Shown piece by piece: positions 1 through 64,000 of a DNA stretch of 64,000 bases. Position numbers and translations under genes: made by a program. Under the pieces are notes generated by a model. It did not search any database, was not told the DNA's origin, and saw nothing but the letters and a program-made list of their open reading frames with translations. The DNA lies in the NCBI RefSeq assembly GCF_017742995.1, contig NZ_CP072425.1, positions 3,915,001-3,979,000 on the forward strand. The letters run 5' to 3'. The number at the start of each line of letters is the position of its first letter. Position 1 is the stretch's first letter. This DNA comes from Pseudoalteromonas viridis (GTDB lineage Bacteria > Pseudomonadota > Gammaproteobacteria > Enterobacterales > Alteromonadaceae).

Positions 1-1
1 C

Positions 2-541
2 ACCATCTGGCTGTCTCAGGCACAAACAATCAAGGACGATGTTTATATTTCAGAACCGATAATAGAAAAAGGCGCATATTTTGCCGGGATCTATACGTCA
101 GGCTCCAACAAAGTATCTTTACAGAACAAAATCTCAAAGGATCTGAGCCAGATAAGTGTCGTAAGCAGCCGGGCCTGGCTCGTTGACTGGGTCACCCTGA
201 AAGCACTGAAACCCAAACAGCTGCACCACGAAGATGACTGGATCACCATGGCGAAACTGGTCAGCAATGGCTGGGTTGATGCCATGCTAGTTTCGTTTAA
301 CAACACTCGCCCTTTTTTCTATGAAGGGCCAGGATACCGAATAGAAGCCGTCGAAGGTATTAAGGTCGCACTGCGCGATAGCCGACATTTTGTGGTCTCC
401 CGGCATCACCCATACGCAAAAGAAGCCTATAACGCGTTGCAACTTGGCCTGGCAAAACTCAAAGCACGCAAGTTCATTTTCCAGGCTTACCGCCAATGCG
501 GGTTTATCACCCCTTTGGTTGACGAGTGGTACACTCTTTAG
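2..541 (+). CDS. Periplasmic solute-binding protein, family 3-like (3' part only)
   Basis: The reading frame is open from the left edge, so the 5' end and signal peptide lie outside the window; about 179 residues remain. The visible part has the look of the second lobe of an extracellular solute-binding protein (PBPb type): a stretch around SSRAWLVDWVTLKAL, then 'GWVDAMLVSF', and a C-terminal helix-rich tail with 'HHPYAKEAYNALQLGLAKLKA'. Such small stand-alone binding proteins are common in Pseudoalteromonas and related marine bacteria and are often not linked to a transporter. The substrate cannot be told. The family assignment is by pattern only and is moderate; the downstream gene is unrelated. 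Confidence 0.55.
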   Translation, partial: TIWLSQAQTIKDDVYISEPIIEKGAYFAGIYTSGSNKVSLQNKISKDLSQISVVSSRAWLVDWVTLKALKPKQLHHEDDWITMAKLVSNGWVDAMLVSFNNTRPFFYEGPGYRIEAVEGIKVALRDSRHFVVSRHHPYAKEAYNALQLGLAKLKARKFIFQAYRQCGFITPLVDEWYTL

Positions 542-647
542 CCCTAAAATCGCAATTATCTGGTTTAATTTCGGGTATTCATATTTCTTCCATTTTCTTC
601 TCCTAAATTTCCAGCCTCTCGGGAATATGTCAATTTAGGAACAACTA

Positions 648-1058
648 ATGAATGAATTAAAACTGGAAGTAAATACGGCTTTTTACAGCGTGGTTGGTGT
701 TTTCGTTATTACGTTATTGGCACTGGCGGGACTGTTTACTGAACTCAATCTGTCATTTCTGGCAACAGTACAAATCGCGATAGCCAGCGTCGTAACTGTT
801 GCATTGGTTATTCACCTACTACTTAGTATGGCAGGGCATAAACGCGTCACACTGTGCAACCAGGGGCTGTCATTTTTCAGCCTCACCGGGCGCCAACGTT
901 ACGTTCCAGCCGAAAACATTCAAGCTATTGAATTTGTTCGCTACATTGGTCTGACGATGACCCATGTTAAGACCAATAACGGGGTGATTAAGCTGCTGGC
1001 ATTCAGAATACGCAAAGAACAGCAACAGCGTCTGAAAAGTATGGGTTACCTGGCGTAA
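648..1058 (+). CDS. Small membrane protein with two TM helices and PH-like C-terminal part
   Basis: I do not recognise a named family. The 136-residue product has two hydrophobic segments (about residues 12-32 and 38-60), followed by a soluble segment of about 70 residues containing 'RVTLCNQGLSFFSLTGRQRYVPAENIQAIEF', which resembles the beta-rich pattern of bacterial PH (YdbT/YcxB-like) domains: a strand, a glycine turn, then 'I..I.' before the next strand. The ATG is preceded by TTTAGGA, a usable ribosome binding site. It stands alone between the binding-protein gene and the M14 peptidase gene, both on the same strand, with gaps of 106 and 62 bases. Role unknown; the inner membrane is the likely location. 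Confidence 0.6.
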   Translation: MNELKLEVNTAFYSVVGVFVITLLALAGLFTELNLSFLATVQIAIASVVTVALVIHLLLSMAGHKRVTLCNQGLSFFSLTGRQRYVPAENIQAIEFVRYIGLTMTHVKTNNGVIKLLAFRIRKEQQQRLKSMGYLA

Positions 1059-1120
1059 CCCCCTTGCCCTTGACCCACAATCAAATTAGCATGCAGATAT
1101 AAATCAAAAAGAGACATGTT

Positions 1121-2032
1121 ATGACTGAACAGTACCCGATAGGGCAAGCCGGCAAACCTTGGCAAGCAGCAGAAAAACAGCAGTGGTTCGCTACACAAAT
1201 CAACAAGCGTGACTACTTCGAAGATATTAAACCGCTTATCAATGCCCTAAAAGCAGACTTTCGAGTCGAGCAATACGGTGTACTCAATTACGATACCCAG
1301 TATCCGCTATATGCACTGAAATCCGCCAACTGGCATGCGGAACTACCTGTCGTACTGGTGACTGGTGGGGTACATGGCTATGAAACCAGTGGCGTGCTTG
1401 GTGCATTGGCGTTTGCAAAGCAGCATGCTAACACCTTTGAAGGTCAGTTTAATCTGCTTATATTGCCCTGTATCAGTCCCTGGGGTTACGAAACCATTAA
1501 CCGCTGGAACCCAGAAGCTGTAGACCCTAATCGTTCCTTTTATGCCAACAGCCCTGCTCAGGAATCACAGCTTGCAATGGATTACGTCAATCAATATCAG
1601 GAGTCCATTGCCCTGCATATCGACTTGCATGAAACCACAGACACAGACAACAGCGAATTCAGACCTGCACTGGCTGCGCGCGATGGCAAAGTAAATCATA
1701 ACTGGAATATTCCGGACGGATTTTATTTGGTTGGTCATACCCAGAAACCACAAGCGGCATTTCAACAGGCAATCATTCACGCCGTGCAACAGGTCACACA
1801 TATTGCCCAAGCGGATGAACATAATGCGCTCATTGGCGTACCGGTAGAACAATTTGGCGTTATCAACTACGACGCCACGCATCTTGGCCTGTGTATGGGT
1901 ATGACCAATGCGCCCTATGTCACGACCACCGAAGTTTACCCGGACAGCCCCAACACAACACCGCAAAATTGTATTGATGGCCAGGTTGCTGCCATCGAAG
2001 GCGCAATCGCCTACCTGGCAGCCCAAAAGTAA
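1121..2032 (+). CDS. M14 family metallocarboxypeptidase
   Basis: The 303-residue protein has the M14 zinc-peptidase layout: H85 and E88 in 'HGYE' (the HxxE zinc pair), 'DPNR' near residue 135 as the substrate carboxylate-binding region, the third zinc histidine in 'HIDLHETTD' around 166-170, and a catalytic glutamate candidate in 'TTTEVYPDSP' near the C-terminus. No signal peptide is visible, so a cytoplasmic location is likely. Known M14 subfamilies include carboxypeptidases and succinylglutamate desuccinylase/aspartoacylase-like enzymes; sequence alone does not fix the substrate. An RBS-like AAAGAGA precedes the ATG. The convergent CBS gene ends 1 base away, so the two genes share their 3' boundary. 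Confidence 0.8.
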   Translation: MTEQYPIGQAGKPWQAAEKQQWFATQINKRDYFEDIKPLINALKADFRVEQYGVLNYDTQYPLYALKSANWHAELPVVLVTGGVHGYETSGVLGALAFAKQHANTFEGQFNLLILPCISPWGYETINRWNPEAVDPNRSFYANSPAQESQLAMDYVNQYQESIALHIDLHETTDTDNSEFRPALAARDGKVNHNWNIPDGFYLVGHTQKPQAAFQQAIIHAVQQVTHIAQADEHNALIGVPVEQFGVINYDATHLGLCMGMTNAPYVTTTEVYPDSPNTTPQNCIDGQVAAIEGAIAYLAAQK

Positions 2033-2033
2033 T

Positions 2034-2624
2034 TTAGGCCATCAACTCCCCGTGCTCGTGAATGATTTCAAAGATGTCTCTAAAAGAGTGTGCTTTTTGG
2101 AAGATATTCACGGGCACATGTAAGGCTCGGGCAATGTCTGACGACGAAATCATCCCTCTCAGACCCCCTTTTTCATCCATTAATAATACATGCTGCTGAC
2201 CTAGCTCCTTCAGCGTCTCTAATACATCCCCTATTTTTGCTTTGGCAACGGTCGTAAAGCGCATTGCATGTAAGTCCTGCTTTTTGGTCATAACATCTTC
2301 AACGGTTAAATCGCTACGAGATACCTGCCTTTTCTGGGCAATAGACAAGACCCGCCGACCCGACAAGTCTTTTGAATTAACCACGCCGAGAAAGGTATCA
2401 TCGTGATCAACGACCAGCTTCGATCGCACATGGCCGTTTAACATCATATAAACGGCATGATCTATGTCGACATCCTTTTGGATCATCTGAGGCTGACGTC
2501 TGGCAAAGTCGGTGATCACCTTAACGGCGGGACTCGATAAACTCAACGGCTCTGCATCCGAGTAATCACAAAACTGATAGACCCCTTCTAACTTAAGTGT
2601 TTTTAGCGATTTATATTCACTCAT
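2034..2624 (-). CDS. CBS-domain-pair protein
   Basis: This 196-residue protein consists mainly of two CBS motifs: the first around residues 45-95 ('DIDHAVYMMLNGHVRSKLVV.....LGVVNSKDL') and the second around 115-175 ('VEDVMTKK.....MISSSDIARAL'). CBS pairs (Bateman modules) bind adenine nucleotides and related ligands and usually act as sensors. No catalytic domain is fused, so the partner is unknown. The ATG is preceded by a strong GGAGGGG ribosome binding site. The gene is convergent with the M14 peptidase gene and divergent from the FHA gene. Confidence 0.85.
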   Translation of the reverse strand: MSEYKSLKTLKLEGVYQFCDYSDAEPLSLSSPAVKVITDFARRQPQMIQKDVDIDHAVYMMLNGHVRSKLVVDHDDTFLGVVNSKDLSGRRVLSIAQKRQVSRSDLTVEDVMTKKQDLHAMRFTTVAKAKIGDVLETLKELGQQHVLLMDEKGGLRGMISSSDIARALHVPVNIFQKAHSFRDIFEIIHEHGELMA

Positions 2625-2773
2625 ATCCCCTCCGCTGTCGACGCTTAGGCCGAACCTTGTGATGTCACGCTAATAAAAATATGGAACATAGTTGCGTGTT
2701 ATGCAAGAGAGTGGGTTGCAAGGTGTAATCTGCTGTAATGGCAAGATACCTGTGGTCTGGTTACAATGGTAGG
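2625..2773. other. Intergenic region upstream of the CBS gene and of a small-RNA candidate
   Basis: No open reading frame of note. It holds the upstream region of the minus-strand CBS gene and, on the plus strand, a possible promoter for the small RNA candidate that follows: TGGCAA (2739-2744) 17 bases from TACAAT (2762-2767). The -10 is good, the -35 weak. Confidence 0.4.
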
Positions 2774-2877
2774 GTTCGCAATTGTCTTTGCCCGGACATG
2801 ATAATTGCCTGATTCAGGTCGATTATTTTTGTGAATATTTCCTGAAATAACAGCACCCGCTGCGGCGGGTTCTTTTT
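2774..2877 (+). ncRNA. Candidate small RNA or terminated leader upstream of the FHA gene
   Basis: A plus-strand intrinsic terminator (ACCCGC-TGCG-GCGGGT followed by TCTTTTT, 2855-2877) lies in a gap where no plus-strand gene could feed it: the nearest upstream plus gene ends at 2032, beyond a convergent gene. A TACAAT -10 element at 2762-2767 would start an RNA of about 104 bases ending at this terminator. A short hairpin (CCTGA/TCAGG) sits in its middle. Alternatively it is an attenuated leader of the FHA gene at 2981. The 5' end starts with GTAGGGT like Spot 42, but the rest does not match and polA is not adjacent. Confidence 0.35.
2855..2877 (+). terminator. Intrinsic terminator upstream of the FHA gene
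   Basis: Six-base GC-rich stem ACCCGC/GCGGGT with a TGCG loop, followed on the plus strand by TCTTTTT. It points toward the FHA gene, about 100 bases upstream of its start. Confidence 0.65.
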
Positions 2878-2980
2878 ATAAATTGAAGGTAACTAAGGAA
2901 ATAGTGCCCTCAACAAGGTAGAATCTCCACCGAAATGCAACTTCGCGTGCGTCACTTATACGGAAAGTTAGGAAAATTTT

Positions 2981-3937
2981 ATGGCTTATTTAATCGATGA
3001 ACAGAAACTGGAAAAAATTTACCTGAAAAGTTATCACACTTTTGGGCGTTACAAATTTAATGTAGATACGTTCGTCGATAAGCCCGGTATATCCCGACAT
3101 CATGCCATCATTGAGCACGCCAATAACACTTGGCTCATTCGCGATGTCAGTACAAACGGCATTTGGATCAATGATAAAAAGATTGATAAAAACCTCCCAT
3201 ATCAGCTTTCAGAGAATGACAAAATTGACTTTGCAGCCCCGGGACAAAACTCTTACGTCGTGGCCAACCTGAATGCCAATTGTCAGTATCTGGTATCGCA
3301 AACCAACGCCAATGAAGTCATTGAACTGGAAAATCAGATCCTGTTGCCCAATGACGAAGAGGCCAGCCATATCGTGTATTTCGACGCCCTGCTCAATTAC
3401 TGGTTTTTGGAAGATTTAAACACCTCAGACCGCCAAGCCTTGATTGATGGCGGCGTCGTTTCGCTGTTTGGTCAGCAGTGGCTATTTTACTGTGCCAATA
3501 CCTCCACCATGACCAAGCACCTGGACAATCAGCCGATCGTAAAACCCATTGCACTCAATTTTAGTGTAAGCCAGGACGAGGAAAAAACGGATTTGACACT
3601 GGAACTTGAAGGTCAGGAAATCGACTTAGGTTGCCGCACGCACCACTACCTGATGTTACTGCTGGCACGAACCCGGATTGACGATAAACAAAACGGCATG
3701 GACACGGAGTCTCAGGGCTGGCTTTATCGCGAAGACTTGGCCAAAGCGCTTGGCGTGCAAACCAATCATATGAATATCATGGTGCACCGCGCCCGTAAGC
3801 AACTAACTGAGGCAGGCGGAGATAGAGCGCCTGAACTGGCCTATGTGCTGGAAACCAACAATGGTAAAATTCGTCTTAACTGCCAGAATATTACCATTGT
3901 TAAAGGATGCCAACTGGAAACCCGGATCTCAATCTAA
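2981..3937 (+). CDS. FHA domain protein with C-terminal winged-helix-like domain
   Basis: The N-terminal 90 residues form a forkhead-associated domain, which binds phosphothreonine peptides: 'GRYKFNVDTFVDKPGISRHHAIIE' (the G-R and S-R-H core) and then 'WLIRDVSTNGIWIND' (the STNG loop). Residues about 200-300 resemble an OmpR-type winged helix ('EIDLGCRTHHYLMLLLARTR....WLYREDLAKALGV....NIMVHRARKQL....VLETNNGKIRL'). The middle is unassigned. This suggests a DNA-binding protein controlled by a phosphorylated partner, but no kinase or type VI secretion gene lies nearby. RBS AGGA precedes the ATG. The FHA call is firm; the winged helix is inferred from the pattern. Confidence 0.8.
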   Translation: MAYLIDEQKLEKIYLKSYHTFGRYKFNVDTFVDKPGISRHHAIIEHANNTWLIRDVSTNGIWINDKKIDKNLPYQLSENDKIDFAAPGQNSYVVANLNANCQYLVSQTNANEVIELENQILLPNDEEASHIVYFDALLNYWFLEDLNTSDRQALIDGGVVSLFGQQWLFYCANTSTMTKHLDNQPIVKPIALNFSVSQDEEKTDLTLELEGQEIDLGCRTHHYLMLLLARTRIDDKQNGMDTESQGWLYREDLAKALGVQTNHMNIMVHRARKQLTEAGGDRAPELAYVLETNNGKIRLNCQNITIVKGCQLETRISI

Positions 3938-3952
3938 ACAGGCATGAGCAAC

Positions 3953-4474
3953 TCAGGGCCGGTACGGACCGGCCTCATTATTAACCTGCTGCTCAAGGGC
4001 TTTGAAACACCCTATTTTATTGAGTAATTCCATCATCACAAATAGCGGGCCTATCAGTAACCCCATCAGGTCGTCTGCAAAAGCCGGTTTCTTTCCTTCA
4101 AAATAATGTCCAACAAATTGGATCACCCAGCCAATAACAAACAACGCCAGCCCTGTGACATAAAACCACACCACATCGACCCCTGCCTGGGCCATCGCAC
4201 TAAATGCATAACCAGCGCCCGCCTGACACAGTAGCAAAAACGCTATCATCCAGCCGCCTAATGTCGGCGACAAAGCTAAATAATAAATGCTAACCAGCAA
4301 AATTAAACAGGCAGAGAGGCTGATCGGGACTTGAAAGATTACGCCTAGCGGCACAAATGTCATCCAGACCACAGCAAATACGATTAAGGGGACACCGACA
4401 AAGTGGGTTGCAATATTGCGTTTGTCTCTGTGATACAAAGCGTAGTTGATCAGGTGTTGCTCAAGTGATTTCAT
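3953..4474 (-). CDS. Mpo1-like (DUF962/YGL010w) membrane protein
   Basis: The 173-residue protein carries the start motif typical of Mpo1-like proteins, 'YHRDKRNIATHFVGVP' (H15, N20, H24), and a second histidine motif 'FVGHYFEGKKPAF' near residue 125. Four hydrophobic segments separate them. In yeast Mpo1 is an Fe(II)-dependent dioxygenase acting on 2-hydroxy fatty acids, with these histidines as metal ligands; bacterial members are largely uncharacterised, so the reaction here is inference. Inner-membrane location is expected. It is convergent with the FHA gene, and lies downstream of the terminator that closes the rec operon. Confidence 0.82.
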   Translation of the reverse strand: MKSLEQHLINYALYHRDKRNIATHFVGVPLIVFAVVWMTFVPLGVIFQVPISLSACLILLVSIYYLALSPTLGGWMIAFLLLCQAGAGYAFSAMAQAGVDVVWFYVTGLALFVIGWVIQFVGHYFEGKKPAFADDLMGLLIGPLFVMMELLNKIGCFKALEQQVNNEAGPYRP

Positions 4475-4591
4475 CGTTCTTATTCTTTTGAGTAATTACT
4501 TTATTTTATAAAGCCGCAATCCGCTGAAAAAGTCAACACTGTTACAGGATAAGACCATCGCTCTTAGCAGCTTTTTGGCATTTACTGGCAA

Positions 4592-4620
4592 TAAAAATGC
4601 CGCCAGGTGAGTGGCGGCAT
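4592..4620 (-). terminator. Intrinsic terminator of the recCBD operon
   Basis: Nine-base perfect inverted repeat ATGCCGCCA/TGGCGGCAT (4597-4605 and 4612-4620) followed on the minus strand by TTTTTAT. It lies about 100 bases past the recD stop and before the Mpo1-like gene. Confidence 0.85.
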
Positions 4621-4718
4621 AAATCACTGGGTTATTAACGCAGATGAACACTCTCTGTCATCTCCGTCATTTACAACTGTAGCCCAAAGAAAAAAACAAA
4701 CAAGATAAAAACATAAAT

Positions 4719-6635
4719 TTAACCCAAGTGTAACCTGTGGGCCATTCCTGATTGTCTTCCGGCCTCCGTTTGCATGGATAATTGCAACACTTGCGGCTGG
4801 CAATTAAGCTCCAGGTGTTGCTTTGCACGCGTAATGCCTGTGTAAACCAGCTGACGGTTCACACCTTTACCGGCGCGCTGGATTGGAGGCAAAATCAATG
4901 CCGTATAATCAAACTCCGAGCCCTGAGACTTATGGATAGTCATGGCATACACCAGCTCAAAACTGGGTAGCCTTACGGGATAAAAATATCGCACTGTGCT
5001 TTGCTCATCAATAAAAGTTGCATAAAGCTGGCCCTGTGCATCAGGTAATAAAATGCCAATATCGCCATTAAACAGTTTAAGCTGGTAATCATTTTGCGTG
5101 ATCATAATCGGCATTCCGGCGTAAAAGCGGCTATATGGGGCGACCAGCCTGCGCTGAGCAAGTTTCTGCTCGATACGCTTATTGAGCTCTGCGACGCCAT
5201 AAGGCCCTTCTCTGACCGCTGCAAGCAGCTGGTACTGACTGAATAACGCGTGCACCTCTTCGGGCTCACTGTGATTGTGGATAGCCTCCAGGTATCGGCT
5301 GTAGTGATCCGCCGCCCGGCCAAGCAAGGCGTTATATTGATCCACACCCAGTCCGTAAAAACTCAGATCGCTGAATCCGTGATTGATCACCTGTTGCAGC
5401 TGCTGTGGATCGTTGTTATTAACCGCACTGGCCAGTTGACCAATGCCGCTATCACTTTTAAAGCGATGACTTTGCTGCAAAAATGCCGTGGCATCGGCCA
5501 GTGCATAACGGCTTGCTTTGCCCTTTAGCACGTCACGCCCGGCAAAACAGACCTGATTTAAAAAAGACGCACGATTCATGGTATATGCTGGCTGTGTACC
5601 GAGTTTAAGATGACCACATAAGTCACCCAATATACTGCCGGTATCAACCGATGCGAGTTGGTCTTTATCACCCAGCAGGATCAGTCTGGCCTGCGGCGGC
5701 AGCGCCCTGACCAGTTTATTCATCAGCGCTAGGTCAACCATAGAGGCTTCATCCACTATCAACAAATCGATATGCAGCGGGTTTTGCTGATGATGAATAA
5801 AGCGGTTGGTGTTCGGGATCACACCAAGCAAACGGTGAATGGTTTGGGCTTGCTCCGGAATAAGCGTTGCCAACTCGGGCGGCAGCGACAGCCGCCCTTT
5901 CGCACCAATGATAGACTCGCTGAGTCTGGCTGCTGCTTTGCCTGTCGGCGCCACCAGCTTAATACTCAGTGGTGCAGCCGTATACAGGGACTGTAAAATC
6001 GCCAGTAACTTGGTCACCGTTGTGGTTTTGCCAGTGCCGGGGCCTCCGGTGATCACACAAAACCCGCTGGATGCAGCCATGGCACAGGCAACCTTTTGCC
6101 AATCTATGTCCTGAGCGTTGTCGTCCGGAAAATACTGGTCCAGCAAAGCACTCAATTGCCCTGCATCTTGTTGTATCGGTTGCTCTGCCATCTGCCGAAA
6201 ACGATCACTCAGGTAAGCTTCATAGTCCGCCAGACGCCCCAGATATAATCGCCCGGCAAATAGCCGCAGCGGCCGCCCTTCACCCACCGCCGGATGCGAA
6301 TTCAATGCTGCCAGCGCCATGTCAGGGTTATTAAACGGGGTGTATGGCAAACGCTGAGCCTCTGGCACTGTGTCCGAACCGGCACTCATATCGTCCGTGT
6401 TTAAAGAAAATGGATTCTGCCAGTCAATCTCAGCCAGTAGCAAACAAGTGTGCTGACTTTGTTCCGCCCTTTGCAACAGTAAGACAAGGTAAAATACCGC
6501 GTCATACTGCCCCTGGCACAAAAGCTTTGCCAGCGCCACATCGGCGGCTCGCACACGTCGGGTGTGGATCAGTAAGGCAATATAGGCCTGATGATCCAGC
6601 TCCTCTGCCGGGAATTCAAACATGTCCTGCATCAT
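4719..6635 (-). CDS. recD: Exodeoxyribonuclease V alpha subunit RecD
   Basis: RecD is the 5'-3' helicase motor of the RecBCD complex, which processes double-strand DNA ends for homologous repair and degrades linear DNA. The 638-residue product has Walker A 'GGPGTGKT' at about 197-204, Walker B 'VDEASMVDL' near 295, and the C-terminal SF1 motifs 'YAMTIHKSQGSEFD' (V) and 'LVYTGITRAK' (VI). Length is close to E. coli RecD (608). The start ATG overlaps the recB stop in an ATGA junction, with GGAG seven bases upstream, showing translational coupling. Last gene of the recC-recB-recD operon. Confidence 0.96.
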   Translation of the reverse strand: MMQDMFEFPAEELDHQAYIALLIHTRRVRAADVALAKLLCQGQYDAVFYLVLLLQRAEQSQHTCLLLAEIDWQNPFSLNTDDMSAGSDTVPEAQRLPYTPFNNPDMALAALNSHPAVGEGRPLRLFAGRLYLGRLADYEAYLSDRFRQMAEQPIQQDAGQLSALLDQYFPDDNAQDIDWQKVACAMAASSGFCVITGGPGTGKTTTVTKLLAILQSLYTAAPLSIKLVAPTGKAAARLSESIIGAKGRLSLPPELATLIPEQAQTIHRLLGVIPNTNRFIHHQQNPLHIDLLIVDEASMVDLALMNKLVRALPPQARLILLGDKDQLASVDTGSILGDLCGHLKLGTQPAYTMNRASFLNQVCFAGRDVLKGKASRYALADATAFLQQSHRFKSDSGIGQLASAVNNNDPQQLQQVINHGFSDLSFYGLGVDQYNALLGRAADHYSRYLEAIHNHSEPEEVHALFSQYQLLAAVREGPYGVAELNKRIEQKLAQRRLVAPYSRFYAGMPIMITQNDYQLKLFNGDIGILLPDAQGQLYATFIDEQSTVRYFYPVRLPSFELVYAMTIHKSQGSEFDYTALILPPIQRAGKGVNRQLVYTGITRAKQHLELNCQPQVLQLSMQTEAGRQSGMAHRLHLG

Positions 6636-9600
6636 TCTTGTTCTCCCGTCTCAAATAAGGCATCCAGTTGCAGCAACGTCTTTTCATCCAGTTGGGTGTA
6701 GAAGCAGCCGGCCCCATCCGGTAAAGCACGTAAAAACAAGTAGTACACGCCCCCCAGATGCCGCTGCGGGCAATAATCCGCAAGGCGATGTTTTAATAAC
6801 CGGTGCAAGGCCACAGAGTAAATTAGGTACTGAAGATGATACTGATGCGAGCTCATCGCCAGCGCCAGGTTATCGGCCTGATAATCCGCCGCTGCATCCC
6901 CGAGATAGTTTGATTTATAGTCGAGAATAAAATAGCGCCCCTGCCAGACAAAGATCAGGTCAATAAAGCCTTTGAGCATGCCCTGTACCTCATCAAAACG
7001 TAAATGGCTCGGCGCGCCTGTGATTTGCGCTACTAATTTGTTTAATTTGGTATAGGACAGGCGTTTAAGTGGTAACTGAAATTCCATCTCCACCAGACAA
7101 TCTGAGACGCTCAGCTGGCTCAGCGTCAGCTCCGGAAGCGGGTTGAGAGGCGTACTCAGACACCCCAGGATCCACTGCTCCACGGTTTCCTGCCATACCG
7201 TATCAAGATGATATTTCTCCAGACAAGCCTGGGTTGCTTCTGCTAAGGTCAGTTTGTCTGGCCGGGTAGGCGCATGGGGCGCCGTGAAGTCAATTTGCTC
7301 AAAGATCTCATGTAAACAACTGCCGGCGCGCGCACCTTTAACAAAGGTGTAAGGGGTAAAGCGTTTGATCACGCTCGGCTCGGGCAGGTCAATTTTATGG
7401 TTCTCATCCAGTGCCCCCACCGGGCGCTCTGCGCTGGTTTCATGGTAACTCAACTGGCTAAAACTGGTCATTCGCCAGTTTTGCTCAATCGCTACTTCGA
7501 CAGGCCGACTATGCAACAACTGTGTTTCCTGGGTATGCTGCGCCTGATACACACAAGGCGCTATGCGCAGCACCTCATACGCCATCCCCTCGTGGCGTGA
7601 ACACAGGTCGCGAAGCTGGTCATGCCATTGGGCTGCGTCTGTGATTTTATCCTTGTCAAACAACACATGCCCCAGAGCACATTGCTGGATCCCTGGCTTT
7701 TTACTACGTCCCAGTGGCAGGTTATACAGGCCCAGGCTGCAAAAATGGACCGCCCGGGTCAGTGCTACATACAACAGGCGAATATCCTCCGCAAGACGCT
7801 CACGCTCGGCATTATGCTGTGCGTTATCGTCCGCATCCAGATTAAGCACCAGCTCACCATTTTCATGATAAATCACTTCACTGGCCTCACGGTATGCGGT
7901 GGCAAACGGCATATAAACCAGCGGATATTCCAGTCCTTTGGAGGCGTGCATAGTGACGATTTTGACCAGATCGGCATCGCTTTCGAGGCGCAGCTGGGTG
8001 CCTTCATAGCTGGGGTTGGCACACTGAGCCTGCAACCAGCGCATCACCCTGTGTGTGCCTTCCAGCTCTATCTGTTTATGCTGCAACAACTCGGCCAGAT
8101 GCCGGTAATCTGTCAGCCAGCGCTCAACTTCATGACCTGCCTGCTGCCACAGCGTAACCAGTTGATTGTCGACCAGTAAAGACTCCAGTGTGGCCATTGC
8201 GCCTTGCTGATACCACAGCTGTTTAAGCTGGGCAAACTGCATCAGATAACTCTGCCACAGCCCTTCCTGAGTGCGTAATGCAAAGATCTGTTGCTCGTTT
8301 AGGGCGAACAAGGGACCGGCCAGCACGCCGCGTAATGCCGCTTCATCATAACTGCCATGTACAACGTGCAGTAACTGCCAGACAGCCAGCGCGACAGGCT
8401 GCGAAAACACACTGTCACGGGCCAGATAAACACTGCTTACGCCAGCCTTTTGTAACGCCTGTTTTATCACACTGGCTTCAACGCGATCCCGAACCAGCAC
8501 ACAAATATCCGCAGCCAGCACCGGGCGCTTGCCAATGCGAGCACGCCCCTCCTGCGCCTGGGTAAGCAATTGTGCAATTTGCGCCGCAAAGCCCTCGGCG
8601 AGCTGTGGATAGGCGCTGGCTTTGCTGGTAACCGGCGCGTCGTCATCTTCAAGCACATTGAATTGCAATGCCGCAGGCTCAGTGCCATCCAGAGTAAAGG
8701 TATTATCGGCGTCTTTGCCCGCGGCCTCGACTTCAATAAACGGAATGTCGCGGTTAAAAATAAAACTGTCGGCTTGCGCGGTAAAAATGGCATTCACTGC
8801 ACTGACCACGCGCCGGGCCGAGCGATAATTCTTATCCAAAGTAAACTGGCGAGTTTCATCCACCTGATGTTTCGCACCAATGTAAGTGAAGATATCCGCA
8901 CCACGAAAACCGTATATGGCCTGCTTGGGGTCGCCTATCATGGTCAGGCCTTGGGCGCCGTCAGTGCCATAGATGCGAGAAAAGATACCAAACTGAATGG
9001 GATCTGTGTCCTGGAATTCGTCTATCATCGCAACCGGATACAGCTGCGCAATTTTTTTAGCCAGCGTCTCACCCTGCGCACCATGTAATGCCTGATGCAA
9101 GTTTTGTAGCAGATCGTCTGGCGAGATAAGGCTGTGTTCAAGCTTTGCCTGACTCATCAGCGCGCGCACTTCTTTCAGTGCATGCTGCAACAAGGCAATG
9201 GATAATCCTTTGGACACATTTTGATGTAACAGCGCCATCTCATCAAACCAGCCCAACGCCGGGTGGACAATCGGCTTACCCGTTTTGGTATAGTTTTTCG
9301 GGTCGCTCAGCTGAGCCTCTCCCCATAAGGCAAACGAATGCTTGCTGCTACCAAATTCAAAGTACCAGTCGTCGCCCATACAATAGTCGATCAGCGCCTG
9401 GATATTGGCCGGGCGTCCCGGCGCTTTGCTCTTTGAAATTCCACTGTCGCGCAATAACTGGAAAAAATCAGAGTTTAACAGCTGTTGTTTAAACCCTGCC
9501 GCCCGGCGCTGATACTCAGCTCTTTGCTCCAGCACGACTGCCAGGTCCAGCTCAGGCGCCAGACGGGCATCACCGCGTTTAAGCAAAGGATAAAGGCGCT

Positions 9601-10171
9601 TTGCCAGTGCTTGTGGGTGAGAAAAATGCGACAACACCAGCTCAGTTTTATCCGCATCCAGAGGATAGACAAAGCGTCGCCAGTGGTCCTCAACAGCGGC
9701 ATTAAACAACTCGCTGTCATCAAGGATAAATTCCAGATTAAAACTCAGGTTAGATTCAAACGCATGTTGTTTAAGCATGCGCTGACAAAAGCCATGAATG
9801 GTAAAAATGGCAGCCTCATCCATAGATTTAGCTGCGGCATCGAGCAGGTGATAAGCCGCTTCCTGATCCGCTACTTGCGCCAGTAGCGCACTGATCAGCG
9901 CATCGTCACAGCCGCCGCCGAGTAAAGCATCCCGTGCCTGTACTATGCGTTTGCGGACCCTGTCTTTGATCTCCTGAGTCGCAGCGTCTGTAAATGTAAC
10001 GACCAGGATCTGCTCAACACTCAACGGGGTAGTCTGACTCTGTGCATCAACAAGCCCCAGCAGGTAGCGTAAATACAACCCCGTGATGGTATAGGTTTTA
10101 CCCGTTCCGGCGCTGGCCTCAATCAGGTTATGGCCCAACAAAGGCATGGTTTGGGGGTCAAGCCGTTTCAT
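6632..10171 (-). CDS. recB: Exodeoxyribonuclease V beta subunit RecB
   Basis: RecB supplies the 3'-5' helicase and the nuclease of RecBCD and loads RecA after Chi. Seen: Walker A 'EASAGTGKTYT' at about 18-28, 'IDEFQDTDPIQF' (Walker B), 'RLLYVALTRA' (motif VI), and the C-terminal nuclease motif 'FILDYKSNYLGD' near residue 1075. I chose the ATG at 10171 (1179 residues) because AGGAG lies seven bases upstream and 'LDPQTMPL..HNLIEASAGTGKT' aligns with the start of E. coli RecB; an upstream in-frame TTG at 10189 is less likely. It overlaps recC by 14 bases and recD by 4. ptrA, which separates recC and recB in E. coli, is absent. Confidence 0.96.
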   Translation of the reverse strand: MKRLDPQTMPLLGHNLIEASAGTGKTYTITGLYLRYLLGLVDAQSQTTPLSVEQILVVTFTDAATQEIKDRVRKRIVQARDALLGGGCDDALISALLAQVADQEAAYHLLDAAAKSMDEAAIFTIHGFCQRMLKQHAFESNLSFNLEFILDDSELFNAAVEDHWRRFVYPLDADKTELVLSHFSHPQALAKRLYPLLKRGDARLAPELDLAVVLEQRAEYQRRAAGFKQQLLNSDFFQLLRDSGISKSKAPGRPANIQALIDYCMGDDWYFEFGSSKHSFALWGEAQLSDPKNYTKTGKPIVHPALGWFDEMALLHQNVSKGLSIALLQHALKEVRALMSQAKLEHSLISPDDLLQNLHQALHGAQGETLAKKIAQLYPVAMIDEFQDTDPIQFGIFSRIYGTDGAQGLTMIGDPKQAIYGFRGADIFTYIGAKHQVDETRQFTLDKNYRSARRVVSAVNAIFTAQADSFIFNRDIPFIEVEAAGKDADNTFTLDGTEPAALQFNVLEDDDAPVTSKASAYPQLAEGFAAQIAQLLTQAQEGRARIGKRPVLAADICVLVRDRVEASVIKQALQKAGVSSVYLARDSVFSQPVALAVWQLLHVVHGSYDEAALRGVLAGPLFALNEQQIFALRTQEGLWQSYLMQFAQLKQLWYQQGAMATLESLLVDNQLVTLWQQAGHEVERWLTDYRHLAELLQHKQIELEGTHRVMRWLQAQCANPSYEGTQLRLESDADLVKIVTMHASKGLEYPLVYMPFATAYREASEVIYHENGELVLNLDADDNAQHNAERERLAEDIRLLYVALTRAVHFCSLGLYNLPLGRSKKPGIQQCALGHVLFDKDKITDAAQWHDQLRDLCSRHEGMAYEVLRIAPCVYQAQHTQETQLLHSRPVEVAIEQNWRMTSFSQLSYHETSAERPVGALDENHKIDLPEPSVIKRFTPYTFVKGARAGSCLHEIFEQIDFTAPHAPTRPDKLTLAEATQACLEKYHLDTVWQETVEQWILGCLSTPLNPLPELTLSQLSVSDCLVEMEFQLPLKRLSYTKLNKLVAQITGAPSHLRFDEVQGMLKGFIDLIFVWQGRYFILDYKSNYLGDAAADYQADNLALAMSSHQYHLQYLIYSVALHRLLKHRLADYCPQRHLGGVYYLFLRALPDGAGCFYTQLDEKTLLQLDALFETGEQE

Positions 10172-13100
10172 AGCGGGACTCCTGTGCAAGGTCGATAAGC
10201 GGGGTTAGCAGTTCATTACTCCACTGTGTAAACTCCGCTTCGCAGGCCTGCAATGACGGAAAACTCAGTGCCACATACGGATCTTCAGAGTCACCAAAGC
10301 CGATGTACTGGCCTCCCTGGAATTTGTTCAGTGCTTTGCTCATATCCTGAGTTTTACAATACTCATAACTGGTGGCCGCAAAGAATGGCACTGCGCGGGT
10401 GATAAGCTGGGCATAAAAATCCTGCCACTTAGCTAACTGAACCTGTGCGTCATCACGACTAACTGACGGAAAAACGACTTGTTCATCGAGTCCATAGATG
10501 TGTGTTTCTGTGTTGGGTGTCACGCAATTGGCTATCAGGTGCATCAGGTAGCCTCGGATCCTGTCTTTGCCTTTGATACTGGCCGTACGATAAAATATTT
10601 GCTTGCCCTGGTATAAGTCTCCCAGCCAGCCAAGCAGACGCGTTGAGCCAATTTGCACACATACCTCCACCGGCTCCATTGGCTCACCCATCACGTCTTT
10701 CAGGCGTCCTGACATAGCCGCGACGCGTCCCTTTAACTTTTGCAGTTCAACCACACCCACATTGGCCTGTGGTAACTGGGCGCGTTGCAGCAGCTGCGCC
10801 TCGGGCAGCGGTGTGTCGCTCAGCTCGCTGTGTAAGATTTCGTCCAGATACTGATAGCGCGTCAGAGGGTCCAGTGCAAATGGCTCACTGTCGGGCGTAT
10901 CTTCCTCTAACGTCACTAACCTGACGCCCAGCGTATACTGATAAAACCAGCGCTGCGGTGCCAGACAGGCGCGCAAAAAGTCCGGTAACTCCAGCTCGTC
11001 TGGCAGATCAAGCGCAATCGCTTGCTCAGTGCATTGCTGTGCTAATTCAGACGGTGGCTCGCTTTGAGATGGGCACCAGTTGGGGTTAAAGCTGTGTAAT
11101 GGGCCACTTTGATAAAGCTCGCTGCTAAATGGTTGCAAAGGTGCCTGGCGGTAAAGCTGCTCACTGGGCTTGAGGCTGTCATCCTGGTAGCAAAAAGCCC
11201 GGTCCAGGTATTCACATAACTCGCTCACCAAAATGGACGGCACCTGCGGTTCATTGTTATAACAAGAGCGACCCAGATAACTGATATAAAGTTGCTGACG
11301 CGCACTGAGCAGCGCCTCCAGAAACAGATAACGGTCGTCCAGCTTACGTGAGCGATCTCCTTTACGGCGCCGCGAATACGGTACCAGGTCAAAGCCAATC
11401 GGTTGTACCTGGCGCGGATAATCGGCATCATTCATACCAAGCAGGCAGACAACTTTAAACGGCACGGCCCGCATCGGCATCAAAGTACAAAAATTTACTG
11501 CCCCAGCCAAAAAGCGCTGACCAACCCCTTTGTCTTTGATCCCCTGGCGAACCTGATGTAATACGATCCTGGCATCAACCGGACCGGCAAAGTCGCCATT
11601 ACTATGGTGTTTTTCCAGCTCGTCGATGACTTTATGCAATTGCATCAGATCCCAGCTCTGTTCGGTGTCCTGATCGTAAAAATCTGCCAGCATGTGTCTG
11701 AGCACACTACACTTTTCATCCAGTGGCGTTGCCACTAAGAGCTGCTCTCGCGCCTGCTCCAGCGCTTCAATGAAGGCAATTAGCTTGCTCAAGGTGTTCA
11801 CAGCCATGCCTTCTACCGCATCGGCCGGATATATCTCATTGTATGCCGTCAGTTCATCTGCACTGGCAATGCCAAGCAGCAGGCGTTGTAGCCCGTGCCG
11901 CCAGGTATTCAATGAGATCTCCGGTAACCCGTAGTCACGCTTGTGCTGGCCATCTAAGCCCCATTTAACCGCTACCTGTTGCAGCCAGGTCTGGATCTGC
12001 ACAAACTCACTCTGCTCCACCGCAAAGCGCTTACCGATGGGCTCAACGCCCAGCAGATCGAGTATATCGGACACGCTGAACCGGCTAAAAGGCAGCCCCG
12101 CCAGTGTAACGAAGGAATTTAGCACCGGCTTTTCTTGCTCTATGCTCATATCGGCCAGCGCAAAAGGGATTTTTCTCGCCCCTGATGCACTGCCAAACAC
12201 CGCTTCTATATAAGGACTGTAGCTGCCCACATCCGGCATCATCACTATGATGTCTTTTGGCGTCAGCGCCGGGTCTTCATGAAAGAGCGTCAGCAAGTGA
12301 TCGTGCAGCAACTCGACTTCGCGTAATGGCGTGTGGCAGTCGCATAGAAGTACAGAGCTGTCATCCTCATTGATGGTCAGCTGCCCTTCAGGGCTGACAT
12401 ACCAGTTTGGGTCATCGACCAGAGACTCACCTTTAAACGCCAGTTGATAGATTTCCTGCTGCAATTGGGCCAGCAGGCTTTCATCAAACTGATCAATAAA
12501 GCCATCCAGCCAGCGCGCATCGGTTTGCAGCAGCTGCTCAAGGTAATCCCGGCCTAGCTTCCCCCAGGAGGACAACAAGGGGTTACCGGTATTGTAGTAA
12601 CCGCCCTCACCAGCTTGTTTTTGCAACTGAGCGTCCAATGCCGGCCTTACTTGATAGTTGGCCAGGATCTTGGCCTGGGTTTTCTCATCAACCAGGTCGC
12701 CCCAGTAGTGTTCACTGGGATTAAAGAAAAACAGCAATACATCGATTTTTTGGGCGAGGGCATTGAATATCTCTAGCTGGTTAGTCGCCATGGCTGAAAG
12801 ACCAAATATGCTGATCCGCTGGGGCAAGCTGGTAATGTCAGCATCCGCCAGCTTTGCCAGTAATTGCTGATGCATATTGGCCCGGTTATAAGGGCTTTGT
12901 CCTAAATTATGAGTATGTTCGACCAGTGCCCGCCACAAGTCCGGCTGCCAGGGCGCAATACCCACATCGACATCTTCCAGCGTATCTGTGCCCAGCTCCC
13001 ATTGCTCTAGCCAGTTTGGCCGGTACATCAGATATTGGTCGTATACATCGGCAATTTTCTCACACAAGGCAAAGCGCTTAAGGTCACTCTGTGGCTGCTC

Positions 13101-13457
13101 ACTGCCCTCTTCCAGATATACTCTCAGCGGCTCGTAAAGCGGATTGCTGAGCTTCTGGGGTAGCAAGGTAAACAGCTTCCAGCTCATGTTGTTCTTATTA
13201 AAAGGTGACTCTTTGGGCACATCTGGTAAAAACTGTTGATACAGCCGCCAGATAAAACTGAGCGGCAGTGGAAACTCAATCTGTGCCGCATAGCCGATAT
13301 CGCGGCTCAAGCCATTTTTAAGCCACTGAGACATGCCTGGAGACTGTACCAAGACAATTTCGTTAGCAAAGGGGTCCTCAAGCGGTGCCTGCTTCAATAA
13401 CGTCGTAAACTGTGCTTGAAGGGCTTCCATACGATTCGATTGAATTATGTGCAACAT
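10158..13457 (-). CDS. recC: Exodeoxyribonuclease V gamma subunit RecC
   Basis: RecC is the scaffold subunit that splits the DNA strands and recognises Chi; its helicase and nuclease folds are catalytically dead. The 1099-residue product matches in length (E. coli 1122) and shows the family start 'MLHIIQSNRMEALQ.QF', 'VQSPGMSQWLK' near residue 55, 'DIIVMMPDVGSYSPYIEAVF' near 400, and 'AVPFKVVCLLGMNDADYPRQ' near 670. ATG start; no strong Shine-Dalgarno is visible. It is the first gene of recC-recB-recD, which are tightly packed with overlaps, so equimolar expression is expected. A weak hairpin at 13573-13596 separates it from the cyclase gene upstream. Confidence 0.96.
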   Translation of the reverse strand: MLHIIQSNRMEALQAQFTTLLKQAPLEDPFANEIVLVQSPGMSQWLKNGLSRDIGYAAQIEFPLPLSFIWRLYQQFLPDVPKESPFNKNNMSWKLFTLLPQKLSNPLYEPLRVYLEEGSEQPQSDLKRFALCEKIADVYDQYLMYRPNWLEQWELGTDTLEDVDVGIAPWQPDLWRALVEHTHNLGQSPYNRANMHQQLLAKLADADITSLPQRISIFGLSAMATNQLEIFNALAQKIDVLLFFFNPSEHYWGDLVDEKTQAKILANYQVRPALDAQLQKQAGEGGYYNTGNPLLSSWGKLGRDYLEQLLQTDARWLDGFIDQFDESLLAQLQQEIYQLAFKGESLVDDPNWYVSPEGQLTINEDDSSVLLCDCHTPLREVELLHDHLLTLFHEDPALTPKDIIVMMPDVGSYSPYIEAVFGSASGARKIPFALADMSIEQEKPVLNSFVTLAGLPFSRFSVSDILDLLGVEPIGKRFAVEQSEFVQIQTWLQQVAVKWGLDGQHKRDYGLPEISLNTWRHGLQRLLLGIASADELTAYNEIYPADAVEGMAVNTLSKLIAFIEALEQAREQLLVATPLDEKCSVLRHMLADFYDQDTEQSWDLMQLHKVIDELEKHHSNGDFAGPVDARIVLHQVRQGIKDKGVGQRFLAGAVNFCTLMPMRAVPFKVVCLLGMNDADYPRQVQPIGFDLVPYSRRRKGDRSRKLDDRYLFLEALLSARQQLYISYLGRSCYNNEPQVPSILVSELCEYLDRAFCYQDDSLKPSEQLYRQAPLQPFSSELYQSGPLHSFNPNWCPSQSEPPSELAQQCTEQAIALDLPDELELPDFLRACLAPQRWFYQYTLGVRLVTLEEDTPDSEPFALDPLTRYQYLDEILHSELSDTPLPEAQLLQRAQLPQANVGVVELQKLKGRVAAMSGRLKDVMGEPMEPVEVCVQIGSTRLLGWLGDLYQGKQIFYRTASIKGKDRIRGYLMHLIANCVTPNTETHIYGLDEQVVFPSVSRDDAQVQLAKWQDFYAQLITRAVPFFAATSYEYCKTQDMSKALNKFQGGQYIGFGDSEDPYVALSFPSLQACEAEFTQWSNELLTPLIDLAQESRYETA

Positions 13458-13572
13458 AATGATGTCTCGGGCTTTTAAGCGAGTTTTGGACTTTGGTCAG
13501 TGTAAGAGATTTCACAGGGTAATAGCAACGTAGCTGAATACATCGCTAACCAAAGGAGTAGCAAAAGAGGAT

Positions 13573-13596
13573 GCGGTAACAGGCTGCCATTACCGC
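13573..13596 (-). terminator. Probable terminator after the GAF-GGDEF gene
   Basis: Seven-base stem GCGGTAA/TTACCGC with a 10-base loop, followed on the minus strand by ATCCTCTTTTG. The T-run is imperfect, so termination may be partial and some read-through into recC is possible. Confidence 0.5.
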
Positions 13597-13612
13597 AGGG
13601 TGTCCTGTCGGC

Positions 13613-14641
13613 TCAGAACAAGTCAATCCCAGAGCCTTCGTCATGGCGCTCCAGTTTATTGGCATTCAACAGTGTTTCAAAAAACGCGACCTGATCACGA
13701 CCGTTTTCCTTGGCGTAATACAATGCCCTATCTGCATTCTCTAATACATTAATCGGAAAGTCATAGGGGCTGATCCGCGCCAGCCCCGCGCTGACGGTCA
13801 GGGTTTTTACAAATGGAAAGTGGGTATTGCGAATAAGCGTTAAAAATTGCTCCAGCTTTGCCTCGATAGAGGCCTGATCCGTTGGCTCAAATACCAGCAC
13901 AAACTCTTCTCCACCGAACCGGAACAACAAGTCGGTCGAGCGGAAAAACTGCTGCATTTTCTGTGCAACCAGCAGTAAAACTTCGTCCCCGCAAACATGG
14001 CCATAGTTATCATTGACCTGCTTGAAATGATCTATGTCTATCATCGCCAGCCAGGATGTGGCCCCCTGGTGGAAAGTACGCGGATCCTGCTCATCACGAA
14101 TATGGCGATTTTGCTTGATCACTTGTTTCTCTAGCAGCTGCTTAAGCTTTTTCTCAAAGGTCTGACGATTCAGTAGGCCTGTGAGTTTATCCCGTTCATT
14201 TTCGTGCAATATGGTCAGGTAGTTTTCGTAGATGCGCACAAAGGCATTCAGAAGTACCTGCTCATTACTGTTCAGACCACCTGAGTGCACTTCTATTGCA
14301 CCAACCGGTGTTTCATGGATGTTGATAGGCAGCCAGCGTTTTTCTATACCATCTGCATTTTGCACCGTGATAATGCAGGAGGACTGCAAACAGGAAATCA
14401 ATTCAGACTGAGGCTGTTCAATCACTTGCCTGTCGAGCCATTCAAACTCCCGCTCACCATGCATAGTCAAACCAATGCTTCGTTCAACAGCGAGATCTTC
14501 CTGAGTATTAAAATTCTTATACACACACAGATGCTGACAGCCTACCAGTTCCTGAATGGTCGATAGCAGACTGTATTCGAGCGAATCTATGTCTCTTGTT
14601 TTTGTTATTTTGATTACTGAATTGAGCAGTTCTTCTTGCAT
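13613..14641 (-). CDS. Diguanylate cyclase, GAF-like sensor plus GGDEF
   Basis: Makes cyclic di-GMP from two GTP. The C-terminal half (about residues 150-325) is a GGDEF domain: 'DKLTGLLNRQTFEKKL', 'MIDIDHFKQVNDNYGHVCGDEVLL', active site 'GGEEF', and an RxxD inhibitory site ('RSTD') five residues before it, so product inhibition is expected. The N-terminal 140 residues resemble a GAF sensor ('SLLSTIQELVGCQHLCVYK'), ligand unknown. No transmembrane segment is seen, so it is cytoplasmic. It stands alone between recC and tRNA-Ser. No phosphodiesterase (EAL) domain is present. Confidence 0.92.
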   Translation of the reverse strand: MQEELLNSVIKITKTRDIDSLEYSLLSTIQELVGCQHLCVYKNFNTQEDLAVERSIGLTMHGEREFEWLDRQVIEQPQSELISCLQSSCIITVQNADGIEKRWLPINIHETPVGAIEVHSGGLNSNEQVLLNAFVRIYENYLTILHENERDKLTGLLNRQTFEKKLKQLLEKQVIKQNRHIRDEQDPRTFHQGATSWLAMIDIDHFKQVNDNYGHVCGDEVLLLVAQKMQQFFRSTDLLFRFGGEEFVLVFEPTDQASIEAKLEQFLTLIRNTHFPFVKTLTVSAGLARISPYDFPINVLENADRALYYAKENGRDQVAFFETLLNANKLERHDEGSGIDLF

Positions 14642-14762
14642 TAGATACTCGCAGTCTCGATTAATGCTGATTATAGTAACGGCTTTTCACCCAAGTGTGT
14701 ACTATCAAGTGTAGCACCACAAGGGCCTGGCAAGGTGTATTTATATATAGAGGCAAAACGCA

Positions 14763-14787
14763 AAAAGGCGTCCACCGGACGCCTTTT
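14763..14787 (-). terminator. Intrinsic terminator of tRNA-Ser
   Basis: Perfect 11-base stem AAAAGGCGTCC/GGACGCCTTTT with a three-base loop, ending in a T-run on the minus strand. It lies 12 bases past the 3' end of tRNA-Ser(GGA). Confidence 0.88.
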
Positions 14788-14799
14788 CAAAATTTGGAA

Positions 14800-14890
14800 T
14801 GGCGGAGAGAGAGGGAGTCGAACCCTCGATACGCTATAAACGTATACACGAGTTCCAGTCGTGCGCCTTAAGCCACTCAGCCATCTCTCC
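14800..14890 (-). tRNA. serT-GGA: tRNA-Ser(GGA)
   Basis: On the minus strand a 91-base class II tRNA with acceptor GGAGAGA/TCTCTCC, discriminator G and an encoded CCA. The D-arm is GCTGAGTGGCTTAAGG, the anticodon loop CTGGAAC gives anticodon GGA, a long variable arm follows (TATACG..CGTATC), and the T-arm carries GGTTCGACTCC. The symbol given is descriptive only. Decodes UCC/UCU. Confidence 0.96.
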
Positions 14891-14999
14891 GCGCTGTAGC
14901 ACCGCTTGGGTGCGGCGCTAATACTATGAAAAGCTTACCGCTTTAGCAAGTATTTTTTGTAAAAACCCAGCCAAATGCTTAGTTACTAAGCAACTTAGC

Positions 15000-16043
15000 T
15001 TATTTTTGCAAGCTTGCTGAAAAGTCCAGCATGCGATTCAATGAACGCAACGCGCCCTCTCGTAACTCCATATCTACGAAGACTTCTTTACCGCTTGGGT
15101 CTAGTAGCGCTTCTTCAATGGCTTTAAGGCCGTTCATTGCCATCCACGGACAGTGAGCACAACTCTTACAAGTTGCTCCCTCACCCGCCGTTGGCGCTTC
15201 AAAGAACTCTTTTTCAGGACACAGTTGCTGCATTTTGTAAAAAATGCCGCGATCAGTCGCAACGATGAACTTCTGATTAGGCATTTCCTGCGCCGCTTTA
15301 ATCAGCTGGCTTGTTGAACCCACAGCATCTGCCAGGTCAACGATCTCGGCTGGTGACTCAGGGTGCACCAACACCGCCGCATCGGGGTGCAGGGCTTTCA
15401 TGTCTTTCAGCGCTTTGGTTTTAAACTCGTCGTGGACGATACAGGCACCGTTCCACATGATCATATCCGCACCGGTTTTCTTTTGAATATAGGAACCCAA
15501 GTGTTTGTCTGGTCCCCAGATGATCTTCTCACCTTCAGAATCCAGGTGCTCAACAATCTCAAGTGCGCAAGACGAAGTCACAATCCAGTCAGCGCGTGCT
15601 TTCACTGCGGTTGAGGTATTAGCGTATACAACCACTTTTCTATCCGGGTGTTGATCACAAAACGCAGAAAACGCGTCGATAGGACAACCCACATCCAGTG
15701 AACAGGTTGCCGCCAGAGTCGGCATAACAACGGTTTTTTCTGGTGTTAGGATCTTGGCGGTTTCACCCATAAAGCGTACACCAGCGACGATGATCATATC
15801 GGCATCTTGTTGCTTGGCACCAAAACGCGCCATTTCCAGTGAATCTGCAACACAGCCACCGGTTTCTTCAGCCAGGGCTTGGATCTCTGGATCTGTGTAA
15901 TAATGGGCAACCAGAACGGCGTTCTTTTCTTTTAACAACGCTTTAATTCTGGTTTTATATTCGGCTTGTTCCTGCTTAGTTAACGGTGCAGGCTTTGGAG
16001 GAAAAATATAATCCTCCGGCATAATTTGTTCTGCTAGACTCAT
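15000..16043 (-). CDS. nadA: Quinolinate synthase NadA
   Basis: Condenses iminoaspartate (from NadB) with dihydroxyacetone phosphate to quinolinate in de novo NAD synthesis, using a [4Fe-4S] cluster. The product is very close to E. coli NadA: '[23 protein letters not shown]', '[14 protein letters not shown]', '[13 protein letters not shown]', 'ILVHPESP', and '[16 protein letters not shown]'. Cluster cysteines are expected in 'CSLDVGCP', 'GACIVHDE' and 'CKSCAHC'. I prefer the ATG at 16043 (347 residues), with GAGAGA just upstream, over an in-frame GTG at 16055. A TATAAT -10 at 16082-16087 (minus strand) is a likely promoter; its -35 is poor. The nadB gene is not in the window. Confidence 0.96.
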
Positions 16044-16173
16044 TCTCTCGACCACTAGTCCACATGACGGAATATCCGCGAATTATACGAAAATCGGGGC
16101 AATAATCCTAGTTGAAGACGGTATTTTGAAGGAATATTTAAGAGAATATGAAATGAAAGGGATTCAGCAAGAA

Positions 16174-16249
16174 TGGTGGGTCATGATGGACTCGAACCAT
16201 CGACCAATGGATTAAAAGTCCACTGCTCTACCAACTGAGCTAATGACCC
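16174..16249 (-). tRNA. tRNA-Lys(TTT), copy 1
   Basis: 76 bases with encoded CCA: acceptor GGGTCAT/ATGACCC, D-arm AGCTCAGTTGGTAGAGC, anticodon loop CTTTTAA (anticodon TTT), T-arm GGTTCGAGTCC. Promoter-distal member of the array; downstream (toward nadA) no clear terminator hairpin is seen. Confidence 0.97.
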
Positions 16250-16285
16250 GCTCGAAAGTTACTTAAGTATTATACCAAATTTGAA

Positions 16286-16361
16286 TGGTGGGTCATGATG
16301 GACTCGAACCATCGACCAATGGATTAAAAGTCCACTGCTCTACCAACTGAGCTAATGACCC
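16286..16361 (-). tRNA. tRNA-Lys(TTT), copy 2
   Basis: Identical in sequence to the other copies of the array (anticodon TTT, encoded CCA). Separated from copy 1 by a 36-base spacer. Confidence 0.97.
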
Positions 16362-16398
16362 GCTCGAAAGTTACTTAAGTATTACACCAAATTTGAAA

Positions 16399-16474
16399 TG
16401 GTGGGTCATGATGGACTCGAACCATCGACCAATGGATTAAAAGTCCACTGCTCTACCAACTGAGCTAATGACCC
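16399..16474 (-). tRNA. tRNA-Lys(TTT), copy 3
   Basis: Identical tRNA-Lys copy. Its promoter-proximal side borders the first 168-base chimeric spacer instead of the usual short spacer. Confidence 0.97.
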
Positions 16475-16642
16475 GCTCGGTGTTAAAGTGCCATTAAATC
16501 GTCCTGACGCTTTGGTCCGGCTACCGGTTAGCGTCGTCGTCCTGACTCGCGTTCGAAAACTGCGAAGCGGTGCTTCGTTTTTCTCACCCAACTGAGCTAA
16601 TGACCCGCTCGAAAGTTACTTAAGTATTGCACCAAATTTGAA
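16475..16642 (-). repeat. Chimeric 168-bp spacer unit A with tRNA-Lys 5' fragment
   Basis: Instead of the normal ~36-base spacer this unit holds a standard spacer, then the first 19 bases of tRNA-Lys followed by G (16587-16606, minus strand), then about 110 bases of unrelated sequence up to the next tRNA. That sequence contains a CGAAGC-GGT-GCTTCG hairpin (16563-16577) with a T-run on the plus-strand side, and two copies of GTCAGGACGA. Unit B at 16719-16886 is nearly identical. Confidence 0.85.
16587..16606 (-). pseudogene. tRNA-Lys 5' remnant in unit A
   Basis: Twenty bases, GGGTCATTAGCTCAGTTGGG on the minus strand, match the first 19 of tRNA-Lys (position 20 is T in the intact copies). Anticodon, T-arm and 3' acceptor strand are missing, so it cannot be a functional tRNA. 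Confidence 0.85.
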
Positions 16643-16718
16643 TGGTGGGTCATGATGGACTCGAACCATCGACCAATGGATTAAAAGTCCACTGCTCTAC
16701 CAACTGAGCTAATGACCC
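16643..16718 (-). tRNA. tRNA-Lys(TTT), copy 4
   Basis: Identical tRNA-Lys copy, lying between the two chimeric spacer units. Confidence 0.97.
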
Positions 16719-16886
16719 GCTCGGTGTTAAAGTGCCATTAAATCGTCCTGACGCTTGGTTCCGGCTACCGGTTAGCGTTGTCGTCCTGACTCGCGTTCGA
16801 AAACTGCGAAGCGGTGCTTCGTTTTTCTCACCCAACTGAGCTAATGACCCGCTCGAAAGTTACTTAAGTATTGCACCAAATTTGAA
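16719..16886 (-). repeat. Chimeric 168-bp spacer unit B with tRNA-Lys 5' fragment
   Basis: Same length and organisation as unit A; differs at a few bases only (for example GCTTGGTTCCGG for GCTTTGGTCCGG, and GCGTTGTCG for GCGTCGTCG on the plus strand). The pair plus its tRNA forms a 244-base tandem duplication (spacing of copies 3, 4 and 5). Confidence 0.85.
16831..16850 (-). pseudogene. tRNA-Lys 5' remnant in unit B
   Basis: Same 20-base 5' fragment of tRNA-Lys as in unit A, with the rest of the tRNA replaced by the inserted sequence. Confidence 0.85.
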
Positions 16887-16962
16887 TGGTGGGTCATGAT
16901 GGACTCGAACCATCGACCAATGGATTAAAAGTCCACTGCTCTACCAACTGAGCTAATGACCC
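16887..16962 (-). tRNA. tRNA-Lys(TTT), copy 5
   Basis: Identical tRNA-Lys copy; followed on its 5' side by a short spacer of the regular type. Confidence 0.97.
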
Positions 16963-16998
16963 GCTCGAAGCTTACTTAAGTATTGCACCAAATTTGAA

Positions 16999-17074
16999 TG
17001 GTGGGTCATGATGGACTCGAACCATCGACCAATGGATTAAAAGTCCACTGCTCTACCAACTGAGCTAATGACCC
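16999..17074 (-). tRNA. tRNA-Lys(TTT), copy 6
   Basis: Identical tRNA-Lys copy; 36-base spacers on both sides. Confidence 0.97.
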
Positions 17075-17110
17075 GCTCGAAGCTTACTTAAGTATTGCAC
17101 CAAATTTGAA

Positions 17111-17186
17111 TGGTGGGTCATGATGGACTCGAACCATCGACCAATGGATTAAAAGTCCACTGCTCTACCAACTGAGCTAATGACCC
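17111..17186 (-). tRNA. tRNA-Lys(TTT), copy 7
   Basis: Identical tRNA-Lys copy; spacers differ by single bases from those of copies 5 and 6. Confidence 0.97.
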
Positions 17187-17221
17187 GCTCGACGTTACTT
17201 AAGTATTACACCAAATTTGAA

Positions 17222-17297
17222 TGGTGGGTCATGATGGACTCGAACCATCGACCAATGGATTAAAAGTCCACTGCTCTACCAACTGAGCTAATGACCC
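17222..17297 (-). tRNA. tRNA-Lys(TTT), copy 8
   Basis: Identical tRNA-Lys copy. The spacer toward copy 9 is the most divergent regular spacer of the array. Confidence 0.97.
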
Positions 17298-17335
17298 GCT
17301 CTGGCTTTACTTAGAGTAAATATAACAAATTTGAA

Positions 17336-17411
17336 TGGTGGGTCATGATGGACTCGAACCATCGACCAATGGATTAAAAGTCCACTGCTCTACCAACTGA
17401 GCTAATGACCC
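17336..17411 (-). tRNA. tRNA-Lys(TTT), copy 9 (promoter-proximal)
   Basis: Identical tRNA-Lys copy and first in transcription order; its 5' end lies about 55 bases from the -10 element of the array promoter. Confidence 0.97.
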
Positions 17412-17466
17412 ACTAAATTGTTTCGCTGCAAGAAGTGTGTAACACTATCGGCTGCTGCGGGCGCTT

Positions 17467-17494
17467 ATAATACTTATTTAAAAATCTTGTGCAA
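17467..17494 (-). promoter_or_regulatory. Promoter of the tRNA-Lys array
   Basis: On the minus strand TTGCAC (-35), a 16-base spacer and TATTAT (-10), followed by a GC-rich discriminator (GCGCCCGC). A GC-rich discriminator is the known hallmark of stringently controlled stable-RNA promoters, so ppGpp regulation is inferred. Confidence 0.75.
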
Positions 17495-17569
17495 CCGAAA
17501 TCGCCTGTTTTTTTCAAATTTCGCGTCTAAGCGCCTAATTTTAAATCACTCTGAGAAAATATCCGCCAT

Positions 17570-18325
17570 TTAGATTTTACTCAGCCGCTCCGTTGCCAGT
17601 TTTGCAGCCGTTGTGCTGGGATATTCTTTGATGAGATTTTCAAACAAGGTCTTCGCTTGTGCGGATTGTCCGGTTTTCTGAAGCAAGGTGCCCAGCTTTA
17701 ACATCGCATCTGGTCGTTTGTTTGAATCAGCGAATTGATCAACCACAGTGCGAAAGTGCACCATAGCCTGGTCGTCCTGATTCTTTATCGACTGTAGCTG
17801 ACCCAGCCAGTAATGCGCATTAGGAATATAGACGGAATTTGGAAACTGCTTTAGGAAGCCTTCAAATTCTGGAATAGCCGCATCGTAGCGCTTGTCTTTC
17901 ATGATCAGCGCAACGGCTCTGTCATAGGCTTCATTTTCCGACAAGTCTGTGCTTACGGCCTGCGCAGTCGCGCTGTCAGGTGTTACAGCAGGTTGTAACT
18001 GCTTGCTTTGTTCATAGACCTGGGTAACTCGCGTCTCTATTTCCTGATAAAGCTCACGCTGGCGCTGCAACACTTTTTCGAGCTTATAACTTTGCTCTTC
18101 CGTGACACCCCTGATCTGGCTTACTTCATCCTGAAGTTGATCAAGTTGCGTTTGTAGCTCAGCCTGGATCAGGTTACGGTTGCGCATCAGATTTTCAAGC
18201 ACAGACAAACGTTGTTCAATAGTTTGGTTAGAACCAGCAGCATCAGATACAGCAGCGGGAGCTGCCCACAATTGGGAGCTCCCGCTGACTAAGATGATGG
18301 CTGCCAAAAAAGTATTCGGCTTCAT
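17570..18325 (-). CDS. cpoB: Cell division coordinator CpoB (YbgF)
   Basis: CpoB is a periplasmic partner of TolA that coordinates outer-membrane constriction with PBP1B-driven septal wall synthesis. The 251-residue product has a signal peptide (cleavage after about 'LWA'), an N-terminal coiled coil (about 35-105) that trimerises in homologues, a linker, and C-terminal TPR repeats from residue 130 ('AYDRAVALIMKDKRYDAAIPEFEGFLKQFP..', 'AHYWLGQL', 'AMLKLGTLLQKTG', 'AKTLFENLIKEYP'). Last gene of tolQRA-tolB-pal-cpoB, 15 bases after pal; AAGAGA precedes the ATG. Confidence 0.95.
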   Translation of the reverse strand: MKPNTFLAAIILVSGSSQLWAAPAAVSDAAGSNQTIEQRLSVLENLMRNRNLIQAELQTQLDQLQDEVSQIRGVTEEQSYKLEKVLQRQRELYQEIETRVTQVYEQSKQLQPAVTPDSATAQAVSTDLSENEAYDRAVALIMKDKRYDAAIPEFEGFLKQFPNSVYIPNAHYWLGQLQSIKNQDDQAMVHFRTVVDQFADSNKRPDAMLKLGTLLQKTGQSAQAKTLFENLIKEYPSTTAAKLATERLSKI

Positions 18326-18340
18326 AGCATCTCTTTACGA

Positions 18341-18874
18341 TTAGTATACCAGTACCGCGCGGCGGTTCTTAGCAAAGGCTTCTTCAGTGCGTGCTTTGTC
18401 CATTGGCTTTTCTTCACCATAGCTTACAACAGACATTTGGCTGTCAGACACGCCCAGGCTCTGCAGGTACTTAGCAACCGCTTTACCACGGCTTTCACCC
18501 AGTGCGATGTTGTACTCAGGCGTACCACGCTCATCAGCGTGACCTTCAATTAGTACTTTAACACTTGGGTTTTTAACCAGGAAATCAGCGTGTGCTTGCA
18601 GAAGCTCTACGAACTCGCTGCGAACAGTAGACTTGTCGAAATCGAAGTATACGATTTGCTCTTGACGCAACGCTTCATACTTTTCTTTCAGTAGCTCTTC
18701 AGCTGTTTTCTGACGTGTCGCTGTGTTCACATCAACGTTGCTGCCATTGTTCGCAGTTGCTGCGTTTGTTTCGCTGCCAGCGCCTGCATCAGTGCCCGAT
18801 GAAGAGCTACATGCAGCCAGCGTCATCACAGGCAACGCGACCAAAAGGGCCTTGAGAGTTTTGTTAAGTTGCAT
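18341..18874 (-). CDS. pal: Peptidoglycan-associated lipoprotein Pal
   Basis: Outer-membrane lipoprotein that binds peptidoglycan and TolB. I take the ATG at 18874 (177 residues), preceded by AGGAA, because it gives a proper lipoprotein signal 'LLVALPVMTLAACSSS' with lipobox LAAC (Cys22); the longer frame from 18937 overlaps tolB and adds a foreign N-terminus. The OmpA-like domain fills the C-terminal 115 residues: 'IVYFDFDKSTV', 'VLIEGHADERGTPEYNIALG' and 'RRAVLVY', with the Asp and Arg that hold diaminopimelate. Second to last gene of the tol operon. Confidence 0.96.
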   Translation of the reverse strand: MQLNKTLKALLVALPVMTLAACSSSSGTDAGAGSETNAATANNGSNVDVNTATRQKTAEELLKEKYEALRQEQIVYFDFDKSTVRSEFVELLQAHADFLVKNPSVKVLIEGHADERGTPEYNIALGESRGKAVAKYLQSLGVSDSQMSVVSYGEEKPMDKARTEEAFAKNRRAVLVY

Positions 18875-18915
18875 CGAGTATATTCCTATATCTTTTATAA
18901 GTCTTACCAGCAAAA

Positions 18916-20274
18916 TTACTGTAAAAATGGCGACCAAGCTGGTGCCTTAACCTGTCCGTCTAATACCGGCAGGCGGGCCTTAAAGCGGCCATCCATCGAC
19001 ACCAACGCCAGTACCTGCTTATTATTATGCAAGGTACTATAAATAATCATAGAGCCGTTCGGCGCAATACTCGGTGATTCATCGAGTCTGGTGCGCGTTA
19101 ATACCTGAAACAGCCCAGAATCCAATTCTTTCTTGGCAATATGGTAGCGGCCTAATGTACGATTTACCATTACCAGTTGCTTGCCATCTGGCGTGATTGA
19201 CCCGGCTAAATTCATATCGCCGTCGAAGGTTACACGCCGTGATCTTCCTGTATCTAAATTTAACTTATAAATCTGGGCATTACCACCCCTTTCAGAGGTA
19301 TAGACTATTTCTTTACCATTTGGGTGCCAGGTTGGCTCAGTATCTATACTACGGTGCTTAGTCAGACGTCTTTCTTTGCGCGTAGCCAGGTCAATTAAAT
19401 ACACTTCGGTTGCCCCGCCTTTGTCTTTCGACAAGACGATCAGCATTTTGGTGCCATCCGGAGAAAACTGTGGTGCGCCATTGATCCCTGGATAGCTGGT
19501 TAATATTTCACGTTTACCGGTGTAGATATCCTGAATATAGATCTGCGACTGACGATTCTCAAATGTGACATACGCCAGCTTGTTGCCATCTGGAGACCAG
19601 GCCGGAGACATCAAAGGCTCTTTCGAGCGCAGCAGCACCTGTTCATTGTAGCCGTCATAATCTGCAACAACCAGCTGATACGGTTTATCCTGCTCTTCAC
19701 GCACAATCACATACGCAATCTTAGTACGAAATGCGCCTTTTTCACCCGTCAGGGCTTCATAGACAACGTCGCTGATCTGGTGCGCATAATAGCGAAAGCT
19801 CTGTGCATCAATCACACTTTGGCGCGCCTCAAGCACATGATCCTGGCTTTTCATCAATTTGCCATTGGTCATCATGCGAGTTTCGCCACCGGTAATTTGA
19901 GCGCGGATCACATCTATCAGCTCATATTTCACCAGATAGCGATTCGCAGGTTGCTGAGTAATAGTGCCAACGACGACCGCCTCTACGCCCAGTTCAACCC
20001 AGGCATCGTAATCCACTTCTTCATCTGTGGTCGGCAGCTGGGGCATTTGCTCCTCTGCCACCGGTTTAAACTTACCGCTGCGGATCAAGTCAGCGGCAAT
20101 CACAGAGCTCAGCTCAGCAGGTGCCTCGCCATTACCTATGTATTTAAACGGAGCAATCGCAATTGGTCGGGCACTGTCGACCCCTTCTGTAATTACGATC
20201 TCCAGTGCTGCGTAGGCGACCCCTTGCGCAGCGAAAGCCAGAACCAAGAGTAAATTTCTTAAATGGTTGTACAT
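18916..20274 (-). CDS. tolB: Tol-Pal system protein TolB
   Basis: Periplasmic protein that links Pal to TolA. Signal peptide of about 22 residues ('[15 protein letters not shown]'), then the N-terminal domain (residues 25-160) and a C-terminal six-bladed beta-propeller built from WD40-like repeats such as '[17 protein letters not shown]', '[19 protein letters not shown]' and '[19 protein letters not shown]'. The 452 residues are slightly more than E. coli TolB (430). AAGGAAG lies upstream of the ATG; the gap to tolA is 9 bases, and to pal 41 bases. Confidence 0.97.
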
Positions 20275-20283
20275 GGTCTTCCT

Positions 20284-21225
20284 TTATAGAGTTGGTTTAA
20301 TCGTCAGGTTAATATTCTTAAGCTGTTCGAAAACATCTTTATTTTCAGAAACCGGTAAGGTATCTGCCATTCTTACTGCACGTAACGCGGCTTCACACAC
20401 CAGCTTATCACCGCCAAGCGACTCCGCTTGTGTCACCAGGCCATTAAAGCCCAGACGAATATTCAGCCGACACTGCTTACCTTTCATTTTTTCATCGATT
20501 AACAGGTTAGACTGGATCCGCTGCATGATCAGCGCCTTATACTTGTCCACTTCTGTCAGGACCTGTTGCTGGCGAACTTTTGCTCGTGCGGCTTGCTCCT
20601 GCGCCAGTTGCTCCTGAAGGAGTTGCTCTTGCAGGGCTTTTTGACGTGCTTCTTCTGCAGCCTGTGCCTTGCGTTTTGCCTCTTCTTCTTGTTGCTTACG
20701 TTTTGCTTCCGCCTGTCTCAGCCTGTCTTCTTCCGCTTTACGCTTCTCGGCAGCGGCTTTGGCAGCCTGCTCCGCAGCCAATGCTTCCTGACGCGCTTTT
20801 TCAGCCTGCTGGCGCTCTTTGTTTTGAATTTCCTGAGCACGCTTGGCCTGCGCTTCGGCCTTGCGTTTTTCTTCCAGCTTGGCAAGGCGCTGTTGTTCCA
20901 GCTTCTTGATCCGTCTGGCTTCGGCTTCACGGTCCTTACGAGCCTGCGCCGCACGACGCTCTAAATCACGGATCCTTTGTTCTTCAGCCCGCTTTTGTTG
21001 CGCTTCTTTTTCACGTAACTGAGCAATTTTCTGCTCCACAGCCTGCTGATCGACCGAAATGGCTGAAACCGCTTTGACTTCTTCAATCTCGTTAACCGCC
21101 GGGTTGAGCTGAACTTCCATCACACTGGGGCTGGAAAACTGAAAATTAGCCGTTGCAAAGAGTAACCCGGCTATAGCGAAATGCAGTAAAAACGACTTAA
21201 ATATTCCGCTGGTTAAAGCATCCAT
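20284..21225 (-). CDS. tolA: Cell envelope integrity protein TolA
   Basis: Inner-membrane protein spanning the periplasm, energised by TolQR and contacting Pal/TolB. Residues 10-30 form the membrane anchor; residues about 55-225 are a long Ala/Glu/Lys/Arg/Gln-rich helical coiled coil (domain II); the C-terminal 85 residues form domain III ('CRLNIRLGFNGLVTQAESLGGD', 'CEAALRAVRMADTLPVS'). The 313-residue length is shorter than in E. coli (421), with the difference in the helical arm. The start codon shares one base with the tolR stop codon. Reading frames on the opposite strand here come from the repetitive coiled-coil coding and are not genes. Confidence 0.95.
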   Translation of the reverse strand: MDALTSGIFKSFLLHFAIAGLLFATANFQFSSPSVMEVQLNPAVNEIEEVKAVSAISVDQQAVEQKIAQLREKEAQQKRAEEQRIRDLERRAAQARKDREAEARRIKKLEQQRLAKLEEKRKAEAQAKRAQEIQNKERQQAEKARQEALAAEQAAKAAAEKRKAEEDRLRQAEAKRKQQEEEAKRKAQAAEEARQKALQEQLLQEQLAQEQAARAKVRQQQVLTEVDKYKALIMQRIQSNLLIDEKMKGKQCRLNIRLGFNGLVTQAESLGGDKLVCEAALRAVRMADTLPVSENKDVFEQLKNINLTIKPTL

Positions 21226-21653
21226 TAACTGTCCTCAAACGATTTTGTCATTAACCCAACAGACGGCACACCGGCATTTTTCAAAAAGTCCATAAGCAGC
21301 AAGACTTCCTGATAAGACACACGACCTGAACCTTTGATCATCACCGGCGTATCCGGATTTTGTTGCAATTTAAGCTTGATCACAGCGGCTACTTCTACCG
21401 CATCCATGGGCGCTTCCGGATCGGTTCCTACAGAAACATAATAGCGACCTTCAGCATCTATACTGGCGATAATGGGTGGGGCGTCTTTGGTATCGACCAG
21501 ATCAGACTCTTCCATCTGTGGTAAATCCACTTTCACACCATGGGTGATCAGTGGCGCCGTTGCCATAAAGATAATCAGCAGCACCAGCATAACATCAATG
21601 TATGGCACCACATTGATCTCTGCGACCGGGCGTCGTCTCTTATGCTGATACAT
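21225..21653 (-). CDS. tolR: Tol-Pal proton channel protein TolR
   Basis: Forms the proton-conducting stator with TolQ. One TM helix near residues 17-37 carries the essential aspartate in '[17 protein letters not shown]' (D20), a feature shared with ExbD and MotB. A periplasmic domain follows. The 142-residue length is as in E. coli. The start lies inside the end of tolQ (14-base overlap), showing coupling; the stop overlaps the tolA start. Confidence 0.96.
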
Positions 21654-22344
21654 TTTGCTTAGCCTCAGTTAAGCTGGCAGCCTGACGATGCAGAATATTG
21701 GCAAACTCTTCCATAAAGTTGATGTAGTTTGACTCGAGCTTTTCTACATTCTTTGCAAAGCGGTTATAGGCCATGACCGCCGGGATCGCCGCAAACAAAC
21801 CCATGGCAGTTGCGATCAGGGCTTCTGCGATACCAGGCGCAACCATCTGCAGTGTTGCCTGCTTAACTTCACCCAGGGCGATAAAGGCGTTCATGATCCC
21901 CCAGACGGTACCAAACAGACCAATGTACGGGCTGATAGACCCCACGGTTGCCAAGAACGACAGTCCGGACTCTACTTTCTCAACTTCACGAGATAGCGCA
22001 ACGCGCATAGACCGATGCGTGCCTTCAATGATCATGCTGGCCGATCCGGTGTTTTGCTTTTTATGACGGGCGAATTCTTTAAACCCGGATACAAACAAAG
22101 CTTCCAGGCCGCTCGAGCTGCCTGCTCTTGCTGTAATTTCATTATATAACTTGCCCAGGTCCATGCCTGACCAGAACTTTTGTTCAAACTTCTTCGCATC
22201 AGCCAAAGACTGCGCCAGGATACTGCGGCGCTGAAAAATTATGGCCCATGATGCAACTGACATACCGACCAGTGTCAACATCACAAGTTGCACGAGGATA
22301 CTGGCTTCTAAAATGAGATCTATGAAATTAAGTCCCGATTCCAC
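21640..22344 (-). CDS. tolQ: Tol-Pal proton channel protein TolQ
   Basis: ExbB/TolQ family stator protein with three TM helices: about 15-37, 135-158 ('[22 protein letters not shown]') and 168-195 ('[26 protein letters not shown]'). The start codon is GTG, supported by AGGAG eight bases upstream and by agreement with the family N-terminus. It is the first gene of the operon; ybgC, which usually precedes tolQ in enteric bacteria, is not present in the 1-kb region upstream. Confidence 0.96.
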
Positions 22345-22945
22345 GTTGTTATACTCCTAGAAAATAATTGTGTTCTCGGCCAAGGCAGCCTTCACCGTAT
22401 TGACTGTAAGCCAGCAAAAATTGCAAGTAGTTTAACCACACTAATAAGGGCTTACAATCTCAATGCCGTAAAATTCACTTAAATGCCGATAATTCGCACA
22501 TTCGGTGCCTTGACTCTCATTCTTGCCCGGATAGACAGACGTCAACCCGGTTGCACTTCGCACCAAACACCACAGGCATTGGACGTCACCAGCGGTAAAA
22601 AATATCAGTGCCAAAGTTAAACTGCCCTGAATTACAGCGTCCGGCGTGTGATTGTGACAGAAAATTTAAGAGGTCGGAGCTGCCGACTATCCTCTGTGTT
22701 TATTTATTTATACAAGCTGCATAAAAGTGTTGTTTTATTCACTATCTGAGAATAAACCCTCAAAACACGATTGGTAATACCAATTAACAACAAATAATCT
22801 AATATTCACAAATTGAGTATAATAAAGACAATCCGTTATTTTACATGAACTTATAGATCACCTTAAGTTCATGATTTGTACAATACCTGACTTAAGAAAC
22901 CCATCGCATTAGTTTTTTTTATAGCAAAACTGTAATTTTTCTAGT
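22345..22945. other. Non-coding region upstream of tolQ
   Basis: No gene seen. It is AT-rich and must contain the tol operon promoter on the minus strand, but I cannot choose one with confidence. Two inverted repeats are visible: a TTGGTAATACCAA palindrome (22771-22783) and CATGAACTT/AAGTTCATG (around 22844-22873). Confidence 0.5.
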
Positions 22946-22974
22946 TTGATAAAATGCGTCGGTGGGCTTATTAT
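22946..22974 (+). promoter_or_regulatory. Sigma-70-type promoter for the small RNA candidate
   Basis: TTGATA (-35), exactly 17 bases, then TATTAT (-10) on the plus strand. Both hexamers match the consensus at five of six positions. No plus-strand protein gene follows; the next plus-strand signal is the strong terminator at 23133-23159. Confidence 0.7.
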
Positions 22975-22981
22975 ACTCCCC

Positions 22982-23159
22982 GTACTGAGCGAGCAGCATC
23001 TCTCAATGCAAATGCACAGTTACTAAGGCAGCAGAATTCTGATTTATTCTGCAGTCATGATGAGAAACTTTTGGATAAAACCTTAACGGACTCATCAGTT
23101 CCCTGGATTACTTCCTTCAACTTGTTGTTTTCGCCCGCACACTGTGCGGGCTTTTTTTT
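22982..23159 (+). ncRNA. Candidate small RNA between the tol and ruv operons
   Basis: A self-contained unit of about 178 bases with its own promoter (22946-22974) and intrinsic terminator (23133-23159), transcribed opposite to both flanking operons. It contains two further hairpins: GCAGAAT/ATTCTGC (23031-23037 with 23046-23052) and TGATGAG/CTCATCA (23058-23064 with 23091-23097), and three GGA trinucleotides in or near the second. The one overlapping frame (79 residues from 22954) starts between -35 and -10 and runs through the terminator, so the product is RNA, not protein. I could not match it to a known RNA family. Confidence 0.6.
23133..23159 (+). terminator. Intrinsic terminator of the small RNA candidate
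   Basis: Perfect eight-base stem GCCCGCAC/GTGCGGGC, three-base loop ACT, followed by eight T residues on the plus strand. Confidence 0.92.
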
Positions 23160-23231
23160 GCCCGCAATTTTTCGTCTCGTTCGCACAACTTAATCAGACC
23201 CCGCCTAGCATAGAGCAGACAAATGAGTGTG

Positions 23232-23303
23232 ATACCAATTTGCTTAATTAAGTGTTCTATTTTGAGGCGAGCAAATTGAACAGGTATTCAGTGAAATTGG
23301 TAT
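23232..23303. repeat. 72-bp element bounded by ATACCAATTT inverted ends
   Basis: The ends ATACCAATTT and AAATTGGTAT are perfect 10-base inverted repeats enclosing 52 bases. A related TAATACCAATTA motif occurs at 22776-22787. The size and terminal repeats suggest a miniature repeated element (REP/MITE-like) in the ruv-tol intergenic region. It could also fold at the 3' end of the ruv transcript. Confidence 0.5.
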
Positions 23304-23377
23304 AGCAGAATGAAAGACCCAAGAAACACATGATGTGCTTCTTGGCAGCCAGGTAGGATTTAGAAAAGTCTGGTCAA

Positions 23378-24385
23378 TCAGTCGTTTGGTTTCGTTAGAT
23401 CGAAATGCAGATAGGCCCGATCTGAAACAATTCGCCCTCTGGGCGTACGCTGGATAAAGCCCTGCTGGATCAGATAAGGTTCTATCACATCTTCTATGGT
23501 CTCGCGCTCTTCACCAATTGCGGCAGCCAGGTTATCCAGCCCAACCGGCCCCCCGGTAAACTTCTCAATAATTGCAAGTAAGTACTTACGATCCATGTAA
23601 TCAAAACCACATTTGTCAACGTCGACCATATCCAGCGCCTGACTGGCAATCACTTCATCGACACTGCCATCTCCTTTTACCTGAGCGAAGTCCCGGACGC
23701 GTCTTAGCAAACGGTTTGCAATACGCGGTGTACCACGCGCCCGTTTGGCCACTTCAACCGCCCCGGCGTCACTGATCTCAAGATTCAAGAAATGTGCAGA
23801 GCGCGACACAATCGATGCCAGCTCAGCCACAGAATAAAATTCCAGACGTTGTACAATGCCGAAACGATCTCTCAGCGGTGAGGTCAGTGATCCTGCTCGG
23901 GTCGTAGCGCCCACAAGCGTAAAAGGTGGCAAGTCCAGCTTTATTGAGCGGGCTGCCGGCCCTTCACCTATCATAATATCGAGCTGGTAATCCTCCATCG
24001 CGGGGTAGAGGATCTCTTCAACCTGGGGGCTCAGGCGATGTATTTCATCAATAAACAACACATCGCCCTGTTCGAGGTTGGTCAGCATAGCGGCCAGGTC
24101 GCCGGCTTTTTCAAGTACCGGCCCTGAGGTGGTTTTGATATTCACACCCAGCTCATTGGCTACAATGTTGGCCAGTGTCGTTTTACCCAACCCCGGCGGG
24201 CCAAATATCAGCAGGTGGTCCAGTGCTTCTTCACGGCTGCGCGCCGCTTCGATGAAGATTTCCATCTGCTGCTTAACATGCTGCTGGCCGGTATAGTCCG
24301 CCAGCAGTTTAGGCCGTATTGCTCTGTCTACGGCCTCTTCACTGCCCTGCACTTCCGGCTCAATGAGTCTGTCTGCTTCAATCAT
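23378..24385 (-). CDS. ruvB: Holliday junction branch migration helicase RuvB
   Basis: AAA+ ring motor that drives branch migration with RuvA. Seen: '[17 protein letters not shown]', Walker A 'GPPGLGKTT' near residue 63, Walker B '[10 protein letters not shown]' near 112, '[19 protein letters not shown]' (sensor 1 and arginine-finger region) and a C-terminal winged helix ('[37 protein letters not shown]'). The 335-residue length matches E. coli (336). Third gene of ruvC-ruvA-ruvB, 20 bases after ruvA. Confidence 0.98.
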
Positions 24386-24405
24386 AATTACTTAATCAGC
24401 CTTTC

Positions 24406-25023
24406 TTACATCATAGATCTCAGGGCTTCTTTGATCAGCCCCTCGGTATCCATGCCTGGTTTGCTCACCGCTTTCAAGGCTTTTTGTGCTTGTGCGGGTT
24501 TGTAGCCTAACGCAAGTAGTGCAGCCAGTGCATCGTCTTCAGGCGTATTCGCCACGGTGGGATCTTCCTGAGGTGCTAAAACGGCGTCATCACTGAACGG
24601 GGTCAGCAGATCATGGCCAAAGTTTTTCAGTTTGTCTTTCATCTCAAGCACCAGACGCTCAGCGGTTTTCTTGCCTACCCCGGGAATTTTCACCAAAGTA
24701 GAGGCATCGCCCTGATTGACACAATGGACAAACTGCTCCGCCGACATACCCGACAAAATTGCCAGTGCCAGCTTCGGACCAACACCATTGGCCTTGATCA
24801 ACTCACGAAACAACGCCCGCTCAGTTTTGTGGTTAAAGCCAAACAATAGCTGTGCATCCTCACGCACCACAAAATGAGTATAGATGGTTGCTTCATTACC
24901 CGTCTGCGGCAATTCATAAAAACACGTCATCGGCATTTGCACTTCATAGCCGACGCCGCTCACCTCTAACAGGATCTCAGGTGGCTGTTTTTCTACTAAA
25001 AGACCTTTGAGTCTGCCTATCAT
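24406..25023 (-). CDS. ruvA: Holliday junction DNA-binding protein RuvA
   Basis: Tetrameric protein that holds the four-way junction and docks RuvB. The 205-residue sequence begins '[21 protein letters not shown]' (OB-fold), has helix-hairpin-helix motifs ('[13 protein letters not shown]', '[20 protein letters not shown]') and a C-terminal domain III ('[22 protein letters not shown]') that binds RuvB. The acidic linker between them is longer and more variable, as usual. It lies two bases after ruvC, so the two are translated together. Confidence 0.98.
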
Positions 25024-25025
25024 AA

Positions 25026-25547
25026 TTACCTCAATCTTCCTCGTACGGTTTTTTTCGCATTGCCAGCCAGCTTGATCAGATTTTGCTCTGAATGTGCATG
25101 ACAGATGGCGATGGCCAGCGCATCGGCAGCATCGGCCTGGGGTGTGCCAGGAAGCTTTAACAGTCGTTTGACCATTTCCTGAACCTGCGACTTATTCGCG
25201 CCGCCGGTGCCAACCACAGCTTGCTTAACCTGCCGGGCCGAGTACTCAAACACCTCAATCTCTTTCATGGTGGCAGCGACGATGGCCGCCCCCCGTGCCT
25301 GACCTAGTTTTAAAGCAGAATCTGGGTTATGTGCCATAAAGACTTGCTCAATGGCAAACCCCTGCGGATTAAACTGCTCGATGATCTGGCTAACACCCTG
25401 ATAAATCATCTGCAGCCGTTGTGGAAATGGTTTATCGCCAAGTCGAATACAACCACTACCCAGATACTGAAACTGACTGCCCTGGCGCTGAACTACACCA
25501 TACCCGGTCAGCCTGGAGCCTGGATCTATGCCTAAAATTACTGCCAA
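25026..25547 (-). CDS. ruvC: Holliday junction resolvase RuvC
   Basis: Homodimeric endonuclease cleaving Holliday junctions symmetrically. Catalytic acids appear as D7 ('[14 protein letters not shown]'), E67 ('[22 protein letters not shown]'), and the aspartate pair in '[17 protein letters not shown]' near 139-142. The start codon is TTG: no in-frame ATG or GTG lies just upstream, and the residues after it align with E. coli '[10 protein letters not shown]'. First gene of ruvCAB, downstream of the aspS terminator. Confidence 0.97.
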
Positions 25548-25623
25548 GGCGCATACTCTCGTTGTTTTTTCGCTATCATGCCAAAATACTGTATGAATTT
25601 CCAGTTACCTTAGGTTTGCAGAA

Positions 25624-25652
25624 TAAAAAAAGCGGCATAATCGCCGCTTTTT
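25624..25652 (-). terminator. Intrinsic terminator of aspS
   Basis: Perfect 10-base stem AAAAAGCGGC/GCCGCTTTTT with a six-base loop, continuing into more T residues on the minus strand. It lies 18 bases after the aspS stop, so ruvCAB needs its own promoter or partial read-through. Confidence 0.88.
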
Positions 25653-25669
25653 CATTCTTTTCGCTGTAA

Positions 25670-27445
25670 TTATTCAGCGTCTTTTTGCTGTGCAGTGACG
25701 GTTACTGCGAGCTCTTTCAGTGCATCCGGGTTAGCAACGCTCGGCGCATTGGTCATCAGACACGATGCCTGAGTCGTTTTCGGGAACGCAATCACATCAC
25801 GGATGTTGTCTGTGCCACACAGCAACATCACCAGGCGGTCAAGGCCAAACGCCAGACCTGCGTGTGGAGGCGTACCGTACTTCAGTGCGTCCAGCAGGAA
25901 GCCGAACTTATCTTGTTGCTCTTGCTCATCAATACCCAGGATACGGAAAGCCGCCTGCTGCATATCGTTGTTGTGGATCCGCACCGAGCCACCACCGACT
26001 TCGTAGCCGTTCAGTACCATGTCGTACGCATCTGAAATAGCGCCTGCCGGATTAGCTTCCAGCTCTGCCGCTGAAATGTCTTTAGGTGCCGTGAACGGGT
26101 GGTGCACTGCATGCAGGTTACCTTCGTCGTCTTCCTCAAACATTGGGAAGTCAACAACCCACAATGGTGCCCACTGGCCAAGGTTGGTCAGTTCAAGGTC
26201 CAGACCTACTTTCAGACGCAGTGCACCCATTGCTTCGTTAACCACGTTGCGCTTGTCAGCACCGAACAAAATGATGTCGCCGGTCTGTGCGTTAGTGCGC
26301 GCAAGAATACCTTTGATCACTTCTTCGTTCAGGAACTTAGCAATTGGCGACTGAATACCTTCAAGACCAGCGTCCAGGTCGTTGACCTTCATCCAGGCCA
26401 GGCCTTTTGCGCCATAGATGCCAACAAACTTGGTGTACTCATCAATTTGCTTACGAGATAGTGATGCACCACCCGGTACAGTCAACACAGCCACGCGGCC
26501 TTTTTCATCGTTTGCAGGACCTGCCAGTACTTTGAACTCGACGTCCTTAACCAAGTCGGCTACATCAATCAGCTCCAGCGGGTTACGTAAATCCGGCTTG
26601 TCTGAACCGTAACGACGCATGGCTTCCTCGTAGCTCATGACCGGGAACTGGCCCAGATCAACGTCAAGTAGTTCCTGCCACATTTCACGGATCAACCGCT
26701 CTGTGATATCACGCACCTGCTCAGATGACATAAACGAGGTTTCTAAATCGATTTGAGTGAACTCAGGCTGGCGATCAGCACGCAAGTCTTCATCACGGAA
26801 ACATTTAACAATCTGGTAGTAACGGTCAAAACCAGACATCATCAGCAGCTGCTTAAACAGCTGAGGCGACTGTGGCAATGCGTAGAAGCTGCCTTTATGT
26901 ACACGACTCGGCACCAGATAGTCACGTGCACCTTCTGGTGTCGCTTTAGTTAGTACCGGCGTTTCGATATCCAGGAAGTCATTGCTGTCTAAGAAGCGAC
27001 GTACAAAGCTGGATGCTTTCGCGCGCAGTTTAATGCGGTCGCTCATTTCCAGACGACGCAGGTCAAGGTAACGGTAAGTCAGGCGACGCTCTTCTGAGTT
27101 TTCCTGATTAAAGTCCAGAGGCAACGGCTCCGCACGGTTTATTATTGTCAGACCAGTGCCCAGGATCTCCACTTCACCCGTTGCCATGTCCTGATTGATT
27201 TGGCTTTCAGGACGTGCACGAACAGTACCCGTTACTTTAACGCAGAACTCCTGACGTAAGGTGTTGGCAACATCCATCAGGCCATCTACTTCAGGATCAA
27301 ACACAACCTGAACCAAACCTTCACGATCTCGCAGGTCAATGAAGATCAGGCCACCCAGATCACGACGCTTGTTGATCCAGCCACATAGCTCCACTTCCTG
27401 ACCTACATGGTCCTTGTTTAATTTTCCGCAGTATATTGAGCGCAT
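25670..27445 (-). CDS. aspS: Aspartyl-tRNA synthetase
   Basis: Class IIb synthetase charging tRNA-Asp. N-terminal OB-fold anticodon-binding domain ('[26 protein letters not shown]'), class II motif 2 ('[19 protein letters not shown]'), a bacterial GAD insertion (about 285-420), and motif 3 ('[17 protein letters not shown]'). The 591-residue length matches the bacterial discriminating form (E. coli 590). ATG start. It is divergent from the DUF72 gene, as aspS and yecE are also neighbours in E. coli. Confidence 0.98.
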
Positions 27446-27623
27446 AATAATCCTATTTGCCTACTTACTCTAAAGGGCATAATGAATGATAAATTTAATC
27501 GCCAATTATATAAAATTGCCACGCTTTGTCATCCCACAAAACCGGGATTCTTTCGCTGTTACGATTTTTTCTCCACCCGGACTTTGTTAGACTGCAACAC
27601 AAAGCAATATGGGAGCAAGTTAA

Positions 27624-28472
27624 ATGCTGTATTTGGGGTGTCCTCAGTGGAGCTCTGCACACTGGAAAGGTCGATTTTTCAGCAGTGATTGCAAAACCGC
27701 GGATATGTTAGGCGAATATGCCCAGATCTTTAATAGTGTTGAGGGCAATACCAGCTTCTACGCCAATCCAAAACCAGACACTATCGCCACCTGGTCAAAC
27801 GCAGTACCAGAAAACTTCCGCTTTACCTTTAAAATCCCCAAGAAGATTTCTCACGAGCTTGCCTTAAGTCAATATCAGCGCGAACTTAAGCACTGGCTCA
27901 CACTGTTTTCGCCTTTGTTTTCACGACTGGGAATGGTGTTGCTACAACTGCCAGCCAGCTGCAGCCCAAGCTACCTTGGACGCATTGCTGACTTTATAGA
28001 TCAGTTTCCAAAAGAGCTCACTTTGGGTATTGAAGTCAGACACAGAGCGTTTTTTGCTAAAGGGGATGCCGAAAAGCGCTTTAATCAGTTGCTGATGCAC
28101 ACCGGCGTGAATCGCATCATTATGGACACGCGTCCTCTTTTTAGTGAATCGCCCAGTACCCCCGCTATTATTGATGCACAACAGAAGAAACCTCGCGTGC
28201 CAGTCAACGTCATTGCCACGGCCCAGGCGCCTGTATTACGCTTCGTAGGATGCTCCGATTTGGCAGCAAACAAGGCCTTTTATGCCCCCTGGTTAAGCAA
28301 AATTCGCTACTGGCTCAAGGAAGGCCGCACGCCTTATATCTTTTTTCACACGGCAGATAACTATGACGCGCCGCTGCTGGCAAGGCAATTTGTGCGCGAT
28401 CTGGGCGTTGAGCACCCGGTGCTGGACCCCTTCGTAGCAGAAAAACAACCCTCTCAACAACTGTTACTTTAG
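27624..28472 (+). CDS. DUF72 family protein (YecE-like)
   Basis: DUF72 proteins have a TIM-barrel-like fold; their function is not established. Family features are visible: 'YLGCPQWSSAHWKGRFF' at the N-terminus, 'YAQIFNSVEGNTSFYANPKPDTIATWSNAVPENFRFTFKIPK' in pieces, 'LPKELTLGIEVRHRAFF'-like central strand, and 'PYIFFHTADNYDAPLLARQF' near the end. The ATG follows GGGAG. Its position beside aspS recurs in enteric bacteria (yecE). A 65-base gap with an inverted repeat separates it from the small peptide gene downstream, so co-transcription is possible. Confidence 0.88.
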   Translation: MLYLGCPQWSSAHWKGRFFSSDCKTADMLGEYAQIFNSVEGNTSFYANPKPDTIATWSNAVPENFRFTFKIPKKISHELALSQYQRELKHWLTLFSPLFSRLGMVLLQLPASCSPSYLGRIADFIDQFPKELTLGIEVRHRAFFAKGDAEKRFNQLLMHTGVNRIIMDTRPLFSESPSTPAIIDAQQKKPRVPVNVIATAQAPVLRFVGCSDLAANKAFYAPWLSKIRYWLKEGRTPYIFFHTADNYDAPLLARQFVRDLGVEHPVLDPFVAEKQPSQQLLL

Positions 28473-28482
28473 CCAATTGTTC

Positions 28483-28513
28483 AGGTCCAATTTTTATAGG
28501 ATGTTTAGGACCT
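28483..28513 (+). other. Inverted repeat between the DUF72 gene and the peptide gene
   Basis: AGGTCC (28483-28488) pairs with GGACCT (28508-28513) across 19 AT-rich bases. It lies 24 bases upstream of the peptide start codon, so it could be an operator or a hairpin in the 5' leader; no T-run follows, so it is not an obvious terminator. Confidence 0.4.
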
Positions 28514-28537
28514 CTAACCATAGTAAGGAAAATAAAA

Positions 28538-28702
28538 ATGCTATTAAAACTAACTAAAAAACCCGTAAAACAACTATCTGCAGACAACAACGCTATCCCT
28601 GCTCAAGCTACTCGTGAGGTTGCTGGCGCTATGCAACTGGCGCGCCCTATGGGTAACTCTCGTGCCTCGGATTGTTGTGCTATGCCTACAAAGCCGTATT
28701 AA
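28538..28702 (+). CDS. Candidate RiPP (lanthipeptide-type) precursor peptide, orphan
   Basis: A 54-residue gene. The ATG follows AAGGA at eight bases, and codon choice is that of well-expressed genes (six of nine alanines GCT; CGT, GGT, TCT, ACT elsewhere). The first ~31 residues look like a leader: basic 'KLTKKPVKQLSAD', then 'AIPAQATREVAGA', a double-glycine-type cleavage end close to the VAGG of class I lanthipeptide-like precursors. The remaining ~23 residues end in 'SRASDCCAMPTKPY', with two adjacent Cys plus Ser and Thr that could be crosslinked. No LanB/LanC/LanM, radical SAM enzyme or peptidase transporter lies nearby. Family placement is inference; it could also be an unmodified small protein. 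Confidence 0.6.
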   Translation: MLLKLTKKPVKQLSADNNAIPAQATREVAGAMQLARPMGNSRASDCCAMPTKPY

Positions 28703-28710
28703 TCGCAGAT

Positions 28711-28739
28711 AAAAGTAGAGAGGGTGAGCACCACTCTCT
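28711..28739 (-). terminator. Probable terminator of the GFA gene, facing the peptide gene
   Basis: AGAGAG-GGTG-AG-CACC-A-CTCTCT forms a hairpin with one bulged A (28717-28739), followed on the minus strand by ACTTTTATC. It may also end the peptide transcript on the plus strand, though no T-run follows there. Confidence 0.6.
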
Positions 28740-28742
28740 CTA

Positions 28743-29147
28743 TCACCGACCTGGCTCCTTGCCTTCGTAGCAAGGTAAGTTGGCATCCATCTCTTCCCAG
28801 TTCGCTTTAGACGTCACATAATTGTGCGACATTGGCCGCTCAATGATGTCACAATCCAGAATACCCAGCCTTAGTCTTAGTTTTTCGGGATTATCCTGAT
28901 TAGAACTGAATAAGGGAGATGCGCAAACACCACAAAAATGCCTTAACCGGCCTGGTTTAAATGCATATTCTCGGATCTGGTCCTCACCAGACACGATCTT
29001 CAGATCAGCTCGGTTAACAAACCCATTGGTGGCATAGGCCGTACCAGATGATTTACGACACAAAGAGCAGTGGCAATGAATGATACTCGTAATGGCACCA
29101 CTGAGCACCAGCTTAACAGCACCACATAAACAGCTCGCCTGATACAT
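28743..29147 (-). CDS. GFA family (CENP-V/GFA) zinc protein
   Basis: Small zinc protein of the glutathione-dependent formaldehyde-activating (Gfa-like) fold. Zinc-ligand cysteines are in 'ASCLCGAV' (C6, C8), 'HCHCSLCRKSSG' and 'HFCGVCASP', the canonical CxC, CxxC and CxxC arrangement. Length of 134 residues is typical. Many members of the family are not formaldehyde-active, so the substrate is unknown. It is convergent with the peptide gene and divergent from the YgjP-like gene. Confidence 0.9.
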   Translation of the reverse strand: MYQASCLCGAVKLVLSGAITSIIHCHCSLCRKSSGTAYATNGFVNRADLKIVSGEDQIREYAFKPGRLRHFCGVCASPLFSSNQDNPEKLRLRLGILDCDIIERPMSHNYVTSKANWEEMDANLPCYEGKEPGR

Positions 29148-29217
29148 TTGTCTTTTTTCCTGCTATGATCGTAAACCCTTAGCTTAAAATGTTCGTCCCC
29201 GGATTACTACCATCACC

Positions 29218-29739
29218 ATGAATTATTTGCAGTACTTTGCGCACTATCCGTCAAGCTTACAAGCCCAAATCAAAACACTGCTGGAAGGTGATAAGCTTGC
29301 CGCGTACTTCAGGGGAAAATACCCGCATGGCCATCAGCTCCAAAGCACACAAGCGCTTTACGATTACTGCCATGATTATAAGAACAGATACCTGAAGAAC
29401 GTGCCTCGTTTGCATAAAGTCAGCTATGCCAAAGGTCGGGATCTGATAGCAGGCACTTTGGGGCATCACAGCCAGACACGTAAACAGCATGGCGGGAAAG
29501 TCAAAACCCGCTATGAAATTGCCCTGTCCCAGCAACTGAAATATGCCCCGGAGGCGGTATTAAGGGCACTGGTTGTACACGAGCTGGCTCATTTTAAAGA
29601 GCTGGAACATAACAAAGCGTTTTATCAGCTTTGCTGTCATATGGAGCCGGATTACCATCAGCTGGAGCTGGATCTCAGGCTATTTATCGTGCTCGACAGA
29701 CTGGGCGCAAACTTTTATCACAGCAGCGCCCAGCAATAG
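29218..29739 (+). CDS. YgjP-like metallopeptidase-fold protein
   Basis: The zinc motif 'VVHELAHFKELEHNKAFYQL' (HExxH with a further His) near residues 120-140, followed by 'CCHMEPDY', matches the YgjP/DUF45 (M48-related) family. Known members include a UTP pyrophosphatase activity reported for YgjP; whether this one is a peptidase is not clear. 173 residues, no signal peptide, cytoplasmic. The 3' end is only four bases from the convergent M48 lipoprotein gene. Confidence 0.82.
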   Translation: MNYLQYFAHYPSSLQAQIKTLLEGDKLAAYFRGKYPHGHQLQSTQALYDYCHDYKNRYLKNVPRLHKVSYAKGRDLIAGTLGHHSQTRKQHGGKVKTRYEIALSQQLKYAPEAVLRALVVHELAHFKELEHNKAFYQLCCHMEPDYHQLELDLRLFIVLDRLGANFYHSSAQQ

Positions 29740-29743
29740 TGGC

Positions 29744-30541
29744 TTATTTGCAGGCTGGATTGCGGCCCTGACGCTTGGCCTCGGCAGCCTGTGAATTGGC
29801 TTGTGTCATCTTGCTTTGCAACAAGGCAATGCGATTTTCGGGTGAGGGGTGCGTCGACAAAAACTCCGCCGGCCGCTCACCTCCTGCCTTGTCCATATTC
29901 TGCCAAAGTTCAACAGCCCCCTGAGGGTTAAACCCGGCTTTGGCCATCAGCTCAAGACCAATGACATCCGCCTCGCTCTCGTGGCTGCGGCTAAAAGGCA
30001 ACATAACGCCGTACTGTGCACCCAAACCCAGCCCCTGCATTATGGCATTCCGGTATTGTACATTACCCATTTCAAGCGCCGCGTTGCCTGCCTGCAAGCC
30101 AACTTGCAATAAGCTGTTTTGAGAAACACGTTCATTGGCATGCTGAGCGATAACATGACCCACTTCATGGCCCATTACGGCTGCCAGTTGGTGCTGATCT
30201 TTGGCAACATTTAAAAGGCCAGTGTGTACGCCAATCTTGCCTCCGGGCAAAGCAAACGCATTGGCACTGGGCTCCTTGAAGACCACCACTTCCCATTGCT
30301 GCTGCGCATACTGCGCCGGTAGCTGAGCTATCAGCGCGTCAGCAATACACTGTACGTAACGATTGGTTTTTACGTTTTGTTCAATCGTCTGTTCCTGCTT
30401 CATTTGCTCAAAACTGGCTACGCCCATTTCATCCATTTGTTGCTCTGAGTAAAGCGCTATCTGTGTGCGCCCGGTCGGGGACGTTTTACATCCCGTAAGC
30501 GTCACGGCAATGGCAATCGCTGCCACTATATTTTTATTCAT
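29744..30541 (-). CDS. M48 family metalloprotease lipoprotein (LoiP/YcaL-like)
   Basis: Periplasmic lipoprotein protease. The signal 'IAIAVTLTGCKTSPTG' has lipobox LTGC. The zinc site is 'MGHEVGHVIAQHANERVSQ' (HExxH) near residue 135 and the third ligand glutamate is in 'HESEADVIGLELMAKAG'. Similar E. coli proteins (LoiP, YcaL) degrade stalled outer-membrane proteins; that role is inferred. I start at the ATG 30541 (265 residues); the in-frame GTG just before it (30544) is less likely. It lies downstream of the grpE terminator. Confidence 0.9.
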   Translation of the reverse strand: MNKNIVAAIAIAVTLTGCKTSPTGRTQIALYSEQQMDEMGVASFEQMKQEQTIEQNVKTNRYVQCIADALIAQLPAQYAQQQWEVVVFKEPSANAFALPGGKIGVHTGLLNVAKDQHQLAAVMGHEVGHVIAQHANERVSQNSLLQVGLQAGNAALEMGNVQYRNAIMQGLGLGAQYGVMLPFSRSHESEADVIGLELMAKAGFNPQGAVELWQNMDKAGGERPAEFLSTHPSPENRIALLQSKMTQANSQAAEAKRQGRNPACK

Positions 30542-30614
30542 CACCCTGTACCTGCTGAAACTAAGTTATCTACTATTTTAAAAGGAGACCTGAGCCTATG
30601 CAAATCACCATTAA

Positions 30615-30639
30615 AAAAGCCCGCTATTTGCGGGCTTTT
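30615..30639 (-). terminator. Intrinsic terminator of grpE
   Basis: Perfect 10-base stem AAAAGCCCGC/GCGGGCTTTT with a five-base loop and further T residues on the minus strand, 25 bases after the grpE stop. Confidence 0.88.
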
Positions 30640-30663
30640 AAATCAATGCGTTATTACTCAGGC

Positions 30664-31275
30664 TTAGTCTGCTGCTTTCGACACCATCACCATCGCTGGA
30701 CGCAGTAAACGGCCATTCAGGGTGTACCCTTTTTGCATAACGGCTAGCACAGTGTTTGGAGACACATCGTTGCTAGGCTGCATCGACATCGCCTGATGCA
30801 GTTCAGGGTTGAAGGCCTCACCCTGAGGGCTTACAGCTTCAACACCAAACTTAGCCAGCGCATCATTGAATGACTTCAGTGTCATTTCAATGCCTTCTAT
30901 AATGGATTTTGTCGCTTCGTTTTCTTTGTCGGCAAACTCAATTGCACGTTCCAGGTTGTCTACCACAGGTAACAACTCATTCGAAAACTTTTCCAGTGCG
31001 AACTTCTGTGCTTTTTCTACGTCCTGTGCGGCACGACGACGTACGTTTTCAGCATCGGCAGCAGCACGGATCACACTGTCTTTTTGACCTTCGATTGTTT
31101 GCTTAGCCGCTTCCAGTTCTGCATACAGGCCTGCAATCTCTTCTTCTGGGCTCAACTCAGCTTGCTCAGTTTGTGCACTCTCCTGCGCTTGTTCGGCTTG
31201 CTCTGCCGCATTTTCCTGTACGTCTTCTTGCACTAACTCTTGTTCCTGCTCTTGGGCTTTTGTCTGCTCAGACAT
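30664..31275 (-). CDS. grpE: Nucleotide exchange factor GrpE
   Basis: Co-chaperone that releases ADP from DnaK. The 203 residues have an acidic, Gln/Glu-rich disordered N-terminus (1-45), a long dimerising helix (about 50-110, '[23 protein letters not shown]' in part) and the C-terminal beta-wing with '[17 protein letters not shown]' and '[16 protein letters not shown]'. GGAGAG precedes the ATG. A sigma-32-type promoter lies directly upstream (31310-31338). dnaK and dnaJ are not adjacent; the HrcA-like gene is the upstream neighbour, 54 bases away. Confidence 0.97.
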
Positions 31276-31309
31276 GAAAAATTCTCTCCGATTCTTTACA
31301 ACTGCCGTA

Positions 31310-31338
31310 ATTATGGGGATTCAAATTCGTTATTCAAG
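31310..31338 (-). promoter_or_regulatory. Sigma-32 (heat-shock) promoter of grpE
   Basis: On the minus strand CTTGAA (31333-31338), 14 bases, then CCCCATAAT (31310-31318): the consensus for RpoH promoters is CTTGAAA and CCCCATnT with 13-15 bases between. It overlaps the last codons of the HrcA-like gene and lies about 35 bases before the grpE ATG. No CIRCE element is seen here. Confidence 0.85.
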
Positions 31339-32277
31339 CTTCTTTTTTGGGATTTGTGTAAATTCGCTGATTATTGCCTCAATCGGCGCATCCGCCGGAC
31401 AAATCACACAAAAACGACTCTGATACTCGCTGGCCGTGAAGTAAGGTACACTCAGTACCACAAACCGTTCCAGATTCAGATAGCTCAACTCACTGCCCAG
31501 TAAGACCGACAAACCATTCTTCAGTGCCAGTCTGTCTTCTACCTGATGCAAAAAGCTCACGCCCAGATTGAGTTCATTGTGCCCTTCGAGACGGTTATAC
31601 AAATAACGCTCTCCAACCACTATGCTGTTGTCGGTACCCAGCTGTAAGCTTAATTCGCGACTCCACTGCATCAAAGAGCCACGGCAATCAGCCATCGCAC
31701 TTTTCGCCATGGCCCGCATTCGATGTAGCCCTTCTTTCAGTGTTTGCTGACTAAACACCGTGTTCATCCAGGCTGCGAACTGATAGCGCACCGGATCAGA
31801 ATTAGACTCAGGCTTATTGATAAGAATGTTGTTAGACTGACCCGTGCGGTCGATCAACAATACCAGCCAGTGCTTACGGTCAAAGTCCAAAACCTCAACA
31901 CGGAAAATGGTCTGCTCACTCACCTGCGGCAAACCAACAATACAGCACACCTGATACTTTTGACTTAATGTGTGGGCAAAGCCTGTGAGCTGTTCACGCT
32001 CTGGCTCCCAGTAAGGGGCAATCTCTTCCAGCCCAAAGTATTCCTGTAACCAGTATTTGATCCCCTGATCAGATGGGACACGCCCCGCCGACGTATGCGG
32101 CGAAAATAGTAACCCCTGGTTTTCCAGGCGTGCCATGGCATTGCGGACCGTGGCTGAGCACACCGCCATCCCTTTTAGTTTTGCTATCTTACTCGAGGCC
32201 ACGGGATGACCTTCACCATTACAGTAAAGGCTCATCACAGCAGAGAAGACTTGTTTATCACGTGCACTAAGTTTCAT
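31330..32277 (-). CDS. HrcA-like transcriptional repressor
   Basis: The N-terminal 75 residues match the HrcA winged helix: 'HPVASSKIAKLKGMAVCSATVRNAMARLENQGLLFSPHTSAGRVPSD' in pieces, including the hallmark 'PHTSAGRVPSDQG'. The rest is a weak match to the HrcA GAF-like dimer and inserted domains. HrcA represses groE and dnaK operons by binding CIRCE in many bacteria but is missing from most gammaproteobacteria that use sigma-32. I use the ATG at 32277 (315 residues) by homology; an earlier ATG at 32322 is possible, and no start has a good Shine-Dalgarno. Divergent from nadK, upstream of grpE. Confidence 0.78.
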   Translation of the reverse strand: MKLSARDKQVFSAVMSLYCNGEGHPVASSKIAKLKGMAVCSATVRNAMARLENQGLLFSPHTSAGRVPSDQGIKYWLQEYFGLEEIAPYWEPEREQLTGFAHTLSQKYQVCCIVGLPQVSEQTIFRVEVLDFDRKHWLVLLIDRTGQSNNILINKPESNSDPVRYQFAAWMNTVFSQQTLKEGLHRMRAMAKSAMADCRGSLMQWSRELSLQLGTDNSIVVGERYLYNRLEGHNELNLGVSFLHQVEDRLALKNGLSVLLGSELSYLNLERFVVLSVPYFTASEYQSRFCVICPADAPIEAIISEFTQIPKKKLE

Positions 32278-32333
32278 AACATCATAAATAAGGTTAAATT
32301 TGCGAGTTTCAAGCGAATTCATTTTAAGATAAT

Positions 32334-32357
32334 CTTGGCAATAGATATTTTGCCAAG
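32334..32357. promoter_or_regulatory. Candidate operator: CTTGGCAA dyad between hrcA-like gene and nadK
   Basis: Perfect inverted repeat CTTGGCAA-N8-TTGCCAAG ending 12 bases upstream of the nadK ATG. Its geometry resembles CIRCE (9-N9-9) although the half-site differs (CIRCE is TTAGCACTC), so self-regulation by the HrcA-like protein is a testable guess. Confidence 0.5.
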
Positions 32358-32369
32358 GAAACTCACTGA

Positions 32370-33254
32370 ATGAGCGCACCATTTAAAACCATCGGCCTGA
32401 TTGGAAAACCAAACCATGATGGCGCAGCCCTGACATTACAACGCCTGTACACTTTTTTGCAAGCACTTGGCTATGAAGTTTTTGTGGAGCAACGGGTTGG
32501 CAAACAAATCGCTGAACTGCCCGACTCACACATACTCGATGTGGTCGCGCTGGGCGAACGCTGCGACTTGGCGGTGGTGGTTGGTGGAGATGGTAATATG
32601 CTAGGTGCGGCCCGAGTATTGGCCCGGTTTGATGTGGCCGTCATTGGGGTAAACCGAGGCAACCTGGGATTTCTAACCGATCTCGACCCGGACGACTTTG
32701 AAGCCGAACTGGAACAAGTGCTGAGTGGTAAATTTGTTGAAGAGCAGCGCTTTTTGCTGGAAGTCGAAGTCTTTCGTCATGCCGAATTGAAAAGTGCCAA
32801 CCTGGCCGTCAATGAAGCCGTACTGCATGCCGATAAAGTTGCCCACATGATTGAATTTGAAGCCTTTATTGACGATCAATTTGTCTTTTCTCAACGCTCA
32901 GATGGCCTGATAGTCACCACCCCTACGGGCTCAACCGCTTACTCTTTATCCGGTGGCGGTCCTATTTTAACACCGGAACTCAACGCCATGGCTTTGGTTC
33001 CCATGTTTCCACATACCCTGTCCAGCAGACCGCTCGTGGTCGATGCCAGCAAACAGGTTAAGCTCAAACTCAGCCCGGAGAACACTGCAAGTTTACAGGT
33101 CAGCTGCGACAGCCATGTGGTGCTTGCACTGCTACCCGGAGATGAGGTGGTCATAAAAAAAGCAGAAAAAAAGCTCCGTTTAATCCACCCCGAGAGCTAT
33201 TCCTACTACAATGTTCTGAGACAGAAATTAAATTGGGGCAGCAGGCTTTACTAA
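32370..33254 (+). CDS. nadK: NAD kinase
   Basis: Phosphorylates NAD to NADP. The signature '[17 protein letters not shown]' (GGDG, with the catalytic Asp) lies near residue 70, '[13 protein letters not shown]' follows, and the C-terminal domain has '[16 protein letters not shown]' and '[12 protein letters not shown]'. The 294-residue length matches E. coli NadK (292). Divergent from the HrcA-like gene, just as nadK flanks grpE and recN in E. coli. Confidence 0.97.
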
Positions 33255-33316
33255 GTGCCACAAGTTCAGCAGAATAAGTGAAATTTGTTTTCTATTTTAG
33301 GGAAAAGTAAACCAAC

Positions 33317-33892
33317 ATGAGCTACGTTGTTTTCGTATCTATTACCTTATTGATCACCATCTTGGGGGTCTATGTGGTAATTGAGAATAACCGCAAAAAA
33401 GCCCGCGAAGCCGAAAAACGGGTGTTTAATGAACGCCTGAAAGAGATCAGCAGTCACTTTAAAAGTAAAATAAATGAGTTTGTAAGTTATAAGCTGATCC
33501 GGCCCAAGCATGCACCGCAATTTAACGCCATAGTCGGCAACTTTTTTGTTGTCCAGGCACATAATGATGAAAATCTGGAAGTACTGGAACGTGTTACCGA
33601 CCACTTGCTTGCCACTATTGGTAATGAGCTGAATAAATGTCGTGAAAATGGCAATATGGAGCTACTGGCCGATCAGCTGTTTATGTTTGTCAGTGAGCTG
33701 CCTTCTGCCGGAATTGCCTACAATAAGGCGTTTTACAGTGAAATTTTGCCAGCTCTGATCTCACGGATCCAGACGCCGGACACACCAGCACAAACCGACA
33801 CGCAAGAAACTGTGCAGAGCGAGGAAGACGCCGCAGCTCAGACCGAGAATAACGACCCTTCCGTGCAACAGCAAAAAGCCGCGGCACTCTAA
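33317..33892 (+). CDS. Unknown membrane-anchored protein between nadK and recN
   Basis: I do not recognise a family. The 191-residue protein starts with a single TM helix (about residues 4-23), followed by a basic coiled-coil-like stretch ('ENNRKKAREAEKRVFNERLKEI'), a helical domain to about residue 155 and an acidic, Gln/Glu/Thr-rich tail probably disordered. With the N-terminus outside, the bulk would be cytoplasmic. It lies 62 bases after nadK and 91 before recN on the same strand, which may indicate co-expression. Confidence 0.65.
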   Translation: MSYVVFVSITLLITILGVYVVIENNRKKAREAEKRVFNERLKEISSHFKSKINEFVSYKLIRPKHAPQFNAIVGNFFVVQAHNDENLEVLERVTDHLLATIGNELNKCRENGNMELLADQLFMFVSELPSAGIAYNKAFYSEILPALISRIQTPDTPAQTDTQETVQSEEDAAAQTENNDPSVQQQKAAAL

Positions 33893-33983
33893 ACAGGCCG
33901 CGCACAACAAAACGCAATTTCAAGTTGCATTTCCCAAGAATGCTGTATAAATTAACAGTAATTGTACTGTTTGGATATACAGC

Positions 33984-35660
33984 ATGCTTATCAGTCTGCA
34001 AATTAAAAACTTTGCCATTGTTAACGAATTAACCATTGACTGGCGCTCAGGTATGACTGCCATCACCGGTGAAACCGGTGCGGGTAAATCTATTGCGATC
34101 GATGCACTCTCTTTGTGTCTGGGCGAACGCGCGGATGTCGCCAGCATTCGCCCGGGAGCGACCAAAGCAGAGATCACAGCTCAGTTTGATATCAGACAAC
34201 TCCCCTACGCGCAGCAATTTCTCAGCGACCTGATGCTCGATGATGAAGAGCAAAACTGTATTTTACGCCGTGTCATTATGCAAAATGGCCGCAGTAAGAG
34301 CTTTATCAATGGTAACTCCGTGACCGCTGCCCAGCTCAAGGAGTTAGGCCAACGCCTGATAGCCATTCATGGCCAGCATGCCCACCAGTTGCTACTGAAG
34401 CCTGAACATCAGCTACGGTTGCTGGATGCCTACGCCGGGCACGATAATCTGTTACATGCGGTGCGTGCACAGTATCAGCACTATCATACCTTACAGAAAG
34501 AACATGCCGAGCTCATTAAGCAACAGCAAGCTCAGGCTGCCAAAAAACAACTGCTCGAATATCAGGTTCAGGAGCTGGATGAGTTTGCCCTGGAAGAAGG
34601 CGAATATGAGCAAATTGAAACTGAGCATACACGCTTGAGTCATAGCCAGACGCTGGCCGAAAGCTGCCAGCGCGAACTGATGTGTTTGTCTGAGCAAGAT
34701 GATCAAACCGTTTTAGGCCAGCTTCAGCATAGCGTACAAACCTTCATTGAATTGAGTAACTACGACCCTAAATTACAGGAAATCAGTCAATTATTAGGCG
34801 AGGCCGCGGTGCAACTCGAAGAAGGCTGTCGTGAATTACGTGCCTACGGGGAAAATATTGAGCAAGATCCGGAGCGCCTGCAGAGCGTCGAAGACAGACT
34901 GGCTCAGGCCATGGCGTTGTCGCGTAAGCACCAGATCAGCCCCGAGTTACTGCATCATCACCACCAGCAATTACATGAAGAGCTGGCATCCATTTGCTCT
35001 AACAACGAACGCATAGAAGATCTGCAGCATGAAATAGCAGAGGCCCTGCACGCCTATCAAATCTCTGCAGCACAGCTTAGCGAAAGCCGAACACAGGCAG
35101 CGCTGACCTTAAATGAGCTGATCAGTGAAAGCATGCATGAGCTGTCTATGGAAAATGGTCAGTTTGCTATCCAGCTTAACCAGCATGAAGACAGGCGCCC
35201 CAATGAACTGGGCATGGACCAAATTGATTTTCTGGTTTCGACCAACCCCGGTCAACCTCTGCAAGCCCTGGCCAAAGTGGCCTCTGGTGGTGAACTGTCT
35301 CGGATCAGCCTGGCAATCCAGGTGATTATTGCGAACCGGGTCACTACCCCAACCCTGATCTTCGATGAAGTAGATGTGGGTATCTCAGGTCCCACGGCTT
35401 CTCAGGTGGGTAAACAGCTGCGTCAGCTAGGTAACTCAACTCAGGTGATCTGTGTAACCCACCTGCCTCAGGTTGCCTGTAGTGGCCACCATCAGTTCTT
35501 TGTGTCCAAGCGCGTTGAAGACGGTGAAACCTTTACGTCGATGCTCCCGCTAGTTCAGGAACAACGTATTAATGAAATCGCCCGTTTGCTTGGCGGCGAT
35601 AAAGTCAGCAGCACCACACGCGCCAGTGCGAAGGAATTACTTGAGGTGCAGAGTTTATAG
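33984..35660 (+). CDS. recN: DNA repair protein RecN
   Basis: SMC-like ATPase acting at double-strand breaks. Walker A 'GETGAGKSIAIDAL' near residue 30, a central coiled coil (about 150-370), the ABC signature 'ASGGELSRISLAIQ' near 430, and Walker B 'TLIFDEVDVGISG' near 455, with the switch 'QVICVTHLPQVA'. The 558-residue length matches the family (E. coli 553). In E. coli recN follows nadK and is LexA-controlled; I saw no convincing SOS box upstream here (33893-33983), though TACTGTTTGGATATACAG (33964-33981) has CTG...CAG ends with imperfect spacing and should be scored. Confidence 0.96.
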   Translation: MLISLQIKNFAIVNELTIDWRSGMTAITGETGAGKSIAIDALSLCLGERADVASIRPGATKAEITAQFDIRQLPYAQQFLSDLMLDDEEQNCILRRVIMQNGRSKSFINGNSVTAAQLKELGQRLIAIHGQHAHQLLLKPEHQLRLLDAYAGHDNLLHAVRAQYQHYHTLQKEHAELIKQQQAQAAKKQLLEYQVQELDEFALEEGEYEQIETEHTRLSHSQTLAESCQRELMCLSEQDDQTVLGQLQHSVQTFIELSNYDPKLQEISQLLGEAAVQLEEGCRELRAYGENIEQDPERLQSVEDRLAQAMALSRKHQISPELLHHHHQQLHEELASICSNNERIEDLQHEIAEALHAYQISAAQLSESRTQAALTLNELISESMHELSMENGQFAIQLNQHEDRRPNELGMDQIDFLVSTNPGQPLQALAKVASGGELSRISLAIQVIIANRVTTPTLIFDEVDVGISGPTASQVGKQLRQLGNSTQVICVTHLPQVACSGHHQFFVSKRVEDGETFTSMLPLVQEQRINEIARLLGGDKVSSTTRASAKELLEVQSL

Positions 35661-36139
35661 AGCAGCCTGCACTTTGGCCGCCGCTTTAGCCATATTCACC
35701 AAGCCAGATCTAGCGGATGCCAGTTGGTTACATTTCACTGCCTCTGAACTTCAAATTGAGTGCGATGATACAAAAGTACTTTCGCACGATTAAATACATC
35801 CAGGGAGCATGAAGTACTTTCATGCTCCCACCTTCGATAGAGCTTTAAAGTCCAGGTAAGAAATAAAAAACTTATAAAGCAAAGAGTTATAGAAAAGCAA
35901 TTAAACGATTTTAGAAGTGTATTGTTAAGTTACAAACAACTTTTTGCCAAGCCAGCAGGTTGTTTCATTTAGTCTATTAAAAAATAACGAGCTAACCCCA
36001 TGCTTTTTCACACCAAGCAGAGTCATCAAAGAATAACTGCACATACCAGTAGAAAAAAGCAACAGCTCATTGTTCTCAATTGCTTCCCTGTACCTGCTCC
36101 CATACACTGATACCATCACCTATTTGCAAGGAGCAAGAA
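35661..36139. other. Non-coding region between recN and the MaoC-like gene
   Basis: No gene supported. It holds two hairpins (35760-35829, listed separately) near the recN end and an AT-rich stretch that must carry the MaoC gene promoter. Small frames here lack ribosome binding sites. Confidence 0.5.
35760..35829 (+). repeat. Two hairpins sharing an AAGTACTTT core after recN
   Basis: First: GTGCGA (35760-35765) pairs with TCGCAC (35782-35787), enclosing AAAGTACTTT. Second: GGGAGCATGAA/TTCATGCTCCC (35803-35813 with 35819-35829), a perfect 11-base stem with loop GTACT. The second may act as the recN transcript end, though only a poor T-run follows. Confidence 0.5.
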
Positions 36140-36580
36140 ATGGAGAAACAAACCAAGTCTATAGAACGAGCTACCCCGGGAGTTGGCTATGAGATCAAGC
36201 AAACACTCAACCTCAGTGAGCGGCAAATCATTGACGGCGCAATGGCGATTGGAGACAGGAATCCCATCCATACCGACGCAGCGCATCCAAATACACAAAA
36301 GTTTGGTGGACTGGTCGCAAGCGGCAGCTTTGTTACTGGGGTTTTTTCAGCTTTACTGCCATCCGACTTTATTAACTATGGGCCCATGTTAGGATCGCAT
36401 ATGGACGTTAAGTTCAAAGCACCGATCCGTGCTGATGTAGATTACTTCATGTCCTGGGTTGTTGACAGTCTGGAGTACAAGAAAAGCCTGAACGGTACCG
36501 TATACAATATGGTCGGGACCGTCCTGGATGGTAATGACAAAGTTATGGTTCGAGCCAACGCAAGCATTGTTTTATACTAA
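36140..36580 (+). CDS. MaoC-like (hotdog fold) dehydratase domain protein
   Basis: The 146-residue protein has the MaoC/R-hydratase core: 'GDRNPIHTDAAHPNTQKFGGLVASGSFVTGVFSALL', with the catalytic Asp and His (D..N..H) near residues 40-46, then 'GSHMDVKFKAPIRADVDYFMSW'. The ATG at 36140 follows AAGGAG; a longer upstream frame lacks support. Family members hydrate enoyl-CoA or act on related acyl thioesters; the substrate here is unknown. It is isolated between recN and the convergent gltD. Confidence 0.85.
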   Translation: MEKQTKSIERATPGVGYEIKQTLNLSERQIIDGAMAIGDRNPIHTDAAHPNTQKFGGLVASGSFVTGVFSALLPSDFINYGPMLGSHMDVKFKAPIRADVDYFMSWVVDSLEYKKSLNGTVYNMVGTVLDGNDKVMVRANASIVLY

Positions 36581-36689
36581 CAGACTAAAGGTGATCGGCA
36601 CCGTTCTACTCAGCTCCGTTCACCTTATTCGCACGCTTTGTCTCCGGCACAGCACAAAGCACCAATACAAGCTCAAAGCCACATGGGAT

Positions 36690-42573
<5,884 letters not shown>

Positions 42574-42636
42574 GGACTCCTCCCCTTGCTACAACTGCCA
42601 GCAGGTAATGTCAGACGAATTACTGGCAGATAATCA

Positions 42637-42665
42637 AAGCTAGCCTTGATTAGTATTCGAGTCAA
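42637..42665 (-). promoter_or_regulatory. Likely gltBD promoter
   Basis: Minus strand TTGACT (-35, 42660-42665), 17 bases, TAGCTT (-10, 42637-42642), some 60 bases before the gltB ATG. The -35 is strong, the -10 moderate. Confidence 0.55.
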
Positions 42666-42826
42666 TACAATAAAGAATAGTTATTCACACACATGAATAT
42701 TTCTCATAAAAAAGGTACTTGGAACACGTCTTCTCATTTCTAAAAATATCAATTAAAGGTAGAAAACCACAAAATGACACCGGTATCAAATCAAAAAATC
42801 ACGAGTGAAAACATAGAAAAGAGGAA

Positions 42827-42838
42827 GTTTACGTAAAC
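42827..42838. promoter_or_regulatory. 12-bp palindrome GTTTACGTAAAC
   Basis: A perfect palindrome 250 bases upstream of gltB, followed shortly by a second related TACGCGTAAAC stretch near 42928. Possibly a regulator site; the protein is unknown. Confidence 0.3.
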
Positions 42839-43045
42839 GTAATGACCAAAAAGGCAATGAATAAATATTCACTATTCACCCCGTGAATTTGGCAATTCCT
42901 TATTTTATGCCGCACACGCGCTTGACGTACGCGTAAACTCGGTGTTGCAAAACTAAAAATATGGCGTGAAGCTTGAGGGAAATATCTAAGGTAAAAAACG
43001 TGTGGTAGCTATAAAGGCAGGCTGTCTGGTAAATTCTAGAGATAC

Positions 43046-43078
43046 AAAAAAGGCATGTGATTCAGTGATCACATGCCT
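43046..43078 (-). terminator. Intrinsic terminator of grxD
   Basis: Perfect 11-base stem AGGCATGTGAT/ATCACATGCCT with a six-base loop, followed on the minus strand by TTTTTT. Confidence 0.9.
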
Positions 43079-43099
43079 CGAATATGCGCGATATCAGGT

Positions 43100-43447
43100 T
43101 CACTCCGCTTTTTCAGCGTCGTCTTCCTTATATTTCGCGGCAGTTTCAGCAATCAGTGGCTGCAACTCACCCTTTTGGAACATCTCGATGATAATGTCAC
43201 ATCCACCGATCAGCTCACCCTCAACCCACAACTGCGGAAAAGTCGGCCAGTTAGCATAATGAGGCAGCTCAGCACGAATGTCCGGGTTAAGCAAAATATC
43301 GACGTAAGCAAACTGCTCGCCACACGCCATGAGCGCTTGAGATGCCTGCGAAGAAAAACCGCAGTTAGGTAACTTGGGCGATCCTTTCATATATAGGATG
43401 ATCGGATTCTCTGCGATTTGCTGTTTAATCTTTTCAATGGTTTCCAT
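43100..43447 (-). CDS. grxD: Monothiol glutaredoxin Grx4
   Basis: CGFS-type glutaredoxin, which carries and delivers [2Fe-2S] clusters. The 115-residue product has 'GSPKLPNCGFSSQASQAL' with the CGFS active site near residue 29, 'WPTFPQLWVEGELIGGCDII' (cis-Pro and glutathione-binding residues) and an acidic tail. Length matches E. coli GrxD (115). ATG start. Divergent from sodB; both relate to iron and oxidative stress. Confidence 0.96.
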   Translation of the reverse strand: METIEKIKQQIAENPIILYMKGSPKLPNCGFSSQASQALMACGEQFAYVDILLNPDIRAELPHYANWPTFPQLWVEGELIGGCDIIIEMFQKGELQPLIAETAAKYKEDDAEKAE

Positions 43448-43720
43448 TATTTACCTCAAAATGACGATAGCATAACTCATCATATCATTCATTTTGCCGC
43501 GCAGCCGCGGTCAGTAGTTCAGTGCGGCGGTACAAAATGAATGCAATCTGAGCCATTCATTCTACAAGTCTTGGCTATTGCCATTGCTGTTTGCCAAAAC
43601 TTGAGTAAAATACTCAGGAATTATAGTATCACTATATGCCGTCAAATCGTATAGAAATGTAAGCTAAGATAGAGATTGCTTCTATTGTTTTGGCAATTTA
43701 ACAACGAAATGGAGATTAAC

Positions 43721-44302
43721 ATGGCTTTTGAACTACCGTCACTTCCTTATGCTATCAACGCGCTTGAGCCGCATATTTCTCAGGAAACACTTGAGTTCCA
43801 CCACGGTAAACACCACAACACATACGTTGTAAAACTGAACGGCCTTATCCAGGGCACAGACCTTGAGAACAAATCTTTAGAAGAAATCGTATGTAACTCA
43901 GAAGGCGGCGTATTCAACAACGCAGCACAGATCTGGAACCACACTTTCTACTGGCACAGCCTGGCACCAAATGGTGGTGGCGAACCTACTGGCAAAGTAG
44001 CAGAGCTTATCAACGCTAAATGGGGCTCATTTGCTGCATTCCAGGAAGCGTTCAACGATAAAGCAGTAAACAACTTCGGTTCTAGCTGGACTTGGTTGGT
44101 ACAACTTGCAGACGGTTCTTTAGACATCGTTAACACGTCTAACGCAGCGACTCCGCTTACTGAAGAAGGCGTAACGCCAATCATCACTGTAGACCTGTGG
44201 GAACACGCTTACTACATCGATTACCGCAACGTTCGTCCAGATTACCTAAAAGGTTTCTGGGCACTGGTTAACTGGGATTTTGCAAACGAAAACCTTGCTT
44301 AA
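43721..44302 (+). CDS. sodB: Iron superoxide dismutase
   Basis: Dismutates superoxide in the cytoplasm. The ATG at 43721 (193 residues) follows GGAG and gives the family start '[32 protein letters not shown]' in part. Metal ligands are H27 in '[10 protein letters not shown]', H74 in 'NHTFYW', and D/H in '[12 protein letters not shown]'. '[14 protein letters not shown]' and a Gln before 'Q' rather than Mn-type residues support the iron form. A strong terminator follows at 44316-44344. Confidence 0.96.
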
Positions 44303-44315
44303 TATCAGACAATCC

Positions 44316-44344
44316 AAAAAGGCGCTCTTTGTAGCGCCTTTTTT
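44316..44344 (+). terminator. Intrinsic terminator of sodB
   Basis: Perfect 11-base stem AAAAAGGCGCT/AGCGCCTTTTT with a six-base loop and T-run on the plus strand. Confidence 0.9.
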
Positions 44345-44746
44345 GTTGGCTTTTGACCCTGACTATCGCTCTGAGAAATGCCATAGTTTCACTCGGCAGT
44401 TACTGTATTGATAAAACCCTGAGCAACCGATAGCGCAACAAAACACACACATATATCCACCATTTCTTTGCCCATTTGTAGCAATCTACAACGGCTAAAA
44501 CCTCCCTTGTAGAGCATCTATTTGACAGTGAGTTTGCGGCTTTAGCAGCCTAATTTAGCCATTTCTACCCAAGTATTCGAATAAAGCGCCGTAACCCTCA
44601 TTCGGTATCTAATTCGTGCGCCATTGCACTGTACTCAACAGACATTAAATTACTGGAATTTTTAGGCAATTTTTGAATATCCCGACTAAGCTTTAAGTAG
44701 CCTTGCATTAAGAGACCGCATCATCAACAGGTTATTGGAGTTCATT
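44345..44746. other. Non-coding region upstream of yeaG
   Basis: No gene seen. It must hold the promoter of the yeaG-yeaH-spoVR operon; in E. coli this is RpoS-dependent and NtrC-responsive, but I could not choose a -10/-35 pair by eye. Confidence 0.5.
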
Positions 44747-46669
44747 ATGAGTATATTTGAGCATTACCAGTCCAGATACGAAGCGTCCCAAGAAGAAGAG
44801 TTCACCATCGCGGAATATTTGGATATATGTAAAGAAGACAAAGCAGCCTATGCGAGCGCGCCTGAGCGCCTGCTAATGGCAATTGGTGAACCCGAAATGG
44901 TCGATACTTCTACAGATGCACGACTTAGTCGCCTTTTCTCGAACCGGGTGATCGCACGTTATCCGGCGTTTCATGAGTTTTACGGCATGGAAGACGCTAT
45001 TGAGCAAATTGTGTCTTATCTAAAACATGCAGCACAAGGCCTCGAAGAGTACAAACAAGTGCTCTATCTACTGGGCCCTGTGGGTGGTGGTAAGTCATCA
45101 ATTGCAGAAAAGCTCAAGTACCTTATGCAACAGGTGCCTATATACGCCATTAAAGACTCACCGGTTAACGACCACCCGCTCAGTCTGTTTAATCCGCTCG
45201 AAGATGGAGAGCTACTGGATAAAGAGTACGGCATTAATAGTCGTTACCTGAAAACAGTGATGTCGCCGTGGGCAACCAAGCGCCTGCACGAATATAATGG
45301 CGACATTTCTAAATTCAGAGTGGTCAAACGCTACCCTTCTATCCTGGACCAAACAGCGATAGCCAAGACAGAGCCTGGTGACGAAAATAACCAGGATATC
45401 TCGGCGCTGGTAGGTAAAGTCGACATTCGCAAGCTCGAACATTATGCCCAAAACGATCCGGATGCCTATTCTTATTCAGGCGCCTTGTGTCTGGCTAACC
45501 AGGGGTTAATGGAATTTGTTGAAATGTTTAAGGCACCCATCAAGGTGCTACACCCGCTGTTAACTGCCACACAGGAAGGAAATTATAATGGTACCGAGGG
45601 TATCTCCGCACTCCCCTTCAATGGCATTATTCTCGCTCACTCCAACGAATCAGAGTGGCAGTCATTTAAGAATAACAAAAACAATGAAGCGTTTTTGGAT
45701 CGAGTCTTTATTGTTAAAGTGCCCTACTGTTTGCGCGTGTCTGAAGAAGTGAAAATCTACAAAAAACTTATCGAAAACAGTGAGCTTAGATCGGCACCTT
45801 GTGCGCCGGGCACGCTTGAGACACTGGCGAAGTTTTCAACCCTGTCGCGTATTAAGGAGCCAGAAAACTCCAGTATTTATTCAAAAATGCGTGTCTATGA
45901 TGGCGAGAGCCTCAAAGATACAGATCCAAAAGCCAAGTCGTATCAGGAATATCGAGACTACGCGGGTGTCGATGAGGGCATGACTGGCCTGTCGACCCGG
46001 TTTGCCTTTAAGATCCTGTCACGTGTATTCAACTTTGACCATGCCGAAGTGGCAGCAAACCCGGTGCATTTATTCTACGTACTGGAGCAGCAAATTGAGC
46101 GCGAGCAATTCAGTGCCGAGGTGCAGGAGCGCTACCTGAGTCACCTCAAGGGCTACCTAATCCCGCAATATGTTGAGTTTATCGGTAAAGAACTACAGAC
46201 AGCTTATCTGGAGTCCTATTCTGAGTATGGGCAAAACATCTTCGACCGCTATGTCACCTATGCCGATTTTTGGATCCAGGATCAGGAATACCGAGATCCG
46301 GATACAGGTCAGCTATTCGACAGAGCAGCGCTCAATGCAGAACTGGAAAAGATAGAAAAACCTGCGGGCATTTCGAACCCCAAAGATTTTCGTAATGAAA
46401 TCGTCAACTTTGTATTGAGAGCCCGTGCTCATCATAATGGTGCAAACCCAGTCTGGACCAGCTATGAAAAGCTCAGAACCGTGATCGAGAAAAAAATGTT
46501 CTCTAACACTGAGGAGCTGCTGCCCGTTATCTCTTTCAATGCGAAGACTTCGGCTGAAGATCAGAAAAAACACGAAGACTTTGTCAATCGAATGATGGAA
46601 AAAGGCTACACCCAGAAACAAGTCCGCTTACTGTCTGAGTGGTATCTGCGGGTGAGAAAATCTCAATAA
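44747..46669 (+). CDS. yeaG: Serine protein kinase YeaG (PrkA family)
   Basis: AAA+-like protein kinase induced by stress and nitrogen limitation. Almost collinear with E. coli YeaG: 'FSNRVIARYPAFHEFYGME', Walker A 'GPVGGGKSSIAEKLK' near residue 110, 'RKLEHYAQNDPDAYSYSGAL' and 'AFKILSRVFNFDHAEVAANP'. The ATG at 44747 follows GGAG and gives 640 residues; four extra codons upstream are possible but unlikely. First gene of a three-gene operon with yeaH (24 bases later) and spoVR. Confidence 0.96.
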   Translation: MSIFEHYQSRYEASQEEEFTIAEYLDICKEDKAAYASAPERLLMAIGEPEMVDTSTDARLSRLFSNRVIARYPAFHEFYGMEDAIEQIVSYLKHAAQGLEEYKQVLYLLGPVGGGKSSIAEKLKYLMQQVPIYAIKDSPVNDHPLSLFNPLEDGELLDKEYGINSRYLKTVMSPWATKRLHEYNGDISKFRVVKRYPSILDQTAIAKTEPGDENNQDISALVGKVDIRKLEHYAQNDPDAYSYSGALCLANQGLMEFVEMFKAPIKVLHPLLTATQEGNYNGTEGISALPFNGIILAHSNESEWQSFKNNKNNEAFLDRVFIVKVPYCLRVSEEVKIYKKLIENSELRSAPCAPGTLETLAKFSTLSRIKEPENSSIYSKMRVYDGESLKDTDPKAKSYQEYRDYAGVDEGMTGLSTRFAFKILSRVFNFDHAEVAANPVHLFYVLEQQIEREQFSAEVQERYLSHLKGYLIPQYVEFIGKELQTAYLESYSEYGQNIFDRYVTYADFWIQDQEYRDPDTGQLFDRAALNAELEKIEKPAGISNPKDFRNEIVNFVLRARAHHNGANPVWTSYEKLRTVIEKKMFSNTEELLPVISFNAKTSAEDQKKHEDFVNRMMEKGYTQKQVRLLSEWYLRVRKSQ

Positions 46670-46693
46670 CATTAGCGGTTGGAGGGTGTTTCT

Positions 46694-47974
46694 ATGGCAC
46701 ATTTCATCGATCGTCGACTGAATGGCAAGAATAAAAGTACGCTGAATCGTCAGCGCTTTATCAGACGCTACAAGAAACAGATCAAGGAAGCCGTTTCTGA
46801 CGCCATTAACAAAAGAAGCGTCACTGATATTTCCAGCGGAGAGAGTATATCGATACCGCAGCGGGATATCAGTGAGCCGATTTTTCACCAAGGCAAAGGC
46901 GGGAATCGTGAACATATTCACCCAGGTAACGATCAGTTCACGACGGGTGACAAAATACAACGCCCGCCTTCTGGCCAAGGCGGTGGTGCCGGAGAAGGCA
47001 ACGCCAGTGACCAAGGTGAAGGTCAGGATGATTTTGTCTTTTCTATTTCAAAAGATGAATACCTTGACCTCTTATTTGAGGATCTTGAGTTACCAAACCT
47101 GCAAAAGAGCCAACTCGATAAGCTGGTACAAATGAAAACGCATCGTGCCGGCTTTTGTAATGACGGTATGCCCAGTAACCTGGATATTGTGCGCTCTTTG
47201 AAAGGCTCAGTTGCGCGGCGAATTGCCATGACAGCCAGTAAACGAAAGCAGCTTAAAGAGTTGGAAGAAAGTCTGGCGCTCCTGTTACAAGAGCCTGTAC
47301 CTAAGCAAACGCAAATACAGCAACTTGAACAGGAGATAGCTGACCTCAAGCGTAAAATAGACGCAGTGCCCTTTATAGATAACTACGACTTGCGCTTCAG
47401 AAACTACGAAAAGCGCCCGCATCCCACCAGCAAGGCAGTCATGTTTTGCCTGATGGATGTGTCTGGCTCGATGGATCAGGCAACTAAAGATATGGCGAAG
47501 CGATTCTATATTTTGCTGTATCAGTTCTTAACACGTACCTACAAAGACATCGAAGTTGTTTATATACGACACCACACCCAGGCCAAAGAGGTCGATGAGC
47601 AGGAGTTTTTTTACTCTCAGGAAACGGGTGGCACCATAGTGTCGAGTGCATTGAAATTAATGGATGAGATCATTGCCGATCGTTATGCTCAGGGAGACTG
47701 GAATATCTATGCTGCGCAAGCGTCAGATGGTGATAACTGGGCGGATGATTCGCCACACTGCACAGACATATTAACGAACAAACTATTGAAAGTGGTGCGT
47801 TACTACGCCTATATCGAGATCACCACTCGTGCGCACCAGAGCTTGTGGCGCGAATACCAAGGTATTGCAGACACCTTTGATAACTTCGCCATGCAGCATA
47901 TTCGGTCGGTCGAAGATATCTATCCGATATTCAGAGAGTTGTTTAAGAAAAACCGACAACAAAACGCAGCTTAA
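46694..47974 (+). CDS. yeaH: YeaH/YhbH family protein (UPF0229), VWA-like domain
   Basis: Conserved partner of YeaG; biochemical role unclear. Product of 426 residues begins '[20 protein letters not shown]', has a glycine-rich low-complexity region near 80-110 and a C-terminal von Willebrand-like segment with a MIDAS-type start '[19 protein letters not shown]' (DxSxS). The ATG at 46694 follows GGAGGG and fits the family; an upstream in-frame TTG at 46679 is not needed. The 14-base gap to spoVR shows a single operon. Confidence 0.95.
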
Positions 47975-47988
47975 CAGGGGGAGTGCCT

Positions 47989-49500
47989 ATGACATATAAC
48001 CCGCTTAATGATGGCCCGGATTGGACATTCGACCTGCTTGAAGAGTATCAGGCTGAAATTGCCCGCGTTGCGGCCCATTACAGACTGGATACCTATCCGA
48101 ATCAGATTGAAGTGATCACCGCCGAGCAAATGATGGATGCATACTCCAGCGTGGGTATGCCCATTGGCTATGCGCACTGGTCTTATGGCAAAAAGTTCAT
48201 TCAGACTGAGCAAACCTACAAACGTGGTCAAATGGGCCTGGCGTATGAAATTGTGATCAATTCAGACCCCTGTATTGCCTATTTAATGGAAGAAAATACC
48301 ATGCCTATGCAGGCGTTGGTAATGGCGCATGCATGTTATGGTCACAATTCGTTTTTTAAGGGCAATTACCTGTTTAAAGCCTGGACCGATGCCTCTTCGA
48401 TTATCGATTACCTGGTCTTTGCTAAGAACTATGTCGCTAAATGTGAGCAAAAATATGGCATAGACGAGGTTGAGAACCTGCTGGACTCTTGCCATGCGCT
48501 GATGAACTATGGTGTTGATCGTTACAAACGCCCGCAGCAGATCTCCCTGTATGAAGAACAAAAGCGCCAGAAAGAACGCGAGGACTACTTGCAATCTCAG
48601 GTTAACGAACTTTGGCGGACCATTCCAAAGGGCAAACAACAGGACGAACGTGAAGACATTAAGTTCCCCTCTGAACCTCAGGAAAATATTCTCTATTTTA
48701 TAGAGAAAAACGCCCCCCTGCTGGAGTCCTGGCAACGTGAAATCATCCGTATTGTGCGCAAAGTATCTCAGTATTTTTACCCCCAGAGACAAACTCAGGT
48801 GATGAACGAGGGGTGGGCAACATTCTGGCACTATACAATTCTGAATCACCTCTATGACGAAGGTAAGTTAAGCGATGCATTTATGCTGGAGTTTTTACAA
48901 AGCCATACTAATGTCGTTTACCAACCCCCTTACAACAGCAAGTTCTATTCGGGCATTAATCCCTACGCACTGGGCTTCAATATGATGGTGGATATTCGCC
49001 GCATCTGTGAAAACCCTACCGAAGAAGACAAATACTGGTTTCCTGAATTTGCTGGTAAAGACTGGCTGGATACCTTGCACTTTGCCATGGAGAACTTTAA
49101 AGATGAGAGTTTTGTAAGCCAGTTTTTATCGCCGAAGATCATGCGTGATTTTAAGCTCTTTACAATCATTGATGAGGAAAAGTCTCCGCACCTGGAAGTC
49201 GGAGCGATCCACGATGAATCCGGCTATCAAAAAGTCAGGAATAGTTTGTCGGCACATTATAATCTCAGTAATCATGAGCCAAATATTCAGGTCTACAACG
49301 TGGATATCAGAGGAGATCGTTCACTCACTCTAAGGTATGTACCGCACAACAAGGTCCCCCTTGCTGATTCAAAAAAAGAGGTGCTTAAACATTTGTATCG
49401 CTTATGGGGCTTCCCGGTTAAGCTGGAAGAACTTCAGGACGATGGCACAGTCACAACGCTGGGGCAGTGCCCTCAGGAAAACAAAGAAGACTCACTATAG
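47989..49500 (+). CDS. SpoVR family protein (YcgB-like)
   Basis: Homologue of Bacillus SpoVR and E. coli YcgB; the function outside spores is unknown, but the gene is linked to yeaGH widely. Residues 'MNEGWATFWHYTILNHLYDEG' and 'YNSKFYSGINPYALGFNMMVDI' in part, and 'DTLHFAMENFKDESF' are family-typical. The ATG at 47989 lies 5 bases after a GGGGGAG ribosome binding site (503 residues); an in-frame GTG at 47983 overlaps that site. It ends 1 base before the shared bidirectional terminator. Confidence 0.95.
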   Translation: MTYNPLNDGPDWTFDLLEEYQAEIARVAAHYRLDTYPNQIEVITAEQMMDAYSSVGMPIGYAHWSYGKKFIQTEQTYKRGQMGLAYEIVINSDPCIAYLMEENTMPMQALVMAHACYGHNSFFKGNYLFKAWTDASSIIDYLVFAKNYVAKCEQKYGIDEVENLLDSCHALMNYGVDRYKRPQQISLYEEQKRQKEREDYLQSQVNELWRTIPKGKQQDEREDIKFPSEPQENILYFIEKNAPLLESWQREIIRIVRKVSQYFYPQRQTQVMNEGWATFWHYTILNHLYDEGKLSDAFMLEFLQSHTNVVYQPPYNSKFYSGINPYALGFNMMVDIRRICENPTEEDKYWFPEFAGKDWLDTLHFAMENFKDESFVSQFLSPKIMRDFKLFTIIDEEKSPHLEVGAIHDESGYQKVRNSLSAHYNLSNHEPNIQVYNVDIRGDRSLTLRYVPHNKVPLADSKKEVLKHLYRLWGFPVKLEELQDDGTVTTLGQCPQENKEDSL

Positions 49501-49501
49501 C

Positions 49502-49528
49502 AAAAAGCCCTTTTAACAAGGGCTTTTT
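49502..49528. terminator. Bidirectional terminator between spoVR and the PAS-GGDEF gene
   Basis: Perfect 11-base stem AAAAAGCCCTT/AAGGGCTTTTT with a five-base loop; T-runs exist on both strands, so it can end both converging transcripts. Confidence 0.88.
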
Positions 49529-49556
49529 AGCATACGCAAGTGTGTGTCAGTCAAGA

Positions 49557-50528
49557 CTAGTGCGCCATTGACGGGTCGTAAACAGTAACGACATTACGGC
49601 CATTTTCCTTTGAATGATACAGTGCAGTATCCGCAGCCTCTATCCATTGCTCGTATTTTTCGAAATTGTCGTCACAGCAAGCAATCCCCAGACTCACGGT
49701 GAGCTTTATCTCTTTGTCATCATAATAAATGACTGAGTTTTCAATCAAGCTGCGCAGTCTCTCTGCAAACACTTTTGCGCCCTCAGCGTCTGTGTCGACC
49801 AGGGTGACCGCAAATTCTTCGCCGCCATAGCGCCCTGCCACATCTGTCTCACGGAGTGTCTTTTGCAGCAAATCTGAGATATGGCGGATGGCTTCATCGC
49901 CGCCGCTATGACCATAGGCATCATTGATGCGCTTGAAGAAGTCTATGTCAAACATCAGCAAGCTACTGCTTCCATGACTGCGCTGTAAGCGTTTAAACTC
50001 CGTTCTTAAGCTTTGCTCCCAGTACCCCCGATTGGCCAGCTTAGTCAGGCTGTCTGTACGGCTCATTTTCTCAAGCGTTTTATTGACCTTTTCGAGCTCT
50101 AGCTTGTTCATAGCTTCGTCGGTAACGTCGTATATGATCACACAGATGTGTGCCACTTCACCGGTCACGGTTGTCAATGGAATAAAAGTCGCGTTCTGAT
50201 ACATATAATCCGCTTTGCCTGTTATCGGCCGATAATTCTTAAAGCGGAAAATGTAGGGCTGTTGCTCCCAGATCGTAAACGAGCGATTCTTCAGCACAAA
50301 AACAGGCTCAGATTTACTTTTAAACCAGGCTTCATCAATGCTGGGGAATAAATCAAAGACATCTTTGTCTTTCACGGCGCTTGGTAATAACCCTGAATGG
50401 TTTTCCATAAACCCATTCCAAACACACACTCGATAGTTCCTGTCCAGCACGACCAGGCCAACATCCACTGTGTTAAACATATCCATTAACCAATGGATCT
50501 CATTCATGTCAAAATCAGATGCAGGCAT
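49557..50528 (-). CDS. Diguanylate cyclase, PAS plus GGDEF
   Basis: C-terminal GGDEF domain (about 155-320): 'DSLTKLANRGYWEQSL', 'MFDIDFFKRINDAYGHSGGDEAI' in part, active site 'GGEEF' and inhibitory RxxD ('RETD') five residues upstream. The N-terminal 140 residues are a PAS domain ('VDVGLVVLDRNYRVCVWNGFMENHSG', 'YRPITGKADYMYQNATFIPL'). No TM helix. It begins 4 bases after the end of the receiver-CheC gene, so the two are translated together and likely form one signalling pair. Confidence 0.93.
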   Translation of the reverse strand: MPASDFDMNEIHWLMDMFNTVDVGLVVLDRNYRVCVWNGFMENHSGLLPSAVKDKDVFDLFPSIDEAWFKSKSEPVFVLKNRSFTIWEQQPYIFRFKNYRPITGKADYMYQNATFIPLTTVTGEVAHICVIIYDVTDEAMNKLELEKVNKTLEKMSRTDSLTKLANRGYWEQSLRTEFKRLQRSHGSSSLLMFDIDFFKRINDAYGHSGGDEAIRHISDLLQKTLRETDVAGRYGGEEFAVTLVDTDAEGAKVFAERLRSLIENSVIYYDDKEIKLTVSLGIACCDDNFEKYEQWIEAADTALYHSKENGRNVVTVYDPSMAH

Positions 50529-50532
50529 AATT

Positions 50533-51537
50533 CTAATCTTCTAACAGGTACTCAACTTTATATTTGAGTGTTTTAAGTGAGTCTTCGGTAAACAACAACA
50601 TTAAATCGCAGTTGATGTCGTGATTTTCGATTCCGTAACTAATTTCTATGGCTAAGGTACGTTGCCAGCGCGCTTTGTTTGCTTTTACCAGTTCAGAGAC
50701 TTCGCAGTGCTGACCCAGCACCACCGGATGGCCCTGACTAAATGGCATATCCAGCTGTTTTGACAGACCGGTCAATATGGCACCTATCAAAATGTTGCTA
50801 ATGTCCATCAGCAGCTCAAGCTCAACTTTTTGGTTCAGCTCGCCCTGATAGCTCATCAAAGAGGCAATTTCTTTAAAACTTGAGTCGTTGAGCAACAGCA
50901 GCGCTTCGCCCGACACTCCACCACCAATAAAGCCCTGGCATACGCCGGATGTGGTTGCGCTGGCGTCGATGGCTTGCAGTGCCATATGTAGCTCATTGAC
51001 TTCCAAGACGTTTACATTGGGGATAGGTAATTCTACGAAGACATTCAGCAACCGGGCCAGCAAGTCGCCCGCCTGCCCCATAGCGACATTGGTGATTTCC
51101 TGATAAATATCACGGATCTCAGGCTCAAGTTGCTCACCGAGCTTATGTACCAGGTTAGCCCGAATGGCTTTGTCTTTGATCCCATGATGCGTGATTATCT
51201 CTTCGAGTTTTGCCGCATCACAAGGCTTTCGAATAAAATCTATTGCACCCAGTTCCATGACTCTTTGGTGCGCATTTGGCTGGATATCTCCAGAGACGAC
51301 GACTGTCAAAACATTCAATCCTTGTTCGTTTATTGCTTGTAAAACCTCATATCCATCCATGTGAGGCATGTTCAGGTCTAAAAACAGAATCTCGGGAGAG
51401 ACCGCTTTTATCTTTTCAATGCAATCCAGGCCATGTTCAGCAAATTCCACTTTAATATCCCAGTCGTCCGGCAATGACCGCGCCAGTTGCCGGCGAGCCA
51501 ATTTAGAATCATCGCATATCAGGACAGGTGTTGACAT
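50533..51537 (-). CDS. Response regulator: receiver plus CheC-like domain
   Basis: N-terminal receiver domain (1-120) with acidic pair D9/D10, phosphorylation site D54 ('LFLDLNMPHMDG'), S82 and K104. The C-terminal 200 residues resemble a CheC/CheX phosphatase: 'QEITNVAMGQAGDLLARLL' and 'MDISNILIGAILTGLSKQLD' each resemble the E/S-x-x-N catalytic signature of CheC-type phosphatases. It could dephosphorylate its own receiver or a partner. Coupled to the PAS-GGDEF cyclase downstream; no sensor kinase is nearby. Confidence 0.87.
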   Translation of the reverse strand: MSTPVLICDDSKLARRQLARSLPDDWDIKVEFAEHGLDCIEKIKAVSPEILFLDLNMPHMDGYEVLQAINEQGLNVLTVVVSGDIQPNAHQRVMELGAIDFIRKPCDAAKLEEIITHHGIKDKAIRANLVHKLGEQLEPEIRDIYQEITNVAMGQAGDLLARLLNVFVELPIPNVNVLEVNELHMALQAIDASATTSGVCQGFIGGGVSGEALLLLNDSSFKEIASLMSYQGELNQKVELELLMDISNILIGAILTGLSKQLDMPFSQGHPVVLGQHCEVSELVKANKARWQRTLAIEISYGIENHDINCDLMLLFTEDSLKTLKYKVEYLLED

Positions 51538-51740
51538 AAAAGCTCTCTTCGCTTATCGACTAACTTGTTGTAAGAAGTCGAAAAATTTCTAATTATAGTT
51601 ATGACATAGCAGCATTTACAGGAACTACATGTTAATCAAAGCGTGGCCGATTTACAATCCAATTTACTGCAAAGGTTGGTTATATAATTCCAGTATAATA
51701 CACTGACGGGAATTGCAAAAAATTAAAAAGGGAATACGTT

Positions 51741-52328
51741 ATGCGAATCATATCCTTGCTTGCAGCCTCATTACTGACGCTGGCTAATCCAATGCAGGCC
51801 AGCGAACTGCCAGAAAACCAGGTCGACGCTGGCAAAGTCAGTGCTCAGGGTAAGCCTGTCACTCTGCTGGGTCAGGGCATTCGAGTGGGTGACACCGCCC
51901 CTGATTTCAAGGTGGTCGATGGCAATTTTGTGCCTGTTACTTTAGCTAACTATCAGGGTAAGCCAGTCATGATCAGCGTGGTACCCAGCCTGGATACCGG
52001 GATCTGCAGCTTACAAACTAAGTACTTTAACGAAAAAGTGGCAAAAGAGTTTGCCGGTGTTGCGATGCTGACAATCAGCGCCGACTTGCCATTTGCTCAA
52101 AAGCGCTTTTGTAAAACAGAAAACATCGACCAGATTGATACGCTATCAGATTCAGTATGGCGCGATTTCGGTGCTAAATATGGACTGTATATCAAAGATA
52201 TGGGGTTGTTGAGCAGAGCGGTTCTGATCTTAGATAAAAATCACAAAGTGGTATACAAGCAGCTTGTTAGCAACCTGGCCAGCGAGCCGGACTACCAGGG
52301 TGCCATCGACGCACTTAAACAGCTCTAA
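51741..52328 (+). CDS. tpx: Thiol peroxidase Tpx, with N-terminal export signal
   Basis: Atypical 2-Cys peroxiredoxin reducing hydrogen and organic peroxides. The core has 'GDTAPDFKVVDGNFVPVTLANYQGK', peroxidatic Cys in 'VPSLDTGICSLQT' and resolving Cys in 'FAQKRFCKTENI'. Unlike the standard family, the product begins with a hydrophobic leader ('IISLLAASLLTLANPMQAS'), predicting a periplasmic form, with 195 residues versus 168 in E. coli. In the active-site motif G-I replaces the usual P-V ahead of the Cys. ATG follows AAAAAGGGA; a TATAAT -10 lies at about 51693. Confidence 0.9.
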   Translation: MRIISLLAASLLTLANPMQASELPENQVDAGKVSAQGKPVTLLGQGIRVGDTAPDFKVVDGNFVPVTLANYQGKPVMISVVPSLDTGICSLQTKYFNEKVAKEFAGVAMLTISADLPFAQKRFCKTENIDQIDTLSDSVWRDFGAKYGLYIKDMGLLSRAVLILDKNHKVVYKQLVSNLASEPDYQGAIDALKQL

Positions 52329-52376
52329 TGAACATAAGAGGTGTAAAGCCACTGTGTGCGGCTTTGCACCAATTCA

Positions 52377-52811
52377 CTAAGGCAAGATCATATCTATGTG
52401 TTCAATGCCATCTTCCAGATACGCCTCACTACATGGCTCGAAGCCAAAAGACTGATAAAACTGGGTAAGATAAGTTTGCGCGGCAATCTTGATTGGCAGC
52501 TGTCCGTAGTGGCTACGGCAGGTTTCTATCGCCCGGGTCATCAGGGATTGCGCAACCCCCTTGCCCCGACTTTCAGCTGACACCAGCACACGTCCAATCG
52601 CACAGGAGGCAGCGTCTGGTTTGTAACACCGCGCGTAGGCCTGGAGCGCACCTTCGTGCATTAAAAAAACATGGAGGGTGTCAGGCGCCTTATCGATATC
52701 ATCCACTTCCTGGTAAGCACAGGCTTGTTCAACCACAAACACGGCAACCCGAGTCTGAAAAATAGCGAAAAGCTCGTCATGTGACAACTGATAAAAAGTT
52801 TTAACTTGCAT
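52377..52811 (-). CDS. elaA: GNAT acetyltransferase, ElaA family
   Basis: N-acetyltransferase of unknown substrate. Seen: 'LFAIFQTRVAVFVVEQACAYQEVDDID' in part (the ElaA hallmark), the acetyl-CoA loop 'VSAESRGKGVAQSLM' (R-G-K-G-V-A) near residue 80, and 'YQSFGFEP' near the C-terminus. I start at ATG 52811 (144 residues); an in-frame GTG at 52823 is also possible and neither has a strong ribosome binding site. Downstream (minus strand) of the Spo0M-like gene and separated from it by a hairpin. Confidence 0.9.
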   Translation of the reverse strand: MQVKTFYQLSHDELFAIFQTRVAVFVVEQACAYQEVDDIDKAPDTLHVFLMHEGALQAYARCYKPDAASCAIGRVLVSAESRGKGVAQSLMTRAIETCRSHYGQLPIKIAAQTYLTQFYQSFGFEPCSEAYLEDGIEHIDMILP

Positions 52812-52834
52812 GGGGTTTATCACTGTGGGTAAGG

Positions 52835-52854
52835 TACGCCTCTGACGAGGCGTA
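52835..52854 (-). terminator. Hairpin after the Spo0M-like gene
   Basis: Perfect eight-base stem TACGCCTC/GAGGCGTA with a TGAC loop, 8 bases after the Spo0M-like stop. No T-run follows, so termination may be weak or it may be a processing hairpin before elaA. Confidence 0.45.
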
Positions 52855-52862
52855 GTAATAAA

Positions 52863-53606
52863 TCAGGCGAATAGCCTTTCGAGCTGGTCGCACAACTGAG
52901 ACAGGTTAACGTGGTCATGCTCAATGGTCAGGTCGACATACCCATCGCCACGAAAAGCTCTGTCGAGCTCAATCAGTACATGGGTACGGTGTGCTTCCGG
53001 GACAAATGACAATTCAACTTCCTGCAGACCAAACAAAGATGTACTGGCAGGACGATACTCAATTTCCTGATAACAGCCAGAGACTGACTGAAAATTCGAC
53101 GCTTTCAAATAACCACGCTCAACGTCTGCTTTAACCATCCTAAAGCCAAGTTTCTCCATTGCCAGTAAGCAGTTTTTAACCGCTTCATTGGGGTATATAT
53201 GAAGCAGATCCTTATCGCTTGGATCTAACGCCAGGTCAATATCTAAGCCAGTTTCCAGCCAAACATAGCTGTGGTTATACGGTGCATTAATTTCCGTGAT
53301 CGGTGTTTCAGAATGCAACCGCGCTTCAAATGGGATCACTTTTTTCTCGCCGGGTGCTATGGTGAACTGACTGCCAACACGCCACTTTTCAATGACCTGG
53401 CTTGCGTAGTATTCGCCATTTTCGCCCTCGACCTTCACTTTCGTCATCAGTGCTAACTCTAAGCCACTGATCTCTTGCTCTACATCGCCACCCAGAACCA
53501 CGATCTGCGCCTGGAATTTCTGGCCAGGATGCAGGTGTTCTGTTTCTAAAATTGTATCTACTTTCGCGGCACCAATACCTACGGATGCCAAGAGCTTTTT
53601 AAACAT
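52863..53606 (-). CDS. Spo0M family protein (sporulation-control-like)
   Basis: Matches the SpoOM family, named after Bacillus Spo0M but also common in marine bacteria that do not sporulate; the role there is unknown. The 247 residues contain the arrestin-like N-terminal pattern 'VDTILETEHLHPGQKFQAQIVVLGG' in part, 'GEKKVIPFEARLHSETPITE', 'LDIDLALDPSDKDLLHI', and a C-terminal beta-rich domain. ATG start. No sporulation genes are in the window. Confidence 0.88.
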   Translation of the reverse strand: MFKKLLASVGIGAAKVDTILETEHLHPGQKFQAQIVVLGGDVEQEISGLELALMTKVKVEGENGEYYASQVIEKWRVGSQFTIAPGEKKVIPFEARLHSETPITEINAPYNHSYVWLETGLDIDLALDPSDKDLLHIYPNEAVKNCLLAMEKLGFRMVKADVERGYLKASNFQSVSGCYQEIEYRPASTSLFGLQEVELSFVPEAHRTHVLIELDRAFRGDGYVDLTIEHDHVNLSQLCDQLERLFA

Positions 53607-53820
53607 CTTATCTCCTCTCGAGGATGTCCCCTTATCCGCATCTTAACCACATTTTTTCAGCTTTGTCAGCGAAAATTTATGGTAATCAGTTAAATAGTTG
53701 ACGATAAACTACAAAACATCCACTTTATGACACTTGTTAGTCACTCAGGTCGCTAATTTTTCATTTATAAATCAGATTGTTTTGTTACACTGCTAACACC
53801 TTCGACTTGACTGAATCACT

Positions 53821-55392
53821 ATGGAATTACTGTACTTTGCCGTTGCCTTCGCCTGTGGCTTTTCTGTTTATCAACTCAAACTCCCGCCGCTGATTGGCTT
53901 TTTATTGGCGGGCTTTGTGCTCAACCTGTTAGGGCACAGTAGTACCGACTTGCTCACTCAGCTGGCCGACTTAGGTGTAACGCTGCTGTTATTCAGTATT
54001 GGTTTAAAACTAAAAGTATCCAACCTGATTAAGCCCCAAGTGTGGGCACCTGCGAGCCTGCACTTAGTCACCAGTATTGCCTTTTTTGCCTCTTTATTAC
54101 TGATGTTAGGCGCATTTGGTTTGCCTTTGTTTGTCGACCTGTCGTGGCAAAGTGCTTGTCTGGTTGGCTTTGCATTTAGTTTTTCCAGCACCGTATTTGC
54201 GGTCAAAGTACTGGAAGAGCGCGGAGAAATGGCCAGCCTGCATGGTAAAATTTCCATCGGGATCTTGGTTATGCAGGATATTTTTGCGGTCATTTTCCTG
54301 GCCATCAGTACAGGTAAGTCACCAAACGTGTGGGCACTTGCCCTGCTGGTCGGCTTGCCCTTGTTACGGCCACTTTTATTCTGGGTATTGAACCGCTCCA
54401 AGCACGGTGAACTGTTGCCGTTATTTGGCTTTTTCTTTGCACTGGTGCTCGGCTATCACGGGTTCGAATTCGCGGGCCTGAAGGGCGATCTGGGTGCGCT
54501 GATCATCGGAATGATATTTGCGCCGCATAAAAAAGCGGGCGAGCTGTCGAAGGCTTTGCTCAACGTCAAAGATATTCTATTGGTTGGCTTTTTCCTGAAT
54601 ATTGGTCTCAATGCCAACATCTCTCTTGAAGCCGTGCTCATTGCGGTACTGCTGGCGGTCGTGTTGCCCGTCAAAGTGTTTATTTATTATCTGTATACCA
54701 ACATGTTCAGATTGCGTGCCCGGACGTCACTGCTCAGTGCCTTTACACTGTCAAACTACAGTGAATTTGGCCTGATCGTCTGTGCGGTTGCCGCCAGCAG
54801 TGGCATGATCACGGCCGACTGGCTTGCCGTGGTTGCGCTGGCAGTTTCAGTCACATTTGTTTTGGCCACTCCGCTCAATAAAAAGGCGAATGAAATCTAT
54901 GTCAAACTGGAACCATTACTGATCAAGTTCGAAAGCGATAAGCGGCTTGAAGAAGAGCTGCCGGTTAACCTGACCGACACACGGATAGTCATCTTTGGCA
55001 TGGGTCGCATTGGGACAGGTGCTTATGAGACAATACACGCCACTCACCCAGGCTCCGTGGCGGGTGTCGACATCAAGCCTGAGGTCGTTGAAAAGCACAT
55101 CAGCCTGGAGCGCCGCGTGCTGCTCGCTGATGCCACTGACCCCGATTTCTGGCAACGGGTTAACCACTCCAATGTTGATATGGTCATGCTGGCCATGCCC
55201 AAGCATATGCAGAATATTTACGCGCTTGAGCAGTTAAAGGCATCCGGTTTCTCTGGCCAGGTCACCGCCATTGCAAACTACCCGGACCAACAAAAAGAAC
55301 TTGAAGATTTGGGCGTACATTCAACATACAACTTCTATCTAGAGGCCGGTAGCGGCTTCGCAGAGCACGTGAAAGAAAAATTATTTTCATAG
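53821..55392 (+). CDS. Kef-type cation:proton antiporter with TrkA-N domain
   Basis: Monovalent cation:proton antiporter-2 family. The N-terminal 370 residues hold about 12 TM segments ('LPPLIGFLLAGFVLNLLG', 'LGVTLLLFSIGLKLKV', 'GFAFSFSSTVFAVKVLEERGEM'), then a cytoplasmic TrkA-N/RCK nucleotide-binding domain from about 395: 'RIVIFGMGRIGTGAYE' (GxGxxG) and 'VDMVMLAMPKHMQNIYAL'. It is closer to the YbaL/KefB group than to NhaA. Whether it exports K+ or Na+ is unknown. 523 residues; a large hairpin follows at 55399-55438. Confidence 0.9.
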   Translation: MELLYFAVAFACGFSVYQLKLPPLIGFLLAGFVLNLLGHSSTDLLTQLADLGVTLLLFSIGLKLKVSNLIKPQVWAPASLHLVTSIAFFASLLLMLGAFGLPLFVDLSWQSACLVGFAFSFSSTVFAVKVLEERGEMASLHGKISIGILVMQDIFAVIFLAISTGKSPNVWALALLVGLPLLRPLLFWVLNRSKHGELLPLFGFFFALVLGYHGFEFAGLKGDLGALIIGMIFAPHKKAGELSKALLNVKDILLVGFFLNIGLNANISLEAVLIAVLLAVVLPVKVFIYYLYTNMFRLRARTSLLSAFTLSNYSEFGLIVCAVAASSGMITADWLAVVALAVSVTFVLATPLNKKANEIYVKLEPLLIKFESDKRLEEELPVNLTDTRIVIFGMGRIGTGAYETIHATHPGSVAGVDIKPEVVEKHISLERRVLLADATDPDFWQRVNHSNVDMVMLAMPKHMQNIYALEQLKASGFSGQVTAIANYPDQQKELEDLGVHSTYNFYLEAGSGFAEHVKEKLFS

Positions 55393-55398
55393 TCGAAA

Positions 55399-55438
55399 AA
55401 ATAATTCTCAGTATCAATAGCGGTACTGAGAATTATTT
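55399..55438 (+). terminator. Probable terminator of the Kef-type antiporter gene
   Basis: Perfect 15-base inverted repeat AAATAATTCTCAGTA/TACTGAGAATTATTT with a 10-base loop, 7 bases after the stop. The stem is AT-rich; the T-run is short. Confidence 0.65.
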
Positions 55439-55676
55439 CTAATTCCGCATCATATACTTACATCTAGACGTCTAAAAATCAGGCACATTACTCTGTGTGT
55501 TTTGTAACTACACGATTTACAAAGCTTTACATCATCGTTGGTAATTGCCCCTCAATTCGAAGTACACTGGCCTCAGTAGGTTAGTTGCACTAATCTATTT
55601 TCTCAATTTAAATCTGATACTTATACCCCTCAATCAGGAACATTGAGTGGGGACGATATTATTCGGGAGGGCACGC

Positions 55677-55961
55677 ATGTTAAAAAATAAATCGGCTTCT
55701 TACTTTCCAGCAGCGGTGGATGATGTAAACGCGGGCCCGCTCGCAAAATTGCAAGCGCAGTTGGATGCTATTCAAGATTCAGGAATGACAGCGTTGACAA
55801 TTAGGGACATACTTTTTCATAAAATGCTGGACATGCATGCAGTCCCTAAAGAACACTTTTTACGCGATCAGGCAACGCCTGAGAGATTAGACGACCCAGC
55901 CATTATTGAGCAATTAAACGAGCTGGGTTTCTACCGCACCTCACCAAATCAGGTGCACTAA
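55677..55961 (+). CDS. Small hypothetical protein
   Basis: I do not recognise it. The 94-residue product starts at an ATG preceded by GGAGGGCACGC, a good ribosome binding site; ten upstream in-frame codons are probably untranslated. It is charged and mostly helical, with 'MTALTIRDILFHKMLDMHAVPKEHFLRD' in part. There is no signal peptide or cysteine. It stands alone between the antiporter and the convergent sterol-desaturase-family gene. Confidence 0.6.
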   Translation: MLKNKSASYFPAAVDDVNAGPLAKLQAQLDAIQDSGMTALTIRDILFHKMLDMHAVPKEHFLRDQATPERLDDPAIIEQLNELGFYRTSPNQVH

Positions 55962-56017
55962 GTTTCAATTTATGGGAGCCTACTCTCCCTTATAGGCTGG
56001 CAATGCCCGTCGCCAGC

Positions 56018-56995
56018 CTATTTCTCTCTCTTCACTTCTCCACGCGCGCTTTTTGGCAGCAAACTCAACCACGCTTCTCGTAGCGGCTTCAGATAAATCG
56101 CACTCAAGCTATCATGGCCCGCATCGTAACGACCGACGCCAATTTCAATGTCCCTGACTTGCGAGGCACGGATCAGTGAGCGCCCCAGCCGGTCCCAGAT
56201 AGCCAGCGCCGACCCTAAGTTGGTATCAAAATGCGCCGGATCGGCACTGTGGTGGATCTGGTGTTGTGCCGGGCTGATAAACCAGTTTTCTACCTTGTCT
56301 CCCCAGCTTAGCCAAATATGTGAATGGCGCAGATTCGAGCCACAGATGTTAAACAAAAAGACAAATGCATTCGCCCCTAAAATATCAAACATACTCAGTG
56401 CGGTGCCAAAAACAAAATAGCCCAGTCCAACCACAATCCCCTGGGTTAGAGCCATACGACATGCATACAGGTAGCTTTCAACCGGGTGAGAGCGGTAGAT
56501 GGTAAACGGGGTGAGTACTTTTGCTGAATGGTGAACTTTATGAAACTCCCACAGAAATGGAATTTTATGGAGTGCCAGATGCAACAGATAGCGGGTAAAA
56601 TCATCGACCAGAAACAGCATCAGTGTAAACAAAAAAATGACCACTGACTCATCCCAGGCCAAATGTAACGGGGCGCCAAATAACCATTCCAGCGCATCTG
56701 AAACAGCAATCGCAACTGGTACCATAGTCAGGACAATAGGCGCAAAGGTCAGTGCTTTGATAAGCTTGTTGACTACAAATAAACCGTAGTCCAGTTTGGC
56801 ACTGTCCGACAGCCAGACGTCGCGAGGAAACAAAAAACCCAAAAACCCTTTTAATGAACGAGGACCGTGCAATTTGCTGTAGACCAGGCCTGCCATCAAC
56901 ACGGCACTGAGTAAATACAGCCAGTAAATGCGTTTATTTGCATCCAGCAAGTAACCGGGCAAAGAAGACAAGCTTTGCCAGAGCGTTTCTACCAT
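56018..56995 (-). CDS. Sterol desaturase/fatty acid hydroxylase family membrane protein
   Basis: Integral membrane di-iron oxygenase. Histidine-box motifs are visible: 'HLALHKIPFLWEFHKVHHSA' (HxxxH and HxxHH), 'HSHIWLSWG', and 'HQIHHSADPAHFD'. About four to five hydrophobic segments occur before and between. Family members hydroxylate or desaturate lipids; the substrate is unknown, and bacteria of this group usually lack sterols, so a fatty acid or other lipid is more likely. ATG start. Confidence 0.88.
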   Translation of the reverse strand: MVETLWQSLSSLPGYLLDANKRIYWLYLLSAVLMAGLVYSKLHGPRSLKGFLGFLFPRDVWLSDSAKLDYGLFVVNKLIKALTFAPIVLTMVPVAIAVSDALEWLFGAPLHLAWDESVVIFLFTLMLFLVDDFTRYLLHLALHKIPFLWEFHKVHHSAKVLTPFTIYRSHPVESYLYACRMALTQGIVVGLGYFVFGTALSMFDILGANAFVFLFNICGSNLRHSHIWLSWGDKVENWFISPAQHQIHHSADPAHFDTNLGSALAIWDRLGRSLIRASQVRDIEIGVGRYDAGHDSLSAIYLKPLREAWLSLLPKSARGEVKREK

Positions 56996-57014
56996 AAAGT
57001 GGACTGACTCCTGT

Positions 57015-57038
57015 AAAAAAGGCCGCTGATTAGCGGCC
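57015..57038 (-). terminator. Intrinsic terminator of the TonB-receptor gene
   Basis: Perfect seven-base stem GGCCGCT/AGCGGCC with a GATT loop, followed on the minus strand by TTTTTTAC; located about 65 bases after the receptor stop. Confidence 0.85.
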
Positions 57039-57103
57039 CTGTAAGTATACGCAATTATGCCAGATACACAGGTGCATGTGCATCTGGCATAGGTTCATTC
57101 AAG

Positions 57104-59350
57104 TTAGAATGAATACTTATAGCCCAGCGAAAACTGACGAGGTTTGCCCGGTCGTGCTCCATAAGGACGACGACTGACGATCTTGGTCTCGTCCAGCAGG
57201 TTATCCACCTTGGCGTACACCTGGCCATATTTACCCAGCTCATAAACTGCTGACAGATCAACGGTTGTAATCGCCGACACTTCTTTACCTTCAAGTACCA
57301 GGTTGTAGCTACCTGTCGGCGCATTCGCGTCTGTGCTGCTGTCCCAGCTGCGCCCTGCCGCTTCCGACATAGAGCCCACATACTTAACCGCCAGCGATAC
57401 ACGCCAGTCCGGTGCCGAAACACCAATGTTAAAGCTGGCCTGGTGCTCTGGCAGATAAGGCAGCTCATCGCCGCTTTTCACATGGCCCCATTGTGCAAAG
57501 TTCGTGTATCGGTCATTTTTGAATTCACCTTTGGTATAGGTGTAAACAAAACCATAAGGGATATCTATCTGCAGGTTCAGTGGGTAGCGCTGACTGAACT
57601 GAGCTTCCAGTCCGTACACATGTGCTTCACCGCCGTTAAACTCCCTGCCCACTTCCAGGGCACCACAGTTAGACTGACCGCAGCTCTCTTTCAGGTTACT
57701 GTAATCATTAAAGAAGCTGACAACTTCAAGCTGAGTCACGCCATCATTAAAGCGCCCACCGAATTCATAGTTGGTGCTTTTCTCGATTTCGATATCCACG
57801 GACTGCTGCGGCGATGCCGGAGAGAACCCCTGATGAACACCGAATAAAATGCCGGAATCTTCCGATAACTGATAAAAACCACTCATGCCAGGCAGCCAGA
57901 TCCGCGTGGTTTTATTCTGCCAGTCATCCGCATTCGCATTGTTCTGATAGGCCATATCCATCAGCTCGCCACGCACACCCAGTCCCAGAGTCAGGGCATC
58001 GATTGTCACCTTGTCTTCAAGGTACACAGACCAGGCTTGGGTATTTTCGGTATTCTGAGAGGTATAAACCTTATCCAATCCAAGGTTAAAGGCACTGCCA
58101 TCTCTCATCCCGTAAGTTTCTTTAAAGTGCTTACGCTCAATCTCATCTTCATGGAAGCGCACACCGAAGGATAACGTATTGTCGAAGCCTGCCAGCTGAA
58201 ACTTAGCTGAGCCATCTACCTGGATCCCTTGTGAGAAATACTCACGGTCATTTGTGCCCATCGACAGATAGTTAGGCCGGCCATTATCAGCGATGGAATC
58301 CGCTGTGCCACTGATCACCTGATACAGACGTTGATATTGCTCATCTTCCGGGTTGGCCAGGATCTCAGATAAAGTCGCATCTGTGTTGGTTAAGCCATCA
58401 AGCTTGAGCCAGGCACGCTCATAGTCATTGCGATATACCCGGGAAGTCAGACTCACATCCTGAAACTTGAGATGATGAGAAAACATCACCTGGGTGTGCT
58501 TGGTATCCATGTTGTCGGGCTGAGACGCGGCATAACGACGATAAGGTGTGGCATCGAAATCTGCATCAGTCAGGCCCAGATAAGTTTCATTGGACAGCTC
58601 ATCCGCATAACTGAGCTTAAGCCCAAAGGTGTGCTCAAACTCACCTTGCTGTAGTTTGTAGTTAAACTTGGCCAGTAAGTCATTTTTCTCAAACCCTGTG
58701 TCTGCACCACCATCCAGGTCTTTAAACCCATCCGCTTGCAGATTCACGCCCTCGAGCAAGAAGCCAACATTGTTAACCACTGAGCCGAAGTAAGCATGCG
58801 CTTTGCTGTAGCCATCACTGCCCGTTGCCAGGTCAATGGCACCTTCAGAAAACTCAGGGACAGCACGCGTAACCAGGTTCAGCGCACCGGCAACAGACTG
58901 AGGACCATGCTTAATCGCCGCCGGCCCTTTGAATACTTCAACGGCCGTCATGCGGGTTGTTACCGGAAAATAATAGGCTGCGGGCGCTGAATAAGGCGCC
59001 GGGCCAATCAGTACACCATCTTCCATAATGGTAATTTTCTTACTCCGCTCCGGGGTAACACCACGAAAGCCAATGTTAGGACGAAGGCCATAGCCATCTT
59101 CCTCACGGATATTGACGCCCGGCACAGAAGATAAAATACGGTGAATATCGTCGTACTCAAACTCCGCCAGCTGCTCTTCGCTAAGCAGTGTTGCAGAGCC
59201 TGCCTCGGTACGTAGTTTATCGTAATGACTCAGGATCTGAATGTGCTCCATGTCGTCATTTTTTGCATCATCATTTGCCAGTACCTGAGGCGCTGCAAGC
59301 GCCACAGCCATGGCCAACACAGATCGTTTCATCATGAACCCTTTAGTCAT
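57104..59350 (-). CDS. TonB-dependent receptor (FecA/iron siderophore type)
   Basis: Outer-membrane beta-barrel importing an iron-bound ligand with TonB energy. Signal peptide ('SVLAMAVALAAPQVLA'), then the plug: 'EEQLAEFEYDDIHRILSSVPGVNIREEDGYGLRPNIGFRGV' in part, and 'VEVFKGPAAIKHGPQSVAGALNLVTR'. The C-terminus 'PRQFSLGYKYSF' ends in aromatic Phe as barrels do. 748 residues from the ATG at 59350, which overlaps the imelysin gene's stop region by 8 bases. Ligand not predictable; the linked imelysin and DUF4856 genes argue for iron. Confidence 0.9.
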   Translation of the reverse strand: MTKGFMMKRSVLAMAVALAAPQVLANDDAKNDDMEHIQILSHYDKLRTEAGSATLLSEEQLAEFEYDDIHRILSSVPGVNIREEDGYGLRPNIGFRGVTPERSKKITIMEDGVLIGPAPYSAPAAYYFPVTTRMTAVEVFKGPAAIKHGPQSVAGALNLVTRAVPEFSEGAIDLATGSDGYSKAHAYFGSVVNNVGFLLEGVNLQADGFKDLDGGADTGFEKNDLLAKFNYKLQQGEFEHTFGLKLSYADELSNETYLGLTDADFDATPYRRYAASQPDNMDTKHTQVMFSHHLKFQDVSLTSRVYRNDYERAWLKLDGLTNTDATLSEILANPEDEQYQRLYQVISGTADSIADNGRPNYLSMGTNDREYFSQGIQVDGSAKFQLAGFDNTLSFGVRFHEDEIERKHFKETYGMRDGSAFNLGLDKVYTSQNTENTQAWSVYLEDKVTIDALTLGLGVRGELMDMAYQNNANADDWQNKTTRIWLPGMSGFYQLSEDSGILFGVHQGFSPASPQQSVDIEIEKSTNYEFGGRFNDGVTQLEVVSFFNDYSNLKESCGQSNCGALEVGREFNGGEAHVYGLEAQFSQRYPLNLQIDIPYGFVYTYTKGEFKNDRYTNFAQWGHVKSGDELPYLPEHQASFNIGVSAPDWRVSLAVKYVGSMSEAAGRSWDSSTDANAPTGSYNLVLEGKEVSAITTVDLSAVYELGKYGQVYAKVDNLLDETKIVSRRPYGARPGKPRQFSLGYKYSF

Positions 59351-60617
59351 TGTCACCTGCCGATGTTTTTGGAAGTTCCAGAGCCAGTTTTTGGATAAAG
59401 TCATTCTTGAGCTGATCGGTCACATCTTTGACCTTAGCATGGGTGTTTGTCACCCCTTCAGTGTCCTCTTCCAAGGCTTGCTGCAAGCTGCCATTGAGTG
59501 CCGCTGTCGCAGCTTTAGCATCAGCAATCCCCTGCAACATGAGCTCTTTGGTCTGGCTGGCATCCTGTTCATCAAGGAAATCATCAAATCCGGTGGTGTC
59601 TTCACTGTCTGTGCCCTGGCCCAGGAAAATTTGCTCAAAGGCAGCAATGTTAGCCTGGATATTCTCTAAAGAGTGTTTGGCAAACTGTGATTCGACCGCC
59701 TGCGGACACACCTCAGTGCCGCACTGGTTCGCAAACAAGCCCAGTGGCGTTGCCAGTTTGTAATCTTTCAGCTCTTCCGTCATATAGAATAAGGCATCGG
59801 AGATCAGGTTAACGGCCTCGGTGACCGTGCTAAATTCACTGCCTGCCTCACCGGCATTTTTAAGCTTAGCCGCATAGCCTTGGTCGCCTGCCCACTCGAA
59901 CATCAAGCGTTCTGAGGTTTCTTTCAGATCAGTCGACACCGCGACTGCATACTGACAACGCATTGTGCGTCGTTGCTGCTCATCAAGCGTATTCCACTGT
60001 GCCAGGATGTCGCCACTGGCCGCAGCTGAGCAGCTGTGGTTTAAATCGTTATTGAACAACAAGTACTCAAGGGCATCCAAACCACGACGTTTATCGCTGC
60101 GTTTGCTGATGTCGTAAGGCACGCCATTGATGTCGCCCTGAGCAAAATAAGCCACATCCTGATCGACATTACAGTAGTTGGTATCCGGCCAGGAATAGAT
60201 ATCTTTGCGCAGTGCTTTGTCATCGGCCAGCAATGGACCGACAATCATTAGCTCAGCATGTTGCCAGCTCACCATCGCTTCTTTCCAGCCATTTTGCGCA
60301 GCAAGCTTGGCTTCATCTCGTGCCGCTTTGGCCGCTTCGTCCTGCAAGGTTGGATCAAATGTACTTTCGAGGTCGCAATAGGCTTTCACTATCGCCGGCT
60401 GTGCGCTGGCTTTGTCTGCAAACTGCTGGAACGTGGGGGTAAACACATTGTCGGTCAGGTTAGCGACCAACTTTTTCTGATCGAACGTCGTGGGCTCTAC
60501 CACCGGCGTCCCCTGATTATATCCCGGGCCCGCAGAGCTGGAGGTACTTTCGCCACATCCGCTTAATGCCAAACCAATGGCCGTTGCCAGTAAAATAGGT
60601 CTGGGGTGTATTCTCAT
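59343..60617 (-). CDS. Imelysin family iron-related lipoprotein
   Basis: Imelysin/IrpA-type helical-bundle proteins are exported and tied to iron uptake; some bind heme or iron. The signal 'LLATAIGLALSGCGES' has lipobox LSGC, so it is a lipoprotein of about 424 residues (ATG 60617, preceded by GAGG). The usual GxHxxE motif appears as 'GLDALE', with Asp in place of His, so the iron site may differ. It is in operon with the TonB receptor (8-base overlap) and lies downstream of the DUF4856 gene. Confidence 0.87.
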   Translation of the reverse strand: MRIHPRPILLATAIGLALSGCGESTSSSAGPGYNQGTPVVEPTTFDQKKLVANLTDNVFTPTFQQFADKASAQPAIVKAYCDLESTFDPTLQDEAAKAARDEAKLAAQNGWKEAMVSWQHAELMIVGPLLADDKALRKDIYSWPDTNYCNVDQDVAYFAQGDINGVPYDISKRSDKRRGLDALEYLLFNNDLNHSCSAAASGDILAQWNTLDEQQRRTMRCQYAVAVSTDLKETSERLMFEWAGDQGYAAKLKNAGEAGSEFSTVTEAVNLISDALFYMTEELKDYKLATPLGLFANQCGTEVCPQAVESQFAKHSLENIQANIAAFEQIFLGQGTDSEDTTGFDDFLDEQDASQTKELMLQGIADAKAATAALNGSLQQALEEDTEGVTNTHAKVKDVTDQLKNDFIQKLALELPKTSAGDND

Positions 60618-60648
60618 TATTTGCCTCAAATGAATAGTCTAGATACGC

Positions 60649-60677
60649 AAAAGGCTAGCAAACATTGCTAACCTTTT
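60649..60677 (-). terminator. Hairpin between DUF4856 and imelysin genes
   Basis: AAAAGG-C-TAGCAA pairs with TTGCTA-A-CCTTTT (one C/A mismatch), loop ACA, ending in CCTTTTGC on the minus strand. It lies between two genes of one locus and could reduce expression of the downstream imelysin and receptor genes. Confidence 0.65.
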
Positions 60678-60701
60678 GACAGTTCAGTGATTCGTTATAA
60701 C

Positions 60702-62516
60702 TTACCAGTTAGCAACATTATCTGCATCAAATTCATAGACAGCCTGAAGGATATCACGCACTTGACCCAGCTTCTCGATGTAAGCATCTACGTCATTTGG
60801 CTCGATCACAGGTTGTGTACCCATCAGCTCATGCATTTTTTCAAACTTACCGACATTGCCCTCGGCGTAGAAAGGCGAGTGACGGTTAAACTGGAAGTTC
60901 AGTGCAAAGCCTTTCATTTCTGACCAGTGCTTAGCCAGAGTCGCGAAGTCTGATGCTTTGTACTCACCCGCAGTCACACCTGCTTTCAGTGTTTGCAAGT
61001 CTTTTGTTGTGTCGTTGATATAGTGTACAACCGTAGCAGCAATGGCTTTTTCCCACGCCAGCAATGCCGCTTTCGCATGGCCTTTCAGCGTTTCCATTTG
61101 CGCATCGCTCAGTGCACCCTCAGTTGAGTTGATCAACTTACGGCCCTTGTAGAATGCTTCAAATGCTTCTTTGGTGAGATCAGTTGGCTTAGCATTGTCT
61201 ACAGTACCACGGTCACGCTTGGCGGCGTTGGTCGAGTTGCCAAAGTTGTACTCTGAATTGAAGTCGATTTTGCCATCGCCATTGGCGTCGTTATACCCCG
61301 CGCTGAAACCGTCACGGCCACCTTTACCGGCAATCTCGTCATCCGAGTAGCTCATGTAATTACGCGCTGCACCAAAGTAACCGAAACCTTCGTCCCACTG
61401 GTGCTCAAGGTTGGTGTATGCTTTGCCTTCAACCGCTACCGTATTGTCGGTCAGCAGACCCTTACCTTCTGTGTCGTAATCCAGGTAATCATCGGCCGAC
61501 TGAGAGAAAGCCAAAGCACCGTACAAGAACTTTTGGATCATCTGATTAAGATCAACACCTTTGTCAGTAACATAGATAGCGTCGATTTCTTCACCACCCG
61601 GTGCTGTCGCGTTACCAGTAATTGCGCGCTCAGCTAGCTGCTCAAACAAATCCTTTACAACTAACTCAGGAATCGGTGTCTCACCGTCCGCTTCAATAGC
61701 AGTCCAACCAACGAAGCTGCCGTCTTCCTTCCAATCTTTGTATTGACCCTTAGCGTCGTTACCCGCAACTTTGCCATTCAGGTTTTTGTGTGACGATGAA
61801 ATATCTGTCAACTTAGTTTGTGCAGCCGGGTTAGTTACCACAGTAAGAGCACGGTCTTCCCAGATACTGTTGTAATCTTCTTCAGACACAGCATAGATTT
61901 TGTTTAGCTCAGCTATCAGGGTTTCTTTTGTTGCATTCGTGTTTTTTGCATCAGTAACAAACTTATCGCTGCCAATGTAGTTATACAACTCTTTGATCAA
62001 TACATGACGCGCGATCTGACCTGAGTAAGCAACGCTTGATTTGCCTTCCTCAAAGCGGCTGATGAAGTCGTAATCCATTTCTACATCAACAACCTTGAAC
62101 GTTACGTCAAAGCTTTTCTCATTTTCGCCGCTATCAGTCACAGTTACAGTCACAGTTACCGATTGTTCTTGCTCATAATCCAGGTAATGGTCAGCTTTAA
62201 GCGCAAGAATGCCGCCTTCTTTTATTTCGAAACGCTCATCAGAGACTGTGATTGTGTGCTTTTCGTCGTCGCTGTCAGTCACTAATAAAGTGCCAATCTC
62301 TACCGCAACCATGTTTTCAGTCACTGTGACTTCGGTTGCGTCTGCATCCTTACTCTTCAAAGTTACAGCGGTAGGCGCTGCATTCGTGGGTGTGGTTGGT
62401 GTGGTCGGATCCGGGGTCTGAACATTGTTGTCATTTGAGCTTGAACCGCCACAGGCAGTCAGACCTAGAGTGGCAACTAAAATAGAAGTAGCTAGCAGAG
62501 ATTTTTTGAAAATCAT
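60702..62516 (-). CDS. DUF4856 lipoprotein with N-terminal cadherin-like region
   Basis: Lipobox 'LTACGGSSS' follows a short signal peptide; a Thr/Pro-rich linker (about 33-47) leads to a cadherin-like beta domain (about 48-150), and the remaining 450 residues are the helical DUF4856 domain ('FEEGKSSVAYSGQIARHVLIKEL', 'EHQWDEGFGYFGAARNY'). DUF4856 is found next to imelysin genes and is related to it; the likely job is iron handling at the outer membrane, but no activity is established. First gene of the locus, downstream of a Fur-like promoter. Confidence 0.87.
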   Translation of the reverse strand: MIFKKSLLATSILVATLGLTACGGSSSNDNNVQTPDPTTPTTPTNAAPTAVTLKSKDADATEVTVTENMVAVEIGTLLVTDSDDEKHTITVSDERFEIKEGGILALKADHYLDYEQEQSVTVTVTVTDSGENEKSFDVTFKVVDVEMDYDFISRFEEGKSSVAYSGQIARHVLIKELYNYIGSDKFVTDAKNTNATKETLIAELNKIYAVSEEDYNSIWEDRALTVVTNPAAQTKLTDISSSHKNLNGKVAGNDAKGQYKDWKEDGSFVGWTAIEADGETPIPELVVKDLFEQLAERAITGNATAPGGEEIDAIYVTDKGVDLNQMIQKFLYGALAFSQSADDYLDYDTEGKGLLTDNTVAVEGKAYTNLEHQWDEGFGYFGAARNYMSYSDDEIAGKGGRDGFSAGYNDANGDGKIDFNSEYNFGNSTNAAKRDRGTVDNAKPTDLTKEAFEAFYKGRKLINSTEGALSDAQMETLKGHAKAALLAWEKAIAATVVHYINDTTKDLQTLKAGVTAGEYKASDFATLAKHWSEMKGFALNFQFNRHSPFYAEGNVGKFEKMHELMGTQPVIEPNDVDAYIEKLGQVRDILQAVYEFDADNVANW

Positions 62517-62565
62517 TGAGCATTCCTTAATAAAGCAATGTTAAAAATTATTCTTAGTCGCGTTA

Positions 62566-62602
62566 AGTATACACCGCTTTAAATAGCAATCAATTCTATT
62601 TA
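62566..62602 (-). promoter_or_regulatory. Promoter of the iron locus with overlapping Fur-like box
   Basis: Minus strand: TTGATT (-35, 62588-62593), 16 bases, TATACT (-10, 62566-62571). The -35 sits inside a TAAATAG-N9-CTATTTA dyad (62580-62602), whose core resembles Fur boxes with AAAT at the ends and AATCA in the centre. This implies repression by Fur when iron is ample; the call is inferred. Confidence 0.6.
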
Positions 62603-62837
62603 CGTTGTCAAATGCAGGATTTAGATCAAGGAATACGCAGAAATATCCGCTTTGTGATGCGCCAGGATATAGCTTACAGGAGGAAATAATTTACATAACC
62701 TAATGATATATATAAATTAGATTGTATTTCAAAGGATGAGTATAAGCGGCTAGGAATAGACTATGTACAATCGAGAACGAATGGATAGTTCGAATAATTG
62801 GAACTATCCATTGTGGACATTTCACCAATATGTGACT
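62603..62837. other. Non-coding region between the iron locus and the OmpR-family gene
   Basis: No gene seen. It is AT-rich, with a perfect 11-base inverted repeat at 62781-62811 close to the end of the regulator gene. Confidence 0.5.
62781..62811 (-). terminator. Probable terminator of the OmpR-family regulator gene
   Basis: Stem ATGGATAGTTC/GAACTATCCAT (11 bases, 9-base loop) 26 bases after the stop codon. The T-run (TTCGTTCTC) is poor. Confidence 0.5.
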
Positions 62838-63548
62838 TTACTCAAGGGTTAACCAGGCATCTTTCACAAACAAATAACCTTTACGCCAAACCGTTTTAAT
62901 TTTTTCTGCGCCCACGGCCGTATCCCCCAGCTTTCTGCGCAGGCATGAAACACGCACATCTACGGTACGGCTGTTAGCCTGATAATGCTGCCCGACGACC
63001 TTTTTGTAGATTTCTTCGCGACTGACGACCTCAGGCGCTCGCGAAGCCAGCAGCCACAACAACTCAAACTCATGGCTGGTTAAACTAACCGGTTGCTGGG
63101 CCAGTGACACGCTGCGCTCGTTCAGGTTCAGGTATAGCTGACCAAAGTGCAGCTCGGTTGGGCTGTCAGATCTGACCGTCAAAAGCGATGGACGCTTGCG
63201 CACTAAAGCGTCAAGCCGGGCTCGCCATAACCGGGGTTTAGCCATACTTGGAATAACATCATCAGCGCCCAGCTCCAGCATGAGACTTTGCAGGTCTTCA
63301 TTGTCCTCGTCCAGAGAAACCATCAGAGGCGCGTCGAAGCAGCTTTTGAGTGTGTTGATGGTGTCGTACTGAGCACTGGTTGCCAGCGCCTGACCAATCA
63401 CTATGCTATCTACCTGCTGAGCCGGATACCCTTTGCTGGTTGCCTCATGAATATTGATAAACCGCATGGTAAAGCCATGCTGTTGCAGTGCCTCAAAAGG
63501 TGCGATGCTGTGTCCTTTTTCATCTTGTGCGATTAATACCGTTGACAC
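62838..63548 (-). CDS. OmpR-family regulator with degenerate receiver domain
   Basis: The C-terminal 95 residues are an OmpR/PhoB winged helix: 'VSLTSHEFELLWLLASRAPEVVSREEIYKKV' in part, 'RTVDVRVSCLRRKLGD' and 'IKTVWRKGYLFV'. The N-terminal 120 residues fold like a receiver ('STVLIAQDEKG'), but the phosphoacceptor position after the third strand reads 'DSIVIGQAL', with no Asp at the strand end, so phosphorylation-independent action is likely. The start codon is GTG with GAGG upstream. No kinase gene is adjacent. It neighbours the iron locus and ilvY. Confidence 0.85.
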   Translation of the reverse strand: MSTVLIAQDEKGHSIAPFEALQQHGFTMRFINIHEATSKGYPAQQVDSIVIGQALATSAQYDTINTLKSCFDAPLMVSLDEDNEDLQSLMLELGADDVIPSMAKPRLWRARLDALVRKRPSLLTVRSDSPTELHFGQLYLNLNERSVSLAQQPVSLTSHEFELLWLLASRAPEVVSREEIYKKVVGQHYQANSRTVDVRVSCLRRKLGDTAVGAEKIKTVWRKGYLFVKDAWLTLE

Positions 63549-63609
63549 GAAAAAGCCTCGTTCGAACTATTTATGCGGCTAGTCTAGTGGACTTAGCTGA
63601 ACAAACGCT

Positions 63610-63999
63610 TTACGCGGCAAACAAACGTGCGGCAACCCGAAATAAAGCACTGACCACCGGGTCCTGCAGGCGCTTTCTCTTACATACCAGGCCAATTTCT
63701 ATTTCTTCGCTTTGCAATCCCAGTGTCTGTACCTGGTTTCTAAAAGGGCTTTGCTCTAACACCACTTCAGGGACGTAGGCAACACCAAAACCCAAACTGG
63801 TCAGCGCCACCATGGCTTCATGACCCGACACATGCGCATAGATTTTGGGTTGCAGTGCTTTTTTCTTGAAAAACACATCCAGGCGCTCCTTCAGAACACC
63901 ATGTTCCGGCACAATAAAAGGCACCTGGTGCCAGGGCAGCTCACCGCGATGCTGCGCCAGTAAATCACTCAACGGGCATTTCATCGTCGGGGCAATAAA
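63610..63999 (-). CDS. ilvY: IlvY-type LysR regulator (3' part only)
   Basis: The frame is open through the right edge, so only the C-terminal 129 residues of the effector-binding domain are seen. They match E. coli IlvY: 'IYAHVSGHEAMVALTSLGFGVAYVPEVVLEQSPFRNQV' in part and 'KRKRLQDPVVSALF'. IlvY activates ilvC in response to acetolactate or acetohydroxybutyrate; ilvC would be expected divergently just outside the window. The match is good enough for the name, but the DNA-binding half is unseen. Confidence 0.85.
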   Translation of the reverse strand, partial: FIAPTMKCPLSDLLAQHRGELPWHQVPFIVPEHGVLKERLDVFFKKKALQPKIYAHVSGHEAMVALTSLGFGVAYVPEVVLEQSPFRNQVQTLGLQSEEIEIGLVCKRKRLQDPVVSALFRVAARLFAA

Positions 64000-64000
64000 C

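Follow-up and report, generated by a model that had tools for sequence, protein, structure and literature searches.

The prochlorosins and synechococsins of marine picocyanobacteria are lanthipeptides with scattered precursors, of which ProcM has 29 and SyncM 79 (PMC10783134). Each repertoire is handled by one class II LanM, and a CCG motif has been tied to promiscuous enzymes of this kind (PMC10027976). Class I lanthipeptides are known from Pseudoalteromonas itself, including PciA of Pseudoalteromonas citrea, whose modified form was made in E. coli (PMC9993889), and pseudorosins A-C of P. flavipulchra with the dehydratase PsfB (Wang et al. 2023, cited in PMC12819058 and PMC10727000). Thalassomonasins A and B and the viridisins of Thalassomonas are likewise marine gammaproteobacterial class I products, and their 2-3 precursors lie in one cluster (PMC11433236). 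For Pseudoalteromonas viridis, the paper on strain BBR56 reports a class I lanthipeptide region at chromosome 1, 1,199,639-1,224,010, and places this lan cluster nearest to thalassomonasin, at 48%; the label Lanthipeptide_LanB_RRE occurs in that paper, and no word of its main text begins with "precursor", "leader" or "LanB". For Pseudoalteromonas and Thalassomonas, class I lanthipeptides encoded in clusters are thus already known. Among open-licence PMC papers, a scope that leaves out the two most relevant ones, no account of scattered class I substrates was found.

The DNA analysed here, referred to as the window, is a stretch of 64,000 nucleotides from P. viridis that carries a small gene likely to encode one of the roughly 29-30 dispersed precursors served by a single set of class I lanthipeptide enzymes. 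As with the prochlorosins and synechococsins, one enzyme set stands opposite many scattered precursor genes with variable cores and a kept leader ending in GG; the genome has 30 such genes, one LanB place and one LanC place. The enzymes and the leader differ. Instead of one LanM, P. viridis has a separate LanB and LanC, and in a search by the LANC_like domain the only place of the genome is a free-standing cyclase of 406 aa, which carries an ordinary CHG motif, unlike the CCG of promiscuous LanMs. The leader is distinct from the prochlorosin leader, and no Nif11-type assignment is obtained for the window peptide, which has no Pfam family at E<=10. PciA shares genus and class with the P. viridis family but has a cluster-borne precursor, and the thalassomonasins and viridisins differ in the same respect. 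This dispersed class I system is the larger finding, beyond what an earlier sequence-only reading of the window saw.

The small gene and its orthologues

The features of the locus, in window positions, are as follows.

27624-28472, plus strand: DUF72 gene (Pfam PF01904), a neighbour marking the conserved site by synteny
28525-28529, plus strand: Shine-Dalgarno sequence AAGGA, 8 bases ahead of the ATG and kept in 7/7 orthologues
28538-28702, plus strand: putative precursor peptide gene of 54 codons and a stop, with ATG at 28538 and stop at 28700-28702
28538-28630, plus strand: leader, residues 1-31, ending in VAGA, assigned by leader profile A2
28631-28699, plus strand: predicted core, residues 32-54 (23 residues with 2 Ser, 1 Thr and 2 Cys), the split being placed by inference after the GA motif
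28652-28678, plus strand: core unit GNSRASDCC (residues 39-47), without variation across the 11 orthologue rows aligned
28743-29147, minus strand: GFA-domain gene (Pfam PF04828), a neighbour marking the conserved site by synteny

The leader of the window peptide is MLLKLTKKPVKQLSADNNAIPAQATREVAGA and its 23-residue predicted core is MQLARPMGNSRASDCCAMPTKPY. Re-reading of the open reading frame returned the coordinates, ribosome binding site and peptide that the sequence-only reading had described, along with the Ser, Thr and Cys pair that it had seen in the core. No family in Pfam or NCBIfam matches the peptide at E<=10, and as a single query against 5.8 billion proteins it found, besides itself, one relative only. 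A simple scan of the surroundings found no sigma-70- or terminator-like sites.

Within the genus, the gene is matched at E<=1e-8 in 8 of 108 genomes, its own included, and syntenic orthologues occur in 7 of the 107 others, each flanked by the same DUF72 and GFA genes, which are 85-88% identical in these seven. Homologues keeping both the leader and the Cys pair, whose absence had been named as grounds for dismissing the gene, are therefore present in relatives. The ratio of nonsynonymous to synonymous change, for which a neutral value had been named as a second such ground, is below one. Seven comparisons with the window gene give dN/dS of 0.10-0.24 (Nei-Gojobori; dS near saturation), the pooled pN/pS against the window gene is 0.39 (leader 0.27, core 0.48), and among the seven relatives it is 0.10 for the whole gene, the leader and the core alike. 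Judged by orthology and substitution pattern, the small gene at 28538-28702 is real and under purifying selection.

A duplicated core unit at a variable site

Across the 11 aligned orthologue rows (alignment A4), 23 columns are invariant, those of GNSRASDCC included; the alignment omits locus L155 and the duplicate L152, both of which contain the unit. In five genomes (G024, G030, G033, G093 and G105) the unit is present twice at the same site, each copy behind GG, and the two copies differ at 4-6 of 27 bases, all of the differences being silent. The window gene has M rather than G before the G of the unit, and in the relatives P0059 and P0060 a different first unit, ISADxxCC, is followed by GGNSRASDCC. 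NSRASDCC is probably the working part of the peptide, given that it does not change where the residues around it vary and that sister species carry it in duplicate. An invariant unit, duplicated at a conserved site, points to the GNSRASDCC core as a product that is kept.

The conserved site was inspected in 14 chosen genomes, nine with LanB and five without. No leader peptide stands there in the five genomes lacking LanB, nor in G040, which has LanB. Among the other LanB-bearing genomes, G052 has a decayed-looking copy, G026 a fragment together with another leader peptide, and G034 another leader peptide, while the remaining five carry the double unit. The stretch following the DUF72 gene (window 28473-29217; loci L170-L183) behaves as a variable site. 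Most of the inspected LanB-bearing genomes have one or two leader peptides in it, usually with the GFA gene (G033 is without), and neither a leader peptide nor a GFA match is found in G040 and the five genomes lacking LanB.

Thirty genes with one leader

The P. viridis genome (5.55 Mb in two contigs, 99.99% complete) returned 13 places at E<=10 when searched with the window peptide; a profile of 14 peptides found 31, of which 30 scored E<=1e-5. The 30 leader-family genes are dispersed over both contigs, some in pairs, and each has a possible ATG start preceded by an AGGA-type Shine-Dalgarno sequence. Their leader consensus is MKLxLxKKxxKxLxxxxxLxxxxTPxVAGG, taken from profile A2, whose 29 rows omit the Cys-free member C1:1237172 that is counted among the 30. 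The cores differ from gene to gene and have a Cys content of 11.4%; Cys is present in 29/30, two or more Cys in 28/30, and Ser plus Thr equal or outnumber Cys in 29/30. Called an orphan from the window alone, the gene is indeed alone locally, but it is one of 30 in the genome that have the same leader.

The surroundings of the 30 genes contain 83 mechanically called open reading frames of at least 100 aa within about 1.5 kb, some counted twice where four pairs of loci overlap. Of the 56 flanking ones scanned, 42 match a Pfam family, none of them a RiPP-modifying enzyme, and 14 have no match. Beyond the Shine-Dalgarno sequence and A-rich words barely above shuffles, no upstream motif is common to the 30 genes. 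The lanthipeptide leader models NF038158 and NF038153 (lant_leader_L1a and L1b), a search with such models having been proposed as a check, do not match the window peptide; 3 of 33 family precursors match each model weakly at E<=1, with best values of 0.0011 and 0.089.

Two members of the family deserve separate mention. The gene at C1:1237172-1237333 (L051) encodes the sole Cys-free core of the 30, TSEGSSHGTILDMD, and lies about 2.4 kb from a SPASM gene. The paralogue at C1:3609376-3609513 (L037) and the relative P0052 share a conserved Cys core, YGACxTxPxxCPTAYIC; a relative with this core is labelled TIGR04149 rSAM-modified RiPP in databases, a naming that the leader may have misled.

One enzyme cluster, megabases away

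A single LanB place, a single LanC place and a single C39 place occur in the genome, all on the minus strand within C1:1209639-1216338, and an HlyD-type adaptor is encoded beyond them. The proposal that the modifying enzymes are encoded elsewhere is thus supported, with LanB, LanC and the C39-ABC gene together at C1:1.210-1.216 Mb, and the genome does have the modification system whose absence would have spoken against the proposed precursor. The statement that no modifying enzyme or transporter is encoded nearby also agrees with a search confined to LanB, LanC, C39 and SPASM, all of whose places in the genome fall outside the window. Counted along the contig, the window gene and the cluster are 2.7 Mb apart; were the contig a circle, the opposite path would measure 1.5 Mb. 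Only one member of the leader family is near the cluster; it starts at C1:1219353, past the HlyD gene and a glmU-like gene. The start of LanB lies 10,000 bases inside the first figure of the region published for BBR56, and the end of LanC 10,000 inside the second, if the second Met is used, which very probably makes this the genome of BBR56.

The domains of the cluster are complete and score above curated cut-offs. LanB has 1049 aa and both dehydratase domains and is related to proteins of solved structure, namely 9g04, 5ehk (named lantibiotic dehydratase) and NisB; LanC matches NisC and LanC-like proteins. LanB contains RPTPFGLF, RYGDPDWHLRLR, YEREVERYGG and SLLHMHNNR, LanC contains GLAHG, WCYG and CHG, and the C39 protein contains the Cys, His and Asp motifs, all of which we take to be typical of active enzymes. 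The genome therefore holds LanB and LanC, together with a leader joined to a core that contains Ser/Thr and Cys, as a class I lanthipeptide system would; a precursor inside the enzyme cluster, usual but not strictly defining for the class, is not found for the window gene, which is megabases away.

A separate group of genes lies at L186 (C1:1226001-1242000), where a SPASM radical SAM gene is near a gene for a 277-aa repeat protein (5212-6045 and 7491-8807 of that locus, minus strand). The SPASM gene best matches nif11-class maturase 3, below the cut-off of that model, and the 277-aa protein consists of tandem repeats of about 25 residues (GVDVDAQGKIIIITAEREEALKSLA). An M16-like peptidase, recognised by eye, and ABC transporter genes accompany them, with an integrase-like gene in between. 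This locus is perhaps another multi-core RiPP system.

The leader family follows LanB

Among 108 genomes of the genus, LanB occurs in 51, four of which have more than one match. The leader profile finds members at E<=1e-3 in 52/108 genomes, namely the same 51 and G096, one of the 57 genomes lacking LanB, with a single match at 6.4e-4. Fisher's test gives p 2.5e-30 for this co-occurrence, a value that is overstated, as the genomes are related and it was computed without a species tree. Each LanB-bearing genome has 1-71 leader genes (median 20; ten or more in 41/51), at least 1,327 in total; these counts include Cys-free members and may be lower bounds, with at most 75 candidates scored per genus genome and at most 20 per family genome. 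C39 is present in 81/108 genomes, all 51 with LanB included, and none of the 30 genomes with C39 and without LanB has a leader gene, 14 of them having strong C39 matches (E<1e-25). As far as these genomes tell, C39 by itself does not bring the leader family.

A sample of 395 genomes of the family, taken from a larger set, includes 36 with the leader, 43 with LanB and 35 with both, G096 being the only one with the leader and no LanB. Eight of the 43 genomes with LanB have no leader match; in seven of these LanB is divergent or fragmentary, and the eighth, G135, has a strong LanB in an 81%-complete genome. Counted by genus, the leader and a strong LanB (E<1e-100) coincide: of 52 genera the same 11 have both, and in four of these the leader matches are weak (1.6e-5 to 2.7e-4). 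Assignment of the window peptide as a class I lanthipeptide-type precursor, made from its sequence alone, is thus supported by the LanB and LanC of the genome and by a leader that tracks LanB in genus and family. Because LanB, LanC and C39 share one cluster, the co-occurrence would look alike whether the peptides are modified or only exported by this transporter.

Leader relatives beside lanB

In other species, relatives of the leader are found next to the enzymes. A leader-profile peptide is present in the flank of 25/37 named LanB contigs of the genome collection, and in 12/37 lanB has such a peptide with Cys no more than 2 kb away on its 5' side; these 12 include contigs of P. flavipulchra, P. 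piscicida, P. peptidolytica, P. phenolica and P. denitrificans. On several other LanB contigs the leader peptides are all Cys-free and farther off, and in 12/37, including all five of rubra type, no leader peptide was found in the flank. The P. flavipulchra contig encodes a LanB 62% identical to that of P. viridis, with a leader-family gene 1.4 kb from lanB whose leader is identical to the window leader at 15/31 positions. The idea of a new family holds insofar as the window peptide matches no NCBIfam or Pfam model; it fails insofar as several named species have leader relatives adjoining lanB, and publications already describe class I lanthipeptides from this genus.

All 53 leader-family peptides at the 39 best-scoring loci of genus and family have Cys in the core; these loci are the best matches and not a random sample, one comes from P. 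viridis itself, and one leader/core split is misplaced. In the luteoviolacea/aurantia group, Cys-free leader-profile peptides near lanB were observed at L117, L121, L133 and L143 (at about 2.2-3.0 kb) and at L118, L122, L124 and L131. Their cores have SSDTSVTxPS or NTDTVTQ-like repeats, and such peptides are perhaps dehydrated only, or perhaps substrates of another enzyme. With Cys-free peptides of this kind near lanB, possession of the leader is no guarantee of a lanthionine.

Proposed route and competing explanations

In the proposed route, LanB would read the leader and, using glutamyl-tRNA, dehydrate Ser41 and Ser44, after which LanC would join these residues to Cys46 and Cys47 in two lanthionine bridges. 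Cleavage by the C39 domain is predicted directly behind AGA, and a product of about 23 residues would leave through the pump, aided by an outer-membrane partner whose gene would lie elsewhere. The calculated mass of the predicted 23-residue core is 2527.1 Da in unmodified form and 2491.1 Da with two dehydrations. A single shared LanB/LanC would act in trans on all scattered precursors; this modification is what we infer from the enzyme families named.

That the small gene is a chance open reading frame has next to no probability. In its favour, the gene lacks an annotation-model match, and a simple scan shows neither promoter-like nor terminator-like sites; against this are its orthologues, synteny and selection and the 29 other leader-family genes. 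The candidate was rejected on the leader profile built without the window peptide, which scores the window frame at E 2.2e-11 and the next best of 1472 six-frame window frames at 0.39. An unmodified double-glycine peptide, resembling a microcin or class II bacteriocin with disulfides, would be cleaved by the C39 ABC transporter encoded in the lan cluster and leave the cell through it, untouched by LanB and LanC. The GG/GA end of the leader suits this explanation, as does the position of the transporter in the same cluster, from which co-occurrence of the leader family with LanB would equally follow; yet the 14 genomes with a strong C39 (E<1e-25) and no LanB have no leader gene, Ser plus Thr equal or exceed Cys in nearly all cores, and leader relatives adjoin lanB, so that we regard it as unlikely.

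LanB and LanC might instead modify only precursors adjacent to the cluster, the scattered copies being relics or serving another use, such as leader display. The decayed-looking copy in G052, the fragment in G026 and the one member of 30 without Cys would fit; purifying selection on the window gene, its invariant core unit, the Cys retained in the other 29 cores and the presence of only one member near the P. viridis cluster, beyond the glmU-like gene, make it very improbable. A radical-SAM-modified RiPP of the TIGR04149 type is judged, on a SPASM survey of the P. viridis genome, a still fainter prospect: that model is matched by one of 33 precursors scanned (1.1e-4), a database relative with a Cys-containing core bears its name and the genome has two SPASM places, but the window peptide matches no NCBIfam model, TIGR04149 included, neither SPASM place is near the window gene, and the less distant of the two best resembles a nif11-class maturase, scoring under the cut-off of that model.

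Significance of a dispersed class I repertoire

The class I lanthipeptide system proposed here may well be the class I counterpart of the prochlorosins, and on balance we favour this broader view. In it, half of Pseudoalteromonas and about ten other genera would have one LanB/LanC, with a CHG cyclase, that serves up to about 70 unlinked and separately evolving precursors per genome; in the lineage of the window gene, GGNSRASDCC would have been doubled or paired with another unit to give two-core precursors.

The precursor search of Walker et al. (2020) was confined to seven genes on either side of the enzymes. As mining usually looks beside the enzymes, a system with most of its substrates far away has gone largely unseen, and the named database relatives of the family are nearly all called hypothetical protein. 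The overlooked family amounts to at least 1,327 genes in 51 genomes. If the proposal is true, these scattered precursors would offer naturally occurring substrates with which to test leader recognition by LanB. They would also provide a second, independent case for asking why some bacteria keep large scattered lanthipeptide repertoires, one with class I enzymes, an ordinary cyclase and hosts amenable to growth and editing.
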